A stretch of DNA of 64,000 bases, taken from contig CALULQ010000011.1 in NCBI GenBank assembly GCA_944321525.1, positions 32,217 to 96,216 of the forward strand, read 5' to 3'. Below the pieces are notes generated by a model, which saw only the letters and a program-made list of their open reading frames with translations, was not told the origin of the DNA and searched no databases. The translations under genes and the position numbers were made by a program. The stretch comes from an uncultured Paraprevotella sp. Lineage in GTDB: Bacteria; Bacteroidota; Bacteroidia; Bacteroidales; Bacteroidaceae. Of the stretch, positions 1 to 64,000 are shown piece by piece (the stretch's first letter is position 1; every line of letters starts with the position of its first letter).

Positions 1-369
1 TTTCTTCATAGAAAAAATAGCTTAAAATATAATATCACCATTGCTCCTAATGTCGTAGGACCTGGGTTGAAACTTGTGCATGCTGGATTTAGACGCTTTG
101 GAGCTCCTGGCATGAAAATTGGATCGAATTGTACAGTGCTACCAATGGTGCTTTTAGGCAAAAAGAGACCTGATAGCAATTTGTCCGACTTTGAAATTGG
201 AGATAACTGCTACTTTGGTGCAGGTGCAATAGTAATGGGACCTATAAAAATAGGAAACAACGTAACAATAGGTGCTGGCGCTGTCGTAACTAAGGACATT
301 CCAGACAACAGCGTTGTTGTGGGAAATCCGGCACGAGTCATATCGCATAACCCTATAATCCAATCGTAA
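1..369 (+). CDS. Serine O-acetyltransferase-like protein (5' end outside window)
   Basis: The reading frame is open from base 1, so the N-terminus lies upstream of the window. The visible part has the imperfect hexapeptide repeats of a left-handed parallel beta-helix acyltransferase: IGSNCTVLP, IGDNCYFGAGAIV, IGNNVTIGAGAVVTKDIP, and the closing VVGNPARV. These features are shared by CysE/WbbJ-type acetyltransferases, which transfer acetyl or other acyl groups from CoA to sugars or serine. Its stop codon overlaps the ATG of the glycosyltransferase that follows (TAATG), and the neighbours are polysaccharide enzymes, so a role in acetylating a capsule, O-antigen or exopolysaccharide sugar is inferred. 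The exact acceptor cannot be read from the sequence. Confidence 0.8.
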   Translation, partial: FLHRKNSLKYNITIAPNVVGPGLKLVHAGFRRFGAPGMKIGSNCTVLPMVLLGKKRPDSNLSDFEIGDNCYFGAGAIVMGPIKIGNNVTIGAGAVVTKDIPDNSVVVGNPARVISHNPIIQS

Positions 370-1465
370 TGAAAAAGCTTCCTTTAGTATCCGTAATCAT
401 CCCTGCATACAACACTAGTGAATATATTGCTGGGATGCTACAAGATGTCTTTAACCAAACTTATAAGAACATTGAAATAATTGTCGTTGATGATGGGTCT
501 ACCGACAATGCCATAGAAATTATAACAGAATTTAACAGAATGGGGGGGGGGTAAGAATTGTCTCCTTAGAACACGCCGGAGTATCTGCTGCTCGCAATGC
601 CGGATTGGCTTTGGCACAAGGCGAAAAGGTATTCTTTTGGGACAGCGATGACAGTATGGAACCTGACACAATTGAACAATGCCTAGCCTTCTGCGAGAAA
701 CATTCTGTCAACTCTGTATTATATGGATACGCCAATCGTATAAATGGAATTAAAGGCACCCCGCATCCTCACGAGCTAAAACAACTTTATAGAGGACGCG
801 AGATAGTGACGGAATTAATGCCTCATTTCCTTGGGCATTCATTCACTGATGTCAACGAATGGATTAAGGGTAAGCGTGGTCTAAGGCAAGGCAAAGAAAA
901 TACAGCTCTATGGCACATTATGCTGGATGCAAATACAATCAAGAATAATAACCTGCATTTTGATACGAACTTGTCATTAGGAGAAGATACCCGGTTTGTC
1001 AACGAATACATGCTACATGAGACCTCCATCGGTTTCTTAGACAAATGCCTTTACTATCTGACGATACGGGAAACAGGGGCCAACCTCTCGTCTTTGAAGG
1101 ATGTCAGAAAAAGGCTGAATGACAAACTAAAGATAATAAAGGCCAGAAAGGAGATAGACCAAAAGGCCTTACGCCTATATGGAATAAATACACATTCTTA
1201 TTGGGAAGGCACATTGATACTTTCCACGGTGGAAGTATGTTTGAGATTGGCGCAGAACAACGACATCAGCCTTAAAGAAAAGCATGCCATGCTCAAGGCT
1301 TTCATGAATAATGATGCAGTAAAAGAAGCCTGCCAAACCTTCAAACCGGAAAAGGGGCTGAAAGCCATTCCTTTTAATATAATACAGAGGGGCCAAGCCA
1401 AAGCCTTGTTTCACCTGCTTAGCCTCCTACCTAAATCGCTGGCTAACAAAATCACAAAACAATAG
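369..1465 (+). pseudogene. GT2 glycosyltransferase, frame broken at a poly-G tract (possibly phase-variable)
   Basis: Two ORFs in different frames together form one family 2 glycosyltransferase. The first part (369-554) has VSVIIPAYNT and VVDDGSTDNA, the nucleotide-sugar binding start of a GT-A fold. The second part continues with the expected HAGVSAARNAGL and the DSDD metal-binding motif, and then a helical C-terminus of about 280 residues. The frame is lost exactly in a run of ten G (542-551), giving ...NRMGGG and a stop. A run of 8 or 11 G would join the two parts, so this copy is in the off state. Slipped-strand phase variation is the attractive reading; an assembly or sequencing error in the homopolymer is the alternative. 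The product would add a sugar to a lipid-linked glycan at the inner membrane. Confidence 0.8.
542..551. repeat. Homopolymer tract of ten G inside a GT2 gene
   Basis: Ten consecutive G follow GAAT. The upstream frame reads ATG GGG GGG GGG TAA; the downstream GT2 frame needs one more or two fewer G. Tracts like this are classic slippage sites in surface-glycan genes. Confidence 0.9.
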
Positions 1466-1469
1466 CACT

Positions 1470-2036
1470 ATGTCAACAAAAACAACAAGGAGAGGGATAA
1501 AAAGCCTTCTTCTTCAAGCAAAGTTCTTTCTCGTAGAGTTCCTTAACATCACTTATCAATTATGGCCTAACCCTCTACGCAAGTACTATCTGCGTTGCTT
1601 CGGCATCAAAGTTGGCAAAAAGAGCTGCATACATCGCAAATGCAAATTTTTCCATGTCGGAAAAATCACGGTGGGAGAAAGATCGGTAATTAATTTCGGG
1701 TGTTATCTTGATAATAGGAGAGGCATCTACATTGGTTCTAACGTGGGCATCGCCCATAATAGCAAGATATACACGCTGGGCCACAACATCGAAAGCCCAC
1801 ACTTTGAAACCAAAGGAGCCCAAGTGACCATCTGCGACAACGTGTTCATCTTTGCCAATGCCATGATCATGCCGGGTGTTACTATCGGAGAGGGAGCGAT
1901 AATCTTACCGGGAAGCGTCGTCACCAAAGATGTTCCATCACGAAAAATCGTTGGAGGAAACCCGGCGAGAGTAATAAGAGACAGAACTGCGGAAATAGAT
2001 TATAACCAAAGCTATAATTATTGGTTCGCATTATAA
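1470..2036 (+). CDS. Left-handed beta-helix acyltransferase (WbbJ/maltose acetyltransferase-like)
   Basis: This 188-residue protein belongs to the acyltransferases with hexapeptide repeats. An N-terminal helical part (to about residue 45) is followed by the repeats GKITVGERSVINFG, IYIGSNVGIAHNSKI, VTICDNVFIFANAMIMPG and VTIGEGAIILPGSVVTKDVP, closing with IVGGNPARVI. The family uses acetyl-CoA and acts as a trimer. It starts 4 bases after the GT2 stop and its stop abuts the ATG of the next gene, so it is part of the glycan operon and probably O-acetylates a sugar of that polymer. The acceptor is unknown. Confidence 0.85.
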   Translation: MSTKTTRRGIKSLLLQAKFFLVEFLNITYQLWPNPLRKYYLRCFGIKVGKKSCIHRKCKFFHVGKITVGERSVINFGCYLDNRRGIYIGSNVGIAHNSKIYTLGHNIESPHFETKGAQVTICDNVFIFANAMIMPGVTIGEGAIILPGSVVTKDVPSRKIVGGNPARVIRDRTAEIDYNQSYNYWFAL

Positions 2037-3209
2037 ATGAGCATCCTATTCTTACTAAAGTCTTTTGAAATAGGCGGTCTGGAAGTCGTGACGTCCGTAC
2101 TGGCCAACAAGTTTGTGGCAGAAGGCCACGATGTCACGCTATGGGCTTTCTATAAAGGCAAGACATCTTTGGAGGAAAGGCTCGACAAGCGCGTAAACTT
2201 GGTGTATGGACATGGGTTTCACTCCGGCAAGGCAAATGTAGCATCATTAAGGAACATCATCATAGAGAAAAATATCCAGATTGCCATCAATCAATGGGGA
2301 TTGCCTTACATCCCGGCAAAGACGCTGAAAAGAGCCTTCCGAGGACTGGATGTCAAGACAATTGCCGTTTATCACAACGACCCAAGTACGAATGGACGCT
2401 TGAAAGAAGTGGAAATCGCCATTGAACATTGTGACAATCCGATAAAACTGTCGCTGCTTAAATTTAAATTATGGACATACCGGAAGATTACGTCTGCCAG
2501 TATGCGTTATATATATAGGAATAGCGACAGGTTCATGGTTCTCTCCCAAAGCTTTATTTCTCACTTTGAAGACTTCACAGGAATAAGTAATGCGCAGAAA
2601 CTCATCGCGCAAACCAATCCGGTCACAATCAAGCAACCTTCAGAAACATTGGACCTGAATGACAAGAAGAAGGAAGTCATCTATGTCGGCCGCTTGGACT
2701 ATAATCAAAAACGTACATACCGCATAATAGAAACTTGGGCTTTACTTGAAGATATAATTCCGGATTGGCGCCTGACCATCGTGGGTGACGGGCCGGAACG
2801 GGAGAACTTGGAACGGTTTGCGCGCGACTTAAACTTGCAGCACGTCCGTTTTGAAGGTTTCCAACGCCCTGAACCTTATTACAAACGCGCATCCATATTA
2901 ATTCTTACGTCTGAATATGAAGGTTTCCCACTCGTATTGGCCGAATGCATGAGCTTTGGTGTAGTCCCGGTTGTCTATGGCAGCTATTCCGCCGTATATG
3001 ACATCATAAAGGACGGTGAGAATGGATTGATTGTAAAGCCACAAAATGGTGAGTTTAAGGCAGAGGCCATGGCCAAGGCTTTGGAGCAAGCGATGACAGA
3101 CGAAGACAAACGACATGACATGGCAGAAAAATCCATCGCAACGAGCCAGAACTATTCATTAGACGTAATTTACAAACAATGGGAAGGCTTATTCAACGAT
3201 TTAAAATAA
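2037..3209 (+). CDS. GT4 family glycosyltransferase
   Basis: A 390-residue GT-B fold enzyme. The N-terminal half starts FLLKSFEIGGLEVVTSVLA, the acceptor-side glycine loop with the GG typical of GT4. The C-terminal half has VIYVGRLDYNQKRT, LTIVGDGPERENLE and the E-x7-E motif in EYEGFPLVLAECMSFG, which binds the nucleotide-sugar donor. It follows the acyltransferase with no gap (TAAATG). It is expected to transfer a sugar with retention of configuration to a lipid-linked oligosaccharide at the cytoplasmic face. Donor and acceptor are not predictable here. Confidence 0.9.
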   Translation: MSILFLLKSFEIGGLEVVTSVLANKFVAEGHDVTLWAFYKGKTSLEERLDKRVNLVYGHGFHSGKANVASLRNIIIEKNIQIAINQWGLPYIPAKTLKRAFRGLDVKTIAVYHNDPSTNGRLKEVEIAIEHCDNPIKLSLLKFKLWTYRKITSASMRYIYRNSDRFMVLSQSFISHFEDFTGISNAQKLIAQTNPVTIKQPSETLDLNDKKKEVIYVGRLDYNQKRTYRIIETWALLEDIIPDWRLTIVGDGPERENLERFARDLNLQHVRFEGFQRPEPYYKRASILILTSEYEGFPLVLAECMSFGVVPVVYGSYSAVYDIIKDGENGLIVKPQNGEFKAEAMAKALEQAMTDEDKRHDMAEKSIATSQNYSLDVIYKQWEGLFNDLK

Positions 3210-3249
3210 GAACCGCAAGTATTCAAACGACCTTCAACACTTATGAGTT

Positions 3250-4005
3250 ATGAATAAGACCATCAAGATACTGAACAGCAACATCCTTTCACTCACACAA
3301 ACGGATTTGCTGAACCAGCTGCAACGCGGCGTGCTCATCACCCCGAACCTGGACCACCTCGTGAAGCTGCAACACGACCGCGAGTTCTACGAGGTGTATC
3401 GGCAGGCGGAGTGGGTGGTGTGCGACAGCAAGATCTTGTATCTGCTGTCCAAACTGCTGAAGCATCCGTTGCCGGAGGCCATCCCGGGGTCGAGTTTCTT
3501 CACGGCTTTCTACATGTTCCACAAGGATGACCCGGACTGCCGGATTTTCTTACTGGGAGCTAAGGAAGGCATCGCACAAAAGGCGATGGAGCGCATCAAC
3601 GAGAAAGTGGGACGGAAGATTGTCGTCGGAGCGCACTCGCCGTCGTTCGGCTTCGAGAAGAACGAAAGGGAATGCGAGGCACTGGTTGACATTGTGAATA
3701 AAAGTGGCGCAAATGTGCTGCTGGTGGGCGTGGGAGCACCGAAACAGGAGAAATGGATCATGAAATACCGCAACCAAATGCCGGACGTGGACTTGTTCAT
3801 GGCGCTGGGGGCTACCATCGACTTCGAGGCGGGCACGCTGAAACGGGCGCCGCGGCTGTGGCAGAAGCTGGGGATGGAGTGGCTCTACCGTTGCCTGAAA
3901 GAGCCCCGCCGACTGTTCAAGCGCTATTTCGTGGACGACATGCAGTTCTTCTACTACTTCGCCCAACAATTGCTCGGCATATACAAGGACCCGTTCGGCA
4001 AATAA
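3250..4005 (+). CDS. WecG/TagA/CpsF family glycosyltransferase
   Basis: A 251-residue protein with the hallmarks of the GT26 family: TPNLDHLVKLQ (the N-terminal T-x-N-x2-H region), VVCDSKILYLL, IFLLGAKEG, the GVGAPKQEKW signature and a basic C-terminus (YRCLKEPRRLFKRY) that is thought to contact the membrane. Members such as TagA and WecG add N-acetylmannosamine or ManNAcA to a polyprenyl-linked GlcNAc. It lies 40 bases after the GT4 gene and is visibly richer in GC than the upstream genes, as if the variable locus ends here and the conserved last enzyme begins. It is probably an early step enzyme of the repeat unit. Confidence 0.9.
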   Translation: MNKTIKILNSNILSLTQTDLLNQLQRGVLITPNLDHLVKLQHDREFYEVYRQAEWVVCDSKILYLLSKLLKHPLPEAIPGSSFFTAFYMFHKDDPDCRIFLLGAKEGIAQKAMERINEKVGRKIVVGAHSPSFGFEKNERECEALVDIVNKSGANVLLVGVGAPKQEKWIMKYRNQMPDVDLFMALGATIDFEAGTLKRAPRLWQKLGMEWLYRCLKEPRRLFKRYFVDDMQFFYYFAQQLLGIYKDPFGK

Positions 4006-4007
4006 TC

Positions 4008-4112
4008 TTATTTGCGAAACAAGCGGCCTATCCAAGCCATAGGCATCAATACGACTGCCGCCAGATAGGCACCACACAACCGGAGCAAAAAGCCAAGCGT
4101 CTTCACCGCCAT
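4008..4112 (-). CDS. Possible small membrane protein (34 aa)
   Basis: A short ORF on the minus strand, convergent with the WecG-type gene and ending 2 bases from its stop. The product is 34 residues with one long hydrophobic stretch (LGFLLRLCGAYLAAVVLMP) followed by WIGRLFRK, the charge pattern of a small inner-membrane protein. AAGGA sits directly before the ATG, which is close for a Shine-Dalgarno site, but Bacteroidetes use these weakly. No family was recognised. It may be chance coding in a short gap. Confidence 0.35.
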   Translation of the reverse strand: MAVKTLGFLLRLCGAYLAAVVLMPMAWIGRLFRK

Positions 4113-4215
4113 TCCTTATTATATATGTAAAGTTAGCATTTATCTCTGAATTCCGCCCCGGATGGGTTCCACTTTTGACAAGACAGGCGGCGCCTCGGAA
4201 GCGCAATATAAAAAA

Positions 4216-4240
4216 ATGAGCTTCGCTCATCTTTTATTTT
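4216..4240. terminator. Short hairpin with T-rich tail
   Basis: ATGAGC-ttc-GCTCAT forms a 6-bp stem with a 3-base loop, preceded by A7 and followed by CTTTTATTTT. It may end transcription in either direction. The T-rich tail also overlaps the -33 box of the next promoter. Confidence 0.45.
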
Positions 4241-4268
4241 GCACTTCTCTCGACTTGCACTATCTTTG
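4238..4268 (+). promoter_or_regulatory. Bacteroidetes-type promoter for the 4296 gene
   Basis: TTTG at 4238-4241, 19 bases, then TATCTTTG at 4261-4268. This matches the primary sigma factor consensus of Bacteroides (-33 TTTG, -7 TAnnTTTG) with the preferred spacing, and the same 5'-GACTTGCACTATCTTTGCAA context recurs before pyrE. Confidence 0.8.
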
Positions 4269-4295
4269 CAAAGAAATCCCTAAAAGGCTGAAGCA

Positions 4296-5837
4296 ATGAA
4301 ATATCCGATAGGAATTCAAAATTTTGAGAGTCTACGCAAGGATCATTATCTTTATATAGACAAAACGGCTTTGATACACCAGATGGTGGAGAACGGCCGA
4401 TACTATTTTCTAAGCCGCCCTCGGAGATTTGGCAAGAGCCTGTTGGTTTCCACCCTTGAGGCTTACTTTTTAGGGAAGAAAGAGTTGTTCGAAGGTTTGG
4501 CCTTGGAAGGATTGGAACAGAAATGGGAGAAACGTCCGGTTCTGCACTTAGACTTGAACATTGAGAGATATGAGTCACTTGACAACTTAACGGATATCTT
4601 GAATGTCAACCTCAAACTTTGGGAACAGATTTACGGCAGCGACGCGTCGGAAACGTCCGTCTCTCTCCGTTTTGCCGGCATCATCCGCCGGGCATACGAA
4701 AAGACAGGCCACCGGGTGGCAATCTTGGTGGATGAATACGACAAGCCTTTGCTTCAATCAATTGGCAACGAAGAGTTGCAGGAACAATTCCGCAACTCCT
4801 TGAAACCGTTCTATGGCGTGTTGAAAACAATGGACGGATACATCAAGTTTGCCCTAATGACGGGAGTGACCAAGATGGGTAAAGTGAGCGTGTTCAGCGA
4901 CCTGAACAACCTGAACGACATTTCGATGGATCGGCAATACACGTCGTTATGCGGAATCACTGAAAAAGAGATTCACGACAATCTGGAAGAAGAAACCCGG
5001 GCGCTGGCCACCGCCCAAGGCTTATCTTACGAGGAGACTTGCGACAAACTGAAAGAAATGTATGACGGCTATCATTTTGCCCCGGATTCGGAAGGTGTCT
5101 ATAACCCTTTCAGCTTGCTGAATGCTTTTTCAAAGAAGACTTTGAGCTGCTATTGGTTCGAAACCGGCACGCCAACCTATTTGGTGGAGTTGTTGAAGCA
5201 CAGCGATTACAATCTGGCAAACCTGACGCATGTGGAGACAAGCCTGAGCGTGTTGAACAATGTGTATGGCGACGACAAAGCCATTCCGGTCATCTACCAA
5301 AGCGGCTACTTGACCATCAAAGACTACGACAGAGAGTTTGGGATTTATACGCTGGACTTCCCCAACAAGGAAGTGGAGGAGGGCTTCATGGAATTCTTAT
5401 TGCCCTGCTATTCTTACACGGACGCGACCCTGTCGCAATCCTATGTCAGGCAATTCGTGCGCGAAATTCGGGAAGGAAATACCGATGCTTTCTTCCGGCG
5501 CCTGCAAAGCTTCTTTACCGACACACCTTACGAACTGGTTCGCGACCTCGAACTTCATTATCAGAATGTGTTGTTTATCATTTTCAAGCTGATTGGCTTC
5601 CACGTCAACGCGGAATACCATACCTCACAAGGGCGTATCGATCTGGTACTTCAGACTACGAAGTTCGTCTATGTCATGGAGTTCAAATTGGAAGGCACTG
5701 CAGAATCTGCCTTGCAGCAAATAGAAGAGAAACAATATGCCATGCCTTTTAAGGCGGATGGACGAAAGGTGTTCAAAATTGGGGTGAACTTCAGCGCACA
5801 AACGCGCAATATAGAAAAATGGGTCGTAGGTGAATAG
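4296..5837 (+). CDS. AAA-ATPase-like protein with C-terminal PD-(D/E)XK nuclease domain
   Basis: A 513-residue protein of a family abundant in Bacteroidetes. The N-terminus (YPIGIQNFESLRKDHYLYIDKT) and RPRRFGKSLLVSTL form the AAA-ATPase-like domain with a Walker A near residues 43-54; ILVDEYDKPLL is the Walker B-like strand. The C-terminus has a PD-(D/E)XK-like core, GRIDLVLQ then VYVMEFKL, at about residues 445-470, and ends with a helix that would pack on it. The biochemical role of the family is not established; defence, nucleic-acid processing or mobile-element association have been suggested. It has its own promoter and no operon partner. Full length for the family. Confidence 0.85.
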   Translation: MKYPIGIQNFESLRKDHYLYIDKTALIHQMVENGRYYFLSRPRRFGKSLLVSTLEAYFLGKKELFEGLALEGLEQKWEKRPVLHLDLNIERYESLDNLTDILNVNLKLWEQIYGSDASETSVSLRFAGIIRRAYEKTGHRVAILVDEYDKPLLQSIGNEELQEQFRNSLKPFYGVLKTMDGYIKFALMTGVTKMGKVSVFSDLNNLNDISMDRQYTSLCGITEKEIHDNLEEETRALATAQGLSYEETCDKLKEMYDGYHFAPDSEGVYNPFSLLNAFSKKTLSCYWFETGTPTYLVELLKHSDYNLANLTHVETSLSVLNNVYGDDKAIPVIYQSGYLTIKDYDREFGIYTLDFPNKEVEEGFMEFLLPCYSYTDATLSQSYVRQFVREIREGNTDAFFRRLQSFFTDTPYELVRDLELHYQNVLFIIFKLIGFHVNAEYHTSQGRIDLVLQTTKFVYVMEFKLEGTAESALQQIEEKQYAMPFKADGRKVFKIGVNFSAQTRNIEKWVVGE

Positions 5838-6179
5838 GAATAGTTCCTCTACCTTATAAACGTCCCTTCTTCTTTGGCGTTTGCTCCAGAATTCGCATCA
5901 ACCCGAAAGAAGATGAAACTGGTGGCCGGCTTATAGCCGCCCTTACTTCTCCCCGCCGCATCCGCCCTCCTGCTGCCTTGGCCTGCACCAGGCCGGCAGC
6001 TACGGACTCTTCTCTCAACATTTCTTACGGCCAGAGCCGAGGCTCGCACACGGCCAATGCCTTGATGCCCGCCGGCATCATCCACACGCTTTTTTTCCGA
6101 CTATACAATCTCCCTTCCGCGCCTTGCCCCTCCGGCATGGCACTTTGTCCTTATCCCCGCACAACAGCTTGTCCTCCAC
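5838..6179. other. Intergenic region, nothing clear
   Basis: About 340 bases separate the PD-(D/E)XK gene from the helicase gene. I see GC-rich sequence with a GCCCGCCGGCATCATCC segment and no convincing ORF, promoter match or repeat. A promoter for the helicase should lie near 6100-6175 but no good TAnnTTTG box is visible. Confidence 0.5.
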
Positions 6180-8492
6180 ATGACAGCCACCGGACCGTTC
6201 TTATTGCGCCCCTACCAGACCGACATGAAGCGCCGGATATTCGCGGAGTGGGAACTGCACCGCAGCCTGATGGTGCAGATGCCCACCGGAACGGGCAAGA
6301 CGCACTTGCTCGCATCGGTCATCCGCGACCTTTCGGAGACGACAGGGAACAAGGACGTGTGGATCATCGCCCACCGCCGCGAACTGGTGGAGCAAATCGA
6401 GGAAACCGTGTCGCGGTATGGCATGCGCTCGTCGGAGGGACGGGTGAAGGCCATGTCCATCCAGTGGCTCTCGCGACATTGGGACGACATGGACGGACGG
6501 CGCCCGGGACTGATTGTCGTCGACGAGACGCACCACGCGCTGGCCGCGACCTACAAGGAGCTGTGGAAGCGCTATCCCGAGGCCCGCAAGCTGGGCATGA
6601 CAGCCACGCCGTGCCGGCTGGACCGGCGGGGATTCACGGACTTGTTCGAGGTGCTGATCGCGTCGGACGGCATCGCCGGATTCATCCGGCAGGGATGGCT
6701 GTCGGCGTTCGACTACGTGTCCATCCGTCCGGACGGCGAGGACCAACGGCTGGTGGACAGCCTCTCGAAGCGCGGAGCCGACGGCGACTTCCAAGTGAAG
6801 GAGATGGACGCGGTGCTGAACCGCAAACCGGAAATCGGACGGCTGTATGAAAGCATGTGCCAATACGCCCGTGGCAAAAAGGGCATCGTGTATGCCGTCA
6901 GCATCGGCCACGCCAGAAACATCGCGGAGTATTATAATAATAAAGGTGTAAGCGCCGCGGCCATCGACAGCAAAACGCCGGCCGGGGAGCGCAAGCTGGC
7001 GGTGGACGGTTTCCGGCAGGGACGGTTGCAGGTGCTGGTGAACGTGGACGTCTTCAGCGAAGGCTTCGACTGCCCGGACGTGGAGTTCATCCAGCTGGCC
7101 CGCCCCACCCTCTCGTTGGCCAAATACCTGCAACAGGTGGGGCGCGGACTGCGCCGGACAGAGGGCAAGGAGGCGTGCGTGCTGATCGACAACGTGGGAT
7201 TGTACCGCCTCTTCGGGCTGCCCTCGGCGCACAGGGACTGGGCCGCCATGTTCGAAGGCCGCCTGGCCGGAAAAGGGCACGCCGCGGCCCGCTCCTCGGC
7301 GGCATACATGGCCGAGGCACGGGCCGCACAGGACAGGGACGGCAAGGACAGTCCGCTCGAGATGGTCGTGTCGCACGAACAACTGTTGCACGCTCTGGAG
7401 CAGGAAGATGCGTCCGCCGCCCGCGACATGCCGTCGCAAGAAGCCCTGAAACCGTTCAAGGACCGGCAAAGCGGACTGTGGGGACTGAGGCGCGGGCCGG
7501 TACTCACCGTCCCGCCACGATACGCGGCCATATCCGCCACGAGGGGCGACTTCGCCGCCGTGAAATTCGGCGACGGGCACATGGCCGTCGTCGACGACAG
7601 CGGGCGCGTCCGGATGGAACTCGGACGGCACAGGCGGGCAAGATTCCTGCCGGACGACCTTATGGCCCTGACGGACGACAGACAGCCGGACACCTACATC
7701 GACCTAAGGAACGGACAACCATACACGCAAAGGCCGTCAATCGTCCGGTTCGGGCCGATAGAGCTGCTCCGCTCCGACGGCGTCTACTACAGCCGCACGA
7801 GAGAGGTCTTCCGGAGTCCGCCCGGCACCGCGCCTTACGACTTTGTCCGCAGGAGCTTCTACCTGTTGGCCTACGACTATTCCTCTCCCCCGTCCGTCCC
7901 GACGGTCGACCCGCCGGACGCCCTCCCGGGCCGCTCGTGTGCCTGCCTTCTCGAAGGCGATGCCGAGCGCTACTACTGGTTCTGCGGTAAACTGGCGGAC
8001 GGGAGCATCGTGGTGGCCGACAACGACGGGAACTACTATCACGCGGAAAAGGGGAAGGAAAAGCGGCGCATCGCCGGCCAACGCCCGCTCCCCGGAGAAG
8101 AGGACTTCCACACCGCGGTCCACCGGCTGAAGGCCGACGCCGCAAGGCGCGCCTGCAAACACCGGGAAGAACGGCGGGCCGAAGAAGAAAAGCGGCGGCA
8201 GGAGAGGCTGGCCGCACTGCGGCAGGCCGTCCCCTTCCATGCCGGACCCAAATGGGGACTGAAGATGGGCGACACCATCGTCGTGCCCCCCATCTACCGC
8301 AACATCCAGACCCCCGTAGGCTACTTTTGCGCCGTGGAGTGCAACCCGCGGCAATGGGGCGTCATCATGCTGGACGGGAAGATGGTGGTGGAAGCGCGCT
8401 ATGCGAACGTGGAAATCGAGGAAAACGGGACGGCGCGCCTGACCCTCGCCACGGGGAAGACCAAAACCATAAGGTTGCAGGCGACACGCTGA
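6180..8492 (+). CDS. SF2 DEAD/DEAH-type helicase with WG-repeat-like C-terminal region
   Basis: A 770-residue protein. Helicase motifs in order: LRPYQ (Q-like), I MPTGTGKT (residues 34-41), Ia WIIAHRRELVEQ, II DETHH, III GMTATPCR, then domain 2 with VYAVSIGHARNIAEYY, V NVDVFSEGFDCPDV and VI QQVGRGLRR. This is the ResIII/RAD25-like branch that translocates on duplex DNA or RNA. The second half (about residues 420-770) has a coiled, charged segment (REERRAEEEKRRQERLAALR) and segments such as SGLWGLRRGPVLTVPPRY and PKWGLKMGDTIVVPPIYRN that resemble WG repeats. That combination is unusual for a housekeeping helicase. Function is unknown; start at 6180 is the first ATG before the Q-like motif. Confidence 0.85.
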   Translation: MTATGPFLLRPYQTDMKRRIFAEWELHRSLMVQMPTGTGKTHLLASVIRDLSETTGNKDVWIIAHRRELVEQIEETVSRYGMRSSEGRVKAMSIQWLSRHWDDMDGRRPGLIVVDETHHALAATYKELWKRYPEARKLGMTATPCRLDRRGFTDLFEVLIASDGIAGFIRQGWLSAFDYVSIRPDGEDQRLVDSLSKRGADGDFQVKEMDAVLNRKPEIGRLYESMCQYARGKKGIVYAVSIGHARNIAEYYNNKGVSAAAIDSKTPAGERKLAVDGFRQGRLQVLVNVDVFSEGFDCPDVEFIQLARPTLSLAKYLQQVGRGLRRTEGKEACVLIDNVGLYRLFGLPSAHRDWAAMFEGRLAGKGHAAARSSAAYMAEARAAQDRDGKDSPLEMVVSHEQLLHALEQEDASAARDMPSQEALKPFKDRQSGLWGLRRGPVLTVPPRYAAISATRGDFAAVKFGDGHMAVVDDSGRVRMELGRHRRARFLPDDLMALTDDRQPDTYIDLRNGQPYTQRPSIVRFGPIELLRSDGVYYSRTREVFRSPPGTAPYDFVRRSFYLLAYDYSSPPSVPTVDPPDALPGRSCACLLEGDAERYYWFCGKLADGSIVVADNDGNYYHAEKGKEKRRIAGQRPLPGEEDFHTAVHRLKADAARRACKHREERRAEEEKRRQERLAALRQAVPFHAGPKWGLKMGDTIVVPPIYRNIQTPVGYFCAVECNPRQWGVIMLDGKMVVEARYANVEIEENGTARLTLATGKTKTIRLQATR

Positions 8493-8553
8493 CACGGCCT
8501 GCGCACGCCTCCGCTTCCGGCCGCATCCGGAGCGGAATGCGGGCGGAAGCCAT

Positions 8554-8623
8554 GCGGAGTTCCGAATCGTACTTTGCGGAAAGTACTCGAGTACTTGCCG
8601 CAGAGTACGCCGACGGACTCCGC
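8554..8623. repeat. Intergenic palindromic repeat, copy 1 (GTACTCGAGTAC family)
   Basis: A nested palindrome. The centre AAGTACTCGAGTACTT (8581-8596) is a perfect 16-base palindrome; it is flanked by GTACTTTGCGG and CCGCAGAGTACG, and outermost by GCGGAGT and ACTCCGC. The unit recurs at 26.2, 34.15 and 44.9 kb. Confidence 0.85.
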
Positions 8624-8702
8624 ACGGCGTTACACGGCATCGGGCCACGCCGGGAAGCGAAGCCCTGGATAAAAATAAAAAACATGCTGGGCACGCTTTT
8701 AT

Positions 8703-8733
8703 TTTGTATTTCGCCCGACTTGCACTATCTTTG
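8703..8733 (+). promoter_or_regulatory. pyrE promoter, Bacteroidetes type
   Basis: TTTG (8703-8706), 19 bases, TATCTTTG (8726-8733), about 30 bases before the pyrE ATG. It is nearly the same as the promoter of the 4296 gene over the -7 region. Confidence 0.8.
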
Positions 8734-8761
8734 CAACGTCAATCATAAAGTTAGGATAATT

Positions 8762-9394
8762 ATGGAAACATTAGAGAAGATTTTCGCAGCCAAGTTACTC
8801 AAGGTCAAAGCTATCAAACTCCAGCCGACCAATCCTTTCACGTGGGCTTCCGGATGGAAATCCCCCTTCTATTGCGACAATCGCAAAACATTATCCTATC
8901 CAGGACTGCGCAGCTTTGTGAAAATCGAGATAGGGCGCCTCATCTCCGAGCGCTTCCCCGAAGCCGACGCCATCGCCGGAGTGGCCACAGGGGCCATCCC
9001 GCAAGGCGCGTTGGTGGCCGACCTTCTGGCCCTTCCGTTCGTCTATGTCCGCTCCAAGCCCAAAGACCACGGACTGGAAAACCTCATCGAGGGCGAACTC
9101 CGTCCGGGCATGAAGGTAGTGGTGGTGGAAGACCTGATCTCCACCGGCGGCAGCAGCCTGAAAGCCGTTGAGGCCATCCGCAACAACGGATGCGAAGTCT
9201 GCGGCATGGTGGCGGCCTACACCTACGGGTTCGACGTGGCCACCGAAGCCTTCAAGGCCGCCAACGTGAAGCTGGTGACGCTCACCAACTACGAAGCCGT
9301 GGTGGCAGAAGCCGTGCGCACGGGATACATCGACGCCGCCGACGTGGACGTGCTCAACGAATGGAGAAAAGACCCCGCACACTGGAACGGATAA
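8762..9394 (+). CDS. pyrE: Orotate phosphoribosyltransferase
   Basis: A 210-residue type I phosphoribosyltransferase. It joins orotate with PRPP to form orotidine 5'-monophosphate in de novo pyrimidine synthesis. The PRPP-binding loop VVVVEDLISTGGSS is clear near residues 118-131, with YCDNRKTLSYP (the orotate/phosphate side) and GVATGAIPQGALVADLL before it. The ATG at 8762 is chosen because the promoter lies just upstream; the longer open frame before it is chance. It leads a likely operon with the SRPBCC protein and argH, an order often seen in Bacteroides relatives. Confidence 0.96.
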   Translation: METLEKIFAAKLLKVKAIKLQPTNPFTWASGWKSPFYCDNRKTLSYPGLRSFVKIEIGRLISERFPEADAIAGVATGAIPQGALVADLLALPFVYVRSKPKDHGLENLIEGELRPGMKVVVVEDLISTGGSSLKAVEAIRNNGCEVCGMVAAYTYGFDVATEAFKAANVKLVTLTNYEAVVAEAVRTGYIDAADVDVLNEWRKDPAHWNG

Positions 9395-9422
9395 CCCATC
9401 GCCCACGCTAACAAAGAGAATC

Positions 9423-9905
9423 ATGTCGAAACAACAATTTGAAAGCAACGTCAAGGCCGTCGCCCATCCGCAATCGTGCGTGTATGCCAAACTGGCCGAC
9501 CTGAACAACCTGGCCGTCATCAAGGAACGGTTCAACGACCCGGCGCTCCGCAGCCAGATGGCCGGACAAGTGCCCGAAGACAAACTGGAACAGCTGCAAA
9601 GGAACATCGAGGAAATGACGTTCGACACCGACTCGGTCACCTGCAAGGTGCCGCCCGTAGGCGACCTCTCGCTCCGCATCATCGAGCGGGAAGAACCGAA
9701 GTGCATCAAGTTCGAAACCGTCAACTCGCCCATCCATCTCAACTTGTGGATACAGCTGCTGCCCACGTCGGAAACCACCTGCAAGATGAAACTCACCGTG
9801 GGAGCCGACCTCAACCCCTTCATCAAGGGCATGGTCGAGAAACCGCTGCGCGAAGGAGTGGAAAAACTGGCCGACATGCTGGCCATGATTCCCTACGGGG
9901 ATTAA
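9423..9905 (+). CDS. SRPBCC (START-like) family protein
   Basis: A 160-residue protein with the helix-grip pattern of the START/SRPBCC fold: an N-terminal strand (FESNVKAVAHPQSCVYAKL), a central sheet with CIKFETVNSPIHLNLWIQLLP, and a long C-terminal helix (EGVEKLADMLAMIPYGD). The fold binds small hydrophobic ligands in other proteins, but the ligand here is unknown. It sits 28 bases after pyrE and 23 bases before argH in the same direction, so it is cotranscribed with them; whether it acts in nucleotide or arginine metabolism is not shown. Confidence 0.8.
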   Translation: MSKQQFESNVKAVAHPQSCVYAKLADLNNLAVIKERFNDPALRSQMAGQVPEDKLEQLQRNIEEMTFDTDSVTCKVPPVGDLSLRIIEREEPKCIKFETVNSPIHLNLWIQLLPTSETTCKMKLTVGADLNPFIKGMVEKPLREGVEKLADMLAMIPYGD

Positions 9906-9928
9906 AAAGGTACAAACAACATACAGCT

Positions 9929-11269
9929 ATGGCAAGCAAACTCTGGGAAAAAAACACAGAAGTCAACAAAGAGATAGAAAAGTTCACGGTCGGCCGCGAC
10001 CGTGAACTTGATTTATATCTGGCCAAGTACGACGTGCTCGGCTCCATGGCGCACATCACCATGCTGCAGTCCATCGGACTGCTCGGCGCCGACGAACTGG
10101 ACGTGCTGCTGGCCGAACTGCGCCTCATCCACGCCGACATCGAGGCCGGACGCTTCACCATCGAAGACGGGGTGGAGGACGTGCACTCGCAGGTGGAACT
10201 GCTCCTGACCCGCAAACTGGGCGACGTGGGAAAGAAAATACACAGCGGGCGGTCGCGCAACGACCAAGTGCTGGTGGACCTGAAACTCTTCACCCGCGCC
10301 CAACTGAAAGAAATCGCCGAAGAGACCAAAGTGCTGTTCGAAGAACTGCAGGCCCAAAGCGAACGCTACAAGGGCGTGCTCATGCCGGGCTACACCCACC
10401 TGCAGGTGGCCATGCCGTCAAGCTTCGGACTGTGGTTCGGGGCCTATGCCGAAAGCCTGGTGGACGACCTGCTCTTCCTACAGGCAGCCTACAAGATGAC
10501 CAACCGCAACCCGCTCGGCTCCGCCGCCGGATACGGTTCGTCCTTCCCCCTCAACCGCACGCTGACCACCCGCCTGCTGGGCTTCGACTCCATGAACTAC
10601 AACGTGGTCTACGCCCAGATGGGGCGCGGGAAAATGGAGCGCAACGTGGCCTTCGCCCTGGCCAGCATCGCCGGGACGCTCAGCAAACTGGCCTTCGACG
10701 CCTGCCTGTTCAACTCGCAGAACTTCGGGTTCGTCAAACTGCCGGACAACTGCACCACCGGCTCCAGCATCATGCCGCACAAGAAAAACCCCGACGTGTT
10801 CGAACTGACCCGCGCCAAGTGCAACAAAATCCAGGCCCTGCCGCAACAGATCATCCTCATCATGAACAACCTGCCCTGCGGCTACTTCCGCGACCTGCAG
10901 ATCATCAAGGAAGTCTTCCTCCCGGCTTTCGAGGAACTGAAAGACTGCCTGCGCATGACGGCCTACATCGTGAACAAGATCCAAGTGAACGAACACATTT
11001 TGGACGACCCGAAATACGACAACATGTTCAGCGTGGAAGAAGTCAACCGCCTGGCCGCTTCCGGCATGCCCTTCCGCGACGCCTACAAGAAAGTGGGGCT
11101 CGACATCGAGGCGGGCAACTTCGTGCCGGACAAGCACATCCGCCACACCCATGAAGGCAGCATCGGCAACCTCTGCAACAGCGAGATCCATGCCCTGATG
11201 GAAAAAGTGTGGGACGGCTTCAACTTCGCGCAAGCCGAAGAGGCGGAAAAGCGCCTGCTCGAACCATGA
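9929..11269 (+). CDS. argH: Argininosuccinate lyase
   Basis: A 446-residue member of the fumarase/aspartase superfamily. It splits argininosuccinate into arginine and fumarate, the last step of arginine synthesis, as a cytoplasmic homotetramer. The superfamily signature GSSIMPHKKNPD is intact near residues 283-294 and supplies the catalytic serine loop; HSGRSRNDQV and TPGYTHLQ-type (MPGYTHLQVAMP) motifs, with the conserved histidine, are also present. The ATG at 9929 follows the SRPBCC stop closely. Length is normal for the family. The preceding open frame in the same phase is a shadow of the SRPBCC gene. Confidence 0.96.
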   Translation: MASKLWEKNTEVNKEIEKFTVGRDRELDLYLAKYDVLGSMAHITMLQSIGLLGADELDVLLAELRLIHADIEAGRFTIEDGVEDVHSQVELLLTRKLGDVGKKIHSGRSRNDQVLVDLKLFTRAQLKEIAEETKVLFEELQAQSERYKGVLMPGYTHLQVAMPSSFGLWFGAYAESLVDDLLFLQAAYKMTNRNPLGSAAGYGSSFPLNRTLTTRLLGFDSMNYNVVYAQMGRGKMERNVAFALASIAGTLSKLAFDACLFNSQNFGFVKLPDNCTTGSSIMPHKKNPDVFELTRAKCNKIQALPQQIILIMNNLPCGYFRDLQIIKEVFLPAFEELKDCLRMTAYIVNKIQVNEHILDDPKYDNMFSVEEVNRLAASGMPFRDAYKKVGLDIEAGNFVPDKHIRHTHEGSIGNLCNSEIHALMEKVWDGFNFAQAEEAEKRLLEP

Positions 11270-11343
11270 CATTGATGCCAACCGGCGCGCAGGGACCTGG
11301 GCAAAAGGACAAAAAAGCAAGACCTTGCAAAATAAAACACGAG

Positions 11344-11385
11344 AAACTCCGTTATTCTTAACATGAAAAGAATACGGAGTTTTTT
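11344..11385 (+). terminator. Hairpin with T-run across the start codon of the next gene
   Basis: AAACTCCGT-ATTCTT (with one extra T) pairs with AAGAATACGGAGTTT, then TTTTTTG follows. It has the shape of an intrinsic terminator for argH, yet its loop holds the ATG at 11363 of the downstream lipoprotein gene. Confidence 0.7.
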
Positions 11386-11914
11386 GTTTCTGACCCTGCT
11401 GGTCTGCCTTGCCGCTTGCAAGGACGACGTGCAAAGCACTTATTCCAACTATCCGGCCTATTTCGTGTGCAAGAACGTGAACACCGTCCCGCCCCTCAAC
11501 GCAGCCATGAACAGCCTGGGCATCTTCACCACCATCCGCTACGACCGCAACCGCTTCCTCTTTACCGACGAACGGGGAAACACGACGCCCGTCAATGCCA
11601 CCGCCATCGCCGGCAACTCTTCCCTGCAAATGGGCATTGCCGGCTTCATTGCCGGACTGCCCAACATCCCCGAGCTGGGCAACAGCGTGTCCGTCCCCGT
11701 CTGCTTCGACCTGGCCTGCCCCAACTGCTATTCCAGCTACAACATCTCCCGCTCCCTCGACCTGAAAGAAGGAGGATACGCGGCGTGCGTTTCCTGCGGA
11801 CGGACCTACGACCTGAACAACCAAGGGCAGATTGCCATCGGCGAAGCAGGGGTCAACCTGTTCCGCTACCACATCACCTATTCAGGCAACACCATGGTCA
11901 TCAACAACCGCTAA
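11363..11914 (+). CDS. Lipoprotein with two CxxC pairs, function unknown
   Basis: A 183-residue protein. It begins with a signal peptide (MKRIRSFLFLTLLVCLAAC) ending in a lipobox with cysteine 19, so it is likely anchored in a membrane. The rest has ACPNC and ACVSCG, two CxxC pairs about 27 residues apart, in a context (DLACPNC... YAACVSCGRTYDLNNQGQ) that recalls Rieske-type or zinc-ribbon folds; the Rieske histidines are not evident. A metal or redox role is possible but not shown. Its ATG lies inside the loop of an argH terminator hairpin. No clear family name. Confidence 0.8.
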   Translation: MKRIRSFLFLTLLVCLAACKDDVQSTYSNYPAYFVCKNVNTVPPLNAAMNSLGIFTTIRYDRNRFLFTDERGNTTPVNATAIAGNSSLQMGIAGFIAGLPNIPELGNSVSVPVCFDLACPNCYSSYNISRSLDLKEGGYAACVSCGRTYDLNNQGQIAIGEAGVNLFRYHITYSGNTMVINNR

Positions 11915-11929
11915 AAAGCAAACAAAAAA

Positions 11930-11961
11930 TTTGGCATAAACAGGGAAATGCACTATCTTTG
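11930..11961 (+). promoter_or_regulatory. Promoter of the tRNA-Gly/tRNA-Leu pair
   Basis: TTTG (11930-11933), 20 bases, TATCTTTG (11954-11961), ending 23 bases before the tRNA-Gly gene. It fits the Bacteroidetes consensus. Confidence 0.8.
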
Positions 11962-11984
11962 CAGCCGTTATCATCACACGCCCT

Positions 11985-12060
<76 letters not shown>

Positions 12061-12065
12061 AGGTC

Positions 12066-12151
12066 GCTCGAATGGTGGAATCGGTAGACACGAGGGACTT
12101 AAAATCCCTTGGCCAGTGATGGCTGTGCGGGTTCAAGTCCCGCTTCGAGTA
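12066..12151 (+). tRNA. tRNA-Leu (UAA), integration target
   Basis: An 86-base class II tRNA with a long variable arm. Acceptor GCTCGAA pairs with TTCGAGT (one G-T pair), the anticodon loop is CTTAAAA between AGGGA and TCCCT, giving UAA, and the T-loop is GTTCAAG. CCA is not encoded (CTC follows A73). The last 14 bases of the gene lie in the direct repeat that bounds the 12.1-21.6 kb element; the element's copy keeps the tRNA intact. Confidence 0.95.
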
Positions 12152-12154
12152 CTC
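12138..12154. repeat. attL, 17-bp direct repeat at tRNA-Leu 3' end
   Basis: TCCCGCTTCGAGTACTC, identical to 21573-21589. It covers the T-arm and acceptor 3' strand of tRNA-Leu plus three bases. Confidence 0.9.
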
Positions 12155-12554
12155 CTAAAACTTCTAATTATCAGATAATTAGAGAATTACAAAATCACAC
12201 CTATGCTTTTGTGCGACTAAAATGCGACTTCATTCAGATTATAGCGATATGAGGTAGCAAAAAAGGCCGCTTGCCACACTTGACAAAACGACCTTCATTT
12301 GCGATTAAAATACCTTATGGCATTTCGGCACAAAGATACGATTTCTTTTTCACCGCAACAACTTTCCGGTACGGAAGTGTTAACGCCACAGACGAACGCC
12401 CACGAAACGGAAAATCAGGCATGAAACCCTGCTGTCCCTCTTCCGGGCGATTCCCAACCGCCCAAAAACGCCCTGAAACCGACAAAAAACCGTGTTAAAT
12501 CCGCGTGAACGAATATTAAAGAAAAAAGGCGGCTCACGTAGAACCGCCCCTTCC
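12155..12554. other. Left end of the tRNA-Leu element, non-coding, with integrase arm-site-like repeats
   Basis: About 400 bases without a supported gene. TGTGCGACTA at 12210-12219 and AATGCGACTT at 12221-12230 lie 11 bases apart and match the four TGTGCGACTT boxes at the right end. The 12-base string TGCGACTTCATT occurs at both ends (12223 and 21451). The rest, to 12554, shows no convincing ORF. Confidence 0.6.
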
Positions 12555-12824
12555 TCATCTCAAAAATTTAATCAAATCCGGCTTATCTGCTGCATACTCA
12601 ATCAGCTTGTCCGTTGGCCGCACATAGAACGTATTCTTAGCTCTACGCCGTTCTGTGAAGCCTGCCTGCCTCATCAACGCGGCCATCTCGTCCACACCGA
12701 CACCCTCATCAAAGATGCACCCAAGCAACGCCGCCCACCGTTCAGGTGATAACCGCAACGGCTTCCGTATGTCGCCCACGAAGAAAGCCCGTAGCATCTT
12801 TAGTTTCATCCTTTTTGTAATCAT
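12555..12824 (-). CDS. Element protein of unknown function (89 aa)
   Basis: The last gene of the leftward cluster. The start MITKRMKLKML overlaps the stop of the gene before it (ATGA), pointing to translational coupling. The sequence has DEMAALMRQAGFTE and a basic-acidic mix without membrane segments or a recognised domain; a small winged-helix-like fold is possible from the helix and strand pattern (RRRAKNTFYVRPTDKLIEY). No function can be given. Confidence 0.7.
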   Translation of the reverse strand: MITKRMKLKMLRAFFVGDIRKPLRLSPERWAALLGCIFDEGVGVDEMAALMRQAGFTERRRAKNTFYVRPTDKLIEYAADKPDLIKFLR

Positions 12825-13090
12825 GCCATAATATCCCCTCGTTTGAATCTCCGTCTCAATTCCGGCACCATTTTCAGCCGGAATGCGCCCGTCTTTTTCT
12901 GCACGTAGCCCATCTCCAATAACAGCTCAATGAACTTATCCACAGCAAGATAAACGCCCGTGTCCTGCTGCAAGCCGTGCTTCAGGCGATACGGCGAAAT
13001 GCTGTCTCCGAGCAGCGTGGTCGGCACAAGATGCTGCCGAACCCACGCCATAGCCAAATCCTTGTCCTGCTTGGTCATACCCTCACGCAT
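12821..13090 (-). CDS. Element protein of unknown function (89 aa)
   Basis: The start is taken at 13090 (MREGMTKQDKDLAMAW), where the ATG overlaps the TAA of the upstream gene (TAATG); the longer open frame upstream is out of phase with that gene. The product has SPYRLKHGLQQDTGVYLAVDKF followed by LLLEMGYVQKKTGAFRLKM, which looks like a winged-helix protein, so DNA binding is possible. Coupled start and stop codons with both neighbours indicate one operon. No family name recognised. Confidence 0.7.
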   Translation of the reverse strand: MREGMTKQDKDLAMAWVRQHLVPTTLLGDSISPYRLKHGLQQDTGVYLAVDKFIELLLEMGYVQKKTGAFRLKMVPELRRRFKRGDIMA

Positions 13091-13612
13091 TAATCTGAAT
13101 CCTTTGCAGGGAACTTCCCGGCCATCATCTGAAAAAACACGTCTTTGTCCGGACGCTTCAAAAAGTCCACGAAAGAAACCTCTGCCGGAAGGACGGATGC
13201 ACCGACTTTTCGTGTGAAGAAACATCTGCGTTCCATGCCAGCGAACACGGGCAGTCCATGTTCCTGCTCCCACTGCCGCGCCCCCTCTATGGCCGCGACC
13301 ACCAAGGAAAGCCGCCACCAATACTCCGACATCAAAGCCGCATCCACCCGGGTAGTGCAAGCCTCGCGGGCGACACGCTCCTGCTCCTTGTGGTTGATTA
13401 CCATCTTACCGCCTTTCTCCTCCGCCATCAGCCCGGCGTCGAATGCCTTCTTTATGCGGGCGACATGCGGGTAAATGGCATCTGCAAGTTCCTGATAGAC
13501 GGCTTGAATCCGGAGTTTCTCGCGCTTGGGGACGAACCCCAACGACCGCACACAATGGTCGCGCATGTCCCGGAAGAACGCGGCAAAAGCCTCCTCACTC
13601 TCACTTATCTCT

Positions 13613-14658
13613 ACGCGAGTTCGGGATAATTTTCGTTTAAAAGAGTGTCAGTTGCATGGTATTTTCGACATGCACAGGCAAAGCTTCCGGCTTATTGTCA
13701 AAGAAGCAGTATGCGGTGAGTGCCGAACAGATGTTCATTATAAAGTTGTGTACAGAGCGGTGTCTTGAATGCACGATGTTCGCCTTGTTCTTGAGTAGTT
13801 CGTTGATGCATTCGATGACATACCTTTTCCTGAGCATGATTTTATCCCACATGGGCATGAGCCTGTTCTTCATGTTGGCCTTAATGCCGTGTACGAGGTG
13901 TATGCCTTGGTCGAAGAGTGATTCGAAAAGTTCCCTCTTGATATATCCCCTGTCGGCGAAGACCTTCCCGTAGAGTTCCTTGGTGAAAACCTGCCATACT
14001 CTTTCGTCCCTGTCGTCCACGTTCGCCCCTGTCAGGCAGAATGTTATGATATCTCCGGAATCGTTGCACAGCAGGTGCAGCTTGAAACCATGGCACCACC
14101 CCATCGTACCTTTCCCGTCTTTGGCCAGACCGGTGAAAACCTTGTTCATATACCTCCTGATGTTGTGGCACACGGGAATCATGGTGCTGTCCACAAACGT
14201 GATGCCGGTGCATTTGCCGAAGGCGTACAGCTTCATGAAAAGCATCATCAGGAAGAACACCCTCGGCATCAGTTCGACAAAGCGGTTGTATGAGACCGCA
14301 TCCGGAAAACAGTCCTTCATGCTCCCCTTGATACAGTTGAGATAGTAGTCCTTGAAGGTGCGGTATGTGCCGAAATGGTAACACACCAAGACGGTCATTA
14401 TCTCACTTTCGGACATCCTGCCCGGACGGTTCCGATGCCTTATGCCGTCTTTCACGACGGACGGCAGACGAAGGTTTTTTGAGAGTTCGACACTCAAATT
14501 CTTGTCAAATTCATCAATAATACAAAAAATCTCTGTAACTTTGTCCTTGGTAATCATCGCTTGTTCGTTTTGTAGTGTTTTGATTCTCAACTATAAATAT
14601 ACAAAATACAGGCGAGATTACCAACTTTTTTCCGACCTTTTTTATCCCGAACTCGCGT
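13613..14658 (-). mobile_element. IS982-family insertion sequence (1046 bp)
   Basis: Terminal inverted repeats ACGCGAGTTCGGGATAA (13613-13629) and its complement (14642-14658) match over 17 bases. The target duplication is ATCTCT at 13607-13612 and 14659-14664. It holds one transposase gene on the minus strand. Confidence 0.93.
13637..14557 (-). CDS. IS982-family transposase
   Basis: The start is taken at MITKDKVTEIFCIIDEFDKNL, the usual N-terminus of this family, rather than the longer open frame beginning at 14590. The protein (about 306 residues) has TFVDSTMIPVCHN with the first catalytic aspartate, then FADRGYIKRELFE with the second, and a C-terminal part ending in KNKANIVHSRHRS and a helical tail; the late glutamate is expected in VIECINELL. 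It acts on the IS ends in cut-and-paste fashion as a DDE enzyme. It appears intact and could be active. Confidence 0.9.
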   Translation of the reverse strand: MITKDKVTEIFCIIDEFDKNLSVELSKNLRLPSVVKDGIRHRNRPGRMSESEIMTVLVCYHFGTYRTFKDYYLNCIKGSMKDCFPDAVSYNRFVELMPRVFFLMMLFMKLYAFGKCTGITFVDSTMIPVCHNIRRYMNKVFTGLAKDGKGTMGWCHGFKLHLLCNDSGDIITFCLTGANVDDRDERVWQVFTKELYGKVFADRGYIKRELFESLFDQGIHLVHGIKANMKNRLMPMWDKIMLRKRYVIECINELLKNKANIVHSRHRSVHNFIMNICSALTAYCFFDNKPEALPVHVENTMQLTLF

Positions 14659-14818
14659 ATCTCTCGCAACTTGTCCAAAGAAACCGTGACTTCCTCTTCT
14701 TTGATAGCGTCCACAGCTGCAAAGAAAGCATCCTCCTCGGCTTTCAGCTGCGAAATACGGGCATTGAATAAGTACTCATCAAATACTTCACTTGGGAATT
14801 GAATTTTCTGTTCCATAA

Positions 14819-14965
14819 TTACCTCCTTGTTTGATTTTTTCCATCCGACACGGCGGGCAGTAGCCCCTTGGCTCTCATTCTCGCCCTAAAGCTCTCACGT
14901 TGTGCCAGTTGCGCCTTAGTTAGCGTGGCATTTAATAATTTTTCGTTATCCTGAAAATAGTTCAT
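14819..14965 (-). CDS. Small element protein (48 aa)
   Basis: A short ORF too small for most gene lists. It encodes 48 residues (starts MNYFQDNEKLLNAT), mostly helical and basic at the C-terminus (RESFRARMRAKG), with no membrane segment. Its last codons AGG AGG TAA form the ribosome site for the next gene 3 bases downstream, which argues that it is translated and coupled. Function unknown. Confidence 0.6.
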   Translation of the reverse strand: MNYFQDNEKLLNATLTKAQLAQRESFRARMRAKGLLPAVSDGKNQTRR

Positions 14966-15060
14966 AATAATCTATTCCTTAATCTGTTATCCTATACAAA
15001 TATACAATAAAAACACGCACATATTCTACATTAAAAATGTTAAATATCAAGAAAACCTTA

Positions 15061-15441
15061 TCATCCAAACAGCCTCCCTTGCTCGTTGATTTCCTCAATC
15101 GCGAACTCCACACGCGGCCTATATTTGTCGAAATGTCGGTGCGCTTCAATGTGGACACACAGACTGTCGTTGGAAATCGCGCCACACGCCTGCAATAGGT
15201 CTAACAACGCCTTAAAACATCCGTCCAGGTCATGGGTATGGTCAGGGTAGTACACATCCACCACAAGACGGAACGGCGTGGATATGCCCCTGCCCTTGTA
15301 GATGGTGCATTGCCGGAGAAACTCACGCTCATACCGCTTCATCTCATTGCTCTTAACGATGCAAGGATGCCCGTTTACACGTCCGACCATGTAGGAATTG
15401 CTCTTGCTGGGGATAATCCCGAAAATCGTCTCTTTCTCCAT
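15061..15441 (-). CDS. RusA-family Holliday junction resolvase
   Basis: A 126-residue protein. The core DVYYPDHTHDLDGCFKALLD carries the aspartates and lysine of RusA (D-x-D-x3-K pattern), followed by ISNDSLCVHIEAHR where the third metal-binding aspartate lies. RusA cuts four-way DNA junctions; its genes are usually of prophage origin. In this element it lies 4 bases after the zinc-finger/DUF6371 gene, so it probably works on replication or recombination intermediates of the element. Length fits the family (about 120 residues). Confidence 0.8.
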   Translation of the reverse strand: MEKETIFGIIPSKSNSYMVGRVNGHPCIVKSNEMKRYEREFLRQCTIYKGRGISTPFRLVVDVYYPDHTHDLDGCFKALLDLLQACGAISNDSLCVHIEAHRHFDKYRPRVEFAIEEINEQGRLFG

Positions 15442-15445
15442 TGAA

Positions 15446-16441
15446 TCAAATATTAATCGTAAATCTTTCCTTGGGAAAACCTAACTCCTGATTCCATCTC
15501 AATATGTCTCCGATAGTGGTCGGCTTGTCCAGCGGCTTGCGCTCATCCATAATGAGGTCGGCAATGTCACGCTTACTGCCCTGCGGTTCATCCTTAGCCC
15601 AATCGGACAGATGGATGCTCCGACAAAAGGTAAGCGATTGGATTTTTTCGCCCCATTCACCCACGGCATCCGCGTCCGCATAAACCAACACGTCCCGCCC
15701 GGCCAATGACTTGCACATTCTCGGCGAAAGGCCATATTTTCCGCCCGTGGCCACCCACACATATTGCGGGAACACAAGCGAAGCGATAACCGCCGACTTC
15801 TCGCCCTCCACCACACAAACGATGCTGTCCGGACGTTTGGGCAGGAGATGCTCGCCAAATAAGCACTGCCGCAAATGATAGTCGGATGCTGTCTTGCCCT
15901 GTTGGCGCATCAGCCGGGCATGAAGCCAATCCACGGCATCGCACTCACTTCGCTTGACGCGGTGGCCGTCCGCTCCGTAGGCCATGACCTTGCCCGTCCG
16001 GCACATTCCGCAACGGTCTATCTGTGGGTAGATAATTTCGCCACTACGGGTGCTGCCAAGGTGGTACATTTTCGTCACCCGCTCCAAATCCTTTTGTGCG
16101 AAGAACTTGGATAGGTAGCGAATAAGGCCGTTGGCCGTGCCTTCGCTTTTTTGTATCAAACCAAAAGGAATGTAGTCCGTCCTGACCTCTTTTTGTTGCC
16201 GTTGAGACTCTGCCGGGCGATACTTTTCCCGCCCATGTTCCTGCGGGTGGTCTGCGAAATATTGTGCCGGGGTATGGTGGTAGCCGCATGAATTAAGATG
16301 TTCGCACCTCCCGACATCGCTCGCCAGCGGATTTCCCGCCGCGTCCACGTAGAGAGTGAAACAATGCGGTCGCCCACAAGCCGGGCAGGTGTGGCGGCTG
16401 TTCCGTCCGCGGTACTGTTGCAAATGATATTTGTAATTCAT
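15446..16441 (-). CDS. Zinc-finger/DUF6371-type protein, primase-like
   Basis: A 331-residue protein. The N-terminus (HTCPACGRPHCF and, later, GRCEHLNSCGYHHTP) has cysteine/histidine pairs like a CHC2-type zinc finger of DNA primases. The centre has VVEGEKSAVIASL then VLVYADADAV, the E and DxD positions of a Toprim fold, near residues 215-270. It is clearly related to the protein at 52574-53686 in the other element. A role as a primase or replication accessory of the element is inferred. It lies beside the RecA-like ATPase across an iteron-like array. Confidence 0.8.
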   Translation of the reverse strand: MNYKYHLQQYRGRNSRHTCPACGRPHCFTLYVDAAGNPLASDVGRCEHLNSCGYHHTPAQYFADHPQEHGREKYRPAESQRQQKEVRTDYIPFGLIQKSEGTANGLIRYLSKFFAQKDLERVTKMYHLGSTRSGEIIYPQIDRCGMCRTGKVMAYGADGHRVKRSECDAVDWLHARLMRQQGKTASDYHLRQCLFGEHLLPKRPDSIVCVVEGEKSAVIASLVFPQYVWVATGGKYGLSPRMCKSLAGRDVLVYADADAVGEWGEKIQSLTFCRSIHLSDWAKDEPQGSKRDIADLIMDERKPLDKPTTIGDILRWNQELGFPKERFTINI

Positions 16442-16473
16442 GTCAAAAACAATCTTTTTACCGTTAATGAATC

Positions 16474-16565
16474 GGGTAGTTTTCGGGTAGTTTTTCGGGT
16501 AATTTGGGTAGTTATATCCGGGTAGGGTAGGTAGTCCCCCTTTATAAGGGGACTAACCTACCTAC
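16474..16565. repeat. Iteron-like GGGTAG repeats plus large palindrome
   Basis: GGGTAG (or GGGTAA) at 16474, 16485, 16497, 16506 and in the doubled GGTAGGGTAGG at 16521-16531, spaced 9-12 bases. Immediately after, GGTAGGTAGTCCCC and GGGGACTAACCTACC (16526-16565) form a hairpin with an AT-rich loop CTTTATAA. The pattern looks like a replication origin or an element control site. Other element has the same layout. Confidence 0.75.
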
Positions 16566-16567
16566 CC

Positions 16568-17623
16568 TCAAAAAGGTAGTTGATTGTCGCTACCCTCCTG
16601 CTCATTTGATAGAACATATCCGCCCGCCTGTGTTTTGATGATAATACCGGCCTTGGTGGCATTATTCACTATCTGCTTGGCTCTGTCATATTTAACGGGC
16701 TTCCCTTCATTCTCCCGATACTTCATTACCCTGCTTGACAAATCTCCATGGCTGACCGCCCTCCCGTCTGAAAGGATTTCTGCGAACATCTCGCGCGTGT
16801 TGTCCTCTCGCGGCATGGCCGGGACATCACAGACAGCGGGCAATCCGTTCACCACAGAAAAAGCGAAATCGTCCGGCCTAATGTCGCGGGTTTTAACAAA
16901 CGACACTTTACTCACTTCGCCCTGCGCGGTGACGGTGACAGCGGTCTCGCACTTGCGCATGAGGTTGCTCCCCAAATGCCCCCGCGCCTTGTCATTTCCG
17001 GGATTGCAGTGTACCACGGTGGAAATATGACAATCGTATTGTTTTGATGCTGCCATCAGCAACTGCTGTATCTCTGCGGACTGCTCTATGTTGTTTGGGT
17101 CGTCCATCAAGTCCGCCGCACCGTCCAATATGACCAAATCAGGGTGAAAGACTTCCAACGAATACCGGAACACGTCTTTTCGTTGCTGTGGGGCATATTC
17201 CCGCAACATGAGGATTACCACCTCCGGTGCGTTTTCGTTCTCCGGACGGCCATCCAAACGGTTAATCCGACGGCCTACACGTGCAACGTGCCCCGGTGCC
17301 TGTTCCGTGTCTATCCACAGTATTGTCCCCTTGCCGTTGGCTGACCTGAAACATCCGCACTCCCCATGAAGATACGCACCCGCAAGTATGGTCATCAGGA
17401 AAGACTTTCTGCTGCCGGGCAATCCTATGATAACGGAGAAATTACCGCGCGTGGCAAATGGCAGTCCGTTGCACAAGAGAATGGCTTCCGGGTCGGGGTT
17501 ATCCCTCGTCAGGTCAAGTCGGGAAGCGGTGATTATATCCATCACTTCACGTGGTACACCGCTTTGGGCTTCCGCTTGTCTTTGGATTAATTCTTGTTCC
17601 AAATCGAACAAATTCACGCCCAT
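16568..17623 (-). CDS. RecA-like AAA ATPase (RepA/DnaB-type helicase candidate)
   Basis: A 351-residue ATPase. Walker A reads IIGLPGSRKSFLMTIL near residue 65, with an arginine where glycine usually precedes the lysine; LVILDGAADLMDD is the Walker B strand, and STVVHCNPGN follows. The fold is that of RepA/RadA-like hexameric helicases of mobile elements. The C-terminal part after about residue 270 resembles a winged helix (EILSDGRAVSHGDLSSRVMKY). It overlaps the preceding gene by 10 bases and is followed by the iteron-like array and the zinc-finger/DUF6371 gene. Role in replication of the element is inferred. Confidence 0.8.
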   Translation of the reverse strand: MGVNLFDLEQELIQRQAEAQSGVPREVMDIITASRLDLTRDNPDPEAILLCNGLPFATRGNFSVIIGLPGSRKSFLMTILAGAYLHGECGCFRSANGKGTILWIDTEQAPGHVARVGRRINRLDGRPENENAPEVVILMLREYAPQQRKDVFRYSLEVFHPDLVILDGAADLMDDPNNIEQSAEIQQLLMAASKQYDCHISTVVHCNPGNDKARGHLGSNLMRKCETAVTVTAQGEVSKVSFVKTRDIRPDDFAFSVVNGLPAVCDVPAMPREDNTREMFAEILSDGRAVSHGDLSSRVMKYRENEGKPVKYDRAKQIVNNATKAGIIIKTQAGGYVLSNEQEGSDNQLPF

Positions 17624-17955
17624 GATGCACCTCCTTCCTCGCCGAATAATGATAACTGCATATCATGCTTTTTCTGCCACTTAGACGGGTTCGCGCTGTA
17701 ATGCTTTGCCATGAAGTGTGTACGCTTGTCAGGTGCAACGTAAATAGCTTGTAGCAAGCCCATCGCCTCCAAATCACGAACGTAATAAGTAATGCTGTTC
17801 CGTAACACTCCCGTGGCAAACATGCAGTCGAGCGTAGTGCCAACCGTATATCGAAAGTAATTCAAAACTTTTTCAATGTCCTTTTCTTGTCGTACCTTTG
17901 CCCCTGTAAGGTTTTGGATTGGGGCGGCTTCGGTCGCTCTTTTCTTGTGTTCCAT
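17614..17955 (-). CDS. Winged-helix-like DNA-binding protein
   Basis: A 113-residue protein. VLNYFRYTVGTTLDCMFAT followed by VLRNSITYYVRDLEAMGLLQ is a typical helix-turn-helix with a recognition helix, then a short wing (AIYVAPDKRTHFM). It is expected to bind DNA in the element, and its position before the ATPase suggests a regulatory or iteron-binding role, though this is inference. The end overlaps the ATPase start by 10 bases. Confidence 0.65.
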   Translation of the reverse strand: MEHKKRATEAAPIQNLTGAKVRQEKDIEKVLNYFRYTVGTTLDCMFATGVLRNSITYYVRDLEAMGLLQAIYVAPDKRTHFMAKHYSANPSKWQKKHDMQLSLFGEEGGASWA

Positions 17956-17958
17956 AGC

Positions 17959-18243
17959 CTATCCCTCCATCAATTTAAGAACATCACTTTTTTTATAGAA
18001 TGGTTTGCGCCCTACCTTCACATTCTTCAAGTAGCCGTCGCGATTCCACCGCCACAGAGAATTGGTCGTTACTCCCAACATCTCTGCGGTCTGTTGAGGC
18101 GTAAGATACTCCTCATCTTCTTTTTCTTCCTTTGCAGCCGCCTTGGCTTCCGCGATTAGTGTCAACGCGAACTCCTTCAAGTCCGCAAGCGAAAGGATTG
18201 CACACATTCCGTTCCCTGAATCCAACAAATCTTTAATTTTCAT
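17959..18243 (-). CDS. Excisionase-like helix-turn-helix protein
   Basis: A 94-residue protein whose second half (YLTPQQTAEMLGVTTNSLWR, then WNRDGYLKNVKVGRKPFYKK) is the MerR/excisionase-type HTH_17 domain, with the recognition helix and the wing. Such proteins direct excision and regulate the integrase or adjacent operon. It is 3 bases upstream of the winged-helix gene in the same direction, so they are coexpressed. The N-terminal 40 residues are acidic/helical. Confidence 0.85.
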   Translation of the reverse strand: MKIKDLLDSGNGMCAILSLADLKEFALTLIAEAKAAAKEEKEDEEYLTPQQTAEMLGVTTNSLWRWNRDGYLKNVKVGRKPFYKKSDVLKLMEG

Positions 18244-18405
18244 GTTTTAATATTTAAACGGCGGATTTCCGCGTCTGTTTGGGGAGTTTCCCCCGCTTCT
18301 TCCGCTTCTCCGTCCAACAACGGCACAAACAGAAAATGCCGCATCGAACTTAGACACGGCAAAAGTAAATGTGGAATCAAGCAAAAAAAAGAAATTGGAG
18401 GAATT

Positions 18406-18440
18406 GGTAAGTATTGGTGGTAAGTATTGGCGGTAAGTAT
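18406..18440. repeat. Three direct GGTAAGTAT repeats
   Basis: GGTAAGTAT at 18406, 18419 and 18432, each 13 bases apart, between the unknown gene at 18463 and the excisionase-like gene. They may bind the HTH protein and control its own operon; the region 18244-18462 shows no other feature. Confidence 0.6.
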
Positions 18441-18462
18441 ATTAGATTACATTAAACGACAT

Positions 18463-19188
18463 TTACAATTTCCTCCTAAACCAATCCTCACTACATTTTA
18501 TTATACCTGCATTCTTTAATTCATGGGCGTATTTCTTTCTTAATCTATCAAGATTCTCTATTTTAGGCTTCCCGAACTTGTCTTTTTCTTTTGCCCATTT
18601 GCCAATCAATCGCGCGATTTCTTCGTCAGATTTTCCAACCAACTCATCCAACAACTCCACATTTCCCTTAAACAGTTTTTTCAGCTCATCGCTATATCCG
18701 GTCGGCATATCTGATGGATGCTGCTCTACACCGCACAACTCACTTGCATCTTGTTGGAAAACTCCGGCCAACTTCCCTCTTAGATTGACCAACATCGCCG
18801 TCACATCCGTGAACATCGCCAGCAAATGCACTCGCTTCCACTCCGTCAACTCCGGCTCTTCGCCTTTCGTTCCGGTCACTATGTACGCATATCGGTTGCA
18901 GTCAAACAACCCGCACCGCACCGCCATGGACAATCTATCCATAACCACGTCCGCATATCCTTCCACATCTTCCAGCCTTTCATCTGTGAATGTAGCAAGC
19001 TGCCCGCATTGCGTTCTTATCTCTTTCATGTACTCTTCTAACGACAGTGCATCCTCATTCCACTCACCTACATAATTGAAGTGATACAAATCATGGACTT
19101 CCCTCATTGTTTGAGGTTTGTTTTGGATGAACAGACTTAACAATGAAATCCCATCCTTTAATCCCTTTAATCCTAATGCGTAGTTCAT
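18463..19188 (-). CDS. Element protein of unknown function (241 aa)
   Basis: The ATG at 19188 (MNYALGLKGLKDGISLLS) is chosen because the open frame before it (rich in phenylalanine) looks like non-coding sequence. The protein is mainly helical and cytoplasmic; the C-terminal part (DEEIARLIGKWAKEKDKFGK) is charged. No family was recognised. It lies between the ORF6N gene and the repeat array, so it belongs to the element's control/accessory region. A standing alternative is a cargo gene such as an abortive-infection protein, for which there is no direct evidence. Confidence 0.7.
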   Translation of the reverse strand: MNYALGLKGLKDGISLLSLFIQNKPQTMREVHDLYHFNYVGEWNEDALSLEEYMKEIRTQCGQLATFTDERLEDVEGYADVVMDRLSMAVRCGLFDCNRYAYIVTGTKGEEPELTEWKRVHLLAMFTDVTAMLVNLRGKLAGVFQQDASELCGVEQHPSDMPTGYSDELKKLFKGNVELLDELVGKSDEEIARLIGKWAKEKDKFGKPKIENLDRLRKKYAHELKNAGIIKCSEDWFRRKL

Positions 19189-19278
19189 TCTCTTGTGTTC
19201 AAAGAAATGGAAGAAAAAAATTTTGCCTGCACTCAATGCCGGACGTTATCATTTCATAGGGGGGGGTGGCCCCCTCCC

Positions 19279-19860
19279 TCATTTCTCTTCATCCCTCCGC
19301 TCCTGAATCGCCTTAAATCCGATAGGTTGAGGCTTTGAAGCCTTCTTCTGCTTGGCGGCAAGCTGCGAGAGAGCCAAATAAATATCGTCCAATTCCTTGC
19401 GGGTGTCCTCCGACAGGTCATTGATTGCGGCCATCGTCTCCTCGCTGGCCTCCTCCAACTCTTTGAGCCGGGCTTTCAGCTCCTCCAACTCCTTGTTTGT
19501 ATTCACTTGCGACAAGCCTTGCCGTATGGCCACGAATGCCCGCATGATGCCGATATTCACCTCTATGGCCAAATCACTGTTTAGTACGCCGGACAGCATC
19601 GCAAGCCCTTGTTCCGTGAAAGCATAAGGCAGCTTGCGCACACCGCCCCAATTTGAAGTCACAAAGTGTGATTTCAAGTTTTCCCATTCCTCTTTGGTCA
19701 ACTGAAACATGAAATCAGGCGGAAACCTTTTCATGTTCCTTTTCACGGCCTGATTCAACGCCCGCACCTCCACTTGGTAGAGTGCTGCCAAATCCTTGTC
19801 CAGCATTACTTTCACGCCTCTCACCTCGTAAATCCTACTCTGAATTACTGCCAATTCCAT
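19279..19860 (-). CDS. ORF6N-domain protein
   Basis: A 193-residue protein. The first 120 residues are the ORF6N domain of the KilA-N group: [38 protein letters not shown], and [21 protein letters not shown]-terminal coiled segment ([20 protein letters not shown]) follows. Such proteins occur in phages, phage satellites and Bacteroidetes islands and are thought to bind DNA; none has an established role here. It is 13 bases upstream of the integrase in the same direction. Confidence 0.9.
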
Positions 19861-19873
19861 ACACTTGTATCAT

Positions 19874-21379
19874 TTAATCCAACAATGAAACTACTTCCTT
19901 TTTCACCTCCTCATCGATTCCCCGGTAACGGGCAAACGCCTTACTCCCCTCTGCGTGGCCTGACATGGAAGCAATCAGGTTCGGGTCTTTCACCTTTTTA
20001 TAAAGGTTGCCCACGAAGCACCGCCGCGCCATGTGACTGCTTGCCACCTCGTTGATAGGCCGCTGTTCCTCTTTCCCGGTCACACTGTTTACCACGGTCA
20101 CCAGCCGGGTCACACCGCACAACCGGAATATCTCTTTTATATCATCATTATACTTTTGGGGGCTGATAAAAGGAAACATCCTTCCTTTTGCGTCCACGCC
20201 CTTGTATTTCTCCACCAACGCCAACGCACGGGCATTCAGGGGAACACGCACCACGTTCTGCCTTTCCCCCTTGGTCTTGTGCGGAATGTACTCCACCGCA
20301 CCCCCTATCAAATTTCTCTCGGTCAGCCGCATCAAGTCACTCACCCGGCACCCAATGCAACATTGGAAAACGAATATGTCCCTTTGCACGGCCAATTCCG
20401 GATGCCCTGCAAGGTCGAAGTCGGCAATTCGGTTGCGCTCGGACAGATTAATATAATAAGGTGTACCATAGTGTTCTGATACTACCCCCTCATAACCGAC
20501 AAACGGATTATTCCTTGTGATTTTCTTCTCATTCAACCAATTGAAGAACGCTTTGAGTTTATTAAACAAGGCACAAATCGTATTATTCCCGCGTGGTTGC
20601 GGTTTCGGATTTTTGCGCTTAACATCTGTGAATGCAGGTATCTGCCTGAAAATTCCCGGATAGTCTTCCAACAAGGCATGCTCATTCCTTAAAAAGGATT
20701 CTATATCCTCTATCGTCTCGCTGTCCATCGTGTCTACATCCAGCATGAAGCCTTTTCGCGTTGAATCCGAAAGCCAAATAAATGCCTCATATCGTTTCAA
20801 CGCCCGCACCAATACATCGAAGTTCTTCTTCCACACATCCGATTTATCACCCTCGCGCTTTCCGTTCACCTTCTTCTTGGCATTGTCCCGGAAGTCCGCC
20901 ATAAGGTCGAAAAAAGAACGCTTGCTGGCTTTGACACTTTCCGCCTCTATCTCCTGACGCTCCTTTTCCATCAGTTCCGCAATGTGCTGATAGCTTATAT
21001 TCTCTATATTGGTGTTTTCCTTGTTGATGAGCCGCAATGAGGTGGCAATCCACTCCGTTGTCAGTTCATCCTTATGTTTCTCGGAGGTAGCATCACAGAT
21101 TTTAATGATTCGCTGCAAGTAAAGAGCCAGTTTCATGCCTGTTTCCTCCAGCTCCTTTACTTCTGCAAAATTATGCTTCCCCCGTCTCGGAATGTCTATC
21201 TCATAACTTGCGCACCTTGCGCGTGCCCCCCTTTCCGCCTGAATGAACCTTTTAGGGTCAACAAACAAGCCGCTCCTGAATTGCGGGCAAAATTGCTTGG
21301 TCACATAGAGGCGGACTATTATTTCCGCCTTGCCGTCTTCACGGACTTTTGATAATTTCACATCATTAACCCTTGCCAT
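19874..21379 (-). CDS. Tyrosine-type integrase of the tRNA-Leu element
   Basis: A recombinase of about 501 residues. The start is taken at 21379 (MARVNDVKLSKVREDGKAEI), where an arm-binding domain begins; a longer frame to 21427 is possible. The catalytic domain shows CRVSDLMRLTERN (Arg I), HMARRCFVGNLY (H-x-x-R) and MSGHAEGSKAFARYRGI (His and the nucleophilic Tyr). The centre (residues 130-290) is the core-binding part. It lies 194 bases from the right repeat and reads inward, next to arm-type sites, so it mediates integration of this element at tRNA-Leu. Confidence 0.93.
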   Translation of the reverse strand: MARVNDVKLSKVREDGKAEIIVRLYVTKQFCPQFRSGLFVDPKRFIQAERGARARCASYEIDIPRRGKHNFAEVKELEETGMKLALYLQRIIKICDATSEKHKDELTTEWIATSLRLINKENTNIENISYQHIAELMEKERQEIEAESVKASKRSFFDLMADFRDNAKKKVNGKREGDKSDVWKKNFDVLVRALKRYEAFIWLSDSTRKGFMLDVDTMDSETIEDIESFLRNEHALLEDYPGIFRQIPAFTDVKRKNPKPQPRGNNTICALFNKLKAFFNWLNEKKITRNNPFVGYEGVVSEHYGTPYYINLSERNRIADFDLAGHPELAVQRDIFVFQCCIGCRVSDLMRLTERNLIGGAVEYIPHKTKGERQNVVRVPLNARALALVEKYKGVDAKGRMFPFISPQKYNDDIKEIFRLCGVTRLVTVVNSVTGKEEQRPINEVASSHMARRCFVGNLYKKVKDPNLIASMSGHAEGSKAFARYRGIDEEVKKEVVSLLD

Positions 21380-21437
21380 AATCTGTAAACTTAATCGCAC
21401 AACAAAGATACAAAATCGAGGTCGCATAAAAAAGTTT

Positions 21438-21489
21438 TGTGCGACTTTTGTGCGACTTCATTGCAATTTTGTGCGACTTTGTGCGACTT
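21438..21489. repeat. Phased TGTGCGACTT arm-type sites
   Basis: TGTGCGACTT occurs at 21438, 21449, 21470 and 21480, spaced 11, 21 and 10 bases, close to whole helical turns. Two related boxes lie at the left end (12210, 12221). They look like integrase arm-binding sites. Confidence 0.75.
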
Positions 21490-21572
21490 TTACAAAAATT
21501 AGCAATCCGCCAATTCACTGATTATCATTATACTTACATGTATTTGGTTTTATGGCATTTTACACTTAATAT

Positions 21573-21589
21573 TCCCGCTTCGAGTACTC
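21573..21589. repeat. attR, 17-bp direct repeat
   Basis: TCCCGCTTCGAGTACTC, identical to the tRNA-Leu end at 12138-12154. It marks the right boundary of the element. Confidence 0.9.
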
Positions 21590-21590
21590 T

Positions 21591-21633
21591 AAATGCTAAC
21601 CGCTTCTTGCGAGCCGTTAGCATTTTTCTATTT
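21591..21633 (+). terminator. Displaced terminator of the tRNA operon
   Basis: AATGCTAACCGCT and AGCCGTTAGCATT pair around a small loop, followed by TTTCTATTT. It is directly after attR, so it was the original terminator behind tRNA-Leu before the element inserted. Confidence 0.7.
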
Positions 21634-21922
21634 CCAGACGTGTCAAGGCCGGCTTCTTGAGTAGGTGAAGGAAGCTGCCAAGCCGGGACAACAAGGATTT
21701 ACAGCCACAAAGAGACGCGGAGCCCGGTTGCCGCCGTCCGCTGCGCATACCCACGGCAAATTTGTGTCATCGGACGGGCAGAATCCTGTCAAAAGCTACT
21801 TGAATACTTTTCTGCTATTTTATTGCACGTTTGTGTTATCCCGTTCGGAATTAAAGCGCCAAATTTGCACCCAAATCAGGCGCAACCGCGTGTGAACAAA
21901 TACATTTCAAGAACGAACATTT
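21634..21922. other. Intergenic region before the GH43-like gene
   Basis: About 290 bases with no ORF or repeat I can support. The last 80 bases before 21923 are AT-richer and probably hold the promoter, but no clear TAnnTTTG box is seen. Confidence 0.5.
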
Positions 21923-22948
21923 ATGCAGAAGAAAAAGTATCTATTGTTTTTAGGCGCATGGGCCTGCCTCTTCATGGCGGGCGTCGGCGCGTGCCGCAAG
22001 CCAGCCCCGAGGACCATCGTGCCGGGCACGGTGTGGCATGACACGGAGGGGAATCCCATCAACGCCCATGGGGGAGGCATCTTGTATCACGACGGCACCT
22101 ATTACTGGTATGGGGAATACAAGGGCGACTCCACGCGCTACAGCCCGGACATCTGCGTGGGATGGCGGGCCGAGGCTGGCGGAGTGGCGTGCTATTCGTC
22201 GGCCGACCTGGCGGAATGGACCTTCGAGGGCGTGGTGCTGCCGCCCGACACGGCCGACCCGCGTTCGGACCTCCACCCTTCTCAAATCATAGAGCGCCCC
22301 AAAGTGGTCTACAACGACAAGACGGAGAAGTTCGTCATGTGGGTGCACATCGACGACCCGAACTACGAGAAGGCGCACGCGGGAGTAGCCGTAGCCGACT
22401 CGCCCACGGGCCCGTTCACCTACCTGGGCTCCTGCAAGCCAAACGGGGAAGACAGCCGCGACCAGACCCTGTTCAAGGACGACGACGGGCGAGCCTACCA
22501 CATTTATTCGTCGGAGTGGAACAAGACGCTCCACATCGGACTACTGAACGAGGACTACACCCGGCACACGGGGACTTACACGCGCAACTTCGTAGGCCAG
22601 TATCGCGAGGCGCCGGCCGTGTTCAAACACGAGGGGAAGTATTACCTCATCCCTTCCGGCTGCACGGGATGGGACCCGAACACGGCGCAATGCGCGGTGG
22701 CGGACTCCATGCTGGGCGAATGGACGGTGATCGGCAATCCCTGCAAGGGGGAGGGCGCGGAAACGACCTTCGGGGCGCAAAGCACCTTCGTGCTGCCCGT
22801 CGAGGGGCAGGAGGGGCGGCTCGTAGCCATGTTCGACCGCTGGAACAAGACCGACCTGGACGACTCGCGCTACGTGTGGCTCCCCATCGCGTTCACCGAC
22901 GGCCGGCCGGTGATTGAGTGGAAAGACGCTTGGAACCTTGACGAATGA
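21923..22948 (+). CDS. GH43-like glycoside hydrolase, lipoprotein
   Basis: A 341-residue protein. The N-terminus is a lipoprotein signal ending in the lipobox AGVGAC (cysteine 24). The rest looks like a five-bladed beta-propeller of family 43: NPINAHGGGILYHDGTYYWY is blade 1, ERPKVVYNDKTEKFVMWVH another, and DQTLFKDDDGRAYHIYSSE a third, with YREAPAVFKHEGKYYLIPSG near the catalytic acid. The AHGGG start instead of an AxxDP motif resembles subfamilies acting on beta-1,3-galactan or galactose-containing chains. It precedes the GH35-like gene by 36 bases. Surface or periplasmic attachment is expected. Confidence 0.8.
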   Translation: MQKKKYLLFLGAWACLFMAGVGACRKPAPRTIVPGTVWHDTEGNPINAHGGGILYHDGTYYWYGEYKGDSTRYSPDICVGWRAEAGGVACYSSADLAEWTFEGVVLPPDTADPRSDLHPSQIIERPKVVYNDKTEKFVMWVHIDDPNYEKAHAGVAVADSPTGPFTYLGSCKPNGEDSRDQTLFKDDDGRAYHIYSSEWNKTLHIGLLNEDYTRHTGTYTRNFVGQYREAPAVFKHEGKYYLIPSGCTGWDPNTAQCAVADSMLGEWTVIGNPCKGEGAETTFGAQSTFVLPVEGQEGRLVAMFDRWNKTDLDDSRYVWLPIAFTDGRPVIEWKDAWNLDE

Positions 22949-22984
22949 AATACGCTGTTTCATGAACGAATTCAATCCATACGA

Positions 22985-24718
22985 ATGAAGAAGACTTTGC
23001 TATCACTGGCCCTCTCGCTCGCTCTCGTTGGCGGGAGGGCGCAGGCGGGCGGCCCCGACCACCCGCACCTGGACAGGCGGAACGGACAGACGCAACTCAT
23101 CGTGGACGGCAAGCCTTGGCTGATGCTGGCCGCCGAGCTGCACAACTCGGCAACCGGCAGCGCCCACCGCATGGCTCCCGTCTGGGGGCAGATGGCCGCC
23201 AAGAACGTCAACACCGTGCTGGCCCCCGTCAGCTGGGAGCTCATAGAGCCGGAAGAAGGGCGGTTTGACTTCGCCCAAGTGGACAGCATCATCGCGGGCG
23301 CCCAGGGGGCCGGGCTCAAGGTGGGCATCCTGTGGTTCGGGAGCTGGAAGAACGGGCTTTCCACCTACGCCCCGTCATGGGTGAAGCTGGACACGCGGCG
23401 CTTCCCGCTGGCCTGCTTCAACGACGGAAGGAAGGCCAACATGCTCTCCACCCTGGGGCGCGAAACCATGGAGGCCGACGCACGGGCCTTCGCCGCGATG
23501 ATGGAGCACATCAAGGCAACGGACCACGACCACACAGTAGTCGTGGTGCAGGTGGAAAACGAGATGGGGGCGCTGGACTTGGCCGCGGCCTTCTGGGGCA
23601 CGCCCAACCGCGCCATACGCGACTATTCGCCCGCTGCCAACCGCGCCTTCAAGGGACAGGTGCCCGAAGCGCTGACCGACTACTTGGCGGAACACCGCAA
23701 GGAGCTGCACCCCGCCATCCGCCAAGCCTGGGAGGCCAACGGAAGCAAGCGGACGGGCACGTGGGAAGAGGTGTTCGGCAAAGGGCAGCCCGGCAGCGGC
23801 ACAGACCGATGGATGGACGAGTATCCCTACCTGACGGAAGAAATCTTCATGGCCTGGCACTACGCCACCTACGTGGAGCATGTCGCCTCGCGGGGCAAGC
23901 AGGCCTACGCCCTGCCCATGTATGTCAACGCATGGCTGAAATTCAGCAGCTGGGAGGAACCGGGCAAATATCCGTCAGGGGGCCCGTTGCCGCACGTGTT
24001 CGACATCTGGCGCGCGGCGGCCCCGTCCATTGACTTCTTCGCCCCGGACATCTATGCCATAGAAATCTTCGACGAGACCTGCCGGCAATACGCCGCCGGG
24101 GGGAACCCGCTGTTCATCCCCGAGACGACGGCCGACGCGGCGGGCGCGGCGCGGGCGTTCTACGCCTTCGGCCACTACGGGGCCATCTGCTACTCGCCCT
24201 TCGGGATAGACCGGTGGTGGTCCGTGGGCGACCCGTCGTATGACAAGGCCTTCGGCTACCTGAAGCACCTCGCCCCCTACATCCAGTCGGCGGCCGGGAC
24301 TCCCCGCCTGGCGGGACTGCTCATCGACGGCCCCAAGCGCACCGACAGCGTGGAGCTGGGGGAATACGTCATCAGCATCGGGCCCCACTCGAACAACCGC
24401 GTCATGGCCCTGGCCGGCATCGTGACGAAGAAAGAGGAGCCGCAATCCTCCAACGGCGGGACGGCCGGCCTGCTGGTCATCGAGATGGGCGAGGGCGATT
24501 TCCTGCTGGCCGGGTTCGGCGACATGATGGTCACCATCGGGAAAGGCAGCCGCTGCAAGACGGACAACCTGGGGCTGCTCTCAGTGGACGAAATCACCTT
24601 CGCGGACGACGGGGAAATGCTGTGCCACCGGCTCAACGGCGACGAGGCGACGCACTGCTGCGTCTCCATCGGCAAGGACGAGGCCAAGGCTTTCAGGATA
24701 AAAATGTATGGATATTGA
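22985..24718 (+). CDS. GH35-like beta-galactosidase (DUF5597-type C-terminus)
   Basis: A 577-residue secreted protein. The signal peptide MKKTLLSLALSLALVGGRAQA is followed by a TIM-barrel: WLMLAAELHNS, NVNTVLAPVSWELIEPEEG, VVVVQVENEMGAL with the acid/base Glu, and NPLFIPETTADA for the nucleophile region. This is the pattern of family 35-type beta-galactosidases of Bacteroidetes with a C-terminal DUF5597 domain (after about residue 420). It removes terminal galactose from oligosaccharides. It is downstream of the GH43-like gene and upstream of the beta-helix gene in one direction, so a shared galactan-containing substrate is inferred. Confidence 0.85.
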   Translation: MKKTLLSLALSLALVGGRAQAGGPDHPHLDRRNGQTQLIVDGKPWLMLAAELHNSATGSAHRMAPVWGQMAAKNVNTVLAPVSWELIEPEEGRFDFAQVDSIIAGAQGAGLKVGILWFGSWKNGLSTYAPSWVKLDTRRFPLACFNDGRKANMLSTLGRETMEADARAFAAMMEHIKATDHDHTVVVVQVENEMGALDLAAAFWGTPNRAIRDYSPAANRAFKGQVPEALTDYLAEHRKELHPAIRQAWEANGSKRTGTWEEVFGKGQPGSGTDRWMDEYPYLTEEIFMAWHYATYVEHVASRGKQAYALPMYVNAWLKFSSWEEPGKYPSGGPLPHVFDIWRAAAPSIDFFAPDIYAIEIFDETCRQYAAGGNPLFIPETTADAAGAARAFYAFGHYGAICYSPFGIDRWWSVGDPSYDKAFGYLKHLAPYIQSAAGTPRLAGLLIDGPKRTDSVELGEYVISIGPHSNNRVMALAGIVTKKEEPQSSNGGTAGLLVIEMGEGDFLLAGFGDMMVTIGKGSRCKTDNLGLLSVDEITFADDGEMLCHRLNGDEATHCCVSIGKDEAKAFRIKMYGY

Positions 24719-24743
24719 CAAGACAAACACAAGACATAGCATC

Positions 24744-26195
24744 ATGCATAAAAGACATTCTTTGCGGAAACGGGCCCTGCCCGGATTGTTGCTCCTTGCG
24801 GGAGCGGCCCTTTCTTATGCCTCGCCCGCGGGAGCTGCCACGGTAGCACCGGGCGACGGCCGTGGAGCGCGGACATTTCATGTGGACCCCGCGAACGACG
24901 GGGACATGGCGGACGGCAGCAGGGAACACCCCTTCAGGACATTGGACGACTTGAGCGACATGCGGTTCCGCCCTGGAGACAGCATCCTGCTTTCCGGCGC
25001 CGGGACGCTGGAGGGGCGCATCCGGGTTTCCGGCGTGAAGGCCACGCCGGACGCTCCCGTCGTCATCACGTCGTACGGGGGCGGAAGGGCGGAAATCCTC
25101 TCGGGCGAATCGTCCGCCATCACCGTCGAGAACTGCGAGCACATCCACATAAAGGACGTGGCCGTGAGAGGCAAAGGCCGCAAGGAGGGAAACAAGGGGA
25201 GCGGAATCGAGGTGACAGACTCCCGGCACGTGAGGATTGAGCACGCCGAGGCTTCGGGCTATCTCATGAACGGCATCGGGGTGACGGGCGGCGAGGACAT
25301 ACGCATCGCCCACTCCTATACCCACGACAATGGCTTCAACGGGATCGAGGTGACGGGGCGCCCCGGCGGAGACTCCGTGCGCAACGTGTACGTAGGCTAC
25401 TGCATCGCGGAGAACAACCCGGGATGCCCCGCCATCACGGACAACCATAGCGGGAGCGGAATCCTGCTGGGATACGTCAGGCATGCCTTGGTGGAATACT
25501 GCGAGGCGATGGAGAACGGCTGGGACATGCCCCGCCCCGGGAACGGTCCGGTGGGCATCTGGGGCTACGAGGCGGACCATCTGACCATACAGTATTGCTA
25601 TTCGCACGACAACAAGACCTCGCCCAACGGATATGACGGCGGCGGGTTCGACTTCGATGGGGGCATAACGAACTCCGTCATGCAATACAACCTGTCGATG
25701 AACAACGAGGGGGCCGGTTATGGGCTGTTCCAGTTCGGCGGCGCCGGGGTGTGGAGCGACAACGTCATGCGCTACAACGTGAGCATCAACGACGGGTGGA
25801 AATACTCCCATGCGGGCATCTTTGTGTGGTGCGCGCCGGAGCACAAGGATTCGCCGTTGTGCAACACGCTGGTGCACGACAACCTGGTCGTCAACGGGAG
25901 CCACTCCATCGCCTTCAGTTCGCCCTATGCCTCGGGCCTGGAGTTCGCGGACAACAAGTTCCTGCTCACGGGGACAGGCATGGAGCATTTCCACGGCGAC
26001 GACCTCAAATCGCTCTCCTCGTACAAAGGCAACCGCTATTGGTCGCAGAAAGCGGAGCGCGACGGCAGTCCCCAACCCCGGGAGCCGTTGGACGGGGAGG
26101 CCGTCTACGGCAAGATCTCTTATTCGCCGCCCGGGCGGATAGACATCGTCCGGATAAAAGGCATCGTGAGCGACTTGATTTTCGGAAAGGATTGA
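24744..26195 (+). CDS. Secreted right-handed beta-helix protein (polysaccharide lyase/hydrolase-like)
   Basis: A 483-residue protein. The start at 24744 (MHKRHSLRKRALPGLL) is preferred to an in-frame ATG at 24708 that overlaps the preceding gene. A signal peptide ends around ASPAGA. The body is a parallel beta-helix: FHVDPANDGDMADGS and FRTLDDLSDMRFRPGDSILL (typical N-terminal cap), then repeats such as VENCEHIHIKDVAVRG, SRHVRIEHAEASG and ENNPGCPAITDNHSGSG. Related proteins are pectate lyase-like or glycosidase-like; the catalytic residues are not certain. It likely cooperates with the two upstream enzymes. Confidence 0.8.
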   Translation: MHKRHSLRKRALPGLLLLAGAALSYASPAGAATVAPGDGRGARTFHVDPANDGDMADGSREHPFRTLDDLSDMRFRPGDSILLSGAGTLEGRIRVSGVKATPDAPVVITSYGGGRAEILSGESSAITVENCEHIHIKDVAVRGKGRKEGNKGSGIEVTDSRHVRIEHAEASGYLMNGIGVTGGEDIRIAHSYTHDNGFNGIEVTGRPGGDSVRNVYVGYCIAENNPGCPAITDNHSGSGILLGYVRHALVEYCEAMENGWDMPRPGNGPVGIWGYEADHLTIQYCYSHDNKTSPNGYDGGGFDFDGGITNSVMQYNLSMNNEGAGYGLFQFGGAGVWSDNVMRYNVSINDGWKYSHAGIFVWCAPEHKDSPLCNTLVHDNLVVNGSHSIAFSSPYASGLEFADNKFLLTGTGMEHFHGDDLKSLSSYKGNRYWSQKAERDGSPQPREPLDGEAVYGKISYSPPGRIDIVRIKGIVSDLIFGKD

Positions 26196-26225
26196 AACGG
26201 GCGCACGCCTTGCGGAGCTCCGGAA

Positions 26226-26292
26226 CGTGCTTTCCGCAAAGCACTCGAGTACTCTGCGGAAAGTACTCGAGTACCGAGCGCAGAGTACGCCG
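26226..26292. repeat. Intergenic palindromic repeat, copy 2 (double core)
   Basis: Contains GCACTCGAGTACTC and AAGTACTCGAGTACC in tandem, flanked by CTTTCCGC, CTGCGGA and CGCAGAGTACG. It sits between the beta-helix gene and the regulator gene. Confidence 0.8.
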
Positions 26293-26401
26293 GCGACTTC
26301 GGCACGGGGTCGCCGGCGAAACCTGATTTCCGCCCGGCGGCTTGCAGGTCCGAGATATTCTTAATAACTTTATCCCCTCACAGACATAATTCCAAACGAC
26401 C

Positions 26402-29400
26402 ATGACGAACAAACTGCTGCCGGCCCTTTCCCTGCTGCTCGTTGCCTGCTGCGCCTGCGCGCTGAAGGCCTAGGAACTGGTGCACTACGGGCTGGACGAC
26501 GGGCTCTCCAGCACGGAAATCACAGCCATCTGCGAGGACGACAACTACATCTGGATTGCCACCGAGGACGGACTCAACCGCTTCGACGGGCATCACTTCA
26601 AAGTGTACAAGCCCGGCAAAGGAGGCGGAAACGGATTGAGGCACAGCCACATCGAGACGCTCTTCGTCGACTCGGGAGGACTGCTGTGGATTGGTTTCAA
26701 ATCCGGCGGGGTGGACGTCTACAATCCGTACACGGGGCGGTTCACCCCTCTCGACAGCCTGGTCGGGCAACCCGTACCCCGACGGATTTTCTCCATCTTC
26801 GAAGACTCCGGCCACAACATCTGGCTGGGCGGCTGGGAAGAAAGGATATGCAGGCTGACGCCCGACGACAAGGAGCGCAGCAGCTTCACCGCGACCTACA
26901 GCGACCGGGCCTGCATCGCCTCCAGCTTTGCCGAGAAGCCCAAGGGGCACATCTGGATTGGCACCTACACGGGGCTCGTCCGCTACGACGCCCAAAAGCA
27001 GGAATGGGAAAGCATGCCGGCGGGAGACCGGGTCGTCACGGACCTGTACGACACGGGAGAGCCCCGCACGCTCTACTATTCGTCATGGGACAACGCGCTG
27101 CACAAGCTGGATTGGACCGACGGCCCGGAGCGCATACAGACCACGCGGCTCCACGACGTCGGCACCCCCGTCTTCTGCCTGCTGGGCTCCGGCGGGCGGC
27201 TCCTTGCCGGCACATGGGGCGACGGGGTGAAGGTGTGCGGCAAGGACGGCGGGCGGCCGCTCCCGCTCCCGGGAACGGAACACTGGGGGACGACGTTCGT
27301 CTATGCCCTCTTCAAGGACAGGGCCGGTAACATTTGGATCGGCTTCTACGGGAAGGGCTTGTACAAATACACCGACCGCGACCGGGGAACCAGCCGGCTG
27401 ACCGCCAGCCCCGTGCCCCACTCGCCCGTCAGCTCGATTGCCGGGCAGCAGGACCGGCTGCTGCTGGGGACGTTGGGAGACGGCATGTATGCCTACGACA
27501 TGGAGACCGGCGACATGAGGGAGTGCTACAAGACGGGCAACAAGGAGAGCGACCACATCCTGGCCATCAAACAATACGGCGACCTCACCCTCGTGGGCCA
27601 CGACGGGACGGGGCTGCTCTATTCGTTCGGCAGCGGGGACGGCTCCCGCCCCCAGTGGAAAGAGTTCCGGGCCGGCAAGGAACTGGTAAAGGCCACGGCC
27701 TTCTGCTTCGACGGCGACAGGGTGTGGGTCGGTACGAAACAAAACGGGCTGATGTCGGTCGGCGTCGACGGCCGGACGAAAGAGATGACGGGCTTCGCCG
27801 TACATGAATCTTCCGGGCGGGAACGCATAAACGCCATCGTCCCTTACCGCGACGAACGGCTCTTCATCGCCTCCTACAGCGGGCTGGCAGTCTTCGACAA
27901 GTCGGAGCAGCGGGCCGTGGGGCGCAAGGTCATCGACGACGAAACTGTCTACTCCATCATCGAAGACCGACCGGGCCGTTGCTGGTGGGTCGGCACGTCC
28001 GGCAGCCTGCTGAAGATGGTGCAGCGGGGCGACTCCCTGCACATCTCGCTCGCCTTCCCCTCCTATCCGTTGCCGCAGGGAGCCGTCAAGTCCCTCTTGC
28101 TCGACAGCAACCACAATCTGTGGTTCTTCATCGGCGACAGGGTGTTCTGCCACATCGACAGCGAGCACCGCCTCTGCGAGCCCGACATCGGACATTGGGG
28201 CAACCTCACCATCCTCACGGCCGAGAAGGTGCTTCGCGGCGGAAGGGAATACATCTTGTGCGGCGACACGGAGCAGGTCATCGCCATAGACACAGAAAAG
28301 GCCCTGAACCAGAAGGACGAGACGCGGCTCATACTGACCGACCTGGAGGTGGACCACCGGAAAGTGCAGGCGGGCGACACCTTGGCCCGCCGCGTCGTCC
28401 TGACGGAAAACCCAGAATACGCCCACGCCATGACCCTGCCCCATGATGCCAAATGGATTTCGCTGGCCTTCACGGAAACGGGCGAGACCGGCTACCGCAA
28501 CAAATACTTGTACAGGATGGCCGGCTTCACGGACGAATGGCAACATTTCGACGCGTCCGTCCCCCTGACCTTCTCGCGGCTCAATCCCGGGAAATATGCC
28601 TTGGAAATCAAGAGATACGACGAAGCGCCCGACGCGGGGCCGTGCTGGGCCATGGACATCACCGTCGTCCCGCCTTGGTGGAAGACGCCGTTGTTCCGCG
28701 CCGCCGTGGCCCTCGCCGTCCTGCTGGCCGTCGTGTCCGCCGTGCGCCTGGTCATCCTGCGCAACAAGAAGGAGAACCTGCGGAAACTGCGGGCGATGGA
28801 GACGTTGAAGAAAGAAGAACTGCTGAAAGAGAAGGAAAGCTTCTTCGACAGTCTGGGACACGACCTCATCACGCCCTTGTCGCTGATTCTGGCGCCGGCC
28901 AACGACCTGCTGCGCGAAACCGACGAGACGGACGCGCGGCATGAGAAACTGTCCATCATCTCCAAGAACGCCACGTTCCTGTCCGACCTGTTCTCCACGG
29001 TTCTCGACTTCAAGCGCGTGGAGCTCTCCGACATGGCGGTCTGCAGGCGGAACGTCGAGGCCGTGTCGTTCTGCCGCACCATCGTCAACGCGTTCAACTA
29101 TCTGGCGGATTCCAAGCAGATTCAGCTGGACTTCCAATCCGCCATCCCCTCCGCGCACGTATGGATCGACCAGGTGAAATTTGAACGGATCCTGTACAAC
29201 CTCCTGAGCAACGCCGTCAAGTACACTCCCCACCAAGGCCGCGTGTCCGTGGCATTGGAATATGCGGACGGCCTGCTGGCCGTGTCCGTCAAAGACACCG
29301 ATCCGGGCATCAACCCGTCGCACCAGGCCGCGGTGTTCGACAAGTTCTACCGCGAGCCCCAATACGACAAGGAGAACAGCCCCGGCGGACTGGGCTTGGG

Positions 29401-30343
29401 GCTATACGTCGTGAAGAAGTTCGTCGCCGCCATGGACGGAACGGTCTCCGTCTGTTCGCGCCCCGGCGAAGGCACCACCCTGTGCGTGAAACTGCCGGCA
29501 GAACAAGCCGAAAGCCGGCAGTCGGCGGCCGACATCCCCGAACCCGACCCGCAAGCCAACGACACGGCCGGCCATGCCACCATTCTGCTGGTGGAGGACA
29601 ACGAGCAAATCCTCAACTACCTTGCCGGCCAATTGGCGGGACACTTCAACATCGTGACCGCCACCAACGGGGAAGAGGCCCTGGAACAGACCGAACGCCA
29701 CCTCCCCGAAATCATCATATCGGACATCATCATGCCCGGCATGGACGGCCTGGAACTGTGCCGGCACATCAAGGAAAACCCGCTCTACGCCGACATCTTC
29801 ATGATACTGCTCACCGCAAAGACGTCGGCGGAAGACGAACTGAAAGGCTACAAGGGAGGCGCCGACATTTACATCAGGAAGCCTTTCGACACCGCCGCAC
29901 TGGCCAGCCAAATCTCGAACATCCTGAACACGCGCCAGAAACGGAAAGAACAACTGCTGAAAAGCCTGACGGCGCAAGGCCACGCCCCCGTGGAGTTCAA
30001 CTCCAAGGAAGTGTTCCTGCAGCAGGCCATGAAAGTGATAGAAGAAAACCTGGACAAGGCCGACTTCAACATCGAAGAGTTCGCGGCCGCCATGAACATC
30101 AGCAAGACCGTCCTCCACAAGAAATTCAAGATGCTCATCGGACAGACGCCCAACCAGTTCATCCGGGCCGTCAGAATCAGGAAAGCGTCGGAACTGCTGG
30201 AAAGCACCGACTTGTCGGTCACCGAAATCGCCTACCTGACCGGCTTCAACCAGGCCCACTATTTCATCAAGTGCTTCAAGGAAGTGTATGATGAAACGCC
30301 CAAGAACTTCCGTGAACGGAAAAGGAAAGGGCCGAAGACCTGA
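26402..30343 (+). CDS. Hybrid two-component system regulator, in-frame TAG at codon 24
   Basis: From the ATG at 26402 the frame encodes a signal peptide (MTNKLLPALSLLLVACCACA) and then a TAG stop at 26471-26473, after which the frame stays open for about 1290 residues. The rest is a classic HTCS: propeller repeats (LVHYGLDDGLSSTEI, NYIWIATEDGLNRFDG), Y_Y_Y domain, a membrane segment near residues 765-787, HisKA with GHDLITPLSL, HATPase with LLSNAVKYT and GGLGLGLYVVKKF, a receiver (LLVEDNE, IISDIIMPGMDG) and an AraC-type HTH. It would sense a periplasmic oligosaccharide and activate the neighbouring hydrolases. The TAG probably replaced CAG (A-QELVHY). GTG at 26480 could restart translation without the signal. 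Confidence 0.85.
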
Positions 30344-30422
30344 ACGGAGGAAGCGGCCTGCAACGGGGACGGAATTGACAAATCACAAAATCGAGGACGG
30401 CGCCACGGCCTTCCCTTCACCC

Positions 30423-30887
30423 TTATAGTCCCAATTCATTCATGACATGCCTCACTCCCTCGATTGTCTCCGTGTCCTGCGAAATCTGCGCAATCCGCAT
30501 CGCCTTCCTGAACACATCGCCCAGATAGTTGCGGTCGCGGATTTCCGCCAACGAATCCAAGGTGCGGTTCAGCTCACGCTCCGGGTCATGCGTCATGGAG
30601 ACTTTCACGATCCTCTCCACCTCCGGACGGGACAACCCCAGACTTTGGATTGTCGACTGGACGATGGCATTCGCCTCATCGCTGAATGCGCTCAACGGGG
30701 AAGCCCCTTGCACTAAAGCAAGAAACTTCACGATGGCGTATTTTTGGTTCGTCAGCAAATCCTTTGCCGGGTTTGTGACCACGGCTGGCCTATTCGCGAA
30801 CTTCCTCTCCGACTTATCCGCACTCCTATGAAGCGCAAAAGCCGCTACCGCCATCAAGGCGGCCAAAATGAACAAAAAGACTTCCAT
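30423..30887 (-). CDS. Membrane-anchored protein, possibly TerB-like
   Basis: The start at 30887 (MEVFLFILAALMAVAAFAL) is chosen because GGAGCAGGA precedes it; the earlier TTG start would only add residues of the upstream gene's end. A single membrane helix is followed by a soluble helical domain of about 110 residues (KYAIVKFLALVQGASPLS, RPEVERIVKVSM, KAMRIAQISQ). The helix pattern recalls the TerB/DjlA N-terminal fold by eye, without a decisive motif. It is the last of a cluster of eight overlapping genes on this strand. Confidence 0.7.
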   Translation of the reverse strand: MEVFLFILAALMAVAAFALHRSADKSERKFANRPAVVTNPAKDLLTNQKYAIVKFLALVQGASPLSAFSDEANAIVQSTIQSLGLSRPEVERIVKVSMTHDPERELNRTLDSLAEIRDRNYLGDVFRKAMRIAQISQDTETIEGVRHVMNELGL

Positions 30888-30897
30888 TCCTGCTCCT

Positions 30898-31074
30898 TCA
30901 ATCAAGACCCTTCATGTATTCGTTATATTTCCCGCGCCGGTAAACCACCATTATAATCATCGGGAAGAAGATGGCGCAGGCGACGACGTCCACGACCCAG
31001 CTCATCGCGCTACGGTTGTAGTCCACTTTTTCGTTGTGTCGGCGAATCTTTTCCCTAAGCCTGTCCTCGTCCAT
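30898..31074 (-). CDS. Small membrane protein (58 aa)
   Basis: A 58-residue product: a charged N-terminal helix (MDEDRLREKIRRHNEKVDYN), one hydrophobic span (AMSWVVDVVACAIFFPMIIM) and a basic tail. Its ATG lies within the 3' end of the previous gene (31055-31264), and its stop is 10 bases before the next start, so it belongs to the cluster. Function unknown; too short for most gene lists. Confidence 0.65.
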   Translation of the reverse strand: MDEDRLREKIRRHNEKVDYNRSAMSWVVDVVACAIFFPMIIMVVYRRGKYNEYMKGLD

Positions 31075-31264
31075 CTTCCTGTCCTCCTTTCCTGTTCCAG
31101 TCCTCCTTTTCCTTTTGTTCCCTCTCCTTCGTCTTCCCGCGGTGCACGAGATAAGCCCCCAAGCCTGTCCAGAAAAGAGGCCCTACGACACTCGTGCCGC
31201 CCACCAGGCTTCCCACGAGACTCAAGATGCCGAGCACCAAAACAATCCAACCTGCGATTTTCAT
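31055..31264 (-). CDS. Small membrane protein (69 aa)
   Basis: A 69-residue protein with two hydrophobic spans (AGWIVLVLGILSLVGSLVGG and VVGPLFWTGLGAYLVH) and a highly charged C-terminal tail (RGKTKEREQKEKEDW). The ATG overlaps the stop of the gene before it (ATGA). It may be an integral inner-membrane subunit of the complex made by this operon, as suggested by the packing. No family recognised. Confidence 0.65.
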   Translation of the reverse strand: MKIAGWIVLVLGILSLVGSLVGGTSVVGPLFWTGLGAYLVHRGKTKEREQKEKEDWNRKGGQEDGRGQA

Positions 31265-31464
31265 TTGTCCTTCCGTTTAATGTCTATAAAATCCACGTCA
31301 TTCTCAATCTTTTTCGAGCACAAGGTCACGATAAGCCCCAGGAACAAGTTGATCACCGAGAGGAAGAAGGCCCACCCGAAACCGATTTTGCGCTTGCGCC
31401 CCAGGCAACCAACACCGTAAGCCAACGCCAATCCAATCACAAAGAAAAAGAACGTCTCCATCAT
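31261..31464 (-). CDS. Small membrane protein (67 aa)
   Basis: The start is at 31464 (MMETFFFFVIGLALAYGVGC), directly after the stop of the J-domain gene (TAATG) with GGAGGAG upstream. Two hydrophobic stretches are separated by a basic loop (GRKRKIGFGW), followed by a soluble tail (CSKKIENDVDFIDIKRKDK). A small integral membrane protein; no family recognised. Confidence 0.65.
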   Translation of the reverse strand: MMETFFFFVIGLALAYGVGCLGRKRKIGFGWAFFLSVINLFLGLIVTLCSKKIENDVDFIDIKRKDK

Positions 31465-31877
31465 TACTCCTCCTCGATTTTGACTCCCAACTCGCATTCC
31501 GCCCTCTCCTTCAGGCCACGCAAGGCGGCATAATCGTGCTTGTGCCTCACCAGCAGACCGAAGATTTCCGTGGCCTTGGCCGCCAGCCGCCCGTCCCCTG
31601 CGAAGCGGTCCGGGTGGCACACCTTCTTCAATCCGTCATACAAAGCCTTGGCCTTGAAAGAGCTGTCAATCACATTTGAAAAGTCGACATCCCCCTCGCG
31701 GAGAATCCTCTCCTTCACCTTTTCCCTTTCCGGCCGGCACCGGCCGCGCAGGAGCAAAAGGCGCACGCACACGAACACGAGCAGGACGAACTCCACTCCC
31801 GCCACATACATCCACACGTCGGGGGAAGCCGGCGATGCGGGCACCGCGTTTCTCACGGCTTGGATACTATCCATCAT
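31464..31877 (-). CDS. Membrane-anchored J-domain-like protein
   Basis: A 137-residue product from the ATG at 31877, preceded by a GGAGGG ribosome site; the longer open frame lies in the upstream gene. An N-terminal membrane helix (VWMYVAGVEFVLLVFVCV) is followed by a J-domain-like unit: LYDGLKKVCHPDRFAGDG with the HPD tripeptide essential for stimulating Hsp70 ATPases, then AAKATEIFGLLVRHKHDYAA. It would recruit DnaK to the membrane. The same unit appears twice, without HPD, in the protein at 32324-32962. A specific client is unknown. Confidence 0.75.
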   Translation of the reverse strand: MMDSIQAVRNAVPASPASPDVWMYVAGVEFVLLVFVCVRLLLLRGRCRPEREKVKERILREGDVDFSNVIDSSFKAKALYDGLKKVCHPDRFAGDGRLAAKATEIFGLLVRHKHDYAALRGLKERAECELGVKIEEE

Positions 31878-31902
31878 GCAAACCCTCCTTTCTTTTATCT
31901 GA

Positions 31903-32304
31903 TCACTCAATGAACTTTCCAATGTTCGCATAGTCGGCAAGGCACCAGCGGCAGCCGTAGCGCCCGTGGTCGCCGTGCACCTCCAGCGTGTCCCACCCCA
32001 GCACGACCAAGCGCCGCACCAAGGTCTCATTCGCCAGGACCACCTCGCCGATAAAGACGATTTCCGCCTTCGTCAGCTCGCGCCCCGCCAAGGCCTGGAT
32101 CCGGAAGCCGGTGTTCATCCACGCCGAGAACTCATGCCGGTAGGCCGGCAATCCCCTCGAGATGCTGGCCTTCAGGGCCGTCGGGGCCTGCCCCGAGACG
32201 AAGGCCTCGCGGGCCGTCTCGTTGAAGCTCCTCACCAGCCTTCCCCGCTCGCTCCGGTCCTTGAACCACTCTACGACTCTGTTCCACGTATTTTCCAACA
32301 ACAT
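31903..32304 (-). CDS. Protein of unknown function (133 aa)
   Basis: A soluble, mixed alpha/beta protein (MLLENTWNRVVEWFKDRSER at the start; HGDHGRYGCRWCLADYANIG at the end). The region RELTKAEIVFIGEVVLANET and the C-terminal HGDHGRYGCRWC hint at a metal-binding or ligand-binding fold with one C-x2-C pair, but nothing is certain. It lies 25 bases upstream of the J-domain protein and 19 bases after the duplicated J-like protein, all in the same direction, so it is part of the same operon. Confidence 0.65.
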   Translation of the reverse strand: MLLENTWNRVVEWFKDRSERGRLVRSFNETAREAFVSGQAPTALKASISRGLPAYRHEFSAWMNTGFRIQALAGRELTKAEIVFIGEVVLANETLVRRLVVLGWDTLEVHGDHGRYGCRWCLADYANIGKFIE

Positions 32305-32323
32305 AATCCCAATCCGTTATTCA

Positions 32324-32962
32324 TTACAACACGCCGCCCGCTATCATGGCGGCAAACACATATACCATCACGATTATCCCTCCCAGAAGCCCTATTGCCA
32401 GCAGGAACCAATTCACGTCGTCCCCCTCCGGCGGTTCTCCCTCCGGACCAAGGCCTATCCCCAAAGGCGCCCCCTCCTCTTCTGCCTTTGCCTTCAGGCG
32501 CTCCAAGGCCACCACGTCGTCCGCATGGAGTAGCACCTGATTGTACAACTCGTTCGCGAAACGGAATTTCTCCCGTTCCCCAGCGAAAGCGGCCGGGTTC
32601 AATGCACGGACCAGCTCCCCATACAAGTCTTCGGTAGCAAACCTGACGCCCAGCTCGGCCATGGCCCGGGCGCGAAGCCCCTTCAGGGCCCCCTCGTCGT
32701 CCTTGTGCTCTTCCGCCAGGGTATAGATGTCGTTCGCAGCCTCGAGCCTTTGATATTCATAGTCATCCATGAACTCTTTGGGGTTGCACTTCGTACGCAA
32801 CTCCACATACAGCGAGGCATAATGCCCGGGAACGAACTTCGGCCGCGGAGTTTCCTCCTTAGGGTCGTCCCATCGCATGTTCATCCCCGGCCTCTTCCGC
32901 GGACGCATCTCTTCGAATACGATCTCCTCTTCTTCCATCGCCCTCAGGTCTATAAGTCCCAT
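32324..32962 (-). CDS. Tandem degenerate J-like repeats with C-terminal membrane anchor
   Basis: The start at 32962 (MGLIDLRAMEEEEIVFEE) overlaps the upstream stop. Two units of the same design follow: LYVELRTKCNPKEFMDDYEY ... ALKGLRARAMAELGVRF and LYGELVRALNPAAFAGEREK ... ALERLKAKAEEEGAPL. They align with the J unit at 31464-31877 (LYDGLKKVCHPDRFAG) but have NPK and NPA in place of HPD, so they probably bind a partner without stimulating Hsp70. The C-terminus (VNWFLLAIGLLGGIIVMVY) is a membrane anchor. Together with its neighbour it may form a scaffold complex. Function is inferred. Confidence 0.65.
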   Translation of the reverse strand: MGLIDLRAMEEEEIVFEEMRPRKRPGMNMRWDDPKEETPRPKFVPGHYASLYVELRTKCNPKEFMDDYEYQRLEAANDIYTLAEEHKDDEGALKGLRARAMAELGVRFATEDLYGELVRALNPAAFAGEREKFRFANELYNQVLLHADDVVALERLKAKAEEEGAPLGIGLGPEGEPPEGDDVNWFLLAIGLLGGIIVMVYVFAAMIAGGVL

Positions 32963-33984
32963 TCCACCAGTTCCCTCGGCAACCGCACCCGCTTGGTGCA
33001 TCCGCGGCCGCCGGTCACATAATAATACTCCGCCAGGCGGTCGTCGAACTCACGCACGAACGCCTCGCGGATGCGGGCGCACTTCTCGTTTATCGAGTTC
33101 TTGCACGGGTCCGTCACGTCCATGATGCTCCGCATGACGGCCTCGCCGGAATCACGCCCGCTGAGGTGCGAGTAAATCTCGTAAAGCTCGCGGCGGAAGT
33201 CAGGCAACGACTTGAACACCAACCCCTCGGGATGGCGCAGGAAGAGGAAATAGACGGCCTTGACCAATGGCGTCATCCTGATTTCCAGATTCCCATAGTC
33301 AGGCAACAGGATCTGCCCTCGCGAGGTGACGCGCAGGCGGCTCAGCTTGATCTGGGGTTGCAGCAGCGAGTGCAGCACCATGTCGTTCACTCCATACTGC
33401 CTCAGGCGACGTATCTTCTCCGAAACGTCGGCAATCAGTTCCATCACCTCTTCCGGAAAGTGCATGTCGGCAAAATCGTCCGGCTCCAAGTCCGGCTCAA
33501 TGGAAGACGTGGCGCAAAAGAACTCGGAATCGGCCGCCCCCTTTTCGTACTCATTCAGATAACGGAAAAAGGCGTCGAAGAGCGGGCGCAGCTCATGCTC
33601 ATGCCCCTTCAGCCGCAAGGCGTGGAACGTGTGTCCGCCTGCGTCCTGTCCGCCGTAGAGCAGCAGGGAGGGCGCCAGCTCGTAGCCCCGCTTCACGAAA
33701 GGGCGCAGGCAGTCGCTCCCCAGCGACTGCCCCGCAGAGTCCGCCCGATAGGGAGTGTAATAACGCACGAACTCCGGCCCGCCCAGTCTGCGGGAGATGC
33801 AGGGGAAGTAGCAGAACTCGTAGCCCACATTGGCGAAGCCAGTCCGCAGGCCGCCATAATTATTGCGCAGGAACTCGTTGATTGCCGGCTCGTAGGCCGA
33901 CTCCACATAAACCACCTGCTTCCCTTCGGGCCGGAAAGGCAAGGAAGGCTTGAAACGCACGATTTCTGTCTGGACTCTCTGCAT
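32950..33984 (-). CDS. Soluble protein of unknown function (344 aa), first gene of the cluster
   Basis: A protein of 344 residues starting MQRVQTEIVRFKPSLPF. Its C-terminal half (RLRVTSRGQILLPDYGNLEI, then MTPLVKAVYFLFLRHPEGLV and FKSLPDFRRELYEIYSHLSG) looks like a small winged-helix or all-helical domain that I have seen in other Bacteroidetes proteins, but I cannot name the family. It may be the effector or regulator of the J-domain cluster that follows: its last codons overlap the next gene. It is preceded by a palindromic repeat and no obvious promoter. Confidence 0.7.
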   Translation of the reverse strand: MQRVQTEIVRFKPSLPFRPEGKQVVYVESAYEPAINEFLRNNYGGLRTGFANVGYEFCYFPCISRRLGGPEFVRYYTPYRADSAGQSLGSDCLRPFVKRGYELAPSLLLYGGQDAGGHTFHALRLKGHEHELRPLFDAFFRYLNEYEKGAADSEFFCATSSIEPDLEPDDFADMHFPEEVMELIADVSEKIRRLRQYGVNDMVLHSLLQPQIKLSRLRVTSRGQILLPDYGNLEIRMTPLVKAVYFLFLRHPEGLVFKSLPDFRRELYEIYSHLSGRDSGEAVMRSIMDVTDPCKNSINEKCARIREAFVREFDDRLAEYYYVTGGRGCTKRVRLPRELVEWDL

Positions 33985-34142
33985 GGACTAATGCTACCTT
34001 TAAAACATTGCGAAAATATAAAAGATTCTTTCTCCCGCAAAATCCTTGCAAGGCTTGCAAAGGCGAGGCTACAACGCGCCACGGCCCGCCCACGACACTT
34101 GCACCCCGCCAACGGCCGCCATTCCGACGGCCGCCCGTCGCC

Positions 34143-34203
34143 GTACTTTGCGGAGAGTACTCGAGTACTTGCCGCAGAGTACGATTCGGCATTCCGCAAG
34201 GCG
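34143..34203. repeat. Intergenic palindromic repeat, copy 3
   Basis: GTACTTTGCGGAGAGTACTC, then GAGTACTTGCCGCAGAGTACG. Same orientation as copy 1, with only the change AAAG to AGAG in the left arm. Confidence 0.85.
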
Positions 34204-34355
34204 CCACGCTGTCTTCTACCGCCTTGAACGATTCCCCGCGTCATGCTTTGCCACAATCCCAAGCCCTTTCGGGGCAGTTAAGTTAATCCGCCGGTCCAAA
34301 CGACTCACACTTCTGCCCGCCACTCGCTCCACTGCAAAGACAGAAGGCCTGAAAT

Positions 34356-34393
34356 GAAAAAAAGGAACGCACCTTTGCGAGTGCATTCCTTCC
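34356..34393 (-). terminator. Intrinsic terminator of the V-ATPase operon
   Basis: On the minus strand, GGAATGCAC and GTGCGTTCC pair and are followed by a T-run (complement of 34356-34363). It lies 23 bases after the K subunit stop. Confidence 0.75.
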
Positions 34394-34415
34394 TTTCATT
34401 AAAAGAAACACAATA

Positions 34416-36702
<2,287 letters not shown>

Positions 36703-36706
<4 letters not shown>

Positions 36707-37308
36707 GCCTCGGCCTCCTTTCTCTTCTCCTGAAGGGTCTTTAATATCTTTTGCGACGACTTGGAAAGGTTCTCCTCGTCTTCCATGAAACGCTTGATCT
36801 TGCGCAACGCGTCCTCATAGCCCGGAATCTGCACCTTTTCGAAGAGGTTCACCTTCTGCGTGGTCTTCTTGCGCGAATATTCCAGCAGCCCGAGCTTGGC
36901 CTGCACGAACTCCTTCTCTATGGCCGTGCGCGCCAGTCCCCGGAGCAAGGCAATGCCGTCGTAGTACCACTTCGGGCTGTTGAACATGCTGAACGGCCTT
37001 ACGGCCAGCTCCACATTGTTCAGCACCGGCACGCGCACTCCGGCAATCTTCCTCACCCCCATGTCCACGTCCTTGACCGACACGATGGACGGGTCGAACT
37101 CGCTCCACAGGGCAAACATCGCCTCGTAGGCCTGGATCTGCTCCTCCAGCCCGCGCGCCAGTGCGGCCAGCTCCGCCTTGCACTTCTTCACCTCCATGCG
37201 CAGCGCGCTCTCCTTGTTCTTGATGATGGGCAAGGTGCGCACCCGCATCTTGAGCTGCTTCTCCAGCTGCTGGAGCGAAGTCTTGTTATATTGAAACTTT
37301 ATGGCCAT
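36703..37308 (-). CDS. atpD: V-type ATP synthase/ATPase subunit D
   Basis: A 201-residue helical protein forming the central shaft that turns inside the A3B3 head. Long N- and C-terminal helices (KFQYNKTSLQQLEKQLKMRV and LSKSSQKILKTLQEKRKEAE) pair in a coiled coil, with a globular middle segment. It lies 13 bases after the B subunit gene in the same operon. Confidence 0.88.
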
Positions 37309-37321
37309 CTCTCATCGCGGT

Positions 37322-38641
37322 TTATTTCTTCCAGAACTCGTCCACCAGTTCCTTCTTGATGTTCACTTCCTCGGGCTTGAAATACTTGGCAAACAGCCCC
37401 CACGTGACGTCCAGCATCTCGGTGGTGTTCAGGTTCACGTCGATGGCCAGCAGCTTGTCGGCATAGTCTTTGGCGAAGGCCAGCGCGCGGTTGTCATAGT
37501 CCGTCAGGTCGAAACCGTTCTCCATCTTGGTCTTGGCGTTGGCCGCGTCGGCATACAGGCGCACGGCGGCGTTCATCACCTGCGGATGGTCCTTGCGCGT
37601 CTTCTTCCCGGCCACGAGCTGCTTCAGGCGCGACAACGAGCGGAAGGGGTCGACGATGACCTTGCCGATGTCGCTGTCGCGGCGCAGGAAGAGCTGCCCC
37701 TCGGTGATGTATCCCGTGTTGTCGGGCACGGCGTGCGTGATGTCGCCGCCGCTCAGCGTGGTCACGGCGATGATCGTGATGGAACCGCCCGAGGGGAACT
37801 GCACCGCCTTCTCGTAGATCTTCGCCAAGTCGGAATAAAGCGAGCCGGGCATGGAGTCCTTCGACGGAATCTGATCCATGCGGTTGGACACAATGGCCAG
37901 GGAGTCAGCATACGACGTCATGTCGGTCAGCAGCACCAGCACCTTCTCGTTCTTCTCCACCGCGAAATATTCGGCGGCCGTCAGGGCCATGTCGGGCACC
38001 AGCAGGCGCTCCACAGCCGGGTCTTCGGTGGTGTTCATGAAGCTCACGATGCGGTCGAGCGCACCGGCGTTGGAGAACACGTTCTTGAAATACAGGTAGT
38101 CGTCGTTCGTCATGCCCATGCCGCCCAGGATGATTTTGTCGGTCTGCGCCCGCAGGGCCACCATGGCCATCACCTGGTTGAACGGTTGGTCGGGGTCGGC
38201 AAAGAAGGGGATCTTCTGCCCCGACACCAAAGTGTTGTTCAGGTCAATGCCGGCGATGCCCGTGGCAATCAGTTCGGAAGGTTGCTTGCGCCGCACGGGG
38301 TTCACCGACGGGCCGCCGATTTCCACCTCCACGCCTTCCACCTCCGGACCGCCATCAATAGGGTTGCCGTAAGCGTTGAAGAAGCGCCCGGCCAGCTGGT
38401 CGCTCACTTTCAGTGTGGGAGCCTTTCCCATGAACACCACCTCGGCGTCGGTGGGAATGCCTCCCGTGCCTTCGAACACTTGGAGCGTCACTTCGTCGCC
38501 GGCAATCTTCACCACCTGGGCCAGCTTGCCGTCCACCGTGGCCAGTTCGTCCGCCCCCACTCCCGTAGCCTTCAGCGTACAGGTGGCTTTCGTGATCTGG
38601 CCGATTTTCGTGTATATCTTTTGAAATGCTTTTGTTGCCAT
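37322..38641 (-). CDS. atpB: V-type ATP synthase/ATPase subunit B
   Basis: A 439-residue regulatory-type subunit of the A3B3 head. It resembles the A subunit but lacks a P-loop; motifs include IDLNNTLVSGQKIPFFADPD (family-typical), RAQTDKIILGGMGMTNDD and YADSLAIVSNRMDQIPSKDSMPG-like sequence (LVLLTDMTSYADSLAIVSNR). It contributes an arginine finger to the catalytic site on A. Preceded by A with a 17-base gap. Confidence 0.93.
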   Translation of the reverse strand: MATKAFQKIYTKIGQITKATCTLKATGVGADELATVDGKLAQVVKIAGDEVTLQVFEGTGGIPTDAEVVFMGKAPTLKVSDQLAGRFFNAYGNPIDGGPEVEGVEVEIGGPSVNPVRRKQPSELIATGIAGIDLNNTLVSGQKIPFFADPDQPFNQVMAMVALRAQTDKIILGGMGMTNDDYLYFKNVFSNAGALDRIVSFMNTTEDPAVERLLVPDMALTAAEYFAVEKNEKVLVLLTDMTSYADSLAIVSNRMDQIPSKDSMPGSLYSDLAKIYEKAVQFPSGGSITIIAVTTLSGGDITHAVPDNTGYITEGQLFLRRDSDIGKVIVDPFRSLSRLKQLVAGKKTRKDHPQVMNAAVRLYADAANAKTKMENGFDLTDYDNRALAFAKDYADKLLAIDVNLNTTEMLDVTWGLFAKYFKPEEVNIKKELVDEFWKK

Positions 38642-38658
38642 AATGATTCTGCCTGAGA

Positions 38659-40413
38659 TTATTGTTGCTTTTCTTCCACCATCGCGCGGATTTGGCGCTT
38701 GTAGTCCTCAAATTTCTCGCTCTTGAACTCCGCATAGTTCATCTGCTTGCACAGGTTGATGAGCTTCTTGAAATAGTCCATCACCTCGAGGAAGTTGTCA
38801 AACTCGTAATCCGCACGGCAGATTTCCACCACGAGGTCCAGGATGTCCTCCTGTCGCTCCAGCGGCGTCACGGCGTCCACTTCGTCGAAAGCGTCTTGCT
38901 GCAGGACGACATAGTCGATGACTTCCGACTTCCAGAAAATGACGTGATAGTCTACCGGCACTCCGTCGTCGCCCAGGATGTTGATCTGCTCGGCAATCTC
39001 CTTTCCGCGCAGCAGGCGCGTCTTCAGTTCGTTCACCTTGCCAATCCATTCACCGTTGATGCGCTTGGAGATATAGTCTTCGAACTCGGGATATTCGATG
39101 TATTTGGAATAAGATTCAATAGGATTCACGGCCGGATAGCGCTTCTTGTCCGCCCGGTCCTGCTCCAGGGCATAGAAGCAACGGGCCACCTTCTTGGTGT
39201 TCTCCGTCACCGGCTCCTTCAGGTTGCCGCCGGCCGGCGACACCGTGCCGATGAACGTGATGGAACCGACCTCGCCGTTGTTCAGGTAAACGTAGCCCGC
39301 ACGGCCGTAGAAATTGGAGATGATGGCGGACAAGTCCATCGGGAACGCGTCCGGACCGGGCAGTTCCTCCATGCGGTTGGACATCTCGCGCAAGGCCTGT
39401 GCCCAACGCGATGTGGAGTCGGCCATCAGCAGCACGCGAAGTCCCATGGAACGGTAGAACTCGGCCATCGTCATGGCCGTGTAGACCGACGCCTCGCGCG
39501 CCGCCACCGGCATGTTGGACGTGTTGGCCACGATGATGGTGCGCTCCATCAGCTTACGACCCGTGTGCGGGTCCACCAGCTCGGGGAACTCCGTGAAGAT
39601 TTCCACCACCTCGTTGGCCCGCTCTCCGCACGCCGCGATGATCACGATGTCGGCTTCCGCCTGTTTGGAGATGGCGTGCTGCAGCACGGTCTTTCCCGTA
39701 CCGAACGGACCGGGAATGAAACCCGTCCCGCCCTCCACGATGGGGTTCATCGTGTCTATGGTGCGCACGCCCGTCTCCAGAAGCTTGAAGGGCCGCGGCT
39801 TCTCCTTGTAATTGGTCATGGCCACCTTCACCGGCCATTTCTGCACCATCGTCACGGGGATGTCCTCCCCGTCCTCGCCCGCCAGCACGGCTACCGTGTC
39901 CTCGCACACGTAGTCGCCCTCGGGGACGATGCTCTTCACCACCGCCGTGCCCTTCATGGCGATGGGCGCCATGATTTTCAGTTTCTGGTGGTTCTCTTCC
40001 ACCTCGCCCAGCCAGGCCGAAGCCCCCACCGTGTCGCCGGGCTTCGCCAGCGGCACGAAATGCCACTTCTTGTCCTTGTCCAGCGGATAAGTATATTGCC
40101 CCCGTTTCAGGAAGACACCTTCCATCTTGTCCAGGTCGTTCTGCAGTCCGTCGTAATTCTTCGAGAGCATGCCCGGGCCCAGCGTCACTTCGAGCATGTG
40201 CCCGGTGAACTCCGCCTCGGCTCCGACTTTCATGCCGCGCGTACTCTCGAACACCTGCACGTAGGCATTCCGGCCGGTCACCTTGATGACTTCGGCCATC
40301 AGGCGGTCGCCGCCGGTGGTGATGTAGCAGATTTCGTTCTGCGCCACCGGCCCGTCCACCTCGATGGTCACGATATTGGAAATGATTCCTATAACACTAC
40401 CTTTTGTTGCCAT
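38659..40413 (-). CDS. atpA: V-type ATP synthase/ATPase catalytic subunit A
   Basis: A 584-residue catalytic subunit. Walker A GPFGTGKTVLQHAISK sits near residue 233, preceded by the A-subunit insert region (about residues 120-200). Walker B is in LRVLLMADSTSRWAQALREM, with the conserved Glu in the GERANEVVEIFTEFPEL segment, which is the A-type signature. It hydrolyses or makes ATP while driving the rotor. The gene lies between DUF2764 and subunit B. Confidence 0.95.
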   Translation of the reverse strand: MATKGSVIGIISNIVTIEVDGPVAQNEICYITTGGDRLMAEVIKVTGRNAYVQVFESTRGMKVGAEAEFTGHMLEVTLGPGMLSKNYDGLQNDLDKMEGVFLKRGQYTYPLDKDKKWHFVPLAKPGDTVGASAWLGEVEENHQKLKIMAPIAMKGTAVVKSIVPEGDYVCEDTVAVLAGEDGEDIPVTMVQKWPVKVAMTNYKEKPRPFKLLETGVRTIDTMNPIVEGGTGFIPGPFGTGKTVLQHAISKQAEADIVIIAACGERANEVVEIFTEFPELVDPHTGRKLMERTIIVANTSNMPVAAREASVYTAMTMAEFYRSMGLRVLLMADSTSRWAQALREMSNRMEELPGPDAFPMDLSAIISNFYGRAGYVYLNNGEVGSITFIGTVSPAGGNLKEPVTENTKKVARCFYALEQDRADKKRYPAVNPIESYSKYIEYPEFEDYISKRINGEWIGKVNELKTRLLRGKEIAEQINILGDDGVPVDYHVIFWKSEVIDYVVLQQDAFDEVDAVTPLERQEDILDLVVEICRADYEFDNFLEVMDYFKKLINLCKQMNYAEFKSEKFEDYKRQIRAMVEEKQQ

Positions 40414-40431
40414 ATTCTAATTTTCTTTTCT

Positions 40432-41274
40432 TTATTTCCTAAACTCCTGCGGGATTTCCACTTCGTCCTTCAACCGCTCCACAAGGCTGCGGAACAGCCG
40501 TCCGCCCCGCTCCTTGTCGATGTGCGTCCAACGCTCGATGATGTCCAGCTTCACCAGGAAGGCATAGAGCCGCTCCACGGAGAAATAGCAGAAGAACGTG
40601 TGCTCGTCCAGCCAGTCCCACCGCAGCAGGTCCAGCTTGCGCTCCTTCTCCACGGGGTCGGCCAGTTCATGGATGCGGGCCACCTCGTCCAGATAGTCCA
40701 GCTCCGTGCCCAGCCCGAAGTCCCTTGCGCCCGATGTGGCCAGGGCCGCCGTCATTTCATCGTCTCCAATTAAATAAGGAGCGGCGCTGAAGCCGTATTT
40801 CCTTGCCGTGAGCGCGACGAGAATGTTGTTCACGTTCCGGTTGAAGGCGAACCAATCGCGCATGAACGCGTTCCCGGCCGCACCGGCATAACGATAGTAG
40901 GCCGCGGAGAGGACATCCTCGGGCAGCTGCTCCGTCACCTCCTTCAGTGTGGGATAAGAGGCGATGAACTCGTAGAAATAAGGCGGCAATCCGCGCCCTT
41001 GTTCGTCGCCCGTCTTCACCTTCTCCAGGGCTTCGGCCAAGTCGTCGCGGCCAAACATGCCACGGTCGTCGAAGGCCGCGCCCTCCCCTTCGGCCAGGCG
41101 GGCCAGCAGGTTGCGGTGGTCGTATTGCAGGAAGAACAAGGCCACCAGCCTTTGGTCTTTGCCCGAAAGGCGGGGATAGTAGTCCTCCTTGAAGTCCGCC
41201 ACCGTGAAGTTCAGCTTGGCATCGTCGGGCGACAAGTCCGGCATGCCGGCCACCAGCGCATAATAGTTCTTCAT
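40432..41274 (-). CDS. DUF2764 protein of the V-ATPase operon
   Basis: A 280-residue protein found in V-ATPase operons of Bacteroidetes. It begins MKNYYALVAGMPDLSPDDAK and is largely helical with no membrane segment (SLVERLKDEVEIPQEF at the end). The operon has no separate C, F or G subunit gene, so this protein is a candidate for the C-like stalk subunit; this is inferred from position and is not proven. It lies between E and A, 11 and 18 bases from each. Confidence 0.85.
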   Translation of the reverse strand: MKNYYALVAGMPDLSPDDAKLNFTVADFKEDYYPRLSGKDQRLVALFFLQYDHRNLLARLAEGEGAAFDDRGMFGRDDLAEALEKVKTGDEQGRGLPPYFYEFIASYPTLKEVTEQLPEDVLSAAYYRYAGAAGNAFMRDWFAFNRNVNNILVALTARKYGFSAAPYLIGDDEMTAALATSGARDFGLGTELDYLDEVARIHELADPVEKERKLDLLRWDWLDEHTFFCYFSVERLYAFLVKLDIIERWTHIDKERGGRLFRSLVERLKDEVEIPQEFRK

Positions 41275-41285
41275 GGACGCATTCT

Positions 41286-41873
41286 TTAGAACAGCATTTC
41301 AATCAGCTTCGGCCGGAGGAAATCCTTGAAATAAGCCTCAAACTCTTCTTCCCCGAAGTTCACCTTGTAGGAGCCGTCGGCCGGGGAGACGGAGAACGCG
41401 GCGGACTTCCCGTTCACTTTCTCAATCTTCACGCCCTGGTCGAGCAACTTTTTCGCATGTGCCTTGAAATAGGCCGTCAGCCCTTCGGCGTCGGCGGCGG
41501 AAATCACGATGCCCTCGCCCGACGACCAGTTCTTGGCCACGGCCACCATGAAGCTGCCCATGAAGTCCTTGTCCTCCGTCAGGCCCTTCACCGTGTCCTT
41601 CACCAATCGGTCGGAAATGACGTTCACGATTTCCGACTTCAAGGCGCCCAGGGCCTGCCCGGCGTACAACTTGAGTTCCGATTTCGTGTTGGCATCCAAT
41701 TCTTGGGCCTGCTTGCGCGCCTCGGCCACAATCGCGTCCGCCTCCTTTCTGGCGTCGGCCAGCAGCTTCTCCGCTTCTTCGCGGGCCTGCTCCACCAGCC
41801 TCTGCCCTTCGGCATTGCCTTTCTCCACTCCCTCGCGGTAAAGCTTGTCGGTCAGTTCTTGAATCTTTTCCAT
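41286..41873 (-). CDS. atpE: V-type ATP synthase/ATPase subunit E
   Basis: A 195-residue peripheral stalk subunit. The long N-terminal helix (KIQELTDKLYREGVEKGNAEG, then AREEAEKLLADARKEADAIV) is a right-handed coiled-coil pattern with the alanine-rich, heptad-breaking spacing of stator proteins; the C-terminal part (EEEFEAYFKDFLRPKLIEML) is the globular domain that holds the A3B3 head. It is the first gene of the operon, and its start is 47 bases from the promoter -7 box. Confidence 0.85.
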   Translation of the reverse strand: MEKIQELTDKLYREGVEKGNAEGQRLVEQAREEAEKLLADARKEADAIVAEARKQAQELDANTKSELKLYAGQALGALKSEIVNVISDRLVKDTVKGLTEDKDFMGSFMVAVAKNWSSGEGIVISAADAEGLTAYFKAHAKKLLDQGVKIEKVNGKSAAFSVSPADGSYKVNFGEEEFEAYFKDFLRPKLIEMLF

Positions 41874-41919
41874 TGTATTATCTGGTTTATATCATTTCCT
41901 TGTTTTCCTTTTCGGGCCT

Positions 41920-41950
41920 TAAAATTAGGTATTATTTCCGGTTCGGCAAA
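41920..41950 (-). promoter_or_regulatory. V-ATPase operon promoter
   Basis: On the minus strand TTTG (complement of 41947-41950), 19 bases, TAATTTTA (complement of 41920-41927). It fits -33/-7 of Bacteroidetes with one mismatch in the -7 box, 47 bases before the subunit E start. Confidence 0.65.
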
Positions 41951-42047
41951 AACTTCATGGATAAAAAAACGGGCAACGGGGAAAAAGTGGCAAGTGGGGA
42001 AAAAACGACGGGCAAAATGTCACACCCGATAAATATTCTTCGCGTTT

Positions 42048-42081
42048 TTGAAGATTATACGACAAGAAAAGCTTATCTTCG
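42048..42081 (+). promoter_or_regulatory. Possible promoter of the 42113 gene
   Basis: TTTG (42048-42051) and TATCTTCG (42074-42081), 22 bases apart, one mismatch in the -7 box. It lies just before the ATG at 42113 and supports that start over the longer open frame. Confidence 0.5.
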
Positions 42082-42112
42082 CCTCAAGATTCCAGAAACA
42101 AGACTTACGCCC

Positions 42113-43129
42113 ATGACAGCGACAACCGACTATATAGCCACGTGGTTCTACCGCGAATCGCACGACGAAGCCAGCTTCTACCCCCAAGCGGGCGGGCGGG
42201 GCGACTCGGCACTGCTCCACTCCGTCTACATGCAGATACAGGTGCCTTTCTTCACCACCTTCCGCCACTACAACCCGCAGGCGCGCCTGCTCTTCTTCAC
42301 CAACCTGGAGGCCGGCGAGCTGCCGCCCTTCCTCCGCCGGCTGTTCAGCCGCACCGGGACGGAAGTGGTCACGCGGCCCTATTCCTGCCGGCCGCCCAAG
42401 GGGTGGTACAAGTCTTGGATGAACCAGTTCTACGTCTACGACGTCATGATGGAGATGGAGCGGCGCATGGCGCCTGGCGACACCCTGCTGGTGTGCGACG
42501 CCGACTGCCTCTGCCGCCATCCGCTGGACAGCCTGTTCCAAGCCGTGCGCCAGACGGGCAGCGCCCTCTACGACATGCAGTATCCGCAGGACTATCTCAT
42601 CAACGGCACCACGCTGAAGGACATGGAAACCGTCTACAGCGGCTGCTACGGCCGCCAGCCGGCCCCCATCTGCTACTACGGCGGCGAGTTCATCGCCTTG
42701 CGCGCCGACGCCGTGGCCGCCGTGTGCCGTGAGTTCCCCACGCTGTGGGACTACAACTTCCACCTCCCGCCCGATGCCCCGCGGCTGCACGAGGAGGCAC
42801 ACATGTTCAGCCTGCTGGCCGAGCGCCTCGGCCTGCGCAACGACACGGGCAACCGCTACGTGAAACGGATGTGGACCACGAGCCAATACTGCAACGTGGC
42901 GCCGGGAGACGAAGCCCTCTCCGTCTGGCACTTGCCCGCGGAGAAGAAGTCGGGGCTCCACCGCCTCTACCGGTTGCTGGAGCGCGAAGGCGGCATGCCG
43001 GACGAGGCAAGCTTCTGGAAAAAGGCAGGAGCCTGGTGCGGCGTTCCCCGCGCCGGTATGGGGAAGAAGGCGCACGACCTGCTCGCCGCCATCGGCAACA
43101 AACTAACATCGCTTGCACATGGCCGCTGA
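42113..43129 (+). CDS. Putative glycosyltransferase (GT-A fold, DxD)
   Basis: The start at 42113 (MTATTDYIATWFYRESHD) follows the promoter-like motif. The 338-residue product has LLVCDADCLCRHPLDSLF, a DxD-type metal/nucleotide-sugar binding site near residue 125, and ICYYGGEFIALRADAVAAV later, as in family 8-like or galactosyltransferase-like enzymes. It lacks membrane spans. It overlaps the flippase gene (the latter starts 11 bases before its stop), so the pair may act in the assembly of a surface glycan. Donor and acceptor unknown. Confidence 0.75.
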   Translation: MTATTDYIATWFYRESHDEASFYPQAGGRGDSALLHSVYMQIQVPFFTTFRHYNPQARLLFFTNLEAGELPPFLRRLFSRTGTEVVTRPYSCRPPKGWYKSWMNQFYVYDVMMEMERRMAPGDTLLVCDADCLCRHPLDSLFQAVRQTGSALYDMQYPQDYLINGTTLKDMETVYSGCYGRQPAPICYYGGEFIALRADAVAAVCREFPTLWDYNFHLPPDAPRLHEEAHMFSLLAERLGLRNDTGNRYVKRMWTTSQYCNVAPGDEALSVWHLPAEKKSGLHRLYRLLEREGGMPDEASFWKKAGAWCGVPRAGMGKKAHDLLAAIGNKLTSLAHGR

Positions 43130-44636
43130 TTCGTTGAAGGAAAAGACGGCCAAGGGGCTCGCATGGGGCAGCATCGGCAACGGCTCGCAGCTGTTGCTGG
43201 GCGTGGTGTTCGGCATCGTGCTGGCCCGGTTGCTCTCGCCGGCGGACTACGGCATGGTGGGCATCCTGCAGATTTTCAGCCTCATCGCCACGTCCATACA
43301 AGACAGCGGATTCCGCACGGCCCTGGCCAATCGGGCCGAAGTGCGGCATGAGGACTACAACGCCGTGTTCTGGTTCAACGTCTCCGCGGCAGCCATCCTC
43401 TATGCCATACTGTTCTTCTGTGCCCCTCTCATCACGGCGTTCTACCAGAAGTCCGGCACGTCCGTCGGGCACGACCTCTCCGCCCTCACCCCCTTGGCGC
43501 GCTTCTGTTTCCTGGGCTTCGTCGTCTCCAGCCTCGGGACGGCCCACTACGCCTACCTCTTCCGCACGCTGCAGGTGAAGCAGAAAGCCATCATCACCGT
43601 CACGGGCCTCAGCCTGTCCAGCCTGGTGGGCATCACGCTGGCCTATCTGGGCTTCTCCTATTGGGCCCTGGCCATCCAAGGCGTGCTGTTTTCCACCTGC
43701 AACACCATCCTTTTCTGGCACTTCTCCCACTGGCGCCCCACGCTGCCCGTGTCCTTCAAGCCCCTGCGGGAGATGTTCGGCTTCAGCAGCAAACTGCTGG
43801 CCACGGCCATCTGCACCAACATCAACACCAACATCCTGTCCGTCGTGCTGGGACGCTTCTACTCCGTGGTGCACGTGGGATACTACAACCAGGCCAACAA
43901 ATGGACGTCGATGGGCAGCAACCTCATACAGAGCACCATACTGGAAGTGGCACAACCCGTGCTGCGGGGCGTGGCCGACGACCGCGGGCGCCAGAAGCGC
44001 GTGTTCCGCAAGATGCTCCGCTTCACGTCGTTCCTGGCCTTCCCCGCCCTGTTCGGACTGGCCTTCGTCAGCCGCGAGCTCATCCTCGTGGCCGTGGGCG
44101 AGAAGTGGCTGGAGAGCGTCCCGCTGATGCAGGTGCTCTGCCTGTGCGCCTTCACCGCCCCCGTGGGGCAGCTCTGCCTGAACCTGGTAGTGGCGAAGGG
44201 ACGGTCGGACCTCGTGTTGTGGAACACCGTGGGCTTCGGCCTCATGCAGCTCGCGGCCGTCTGCCTGACGCATTCCTACGGGCTGATGGCCATGGTGTGC
44301 GCCTTTGGCGCCGCCAACCTGGCTTGGCTGCTCCTGTGGCTGTGCTTCGTGCGGAGGGAGACGGGCCTCCGCCTGCGCGAAGCCGCGCTCGACATGGCCC
44401 CCTATGCAGCGCTGGCCGCCGTCTCCATCGCCTTGGCCCACCTGGCCACGCAAGCCATCGAAAACATCTACCTGCTGTTCGCCGCAAAAATCATCGTGAC
44501 CGCCGTGGCCTACACCGCGCTGGCATGGTTCAGCGGCTCGGCCACGTTGCGGGAATGCCTGGACTTCCTCCTCGCCCGCGTCAGGAAGCCACACAAAGGC
44601 GGCAAACCGTCAGCCCCAGCCGACGGGAAAGAATAA
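43119..44636 (+). CDS. Oligosaccharide flippase family protein (Wzx-like)
   Basis: A 505-residue integral membrane protein of the MOP superfamily, with about twelve to fourteen membrane helices. Typical sequence: GLAWGSIGNGSQLLLGVVFG, VLARLLSPADYGMVGILQIF at the start, and SVVLGRFYSVVHVGYYNQAN, the central loop seen in lipopolysaccharide flippases. It would move lipid-linked glycan units across the inner membrane. The ATG at 43119 (MAADSLKEKTAKGLAW) is preferred; its start overlaps the upstream gene. No Wzy or chain-length gene is in the window. Confidence 0.9.
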   Translation: MAADSLKEKTAKGLAWGSIGNGSQLLLGVVFGIVLARLLSPADYGMVGILQIFSLIATSIQDSGFRTALANRAEVRHEDYNAVFWFNVSAAAILYAILFFCAPLITAFYQKSGTSVGHDLSALTPLARFCFLGFVVSSLGTAHYAYLFRTLQVKQKAIITVTGLSLSSLVGITLAYLGFSYWALAIQGVLFSTCNTILFWHFSHWRPTLPVSFKPLREMFGFSSKLLATAICTNINTNILSVVLGRFYSVVHVGYYNQANKWTSMGSNLIQSTILEVAQPVLRGVADDRGRQKRVFRKMLRFTSFLAFPALFGLAFVSRELILVAVGEKWLESVPLMQVLCLCAFTAPVGQLCLNLVVAKGRSDLVLWNTVGFGLMQLAAVCLTHSYGLMAMVCAFGAANLAWLLLWLCFVRRETGLRLREAALDMAPYAALAAVSIALAHLATQAIENIYLLFAAKIIVTAVAYTALAWFSGSATLRECLDFLLARVRKPHKGGKPSAPADGKE

Positions 44637-44842
44637 CCGCCGGTCCGCCCGCGCCTTCCGCCATCGGCAAGGCACGGGTCTCCCACCCTCCGGCAAGCTT
44701 GCCGAAACCGAATCAACAATCCTTACTCCGCCACGCCACCGGCATGCCCGCGACAGCCCCGCCGCCCGGGACCGCCTGCTTCGGGGCCTGCAGCCCATGC
44801 CCGTCCCCGAAGCCCCGCATCGTCATGCGGAGCCCGCCAGCG

Positions 44843-44924
44843 CGCCTTGCGGAAAGCACTCGAGTGCTCTGCGGCAAGTACTCAAGTACTCTCCGCAAAG
44901 TACAATCCCGCACTCCACAAGGCG
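44843..44924. repeat. Intergenic palindromic repeat, copy 4 (inverted, double core)
   Basis: Reads in the opposite direction to copies 1 and 3 and has two cores: AAGCACTCGAGTGCT (44854) and AAGTACTCAAGTACTC (44877), with flanks CCTTGCGG and CCGCAAAGTACAATC. Confidence 0.8.
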
Positions 44925-45729
44925 ATTCCCCCTCTTCCGGACATCACCACCCCGTTTCCCGCCCCCTCCGGCCCAAATCTCCGCCCCGCTGCATGCAGGT
45001 AAGCATAAGAAGTTTTCTCCTTACAAATCGACCGCTTGCCGCATTCCGCCATACCGTTACGCCCCTGCACAGTGACGCGCATAGCCTTGCTGCCGACACA
45101 GATGACGCCCCTCTCCCCATGTCCACCGCAATGCTTCTTGCTGCCCCTCAAGATTCGCATTTTTTTAATAAAAAAGCCATGGCCATTCGCTCTAATTGAC
45201 TTATCTTTGCAATGGCTTCCTTGGTTGCTGTTGCGCAACGCTTTTCGGCAGTCGCGTCTGCCGGGAGCCGCGTATTGACAAAGCGGTGACAAAACCCTAC
45301 GCCGTGCCATGCCGCCGGCATCGCGCCGCCGCGTGGAGGATTGGGGGAAAAGGAAGGGAGCCGCTATATAGGGAAAGCGTTTATCATGCGCTTTTGTTCT
45401 TGACAGCTTGAAACTTCGCAACTTTCAGATGACGTCACGAACATGGCAACGGTAGATGCTCATGGGATGTTTTATCAGCATCCCCGGATGCCGCAATGGA
45501 CGGACTGTTGGTGCATTTGCGCCACATTGACCGTATCCTTTGCGCATAAAAGGGGATATTGTATAAACACATCGGCGTGGGTTTCGCGTTGCTCGTTCGA
45601 CGTCATCGGGCAATGCGAAGGCCTCAAGCTGTGGAGCGAGTAACAGGTACGAATCTCCACGCTTTTTCGTATAGCCACGTCAACATGATTATTCATGCCG
45701 GTAGGGAGGTTGGCAGGCAACAAAAGACT
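44925..45729. other. Long non-coding region with an orphan promoter-like motif
   Basis: About 800 bases with no supported gene. TATCTTTG at 45202-45209 is a perfect -7 box but TTTG is not at the usual distance upstream; directly after it ATG (45212) opens only 25 codons. GGGATG-ttttatcag-CATCCC at 45466 is a small hairpin. The ORFs in this stretch have no homologous look. It may hold a small RNA or a long leader of the 45730 gene. Confidence 0.45.
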
Positions 45730-46599
45730 ATGAACATGGACACGTTATCAGAAAAACTAACCCGACTTTATGAAACCCATTGGGATGACTTCACGGCACA
45801 ACTCAAAGCCGCCAATCTGAAAGAACGACTGCAAGACCCCTTGTTGCTCTCCCTCGCACTGTCCGGACAGCAGAAATCCGAGAGGGAAGAGGATCAAGAA
45901 AAAGCAGGATATGACACTTGGTATGCCCGAAAAAGCACCGCCAACCATGAGGACTGGTACACCAAAGCAGACGTGAAAATCATGTTTTTCGGGCAAGAAA
46001 CCAATGGCTGGGCACGTGGTTGCGACGTGGGAGAACTGACTGCCGCATACGAGGACTTTCTGGACGACCATTATAATGCCGATGAAGGGCACTTCTATAC
46101 CGAGGGGCTTCAACGAGGCAACCGCTTCATGCGATGGGGCATCAACGGCATCATGAGCGGCGTAAGGGAAATGCTTGAGCCATACCCCGGCAAACGGGTG
46201 GCCATGATTTGGAACGAGATATCAAAGCTTTCGGCCCGCAAAGGTGAAGGAGGAACATCCGTGGATGCCGCCGCGCATGAGATAGAGCGACGCTACTTCC
46301 ACGTGATTCCCAAGGAAGTTGAAATCTTGCGTCCAGACATCTTGGTGTTCCTCACCGGCCCGGGAGAGAACACCTATTATAATTACATCAAGGAGAACTT
46401 CACAGTCGGTGTCCCTCAACAATTAGGCAGCCTGCCCTTGCACGACGTGGCCAAACTGCCCATAGAAGGCGTGAAGCTGGCCTACAAGACCTACCACCCC
46501 GGCGCACGAGGCACCACGGAAGAGTTCCACTGGCAGTTCTATCAAGCCATCCTTGACGACATCAAGGCCAACCTTGACACGCTGCTGCAAGGCAAATAA
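45730..46599 (+). CDS. Protein of unknown function (289 aa)
   Basis: The start is taken at 45730 (MNMDTLSEKLTRLYETHWDD), or the Met two codons later. The protein is soluble; VKIMFFGQETNGWARG early and RPDILVFLTGPGENTYYNYI later resemble in layout the uracil-DNA glycosylase-like fold (GQxPxxxG and a nucleotide-binding strand), but key motif residues are missing, so the assignment is only a hint. It stands alone between the non-coding region and the LRR gene remnant. No operon partner. Confidence 0.75.
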   Translation: MNMDTLSEKLTRLYETHWDDFTAQLKAANLKERLQDPLLLSLALSGQQKSEREEDQEKAGYDTWYARKSTANHEDWYTKADVKIMFFGQETNGWARGCDVGELTAAYEDFLDDHYNADEGHFYTEGLQRGNRFMRWGINGIMSGVREMLEPYPGKRVAMIWNEISKLSARKGEGGTSVDAAAHEIERRYFHVIPKEVEILRPDILVFLTGPGENTYYNYIKENFTVGVPQQLGSLPLHDVAKLPIEGVKLAYKTYHPGARGTTEEFHWQFYQAILDDIKANLDTLLQGK

Positions 46600-46635
46600 A
46601 ACGAACATTCTACTAACTTTCAAAGCATAAACATC

Positions 46636-47025
46636 ATGAAACAAATTATAATAAAATCAGTATTGCTGTTGAACGTATTGGTGATGTCGGGAAAGGCTTT
46701 TGCATACGATTTTAAGGTGGACGGTATATATTACGATATTCTATCGGATACGACGTGTGAGGTAACAAAAGAAAATTTGAATTACGAATACGATGGAGAT
46801 ATCATTATACCAGAACAAGTAACATACAGGCGAAAGACAATGCGAGTTACGGCAATTGGCGGTGCCGCATTTAGTGGTAATACGGGTCTTACAAGCGTTG
46901 AGATTCCTAATTCGGTTACGACAATTGGCCTTAACGCATTTACCGGCTGTACAGGTCTTACAAGTATTGATATCCCCAATTCCGTTGAAGGTATCGACTT
47001 TGGAGCGTTTTCTCAATGTATTTAG
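46636..47025 (+). pseudogene. BspA-like leucine-rich repeat protein, 5' part (split by element 2)
   Basis: The N-terminal part of a secreted protein: signal peptide (MKQIIIKSVLLLNVLVMSG ... AFA), a short domain, and LRR_5 repeats (IGGAAFSGNTGLTSVEIPNS, IGLNAFTGCTGLTSIDIPNS, then IDFGAFSQC). The coding sequence stops at 47025 after only two to three repeats. Joining position 47018 to 63829 continues it in frame as SQC-TGLTSIEIPNS, so the mobilizable element interrupted it. LRR_5/BspA proteins are surface adhesins. The 3' remnant is at 63829-63923. Confidence 0.85.
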
Positions 47026-47373
47026 AAGCGTAGAACAACCAAAAACAATCAGAAATATCCAAGCATAAATATTTAATTATCAGTATATTCTAAAAATTAA
47101 CACTTTTCGGATGCTTTTTGATGCTTCCCGAATTTCCACATATTTTTGAGACGTATTTCTGACGTGGAGAATTTGCGGGGCATGTTTTTTGTCACACCGT
47201 GCAGACAGTTGACAAGGGTTTACAACCGTTTACGACAAGCGACAATATCCGCCCCGACATTCATCGATGGTCACATCGTGTAGAAAGGCGACAACCGTTG
47301 ACTGCCGTTTACATCCGTTCACCACTTCAGGAATACAGGATTGAAGAAATGAACCAGTAAACGATAAAGCAGT
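47026..47373. other. Left end of the element, non-coding with repeats
   Basis: 348 bases without a gene. GTTTACAACCGTTTACGAC near 47217 and CCGTTGACTGCCGTTTACA near 47293 share a CCGTTTAC core, with CCGTTCACC at 47311, so several CCGTT(T/C)AC boxes are present. They may bind the integrase or the HTH protein at 47374. Confidence 0.5.
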
Positions 47374-48309
47374 ATGAAAGCAACCCGAAAATGCAGTTTT
47401 TGCGGCAAGTCCTTTGTAACCCGCAGCGGAATGCAAAGGTATTGCAGCGAGGCTTGTCAGGCGGAAGCCCGGCGAGCCAGAATGACACAGAAGAACAACC
47501 TCTTCAAGGCCGTCCGGCCAATCATGGAGATACAGCATCAGGAGTATCTCACCTTTTCCAAAGCAGCCATACTCATGGGCTGTTCCCGACAGTACATCTA
47601 TAAACTTGTAGCCATGGGCAAGCTGAAAGCCTCACGCATCAGCAACCGTATGGCATTCATCCGCAGAGCCGACATCGAGCGGATGCTGGAGGGAAATCCC
47701 TACCACCGCATCCTGCCCGGAAGCACTTCCACACCGAAAAAATCCGCTTTATCTTCCTTTCCGGGCAAAAAAGAAAAAAGGGAAAAGGGAGGCGATGAGA
47801 TTTTGGACTTCTATTCCGGTGAAGAGGTGATGTCCCTTTATAAGGTCAAGCAGTCATGGCTCTATACCACCGCCAAACGCAACCGCATCCCCATCTGCCG
47901 CATCGCAGGAAAGAACTATTACAGCAAGAAGCATGTTGACGAGTTCTTCGGTGTGGCAGTTGATATGGACAGTATTACCGACTGGCTCCTGACCGAAGAA
48001 GCGGAAGAGCAGTTCGGCATGAAGCCTGCCGCACTCCGGGCATACGCCTACCGGCACAGGATACCGACCAAAAGAGAATACGGCCGCACCTATTACTCCA
48101 AGTCCCATCTGGACGAACTCCGCAGAACCGACCTTGTGAACGACGAGCGTTATTACACCGTGGAACAGGTCCGGCAGATTTACGGACTTTCCTCCGCCAA
48201 CATCTGCCATATCGTCAAGGTGAAGCACATCGAAAAGATAAAGGTCGGCGTGAAGAACCTGCTTCTGCGCTCCGACGTGGAGCGTGTCATGGCTGAAAGG
48301 AACAAATAA
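47374..48309 (+). CDS. Multi-HTH protein with N-terminal zinc ribbon, excisionase-like
   Basis: A 311-residue protein. The N-terminus KCSFCGKSFVTRSGMQRYCS has a C-x2-C...C-x3-C zinc-ribbon motif. Three MerR/excisionase-type helix-turn-helix units follow: YLTFSKAAILMGCSRQYIYK, SGEEVMSLYKVKQSWLYTTA, and YYTVEQVRQIYGLSSANICH. Such proteins occur next to integrases in Bacteroides mobilizable elements and are thought to shape excision complexes. It lies between the repeat-rich left end and the integrase, same direction. Confidence 0.8.
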   Translation: MKATRKCSFCGKSFVTRSGMQRYCSEACQAEARRARMTQKNNLFKAVRPIMEIQHQEYLTFSKAAILMGCSRQYIYKLVAMGKLKASRISNRMAFIRRADIERMLEGNPYHRILPGSTSTPKKSALSSFPGKKEKREKGGDEILDFYSGEEVMSLYKVKQSWLYTTAKRNRIPICRIAGKNYYSKKHVDEFFGVAVDMDSITDWLLTEEAEEQFGMKPAALRAYAYRHRIPTKREYGRTYYSKSHLDELRRTDLVNDERYYTVEQVRQIYGLSSANICHIVKVKHIEKIKVGVKNLLLRSDVERVMAERNK

Positions 48310-48346
48310 CCGCAAGCAACCGCCATTACCGAAAAATTATTTCAAA

Positions 48347-48393
48347 ATGATTGCCGTGGAGGTATTCACGGCTATTTCACGTTGTTCCTTTGC
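48347..48393. promoter_or_regulatory. Conserved leader/operator before the integrase (copy A)
   Basis: Holds CGTGGAGGTATTCACGG, a near-palindrome, and ends in TCCTTTGC. It aligns with 50773-50820, which sits before the HTH gene: both have TATTCACGGC and TTTGC at the same spacing. It may be a promoter with a shared operator. Confidence 0.6.
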
Positions 48394-48449
48394 TACCGTG
48401 AACACGGAGACACCTCCGGAAATGTACAACCCATTAAAACATCATCAAT

Positions 48450-49568
48450 ATGAGTAAATGCAAGACAGTAACCTTGCGCAAGCGCAAGATCAAGAACGGT
48501 ACACAGTATTCGCTGTGTCTGGACTATTATCCCGGCTACCGTGACAACACCACCATGAAAGTGATCACACGTGAAGCTCTGGGTATTTACATTTTTGCCA
48601 AACCCGCCAACCAGCAGGAGCGTGATTTCAACGCACGCATGATGAAGAAGGCGGAAATACTCCGCAACAGGCGTTACGAAGCCATCTTCAACGAGAACAA
48701 CGGTTTCTTTGACAAGGCCAGGATGAAAGGAGATTTCCTCGCCTACTTCAAGGAACTGGCAGACAGGAGGAATATCAAGTGGCAGCACGTCTACAAGCAC
48801 TTCGAGCGGTTCGTGGGCGGCAAATGTACCTTTGAAGAGGTGGATGTGGACTTGTGCCGCAAGTTCATGGAGTATCTGCTGAACGCTCCCCAGACCATAC
48901 ACACCAACCAAAAGCTGCATATCAATTCCGCGGCAGGCTACTGGTCAGCTTTCCGTGCCGTCCTGCATACGGCCTACCGTGACAGGAAGATAAAGGAAAA
49001 TCCCAACGGCTTTCTGGACCGTATCGAGAGTATTCCCACCATGAGGGAGCATCTGAGCCAGGAGGAACTGATACGGCTTGCCGAAACGCCATGCGAGGAA
49101 GAGGTTCTGAAAAGGGCTTTCCTTTTCGCCTGCCTGACGGGATTGAGGAAGAGCGACATCAGGCAGCTTACCTGGCAGCAGATACAGCCGTACACCAACG
49201 GCAAGATGTTCGTTACCACCCGTATGCAGAAGACGAAACAGATTGTTCACAATCCCATCAGCGATGAAGCCTACGGACTGCTCGGGGAGCGGCATGAAGG
49301 GCTAATCTTCGAGGGCTTCAAGGACAAGATGCTGCAGGGTCCCCTGAAGCGTTGGCTGTCGGCGGCAGGCATAACCAAGAAGATAACCTTCCATTGTACC
49401 CGGCATTCATTCGGAAGCCTGCACGTGGAAATGGGTACGGACATGGCTGTCATACAAGCCTGTCTGGGACACAAGAACATTACCACCACACAGATCTATT
49501 CCAAGATGGCTGCACAGCAGATGTGTGACGTGGTGGACAAGATAACCCTGAAACGCAAGGAGGCATAG
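48450..49568 (+). CDS. Tyrosine integrase of the mobilizable element
   Basis: A 372-residue recombinase. It has a SAM-like core-binding part (FLAYFKELADRRNIKWQHVY), then LTGLRKSDIRQLTW (Arg I), FHCTRHSFGSLHVEMGTD (H-x-x-R) and LGHKNITTTQIYSKMA (His and Tyr nucleophile). It belongs to the Bacteroides mobilizable-element group of integrases and would carry out integration and excision at the LRR gene. It is preceded by leader copy A and followed by a hairpin terminator. Different from the tRNA-Leu integrase. Confidence 0.95.
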   Translation: MSKCKTVTLRKRKIKNGTQYSLCLDYYPGYRDNTTMKVITREALGIYIFAKPANQQERDFNARMMKKAEILRNRRYEAIFNENNGFFDKARMKGDFLAYFKELADRRNIKWQHVYKHFERFVGGKCTFEEVDVDLCRKFMEYLLNAPQTIHTNQKLHINSAAGYWSAFRAVLHTAYRDRKIKENPNGFLDRIESIPTMREHLSQEELIRLAETPCEEEVLKRAFLFACLTGLRKSDIRQLTWQQIQPYTNGKMFVTTRMQKTKQIVHNPISDEAYGLLGERHEGLIFEGFKDKMLQGPLKRWLSAAGITKKITFHCTRHSFGSLHVEMGTDMAVIQACLGHKNITTTQIYSKMAAQQMCDVVDKITLKRKEA

Positions 49569-49590
49569 GCCTGTTTCAGGGTATTCAGGG

Positions 49591-49626
49591 GGGAGCGGTT
49601 ATTGCGTGAAGGCTTTAACCGCTCCC
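49591..49626 (+). terminator. Hairpin after the integrase
   Basis: GGGAGCGGTTA and TAACCGCTCCC pair perfectly around a 14-base loop. The T-run after it is weak (CTGTTTC), so it may be a terminator or an RNA end. Confidence 0.6.
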
Positions 49627-49761
49627 TCTGTTTCTGATGGCACCATTCCTTAAAAAGTCATTATCGTATGATATTTTGGTATGATTCCGGACTTTTGGTG
49701 AAAAACATTGAAAAAGAAACCGCCAACCAAGGCTAATGAGCAATAATTGGAAGAATACCAT

Positions 49762-49769
49762 TAAATTTG
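49762..49769 (+). promoter_or_regulatory. Promoter -7 box of the 49811 gene
   Basis: TAAATTTG fits the TAnnTTTG box and lies 42 bases before the ATG. A -33 TTTG at the usual distance is not seen. Confidence 0.5.
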
Positions 49770-49810
49770 CAAAGACCTGACAGTTACAAGTAATAACCGA
49801 AAAAAACGAT

Positions 49811-50641
49811 ATGGAACCAACGATAAAGGACAAATACATCATTCTGGGATTCATCGGCGTTGCCATCTGCCTGATTTCCTTTTTTATCACGCTGATTGTC
49901 TCCGCAAGTTTCAATCAGGACAATTTTGTAAGGTTGATAGTCTTTGTATGCAGCAACATTCTCGGCTGGCTGTTCTATCTCTCTTTCCAGACGGTCATTT
50001 TCGACTCATACGAGATCTGGAAACTCAAGTCCGGCAAGAAAAAGGCATCTGCCGGAATCATAAAGGCTCAGGAAGAACAGCCACAGGATGCGAATGAACC
50101 TGCAGCTCCGACACCGATACCGACAAACGGGGAAGCAATCCCGGATATAAAACCGGTAGAGATTGCCATTGCCCCGGAACTGCACGAAAAGAACCGTGCC
50201 AGCTATGAGGACAGACAGAAGCAGGAAGAGGCGGAACGGATCCGCATGGTCATGGAGTACATCCACTTCGTCATGCCCCGTATTGCCGACAAGGAGACCG
50301 TCAACCATATCTGTGCCGAGGTCAACAAGTGGATGTGCCTTCACAGCTACAAGCCCAAGCCGATAACAGGACGGCTGACCCGGGAGATTACCAACATTCC
50401 GCTCCGCCATTTCGTGTGGAACATCTCCGAGCGTTTCATGTACAAGAAATACTACAACGGGGACAACCGTGCCAATTTTATCAAGACCCTTTTTCCACGT
50501 GAGTTTGCCGACACGGATATAGCGACCATAAAGAACTTCAAGGTCGATCCGTCAAAGACGCTGATTCCCATTGACGAACCCGAAAACGGCAGTCTGGACT
50601 TCCATTATCCCGAAGATTATGCACGGGAAATGAACAGTTGA
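49811..50641 (+). CDS. Membrane protein of the mobilizable element, unknown function
   Basis: A 276-residue protein. Two N-terminal membrane helices (YIILGFIGVAICLISFFITL and LIVFVCSNILGWLFYLSFQT) are followed by a proline-rich linker (about residues 90-115) and a soluble domain (MVMEYIHFVMPRIADKETVN, ending ...ADTDIATIKNFKVDPS). It is found with mobilization genes in Bacteroides elements and may help transfer or regulate it. Unknown. No other gene with which it overlaps. Confidence 0.75.
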   Translation: MEPTIKDKYIILGFIGVAICLISFFITLIVSASFNQDNFVRLIVFVCSNILGWLFYLSFQTVIFDSYEIWKLKSGKKKASAGIIKAQEEQPQDANEPAAPTPIPTNGEAIPDIKPVEIAIAPELHEKNRASYEDRQKQEEAERIRMVMEYIHFVMPRIADKETVNHICAEVNKWMCLHSYKPKPITGRLTREITNIPLRHFVWNISERFMYKKYYNGDNRANFIKTLFPREFADTDIATIKNFKVDPSKTLIPIDEPENGSLDFHYPEDYAREMNS

Positions 50642-50772
50642 CCGTTTCTCGGGGATATAACAGTAATAACGACAAGTATCAGGCAATACGTAACAGCCTG
50701 TATCTCATTGTTTCCCGAATAGCTTTGCCCGTCATTCACGGTTGGACATCGTTATTCGGGAATTATTTTGCA

Positions 50773-50820
50773 ATGACCTTTCGTGAAGATATTCACGGCC
50801 ATATCATTGCGGTCCTTTGC
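50773..50820. promoter_or_regulatory. Conserved leader/operator before the HTH gene (copy B)
   Basis: CGTGAAGATATTCACG is nearly palindromic, within CAATGA...TCATTG, and the segment ends TCCTTTGC. It aligns with copy A at 48347-48393. Confidence 0.6.
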
Positions 50821-50851
50821 GCCAAGCCTTACAAAAGAGGCGAGTACGCAA

Positions 50852-51226
50852 ATGGAAAAAACAGTGATTACATTCAACGACCTTCCCGAGGTCGTAGCCC
50901 AGCTTCGGGACGAAGTGATGAGCTTGAGAAGCCTGCTTACCGAGCAGCGCAGTGTGAACAATGCAAAGGCGGTGGACACCCATGTCCCCATGTCCGTGGA
51001 TGAAGCGGCGGAATATCTCGGTATTCCCAAGGGAACGCTCTACATGAAACTGTCGGACGGAAGCATTCCGGCCACCAAGCCCGGCAAACGCTATTGCCTT
51101 TACCGTGACGAACTGGACAGATGGCTGGAATCCTCCCGCAAGAATCCCGTACCCCTGTCCGATGAGGAACTCAGCGAGTCCATGTCCTCCTCCCACCGCC
51201 GCAAGCCCGGCCAACGTAACTGGTAA
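50852..51226 (+). CDS. Excisionase-like HTH protein
   Basis: The start at 50852 (MEKTVITFNDLPEVVAQLRD) is preferred to the longer frame from 50783, which would run through leader copy B. The 124-residue product has a coiled-coil N-terminus (LRDEVMSLRSLLTEQ) and an HTH_17 domain (MSVDEAAEYLGIPKGTLYMK, then GSIPATKPGKRYCLYRDELD). Such proteins act as excisionases or regulators of the replication genes. The next gene starts 6 bases on. Confidence 0.88.
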   Translation: MEKTVITFNDLPEVVAQLRDEVMSLRSLLTEQRSVNNAKAVDTHVPMSVDEAAEYLGIPKGTLYMKLSDGSIPATKPGKRYCLYRDELDRWLESSRKNPVPLSDEELSESMSSSHRRKPGQRNW

Positions 51227-51231
51227 AAGCC

Positions 51232-52386
51232 ATGGAAGAGGACAAGAACTATATCAGCATGATCCATGGCGACCTGACAAGGGCAGCCCAGATGCAGAAC
51301 GGTATGCCGGAAAATATCGGCGTGATGAGCATAAAGACCGCCAACCGGACCATACTCGAAGCATCGCAGCTGCCCACGCCCCGTGCGTTGTGGGACAGCT
51401 TCTGGTACGAGGGGGAACTGTCCTGCCTCTTTGCAGACTCCAACGTGGGGAAATCCATCCTTGCCGTGCAGATAGCCGACCGTATAGCCCGGACTGACAA
51501 CGTGCTTTATCTGGACTTTGAACTCTCTGAAAAGCAGTTCCAGCTCCGCTATACCGACGAGTACGGAAAGCCTTACACCTTTCCCGAAAGGCTGTACCGG
51601 GTATCGCTTGACTGCGACGCCCTTCTGGATGCCGACTTTGAAGGGACAATCATCGGCAGCATCGAACAGATGGCACAGCAGACCCGCTGCAGGATCTTCA
51701 TCGTTGACAACCTTACTTACCTGTGCTGTGCCATGGAGAAAGGCGATGCGGCGGGACGGCTGATGATACAGCTCAACAATCTCAAAAAGAGATACGGGCT
51801 TTCCATCCTTGTCCTAGCACACACCCCAAAGCGTTCACTGGACTGTCCCATCACGTCCAACGACCTTGCCGGAAGCAAGCGGCTCTACAATTTCTTTGAC
51901 AGCGTGTTTGTCATCGGGAAAAGCGCACTGGACGGAGGACTCCGCTATGTGAAGCAGCTCAAGGTCCGTTACGGGACATTCTCGTATGATGCCGACAATG
52001 TGATTGTCTATGAGATTGAGAAAACGGATGCCTTCCTGCAATTCGTGTTCAGGGGCTATTCAACCGAAAAGGAACATCTGAAGAAACCGGGTGACAACGA
52101 ATCGGAACAAAGGGATTGCCTTATCCTGCAACTGTCCCAATCCGGGAAGTCAGTCCGGGAGATAGCTTCGCAGGTCAATTGCGGCAAGTCCACCGTCAGC
52201 CGGATAATCCAGCGCAGCAAGGAGGACAGGAACGCAGCCGTCCCGGGTGTCCCGCTGTCCCGTCCCAAGGAGAACGGGACAATGGGACAGGTGGGACGGC
52301 ATGGGACAGATGGGACAAGCGGAACAGCAGGAGAAGCAAGGCAGGCGGAGCTGTTTGCAGGACATGAAAAGGAGGACAAACCATGA
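51232..52386 (+). CDS. RecA-like AAA ATPase (RepA-type helicase candidate)
   Basis: A 384-residue ATPase. Walker A is FADSNVGKSILAVQIADRI near residue 63; RIFIVDNLTYLCCAM is the Walker B. The helicase-like core (to about residue 265) is followed by an HTH_23-like segment (LSQSGKSVREIASQVNCGKS). The 3' end of the gene runs through GGGAC-type iterons, so its last 50 residues (GTMGQVGRHGTDGTSG) are shaped by that array. It is the counterpart of the ATPase at 16568-17623 and probably unwinds the element's origin. Confidence 0.85.
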   Translation: MEEDKNYISMIHGDLTRAAQMQNGMPENIGVMSIKTANRTILEASQLPTPRALWDSFWYEGELSCLFADSNVGKSILAVQIADRIARTDNVLYLDFELSEKQFQLRYTDEYGKPYTFPERLYRVSLDCDALLDADFEGTIIGSIEQMAQQTRCRIFIVDNLTYLCCAMEKGDAAGRLMIQLNNLKKRYGLSILVLAHTPKRSLDCPITSNDLAGSKRLYNFFDSVFVIGKSALDGGLRYVKQLKVRYGTFSYDADNVIVYEIEKTDAFLQFVFRGYSTEKEHLKKPGDNESEQRDCLILQLSQSGKSVREIASQVNCGKSTVSRIIQRSKEDRNAAVPGVPLSRPKENGTMGQVGRHGTDGTSGTAGEARQAELFAGHEKEDKP

Positions 52387-52542
52387 AAAAGCAGCCTGCA
52401 CACGTCTGTATGACAGCTGACCGTATCATTTACAGGACATGGGAGCATACAAACCGGGCCCTGATTTTCCAGAGTGTCCCGGGGTGTCCCAAGTGTCCCA
52501 CTGTCCCAGCCTTTAGGGGGCGGGACAGTGGGACAGCGGGAC
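52240..52542. repeat. GTCCC/GGGAC iteron-like arrays with 14-bp inverted repeat
   Basis: GTCCC at 52240, 52249, 52257, 52262; GGGAC at 52276, 52284, 52293, 52303 and 52312 (8-10 bases apart); then GTCCC at 52476, 52486, 52495, 52503 and GGGAC at 52522, 52530, 52538. TGTCCCACTGTCCC and GGGACAGTGGGACA are a perfect inverted repeat. The layout is like a plasmid replication origin, or an operator array. Confidence 0.8.
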
Positions 52543-52577
52543 AAACAGTAGAAAACCAAATATCAAAAAAGTCATGA
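52383..52577 (+). CDS. Possible small ORF inside the iteron array (64 aa)
   Basis: It starts ATGA, overlapping the ATPase stop, and its TGA overlaps the start of the following gene. The sequence (MKKQPAHVCMTADRIIYRTW ...) has little protein-like character and is shaped by repeats, so it is more likely part of the origin than a gene. Listed only as a candidate. Confidence 0.3.
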   Translation: MKKQPAHVCMTADRIIYRTWEHTNRALIFQSVPGCPKCPTVPAFRGRDSGTAGQTVENQISKKS

Positions 52578-53686
52578 GCAATTATTCATTACAGAAATAT
52601 AAAGGAACGTCAACACGGCATACCTGTCCGAATTGCGGGGACAGACGTTCCTTTGCCTACTACGTGGACGAAAGCGGTACGCCCCTTCACCCGTCAGTCG
52701 GCAGATGCAATCACGAAAGCGGTTGCGGGTATCATTATACGCCCAAACAGTATTTTCACGACCACCCCGAATGCCGGACCGCCGGTGGTTTCTCTTCCGG
52801 CAGGCAATGTATGGCGCAGAAGCCCAAGCAACCGCTGCAACAGACAGCCATCGGTTACATACCGCCGCACTATGTGGAGAAATCGCAGAGCGTGCACAGC
52901 AACTTCTGCCGTTTCCTTTCAGCACTGCTTGATTCCTATTACGGCAGCAAGGCAAAGGAAGTGCTGAAAAGGTTAATGGAGGATTACCGTCTGGGAGCAA
53001 CCCGTGACGGTGCGGTCATCTTCTGGCAGATTGACCGGGAGAACAAGGTGCGGACAGGCAAGGTGATGCAGTACAATCCCGGGGACGGACACCGTGTAAA
53101 GGACGGACAGACATCGGCAGTGAACTGGATACACAGCATACTGAAAAGGCAACGGGTACTGGCGGAGGAATGGCAGCTTTCCCAATGCCTTTTCGGGGAA
53201 CACCTGCTGAATGTCTATCCTGACAAGGTGGCGGTTCTGGTAGAATCCGAGAAGAGTGCCGTTATCGGATCCGCCCTCTTCCCCGGCTATGTATGGCTGG
53301 CGGCAGGAGGCAAAAGCCAGTTGCGGGAGGAAAAGCTCCGTGTGCTGACCGGGCGGACCATGCTTCTCTTTCCGGATGCCGATGCCTATGCCGAATGGAA
53401 AGAGCGTGCCGACGGCATGACCTTCTGCAAGGTGATGGTGTCTGACCTCATAGAGAAGAACGCAACGCCGGAGCAGAAGGCGGCACATATCGACATAGCC
53501 GACTGGATAATCTTCCAGATACAGGAAAGCAGGATAAATTGTACTGCCGACCATCTGGTGGAAGCGGAAAGAATCCTGCAAAGGATGATAGAAAAGAACC
53601 CCGCCCTTCAAAAGCTGATAGATGATCTGGGGCTTGTGCTGGTCGGTGCATCCTCAATCGGCAGCGGTGACGGAAACCCTCCTTAA
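52574..53686 (+). CDS. Zinc-finger/DUF6371-type protein, primase-like
   Basis: A 370-residue protein related to 15446-16441. The N-terminus has HTCPNCGDRRSF and GRCNHESGCGYHYTP, a CHC2-like zinc finger. The core has VLVESEKSAVIGSALFPG and TMLLFPDADAYAEW, the Glu and DxD positions of a Toprim fold, and a helical C-terminus (EAERILQRMIEKNPALQKLI). It follows the iteron array and the ATPase, so a priming role in element replication is inferred. It has an MSN start (MSNYSLQKYKGTSTR) that matches MNYKYHLQQYRGRNSR in the other element. Confidence 0.82.
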   Translation: MSNYSLQKYKGTSTRHTCPNCGDRRSFAYYVDESGTPLHPSVGRCNHESGCGYHYTPKQYFHDHPECRTAGGFSSGRQCMAQKPKQPLQQTAIGYIPPHYVEKSQSVHSNFCRFLSALLDSYYGSKAKEVLKRLMEDYRLGATRDGAVIFWQIDRENKVRTGKVMQYNPGDGHRVKDGQTSAVNWIHSILKRQRVLAEEWQLSQCLFGEHLLNVYPDKVAVLVESEKSAVIGSALFPGYVWLAAGGKSQLREEKLRVLTGRTMLLFPDADAYAEWKERADGMTFCKVMVSDLIEKNATPEQKAAHIDIADWIIFQIQESRINCTADHLVEAERILQRMIEKNPALQKLIDDLGLVLVGASSIGSGDGNPP

Positions 53687-53983
53687 CGGAGGAGAGCGGA
53701 AACCGGAGGTTATAGTGTACGGACAATGGCTTGCCATTGATATAGCTCACTATAACTACACGCTCCGCTTTCGTAGTTGTGGGCTCTCCCGAGGGGCTAG
53801 GCTTTGCCCCGTCCCACTCAGGACTTTGCCCTAAGAACCCACTCAGGGCGTTTCTCCCCTGAGAACCCCGAGCAAAGAGTGACCCTCTCTTTGCAATCTC
53901 CGCTTATGGGTTACACCCCTAAGAACCCTGTGCGGTTATGAGCGGACAACAGAAGATTTCATCAACAATCAAAATTTAAGAAT
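53687..53983. other. Non-coding, inverted-repeat-rich region, candidate oriT
   Basis: About 297 bases before the relaxase gene. Perfect inverted repeats: GTTATAGT/ACTATAAC (53709, 53749), AACTAC/GTAGTT (53754, 53773), CTCAGGG/CCCTGAG (53843, 53858), GCAAAGAG/CTCTTTGC (53873, 53888). AAGAACC repeats at 53834 and 53922. Such layout before a relaxase gene suits the transfer origin; a structured RNA is the alternative. Confidence 0.5.
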
Positions 53984-55450
53984 ATGGCAACAAAATCAAG
54001 CATACATATCAAGCCCTGCAGAGTCACATCAAGCGGGGCTCATAACCGGAGAACTGCCGAGTACATGCGCAATATCGGCAAGTCTCAAATCTACATCGTG
54101 CCCGAACTTACTGCCAGTAACGAGCAGTGGATAAACCCGGGCTTCGGCAACCCCGACCTGCAGGCGCACTATGACTACATCAAGCGGATGGTCAAGGAAA
54201 AGACAGGACGTGCGATGCAGGAAAAGGAGCGTGAACGAAAAGGCAAGAACGGGAAAGTCACCAAGGTGGCTGGATGTTCGCCAATCCGTGAGGGCGTGTT
54301 GCTCATCAGACCGGACACGACACTGGCAGATGTACGCAAGTTTGGCGAGGAGTGCCGGAGACGCTGGGGCATCACTCCGCTCCAGATCTTCCTGCACAAG
54401 GACGAGGGACACTGGCTGAACGGTCAGCCGGAAACGGAAGACAGGGAGAGTTTCAAAGTCGGCGAAAGATGGTTCAAGCCGAATTACCATGCCCATATCG
54501 TTTTTGACTGGATGAACCATGACACAGGCAAGAGCCGGAAGCTCAATGACGAGGATATGACAGAAATGCAGAATCTGGCATCCGACATACTTCTGATGGA
54601 GCGTGGGCAGTCAAAGGCTGTTACAGGCAAGGAACATCAGGAGCGGAACGATTTTATCATTGGGAAGCAGAAGGAGGAAATGAAGCGGCTTGATGCCACA
54701 AGGCAATACCGGGAACATCAGCTGGAAATGGCAAATCAGAAGATGCAGGAAACTGAAAGCATTACCAACGCCCTTATCGAAAAGGCAAATGAAAAGGAAC
54801 GACAGAGTGAAGACCTTGACAGGGCTATCAGCGAGAAACGCTCCAGACTGAACAAGGAAAAAGGAAGCGAACTTCTGAACGCCGCTGTCGGCTGGGCTAC
54901 CGGAAAATCGAAAGCCCTGAAAAATGAAATAGAGGATTTGCACTGTGAGATTTCCACGCACGAGGAAACCATTGAACGGTTGCAGGATAAAATCCAGACC
55001 ATACAGAACGACCACAGCCGTGAACTGATGCAACTGGAGGCCAAACACCGGTCCGAACTGAACCGCAAGGAAACGGAACATGCACAGGAAACTACGAGAC
55101 TCAAGAACCGGATTGCATGGCAAAGCCATATTATTGGCTGCCTCAGTTTCCTGCTGCTAAAAACAAGCGACATCTTCCGTAAGGCGGTACACAGTATCAT
55201 CCGTTTTGCCCGTGATTATTACAAGTCCCGTTTTGACACGGAACAGGTATCTGACATCAAGAACGCCCTTAACCTGTTCGGGGATGACAGACAATCACAT
55301 CAGGCGGCAGGGGATTTCCTGTACTTCACTGCCAGGCAAAAGGGTGAATTTGACAACCGGGAGCAAATCAAAGCCAGACGGGAGGTTGACAATGTGGTGG
55401 AAGGGAATTATGACCAGCAGCAGAAAAGAGGTTTTTCGATGAAAAGATAA
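53984..55450 (+). CDS. MobV-like relaxase
   Basis: A 488-residue relaxase. The N-terminus (SIHIKPCRVTSSGAHNRRTA) and the motif NYHAHIVFDWMNHDTGKSRK, an HxH metal-binding site, followed by LNDEDMTEMQNLAS, are those of MobV/Pre-type proteins. A long coiled coil (residues 225-385) and a C-terminal part with a hydrophobic stretch (SHIIGCLSFLLLKTSDI) follow. It nicks and covalently binds oriT to start mobilization with a helper conjugation system. The region just upstream is rich in inverted repeats. Confidence 0.85.
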   Translation: MATKSSIHIKPCRVTSSGAHNRRTAEYMRNIGKSQIYIVPELTASNEQWINPGFGNPDLQAHYDYIKRMVKEKTGRAMQEKERERKGKNGKVTKVAGCSPIREGVLLIRPDTTLADVRKFGEECRRRWGITPLQIFLHKDEGHWLNGQPETEDRESFKVGERWFKPNYHAHIVFDWMNHDTGKSRKLNDEDMTEMQNLASDILLMERGQSKAVTGKEHQERNDFIIGKQKEEMKRLDATRQYREHQLEMANQKMQETESITNALIEKANEKERQSEDLDRAISEKRSRLNKEKGSELLNAAVGWATGKSKALKNEIEDLHCEISTHEETIERLQDKIQTIQNDHSRELMQLEAKHRSELNRKETEHAQETTRLKNRIAWQSHIIGCLSFLLLKTSDIFRKAVHSIIRFARDYYKSRFDTEQVSDIKNALNLFGDDRQSHQAAGDFLYFTARQKGEFDNREQIKARREVDNVVEGNYDQQQKRGFSMKR

Positions 55451-55503
55451 TACCTTTATCTTATAATCCTCGCTTCAGGAGTAACGATAGAAATCAGTGC
55501 AGG

Positions 55504-56271
55504 TTATTTGAATAGCAAATTAAATAATCCGCCACCGATATCAATACCCAATTTGTTGCCTTTATACTGAAAATACGGAGCTACTATCGGAAGCGTTTTC
55601 GTTTTATGCAACGGAAAATCGGTATGGCTTCTGACGCCGAAATCCATCCCCCAGTTGGGAATGATGTCATAGGAAACGAATCCCCCGTAATTCGAGGAAT
55701 TGAAAGGAGAAGAAAGAATGAAAGAGTATGAGGCAAATGTGTTTAGACGAATTTTCTCGTTGACGGGATATGTCAATAGCCCGGACAATCCCAATAGCTG
55801 ACTCTCGCGTCTGGGGACACTCCATTTTACGGTATATGCCTGCAAGTTGAATGACCAGCAACCGGGAGAATACACATATCCGATACCTGCATAGTTCATT
55901 GTTCCCAAGCCGATGAAGTTTTCCTGCCTGCCTATGCCGTAAAAATAGCCGGAAGGATAGCTTTTAATGATACCGGAAGTAGAATATTCCCCCTCATGCA
56001 AAGGCGATTTGTCGGTAGGGAATGTCGGATTATAAGGGTTCTGCACGTCAAATGTTATCCGGGACGGGCAACTGCCGGAAGAAAGATCAACCGCTTTCCG
56101 TATATCCAAAGGCTTTGGGGTAATGCTTCTTTCGTTATGAGGCGAAGTATTTCCTTCCTGAACGGAAACCTTGACAGTGTCACGCGACACTTGAATTTCC
56201 TGACCGTAAGAAGCGGCTTTATTAAGAAAAAGGGAAATCACAATAAAACAAGTAAATACTTTCCTGCTCAT
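55504..56271 (-). CDS. Outer-membrane beta-barrel protein, unknown function
   Basis: A 255-residue protein with a signal peptide (FTCFIVISLFLNKAASYGQ) and a C-terminal barrel of alternating residues (GIGYVYSPGCWSFNLQAY, SYDIIPNWGMDFGVRSHTD, GNKLGIDIGGGLFNLLFK, ending in an aromatic residue as outer-membrane proteins do). The first 70 residues are a flexible region. It lies at the far end of the cargo with a 325-base gap to the lipoprotein gene. Function unknown. Confidence 0.75.
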   Translation of the reverse strand: MSRKVFTCFIVISLFLNKAASYGQEIQVSRDTVKVSVQEGNTSPHNERSITPKPLDIRKAVDLSSGSCPSRITFDVQNPYNPTFPTDKSPLHEGEYSTSGIIKSYPSGYFYGIGRQENFIGLGTMNYAGIGYVYSPGCWSFNLQAYTVKWSVPRRESQLLGLSGLLTYPVNEKIRLNTFASYSFILSSPFNSSNYGGFVSYDIIPNWGMDFGVRSHTDFPLHKTKTLPIVAPYFQYKGNKLGIDIGGGLFNLLFK

Positions 56272-56596
56272 AAAATGATAATTTTATAGGGTGTTCAGTT
56301 TGATGTTCCAGTTTTTGCATTAAAAAATGAGTCGTTCGTTTTCTAATGCATTGATAACCAAATAATATGTGACATTCAATAAGATTATAATGCATTTTTA
56401 GAGTGTAAAAATCAATATAGCAAAGCATTTGATTCTACCTTTATGTCAGGGTTTTACAAACGAATAAAATGTTAAATTTGCAATAAAATAAGAACGTGAA
56501 ACTGGACACCCTAATAATTTTAATATTCGGGACGAACATTTGGCTATATCAGAGATTCGTCCCGAATGATTGGTGAATAATCCGGTTCAATAAGGA
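56272..56596. other. AT-rich intergenic region in the cargo
   Basis: 325 bases between two minus-strand genes. AT-rich; a plus-strand TAAATTTG lies at 56473 but no gene follows it. A minus-strand promoter for 55504-56271 is likely within it, yet no box is certain. Confidence 0.4.
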
Positions 56597-57433
56597 TTAC
56601 AATTGCACGGTCATTATTCCGCAGTTTTCTTCACCGGTACCGCGAGTCCACATATACAATTTCGCTCCATTTGGGAAAGGATTGCCCAAAATCATAATGT
56701 CATGCCCGCTTTTCACTTCTTTGCCAAATTGTACAGGGCCGTTAGGCGTGTATTTCCAATAGTACGCAGTCGTATATTCCACCCAGCCCCATAAAATTTT
56801 TTTAGACGCATTTACACGGATAGCCTGTTGGTTTCCTCGCATACCAATCTGTGCGGTGAACTTTCTTTTCTTCGTTTTCACGTGAACCCTGTTTATGCCA
56901 TTTTCAATCGTGACGCCCAACGGGACAGGATAAAGTAAAGAAAGTTCTTTTTTATATCCGTCATAATTTTCAAACTCCTTCATGTTCTTTCTCTCACCGG
57001 CGATACATACAAACCCTTCTGGATTCAATGTGATTGCCTTGCTAACATTCAATACCGGCATATATATCGACAAATCGGTGCTGTCCTTGTCGTTGAATAT
57101 AAAATCGGTCTGGCAGGCAGCCTTAATGGATTCATATTCTTCCTTGCATGTGGCGTTCAATATCTGTCCTAAGGCTTCGCTGTGCATCCTGTACATGGAG
57201 GTGAAGCCTTTCTGTCCGGATTCCCATTGCAGAAGTTCCTCATCGGACAACGTGCTCAAGGAATCGAGCAAGGCATTGTATTCCTCCTCGCTGGAAAAGG
57301 AAAGAATATTTTCATGCAAACTTCTGGAAGTTGGGAGGTTTTCCTTATCCATCGGATTGTTCACTATATCATCAGAACTGCATGATGATAAGACAGCCAC
57401 TGCCAAAGCAAGGCTAAAAAGCGTTTTTCTCAT
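56597..57433 (-). CDS. Surface or periplasmic lipoprotein of the cargo cluster
   Basis: A 278-residue lipoprotein: signal MRKTLFSLALAVAVLSSC with a lipobox, then SSDDIVNN, an acidic start that is used as an export signal to the surface in Bacteroidetes. The body has a helical part (EEEYNALLDSLSTLSDEELL) and a beta-rich C-terminus (KILWGWVEYTTAYYWKYTPN, then NCGIMTVQL). Short gap (26 bases) to the OMP gene upstream, so it is coexpressed. Unknown role; a ligand-binding or effector protein is possible. Confidence 0.75.
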   Translation of the reverse strand: MRKTLFSLALAVAVLSSCSSDDIVNNPMDKENLPTSRSLHENILSFSSEEEYNALLDSLSTLSDEELLQWESGQKGFTSMYRMHSEALGQILNATCKEEYESIKAACQTDFIFNDKDSTDLSIYMPVLNVSKAITLNPEGFVCIAGERKNMKEFENYDGYKKELSLLYPVPLGVTIENGINRVHVKTKKRKFTAQIGMRGNQQAIRVNASKKILWGWVEYTTAYYWKYTPNGPVQFGKEVKSGHDIMILGNPFPNGAKLYMWTRGTGEENCGIMTVQL

Positions 57434-57459
57434 AATTGAAAAAAATTAATGATTGGTTA

Positions 57460-58086
57460 TTATTTAAACATAGGCACATACAATGATATGCCGAACTCTT
57501 TGTTGTTCTTTGTATTGGAGGAAAAAGCATTGTCATATAACGGCTTGAAGCCATGCTTGTAAGAAGCGGACAATTTCATGCCGTTCTTAAACTCATAGCC
57601 CAAGGCGAGGACTATCGGAAAGTCGAAAACCTTCCCGTCCAAGTTTTCCTTCAATTTATCGGTTTTGAAATAACCGGTTGGCTCAATGCCGATACCGGCA
57701 TACAGTCCGGAACAGATGCGGTAATTGATTGCGCCGTTCAAAGCAAGTCCCCATATCCACGCCTTGTCAGACCACGGAACAACATCGTTTCCATTCAAGT
57801 CGAAGGATTCTGCTTTCCCCTGAACGGCCTTTCCCAACATGGAAACGTCGATCCAAAAGCGTTTGGAAAGATCGAAACTGAACTGGTAACCCAAATTAAA
57901 GCCTACTCCGGGTGTCCATCGGGTTTCGGGGTAGGAAGAGTTGTTCGCCGTTCCCGTACTCATGTAAGCATATCCCGAATATTTTCCCAAATGTCCGTCC
58001 GTCACACCGATGATAATGCCGGATTTTTGTGCAAAGCATCCTATTCCTGCCAGCAGGAAAAGCATTGATAAAATTGTCTTTTTCAT
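57460..58086 (-). CDS. Outer-membrane beta-barrel protein
   Basis: A 208-residue protein with a signal peptide (MKKTILSMLFLLAGIGCFAQ) and a small barrel of about eight strands: RWTPGVGFNLGYQFSFDLSK, LYAGIGIEPTGYF, FPIVLALGYEFKNGMKLSAS, and FGISLYVPMFK at the end with terminal F/K residues. The type resembles OmpX/OmpW-like or porin-family barrels. It lies 16 bases downstream of the DUF4249 gene, in the same operon. Ligand or function unknown. Confidence 0.8.
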   Translation of the reverse strand: MKKTILSMLFLLAGIGCFAQKSGIIIGVTDGHLGKYSGYAYMSTGTANNSSYPETRWTPGVGFNLGYQFSFDLSKRFWIDVSMLGKAVQGKAESFDLNGNDVVPWSDKAWIWGLALNGAINYRICSGLYAGIGIEPTGYFKTDKLKENLDGKVFDFPIVLALGYEFKNGMKLSASYKHGFKPLYDNAFSSNTKNNKEFGISLYVPMFK

Positions 58087-58102
58087 TTTTCTTTATTATT
58101 AT

Positions 58103-59083
58103 TTAGTTTTCCTGTAAATTGTCTATCCATTCCGTCTGGAACATCCTGCATCCTCCCACGACACCTATCCCGTTTATGACATTGGTGTAAGTAGAGCGTA
58201 TGGGAGCCAGTTCAGAGTTTCCAAGCCCGTTGTTTTTCTGGTCGTTCAGTGATTTCAGATACCTGTAAAACTCTTCCGAAAGGCTGTACAGGCTGATTCT
58301 GTATTTCACTTGGCGTTTGATATGTTCGGTTCCGTCAGGGGTTATGAAGTCGTCTTCATAGTCTGCCTCGTAATTGGTATTCAGACGAACCGTGTAGCTT
58401 TTCCCTTTAATTTTCGTATCGTCCCAGTAATACAAATTCCGGTAGAACCCGTTTTCAATCATCAGGATATCGTCTAACCCGGAAGATGTATTCAGCAGAG
58501 GTTCGTCGTCCAAGTTCAACGCGAGGGTACTGCTTTCTTCCGAATACTTGCCATCGTTCCAGAACAGTTGTTTACGCTCCACCTTCAACGCATAATAGTC
58601 TTTTGTCAGCGCATTGTCTGTAAAGCCTATCCGAAACTGAAGCAGGTTCGGTTCACCGTCTTTGAGAGCCAATTTGATTGATGTCAAAGGGAATCGGGAC
58701 GGGACAACCGTAGCGGATGAAACCGCTTTCATTCTTTCTGCCGCTGCGGTTATGTTGACCTTGTCGCCATCTTCATACGCCTTTACCGCGTAATAGCTTT
58801 GGGCGGGGACTCCCGGTATGGAATCGTCCGTCCATGCAAGGGGTACCGCTTCACCGTTTACGGACAGGTGGACGTCCGCTCCCTTCAGTCCCCGGACGAG
58901 CTCACCTTTCTGACTGACGGGAAGGCTGCGTGAAAGGTGGACTACCGTTGTGTCGCCGCTTCCCGGATAGCTGTATAGCACCAGTTTGGGGGAAGCGCCC
59001 ACATCGTCCAGTTCAAAATGATAGGTACAGGACGAAAGTAAGCCGATATACACGGGCAGTAATATATGATATAAATGTTTCAT
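58103..59083 (-). CDS. DUF4249 lipoprotein
   Basis: The start is taken at 59083 (MKHLYHILLPVYIGLLSSC), a lipoprotein signal with the lipobox LSSC; the longer frame is upstream of it. The body fits DUF4249 (LVLYSYPGSGDTTVVHLSRS, ADVHLSVNGEAVPL, TVRLNTNYEADYEDDF), a family nearly always paired with a TonB receptor, as here (4-base gap). The pair is thought to take up or sense an unknown substrate; the sugar partner SusD is not present. Membrane anchored in the outer-membrane inner leaflet or at the surface. Confidence 0.85.
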   Translation of the reverse strand: MKHLYHILLPVYIGLLSSCTYHFELDDVGASPKLVLYSYPGSGDTTVVHLSRSLPVSQKGELVRGLKGADVHLSVNGEAVPLAWTDDSIPGVPAQSYYAVKAYEDGDKVNITAAAERMKAVSSATVVPSRFPLTSIKLALKDGEPNLLQFRIGFTDNALTKDYYALKVERKQLFWNDGKYSEESSTLALNLDDEPLLNTSSGLDDILMIENGFYRNLYYWDDTKIKGKSYTVRLNTNYEADYEDDFITPDGTEHIKRQVKYRISLYSLSEEFYRYLKSLNDQKNNGLGNSELAPIRSTYTNVINGIGVVGGCRMFQTEWIDNLQEN

Positions 59084-59087
59084 GCAC

Positions 59088-61652
59088 TTAAAATTTGAGG
59101 GTATAACTAAACGAGGGTATAATCGGGAAAATGCCAAATCCCTTACCCCTGAAACCGCCGTCGGGCAGACGCTCTATCCGGGTATAAAACGCATTCATAC
59201 GGCAATAGGCGTTATAAATGCTGACGTTCCAGATACGCTCGAATCCCCTTTTGGTAGTACGCCGGAAATTGACACCCAAATCGAGCCGATGATATGCCGG
59301 GAGCGTGATGTTGTTCGGTTTCTCGTAAACCAGTTCCGGTTCGCCTGAATCCGGTATGCCCGGAAAAGACGGCCCGTTTACATACTGGTTCGGGACGGTG
59401 GCACAGTCGCCGCTACGGTAAACCCATGCGGCGTAGGCATCTATACGGTCATTGAACTTATGCCGGTAGGCGATGTTCAGTTTATGCCGGTTGTCGAACT
59501 TGCTGGAATACCAGCCGGGATAAAAATCAGTAAACTTTTGCAAGCTCCATGAAAGCGTATATCCTGCTTCGATGACATTGTAACGGTCTTTGTATGCCAA
59601 TGACAATTCTACGCCGTAAGACTTTCCCTTGCCGGTCTTGACCAGATTGTCCCAGTTCTCGGCAGGAAGCATCAGGCTGTTGCCCCCGTCGTATTCCAGC
59701 AGTTGGCTTGTGGTACGGTAATATCCTTCCACGTTCAAACTGATATGCCAAGGCAACTCCGTATATATCCCGGCTGCCACTTGCCTTGAACGCATGGGAC
59801 GAACTTTGCGTGTGGAAGGAACCCAACTGTCTGTCGGCAGGTTCAGATAGGTGTTTGACAGTTGGTGCGCAAATTGGCTCATTTCCGTATAGGACACTTT
59901 CATCGTGGCTTTTTCCGAGCATTGGTAACTCATGGCCAGTCTTGGCTCCAAGGAATGGTACATCTTTCCGTCTGTCTGATAAAGGGTGTAATGCAGTCCC
60001 GCGTTTAATTTCGCCTTAGAGGAGAGCCGCATTTCATCTTCCGCATAAAAAGCGACCTCATTACCCTTATAGCTGCTTGCACTTTCTGTCAATAAGGTAT
60101 CCCTGTCCGTCCAGTTACTGGAAGCCGTGCTTTGCGGATGATATATGTGATGCAGATAATTGCTGCCAAAGCGTATATGATGATTCGTGCTGGGACGGTA
60201 GTCGAACTCCATGCGGTATCCCATGTCGTCGATCGTGGAATGGTTGGACCGTTCCATTCCCGTCATGGAAGTTTGTTCCCCGTCGGAAAAGAAACGGCTG
60301 CCTTCCACATAATCATACATGGATATATTGCGTGAATAGACACCGGTGAAACTGCCGGACAACTTCGGGGCGATTTGACAGTTCCACGTCAAAGCCGTAG
60401 TCAGGTTGCCCCATTGGACCTTGAAATCGGAGTCGTAATGTTCCCCGTCTTCGAACGTCTGCCGGGCTTTTGTCTTCAGCAGGTCATTTCCGGAATACAC
60501 GCTAAGGGACAGTTTATTATTGTCCGAAAAACGGTGGGTGATTTTCCCGTTGATGTCGTGAAAGGCATAGCGCACGTTCTTTTTGTCATCGGGATTGGAA
60601 CGGTTGAGCAGGAAGAATGCCGGAGCTGTGAAAAGATCCACCCAACTTCTTCTCATGGCTATGTTGAACGAGGTCTTGTCTTTTATGATCGGGCCTTCAA
60701 ACTGGACTCTGCCGTCGAGCAACCCCAAGGAGAAAGTCCCGTGAAACTCCTTCATGTTCCCCTCTTTGGTGCGTACATCCACTACGGAAGAAAGTCTGCC
60801 GCCGTAACGTGCCGGGAAACCGCTTTTATAGAAATCCACGTTTTTGATAATATCCGTATTGAAAGCGGAGAACAGCCCGCCCAAATGGTTGATCTGGTAA
60901 AGCGGTGTTCCGTCCAGCAGAAAAAGGTTCTCATCGTTCTTGCCTCCGTGTACATACATGCCGGAAAGCAGCTCCGTTCCGGAAGCCACACCGGGAATAT
61001 TCTGGAGGGTCTTTACCAAGTCCGGTGAACTAAGCAGCGAAAACTCCGTATTCAACTGTTCCGAGGTCAGCGACACTTTGCCGGTCTGTGTCGTGCGGAG
61101 GGGAGCGTTCAAGTCTGCAACCACTACTACTTCTTTCAGCGAAGTATTGCTTTCTTTCAGGTAGATGACACCGTTGTAATTGGATGTCAAATCCACTTCC
61201 TTCACCACATCCTGATAACCTATATAAGAGAAACGAAGTTTGTGTTTCCCCTCCGGCAGCGTGATACTGAAGAAGCCATGTGCGTTGCTCAGTGTGCCTT
61301 TCAGGGTATTCAGGTCAAGGATGGTTACATTGATGAGCGTTTCCCCGCTGTCTTCGCACACATATCCGGAAAAGGTATAGTTGTTCGGACGGAACAGCAG
61401 GACGTATTCGTCGCGGATTTCCCATTTTATGCCGATGCCGCCAAAAATCCTTTCCAAGTTTTCCTTCAAAGAATTTCCTGCCAAAGGAAAGGATTGGGGT
61501 TTGGTAGTCACCAAGGATGAGTCATATACGAAAGTTATGTCGTACATTTCCTGCATCAGGTCGATAGCTTTTTTCATTTCCGTCATATACTGTTGTTGAG
61601 CTTTGACACTCATACATACACAGAATAGGAACAAGGTCAGTACGATTCTCAT
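59088..61652 (-). CDS. TonB-dependent receptor with N-terminal STN signalling domain
   Basis: An 854-residue outer-membrane receptor. Order: signal (MRIVLTLFLFCVCMSVKA), STN domain (DLMQEMYDITFVYDSSLVTT, KENLERIFGGIGIKWEIRD), carboxypeptidase-regulatory-like beta domain (YTFSGYVCEDSGETLINVTI), plug (LVKTLQNIPGVASGTELLSG), and a barrel ending FSYTLKF with a terminal phenylalanine. The STN domain contacts the FecR anti-sigma, so ligand binding would trigger the sigma factor. Its ATG overlaps the FecR stop (ATGA). Confidence 0.93.
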   Translation of the reverse strand: MRIVLTLFLFCVCMSVKAQQQYMTEMKKAIDLMQEMYDITFVYDSSLVTTKPQSFPLAGNSLKENLERIFGGIGIKWEIRDEYVLLFRPNNYTFSGYVCEDSGETLINVTILDLNTLKGTLSNAHGFFSITLPEGKHKLRFSYIGYQDVVKEVDLTSNYNGVIYLKESNTSLKEVVVVADLNAPLRTTQTGKVSLTSEQLNTEFSLLSSPDLVKTLQNIPGVASGTELLSGMYVHGGKNDENLFLLDGTPLYQINHLGGLFSAFNTDIIKNVDFYKSGFPARYGGRLSSVVDVRTKEGNMKEFHGTFSLGLLDGRVQFEGPIIKDKTSFNIAMRRSWVDLFTAPAFFLLNRSNPDDKKNVRYAFHDINGKITHRFSDNNKLSLSVYSGNDLLKTKARQTFEDGEHYDSDFKVQWGNLTTALTWNCQIAPKLSGSFTGVYSRNISMYDYVEGSRFFSDGEQTSMTGMERSNHSTIDDMGYRMEFDYRPSTNHHIRFGSNYLHHIYHPQSTASSNWTDRDTLLTESASSYKGNEVAFYAEDEMRLSSKAKLNAGLHYTLYQTDGKMYHSLEPRLAMSYQCSEKATMKVSYTEMSQFAHQLSNTYLNLPTDSWVPSTRKVRPMRSRQVAAGIYTELPWHISLNVEGYYRTTSQLLEYDGGNSLMLPAENWDNLVKTGKGKSYGVELSLAYKDRYNVIEAGYTLSWSLQKFTDFYPGWYSSKFDNRHKLNIAYRHKFNDRIDAYAAWVYRSGDCATVPNQYVNGPSFPGIPDSGEPELVYEKPNNITLPAYHRLDLGVNFRRTTKRGFERIWNVSIYNAYCRMNAFYTRIERLPDGGFRGKGFGIFPIIPSFSYTLKF

Positions 61653-62452
61653 TGTTTCTTCTTCTCTATCTTTACATTCAATACTTTTTCTATAATCTCG
61701 ATAATCTCATCCAAGTTTTTGTCCTTGAAATTAGCTGTCAGCCGTTTGTCTGTCTTATTGGCAACCAGCTTTACCTTGTAGAACTTCGACAATTCTTCAA
61801 GCACTTTGGGCAACGGGGTATTGTCGAAAATGAAGCTGCCCGTTTTCCGTTCTTTGATTACCTGTACGTCCGGTTGTTCTTCCGTTACTTGCGCTGCCAT
61901 GCCTCCGGTCAGTATCACGGCGTCCGGTTGCCCGATTGCTGAGAACTGCACCTTTCCCGATGTTACTTGCACGATAGCTGTGTCTGCACGGCTCTCATCG
62001 ACGGTAAAGACAGTACCCAATACCCTGACTTGGGACAGTTTCCCTTCTACCGTAAACGGGTGGGCATTGTCATGCTTGACAGAAAACGCGACTTTTCCTT
62101 CCATGTGAACCTTGCGGCTGGATTTCCGGTAATCTTTTGCGTGGAAACGGACGGAAGAATGCGGGAACAGAGTTATGGAGGAACTGTCCGGGAGCATATA
62201 GTCCACAGGGTGCGAGTAAGCCGTTACCTCCTTCCATGCTCCGTTTTCCCGGAAGCGGGGATAAATAAGGACTGCGACCAGAATGGCTGCCGCTATACCG
62301 GGAAGTATCCACCACAAGCGGAAGGATTTCTGTTCCTGTTCCGGTATCTGGTATTTCTCTTTGAAAGCCTTCGATGCTTTTTGCGTATCCAACTTGTTCT
62401 TCTGATAGTGGCGCAAGACAAAATGAAGGCATTTTTCATCCGTGGTTCTCAT
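61649..62452 (-). CDS. FecR-type anti-sigma/transmembrane regulator
   Basis: A 267-residue protein: N-terminal cytoplasmic segment (residues 1-45), one membrane helix (WWILPGIAAAILVAVLIYP), and a periplasmic FecR domain (DYMLPDSSSITLFPHSSVRF, VRVLGTVFTVDESRA) followed by the secretin/TonB-like domain (FDNTPLPKVLEELSKFYKV). It holds the ECF sigma and passes on the signal of the receptor's STN domain. It lies between the sigma gene and the receptor gene. Confidence 0.92.
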   Translation of the reverse strand: MRTTDEKCLHFVLRHYQKNKLDTQKASKAFKEKYQIPEQEQKSFRLWWILPGIAAAILVAVLIYPRFRENGAWKEVTAYSHPVDYMLPDSSSITLFPHSSVRFHAKDYRKSSRKVHMEGKVAFSVKHDNAHPFTVEGKLSQVRVLGTVFTVDESRADTAIVQVTSGKVQFSAIGQPDAVILTGGMAAQVTEEQPDVQVIKERKTGSFIFDNTPLPKVLEELSKFYKVKLVANKTDKRLTANFKDKNLDEIIEIIEKVLNVKIEKKKQ

Positions 62453-62523
62453 ACTCTTTTATTTTGGTTTTCGTATTAATGACTGGGATTACAGACAAAT
62501 TCACTATGCGGAATTTGTGAATA

Positions 62524-63039
62524 TTAGTTAAATAAGAATGCGTAAACTTTCTGTGTCCCTTCCCGTATCAGTCGGAGTGCCTTGCTGATGTGGTTATCCA
62601 CCGTATTTACGGAAATCTGGAACTTGGCGGCTATCTCCCTGTATTTCATGCCGTCGCGTTTGTTCAGAAGGAATATCTCCCGGCAGCGTTCGGGCAAGGC
62701 ATCAATGGCAGTCCACATCCGCGCTTCCCTGACCGAACGTTCCTCCGCTTCCTCATCGCTCAACGTATCTTCAAAATCGGAAGGAGAAAGATTCGGATCA
62801 TATATCTCTTCTTTCTTCAGATAATCCAGACTGCGGTTGCGGGCAGTCGTATAAAGGTAGGCTTTGACATTTTCTATCTCGGCTCCACTGATACTTAATT
62901 TCTCCCATAGGATAGAAAAACTGTCTTGTACGATGTCTTCTGCAATATCCGTGTCGTGAACATAGTGCAGTACGTACAAGCATAACGGGCGATAATAATA
63001 TTTGAATGTTTCATCTATGTCTATCGTAAATTTATTCAT
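62524..63039 (-). CDS. ECF-family RNA polymerase sigma factor
   Basis: The start at 63039 (MNKFTIDIDETFKYYYRPLC) fits the family; the frame before it lacks conservation. The 171-residue protein has region 2 (DIAEDIVQDSFSILWEKLSI and KAYLYTTARNRSLDYLKKEE) and region 4 (LPERCREIFLLNKRDGMKYR, then FQISVNTVDNHISKALRLI). It should direct transcription of the receptor operon once released by FecR. First gene of the cargo, 71 bases before FecR. Confidence 0.93.
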   Translation of the reverse strand: MNKFTIDIDETFKYYYRPLCLYVLHYVHDTDIAEDIVQDSFSILWEKLSISGAEIENVKAYLYTTARNRSLDYLKKEEIYDPNLSPSDFEDTLSDEEAEERSVREARMWTAIDALPERCREIFLLNKRDGMKYREIAAKFQISVNTVDNHISKALRLIREGTQKVYAFLFN

Positions 63040-63249
63040 GCAAATAGGGTTATTGTTCTGTGCGTTTATATAAAAAGACGCAAAATAAGGCAAAGTTCAC
63101 TATATTATATTGTTAAAGAAATATAACGTACCCCCCCTCCCATATACGCATAGCGGAAAATATCACGGGGTACCTGCACTTTCCTTTCCGTTTTTCCACA
63201 TTCTTTCTTTTTTCCGTCCTATATCTATCGGAAAATAAAAAATACGTTT

Positions 63250-63673
63250 ATGGAAGAAAAGAAGTTGCGCAAGGTTTATTTGATGGTGGAGTTCGGAAAA
63301 CCTTTTGCGGTAAAAAGGAGATGTATGTAGCCCTCATGGCAGAACCAACTTTTTCGCAGTTCTCCAAGTTCATGCCCGTATCCAAGAAAGACGAGGTATC
63401 GGCTATGAGAACGTTTGTCAAGGACTGCTTCATCGAAGGTGACCACGAACTGGTAAATAATAATTTCCGGTTCCTCTTCGGCTTGATGGGACAACTCACC
63501 GACTTATTATCACCCGCCAGAGCACGCTCATAAATTAATAGAATGTTGGGCGGTACGTGACGACCAGCAACATCCGGCAACAGATGATTTACACGCGTCA
63601 CTACTTTCCCGGCGTCAACCAACATAAGGTGACGGACGAAGAGCCCGAACAACTTTCGGAAGAAGTACTCTGA
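63250..63673 (+). pseudogene. Decayed small ORFs, phage-like remnant (uncertain)
   Basis: An ORF of 26 codons at 63250 (MEEKKLRKVYLMVEFGKPFA) is cut by a stop; the next frame (63321-63533, MYVALMAEPTFSQFSKFMPV) continues the sense of a single protein and could be joined by a one-base change. A GTG ORF at 63557-63673 (VTTSNIRQQMIYTRHYFPGV) follows. The first resembles small structural proteins of phages in general character, without a firm match. It lies near the right end of the element. Confidence 0.4.
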
Positions 63674-63828
63674 CTGTACGAACAGGTGATAATAAGTCAA
63701 ATAAGCTAAGAAATAATAAAAATGTTAAATCCTCATCCTTTAGAATGTACAATTAAAGACAACGACCATATTCCTGACTTATTGCTTATAAAATATTGAG
63801 AACTAATTAGTTGTAAATACAAATTATG

Positions 63829-63923
63829 CACAGGCCTTACAAGTATTGAGATTCCCAATTCCGTTAAATATATCAGCTATGGAGCGTTTTATGAATGCAC
63901 CGGCCTTACAAGTGTCACTATAA
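63829..63923 (+). pseudogene. BspA-like LRR gene, middle fragment
   Basis: Translates as TGLTSIEIPNSVKYISYGAF, then YECTGLTSVTI, two LRR_5 repeats of the same type as those at 46636-47025, and in frame with them across the element. It is cut at 63924 by the second IS982-type end, so the 3' part lies outside the window. Confidence 0.8.
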
Positions 63924-64000
63924 ACGCGAGTTCGGGATAAGAAGAGTTGAGAAAAAGTTGGTAATCTCGCCGACATTTTGTATATTTATAGTTGAGAATC
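63924..64000 (+). mobile_element. Second IS982-family element, left end only
   Basis: Begins with ACGCGAGTTCGGGATAA, identical to the inverted repeat at 13613-14658, and continues similar to the transposase-promoter side of that IS over about 77 bases with several differences. The rest lies beyond the window. Confidence 0.88.

What the first reader, a model, noticed from the sequence alone, without database searches (positions are those of the whole stretch)
30423..33984. Operon with one intact and two degenerate J-domain-like units
The proteins at 31464-31877 and 32324-32962 share a unit starting LY-x-E/G-L. One copy has HPD (LKKVCHPDRFAG), two have NPK and NPA. Three tiny membrane proteins, a soluble 133-residue protein, a possible TerB-like protein and a 344-residue protein complete the eight-gene run, with overlapping starts and stops. 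TerB and J units are joined in DjlA-type proteins, so the cluster looks like a split membrane Hsp70-recruiting complex. I do not know it as a described system.
Basis: partly seen in the sequence, partly recalled or inferred. Interest (0 to 1): 0.75.

Follow-up and report, generated by a model that had tools for sequence, protein, structure and literature searches.

The report
Membrane J-protein operon with pseudo-J partners
Many Bacteroidales carry a gene cluster in which a small protein with the HPD signature of Hsp70 helpers sits beside the same unknown partner in nearly every genome examined, and often beside a related protein that has lost the signature; together they are predicted to bring the chaperone DnaK to the inner membrane, a layout that would resemble the Pam18/Pam16 pair of mitochondria.

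Summary
The observation largely holds. The HPD protein (J1) is a divergent J-domain protein by sequence: HPD is kept in 43 of 44 relatives, helix II is basic as in DnaJ, and nearly all of its weak PDB profile matches are J-domains. It lies beside the 133-residue protein in 44 of 45 loci, mostly Bacteroidales; the other locus ends at the contig edge. The two NP units are homologous to J1 (hhalign 99.3% and 97.8%) and look like degenerate J units. Flanking charges predict that J1's J-domain and the units face the cytoplasm. In five loci where J1 has no membrane helix, a tail-anchored J2 is present.

Not supported: the TerB call for 30423-30905, an eight-gene unit (the core is two genes, with J2, m1 and m2 frequent), and a split DjlA. 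AlphaFold gives J1 a helix-HPD-helix bundle without a convincing overlay on a known J-domain. The partner has no recognisable fold.

My mechanism is DnaK recruitment by J1 with J2 as HPD-less anchor or regulator. It is inferred, not shown.

The parts
32950..33984 (-). g344: 344-residue protein without a strong membrane helix; its C-terminal ~165 residues (LPDYxNMEIxMxPLxKAVYFLFLRHPEG...NSINEKCARIREAF) are a widespread module; possibly regulatory (guess); optional member
   Evidence: 82 of 301 family genomes match; near the core in 6 of 45 loci; no Pfam or NCBIfam family above cut-off, no convincing PDB match
32324..32962 (-). J2: two tandem degenerate J-like units (CNPKEF at residues 59-64, LNPAAF at 121-126) and a C-terminal membrane helix
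   Evidence: hhalign to J1 99.3% and 97.8%; 110 J2-like proteins, 218 units, 8 of them HPD, all in unit 1; upstream of g133 on the same strand in 19 of 45 loci
31903..32304 (-). g133: 133-residue alpha/beta protein, near-constant neighbour of J1, fold not recognised
31464..31877 (-). J1: N-terminal membrane helix (model residues 19-46) plus C-terminal HPD J-domain-like region (HPD = residues 88-90)
   Evidence: HPD in 43 of 44 relatives; H, P and D invariant in the 48 aligned; PF00226 in 17 of 48, best E 7.5e-4; PDB profile hits; model
31261..31464 (-). m1: 67-residue hydrophobic protein with a charged tail
   Evidence: within 3.5 kb of g133 on the same strand in 22 of 45 loci
31055..31264 (-). 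m2: 69-residue protein with hydrophobic start and charged tail
   Evidence: within 3.5 kb of g133 on the same strand in 22 of 45 loci
30898..31074 (-). m3: 58-residue protein with one hydrophobic stretch; lineage-specific
   Evidence: 2 of 45 loci
30423..30887 (-).
   Evidence: 35 matches, its own entry counted; aligned; TerB test negative; 2 of 45 loci

Best explanation
This is a conserved, mostly Bacteroidales gene cluster whose HPD-bearing protein J1 is predicted to be an inner-membrane J-domain co-chaperone that would recruit DnaK to its near-constant neighbour g133, while the related HPD-less protein J2 would likely act as its membrane anchor or brake. Shown: J1 and g133 are adjacent in 44 of 45 loci, HPD is conserved, the J2 units are homologous to J1 but lack HPD and the basic helix II, and J1 and J2 have membrane helices at opposite ends. 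Predicted from flanking charges: both soluble parts lie in the cytoplasm. Inferred: that J1 binds and stimulates DnaK, that g133 binds J1 as client or adaptor (as AtcC binds AtcJ), that J2 binds J1 (as Pam16 binds Pam18), and that the small membrane proteins m1 and m2 belong to the same complex.
For: HPD in 43 of 44 J1 proteins of L076-L120. Of the 22 PDB matches of the J1 profile at E<=1, 19 are named DnaJ, Sec63 or auxilin, two (1iur, 2ej7) I recall as J-domains and one is ribosomal L31; the best E is 0.0047, and the three alignments printed put HPD on HPD. PF00226 is the Pfam family matched by most members, 17 of 48. hhalign J1 versus 28 canonical J-domains scores 32.4 against a shuffle maximum of 14.3 (0 of 59). 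Net charge of the 15 residues before the motif: J1 +2.15 (n=48), canonical +3.21 (n=28), J2 unit 1 -2.24 (n=21), unit 2 +0.12 (n=17). K+R beside the J1 membrane helix: 0.48 before and 5.85 after, higher after in 27 of 27; beside the J2 tail helix 3.28 before and 0.56 after, n=18. The five loci with an uncut J1 lacking a membrane helix but with J2 (L078, L079, L082, L087, L097) all have a tail-anchored J2; a sixth in that class, L104, has a cut J1 ORF. Eight J2-like proteins keep HPD in unit 1, consistent with descent from HPD units. The genome has one full-length Hsp70.
Confidence: 0.5

Rival explanations
1. AtcJ-like two-protein module: J1 is a dedicated J-protein that delivers or holds g133, as AtcJ binds AtcC in Shewanella; J2, m1 and m2 are loosely attached accessories and J2 does not regulate J1.
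For: Only g133-J1 is near-invariant (44 of 45 loci; the 14 J1-type matches all have g133 beside them, one as a 54-residue fragment). 26 of 45 loci have no J2 on the scored strand. AtcJ precedent: PMC6715715, abstract start and passages.
Against: J2, in the 19 of 45 loci that have it, lies upstream on the same strand (only that strand was scored), is tail-anchored in the 18 tested, and its units are closer to J1 than to the canonical J-domains tested.
Confidence: 0.28
2. Accessory conflict or stress module: a mobile cassette that redirects DnaK under attack or stress, with variants wired to caspase and CHAT proteases.
For: Patchy: J1-profile matches in 17 of 399 family genomes, three of them probably J2-like or other matches; g133 in 3 of 395 genomes of the phylum sample, this one counted. 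A Parabacteroides plasmid record has g133-J1-m1-m2-J2 about 4 kb past an integrase gene. At L117 the pair lies downstream of CHAT-TPR, caspase and sigma-70 genes, and the caspase-like protein matches the PADLOC caspase model at E 1.2e-8. The stretch after the V-ATPase genes differs in five relatives. Phage Rki shows that a J-protein can redirect DnaK (PMC3486835, passages).
Against: The eight window proteins have no PADLOC match except PycTIR at E 0.011, 13.1 bits, for g133; no g133 found in the viral contig scan or the phage collection; the caspase link was seen only in distant, short-J1 loci.
Confidence: 0.13
3. Split DjlA: separated TerB and J parts that re-form a DjlA-type membrane complex.
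For: Membrane-anchored J-domain; TerB-like protein two genes upstream of the pair at L110.
Against: Window TerB label fails; a separate TerB-J frame exists in the genome.
Confidence: 0.05
4. HPD is incidental: J1 and J2 are repeats of a helical bundle that does not act on Hsp70.
For: Best structural matches are designed three-helix bundles.
Against: HPD kept in 43 of 44 while the paralogous J2 units vary at the same site; helix II is basic in J1, not in J2.
Confidence: 0.04

Closest known systems
Pam18 (Tim14) / Pam16 (Tim16) of the mitochondrial import motor
   Same: An HPD J-protein and a J-like protein lacking HPD at one membrane; PMC12953747 (passages) says Pam16 lacks HPD, forms a stable heterodimer with Pam18 and blocks its stimulation of mtHsp70.
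   Different: No Pfam family match of J1 or J2; J2 has two units in tandem and a C-terminal anchor; no counterpart of g133, m1 or m2 that I know of; no translocase gene was recognised nearby.
AtcJABC of Shewanella
   Same: Short operon-encoded J-protein with a dedicated unknown partner in the same operon (PMC6715715, abstract start and passages).
   Different: AtcJ is a J-domain plus a 21-residue extension; the passages name no membrane helix and no degenerate J paralogue; homology of AtcC or AtcB to g133 was not tested.
DjlA
   Same: Membrane J-protein; DjlA may give DnaK its membrane localisation (PMC3486835, passage).
   Different: No TerB in the chain or, as tested, in the window cluster; the genome has its own TerB-J frame.
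Sec63
   Same: Membrane-anchored J-domain; among the profile matches (E 0.15, profile positions 5-95).
   Different: Sec63 is over 600 residues, J1 137; only the anchor-plus-J stretch aligns.

Membership tests
J-domain (PF00226) | HPD tripeptide at the end of a helix with Y at -8 | tested here: met
   ALYDxLKxxCHPD; H, P and D invariant in the 48 aligned, which leave out L099; 43 of 44 loci with L099 counted
J-domain (PF00226) | Basic helix II | tested here: met
   mean +2.15 (n=48), canonical +3.21 (n=28)
J-domain (PF00226) | Sequence match to the curated profile | tested here: inconclusive
   window J1 none; 17 of 48 relatives at E<=1, best 7.5e-4
J-domain (PF00226) | Four-helix J fold overlay | tested here: inconclusive
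J-domain (PF00226) | Stimulates Hsp70 ATPase | not testable with these tools
   needs protein work
Degenerate J-like unit (J2 units) | Homologous to an HPD J unit, HPD lost | tested here: met
   hhalign to J1 99.3% and 97.8%; 8 of 218 units still HPD; direct match to canonical J-domains weak, 12.1% and 4.8%
Pam16/Pam18 | Match to a Pam16 or Tim14 sequence family | tested here: not met
   no Pfam match for J1 or J2 at E<=10
Pam16/Pam18 | Membrane HPD J-protein encoded with an HPD-less J-like protein | tested here: met
   works-like only
Pam16/Pam18 | Heterodimer through the J parts | not testable with these tools
   no complex prediction offered
DjlA | TerB domain with the J-domain | tested here: not met
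AtcJABC | Partner homologous to AtcC or AtcB | not tested
   sequences not fetched

The most novel reading that the evidence does not exclude
A bacterial counterpart of the Pam18/Pam16 switch: an HPD J-protein and its own HPD-less, charge-reversed paralogue, anchored by opposite ends in one membrane, gate DnaK recruitment to a dedicated partner (g133), with J1 able to give up its own anchor when J2 supplies it.
Probability: 0.28. Interest if true: 0.85.

Novelty: new variant of a known kind. Interest (0 to 1): 0.6.

Why it matters
J-proteins decide where Hsp70 works. None of the papers listed by my ten searches (listings capped, open-licence papers only) describes, by title or abstract start, a bacterial J-protein encoded with its own HPD-less paralogue. 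If the paralogue regulates J1, the pseudo-J regulator seen in mitochondrial import would also have a bacterial form that can be tested with simple genetics in gut commensals. None of the eight window proteins matches a Pfam or NCBIfam family above its cut-off.

Tried and rejected
TerB for 30423-30905: Pfam, PDB profile and hhalign all negative. Fold of g133: Foldseek against PDB and BFVD and VIA gave nothing convincing; absence of a listed family does not exclude it. Fold of J1: no J-domain at a convincing score. g344 as a known regulator: no convincing PDB or Pfam relative; the winged-helix idea is unproven. Phage origin: none found; PHROGs gave only two weak matches of unknown function for m1 and m2. 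Defence system: for the window proteins PADLOC gave only PycTIR at E 0.011 for g133. Clean empty site: not found; in the five relatives' stretches fetched (two of them under 2.7 kb) other ORFs follow the V-ATPase gene. First genome-contig scan with J2 found no relative.

Rows left out before counts: alignment A7 (48 rows) left out several loci, some near-duplicates, and L099, whose J1 reads HPN with a disrupted frame; the 43 of 44 count includes L099 as a miss and has no J1 for L091 (contig end). L111 and L112 carry nearly identical regions, so the 45 loci are not fully independent; they come from one degenerate peptide pattern (45 of 57 pattern matches confirmed). The 110 J2-like proteins include near-duplicates and the window protein more than once; the eight HPD ones look closely related and may be one lineage. 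The charge counts use 21 of 22 (unit 1) and 17 of 22 (unit 2) rows of A8, those matched by the motif pattern. J2 membrane helices were tested in 18 of 19 loci (not L091) and only for the J2 nearest to g133. In the TerB set, L180 is visibly a wrong reading frame. The output was cut in the middle.
Full report
WHAT IS THERE. The window lies in a 3.5 Mb genome of 79 contigs at G000:C11:32217-96216; homologues bear Prevotella and other Bacteroidales names. On the minus strand, from 33984 down to 30423, are eight ORFs with overlaps of 1-20 bp or gaps of 10-25 bp: g344, J2, g133, J1, m1, m2, m3 and a 154-residue protein. None matches a Pfam or NCBIfam family above its cut-off. They sit between a hybrid two-component regulator (26480-30343, plus strand) and V-type ATPase genes (34416 onward); these two names are my reading of the sequence, from recall.

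J2 CARRIES DEGENERATE J-LIKE UNITS. hhalign links J1 with unit 1 (99.3%) and unit 2 (97.8%), and the units with each other (98.8%), with the NP of J2 on the HP of J1. Direct comparison of the units with canonical J-domains is weak: 12.1% (0 of 59 shuffles as high) and 4.8% (1 of 59). In 110 J2-like proteins (84, the 17 rows of A6 and nine further ORFs) 218 units were found; 8 read HPD, all in unit 1, while NPx is the commonest kind. The eight, which look closely related, are consistent with descent from HPD units. J2 unit 1 also lacks the basic helix II (mean net charge -2.24 against +2.15 in J1 and +3.21 in canonical J-domains), even in the five A8 rows that keep HPD.

WHAT IS CONSERVED. A scan of the species-genome collection with a g133 pattern gave 45 loci, with titles from Prevotella, Parabacteroides, Alistipes, Muribaculaceae, Salinivirgaceae, Paludibacteraceae and others, three of them labelled Chlorobiaceae, Pseudopedobacter and Sphingobacteriia. 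J1 is adjacent in 44 of 45; the exception, L091, ends 245 bases after g133. J2 is upstream in 19, m1 and m2 are near in 22 each, the g344 family in 6, m3 in 2 and the TerB-labelled family in 2. Coming from the other side, J1-profile matches in 17 of 399 family genomes include 14 of J1 type, this genome counted, and all 14 have g133 beside them, one as a 54-residue fragment. The distribution is patchy: g133 in 3 of 395 genomes of the phylum sample, this one counted, and of 18 same-genus genomes only this one has the full-length J1 type and one has a short form. A Parabacteroides distasonis plasmid record carries g133-J1-m1-m2-J2 about 4 kb past a phage-type integrase gene. So the kept unit is g133-J1, often extended by J2, m1 and m2, not the whole eight.

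TOPOLOGY. K+R counts beside the J1 membrane helix average 0.48 on the N-side and 5.85 on the C-side (27 of 27 higher on the C-side), which predicts a cytoplasmic J-domain. The 18 J2 proteins tested all have a C-terminal membrane helix with 3.28 before and 0.56 after, which predicts cytoplasmic units. In L078, L079, L082, L087 and L097 J1 has no membrane helix and J2 has one. In L110-L120 J1 has none and no J2 was found.

MECHANISM. I commit to this: J1 recruits DnaK at the inner membrane and delivers it to, or holds it at, g133; J2 is a paralogue that has lost the DnaK-binding features and supplies anchoring or restraint. The first part follows known J-protein biology and the AtcJ precedent, where a short operon-encoded J-protein binds its dedicated partner AtcC (PMC6715715, abstract start and passages). 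The second follows Pam16, which lacks HPD, binds Pam18 and blocks its stimulation of mtHsp70 (PMC12953747, passages). No binding was tested here. Against the second part stand the 26 loci without J2 and the NP-unit proteins in stretches without g133.

THE DJLA READING. The 30423-30905 protein does not test as TerB and the genome has a separate 269-residue frame with adjacent TerB and J matches at C15:62549-63109. One distant locus, L110, does have a TerB-like protein upstream.

STANDING. Ten literature searches listed no paper that describes the arrangement by title or abstract start; listings were capped and the library holds open-licence papers only. I rate it a new variant of a known kind: a new dedicated J-protein module, with the pseudo-J regulator idea as its bold reading.

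Noticed in passing
window 8582, 26240, 26262, 34156, 44877 and genome-wide: A palindrome AGTACTCGAGTACT occurs 5 times in the window with up to one mismatch (mean 0.00 in shuffles) and 214 times exactly in the genome (0 for the reversed pattern); a 61-nt inverted pair at 26206-26266 and 34143-34203, 79% complementary, brackets the regulator gene and the cluster.
   Followed up: partly
L117, L118, L120: A distant form of g133-J1 lies at L117 in a gene run with CHAT-TPR, caspase, sigma-70, zinc-ribbon-like and M48 peptidase genes; L118 and L120 share the caspase and sigma clusters by blastp but were not scanned with Pfam.
   Followed up: partly
L035, L037-L040: Proteins of 418-499 residues carry tandem NP units fused to other parts, in stretches of about 3.3 kb without g133.
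   Followed up: no
window 32950-33984, residues 177-343: The C-terminal module of g344 is widespread in the family (82 of 301 genomes match g344), also in open frames of about 180-230 residues; unknown fold.
   Followed up: partly
window 31261-31464 and 31464-31877: The m1 tail (DVDFIDI) resembles the J1 segment before helix II (DVDFSNVI); similar in other loci by eye, so the m1 tail might mimic that segment.
   Followed up: no
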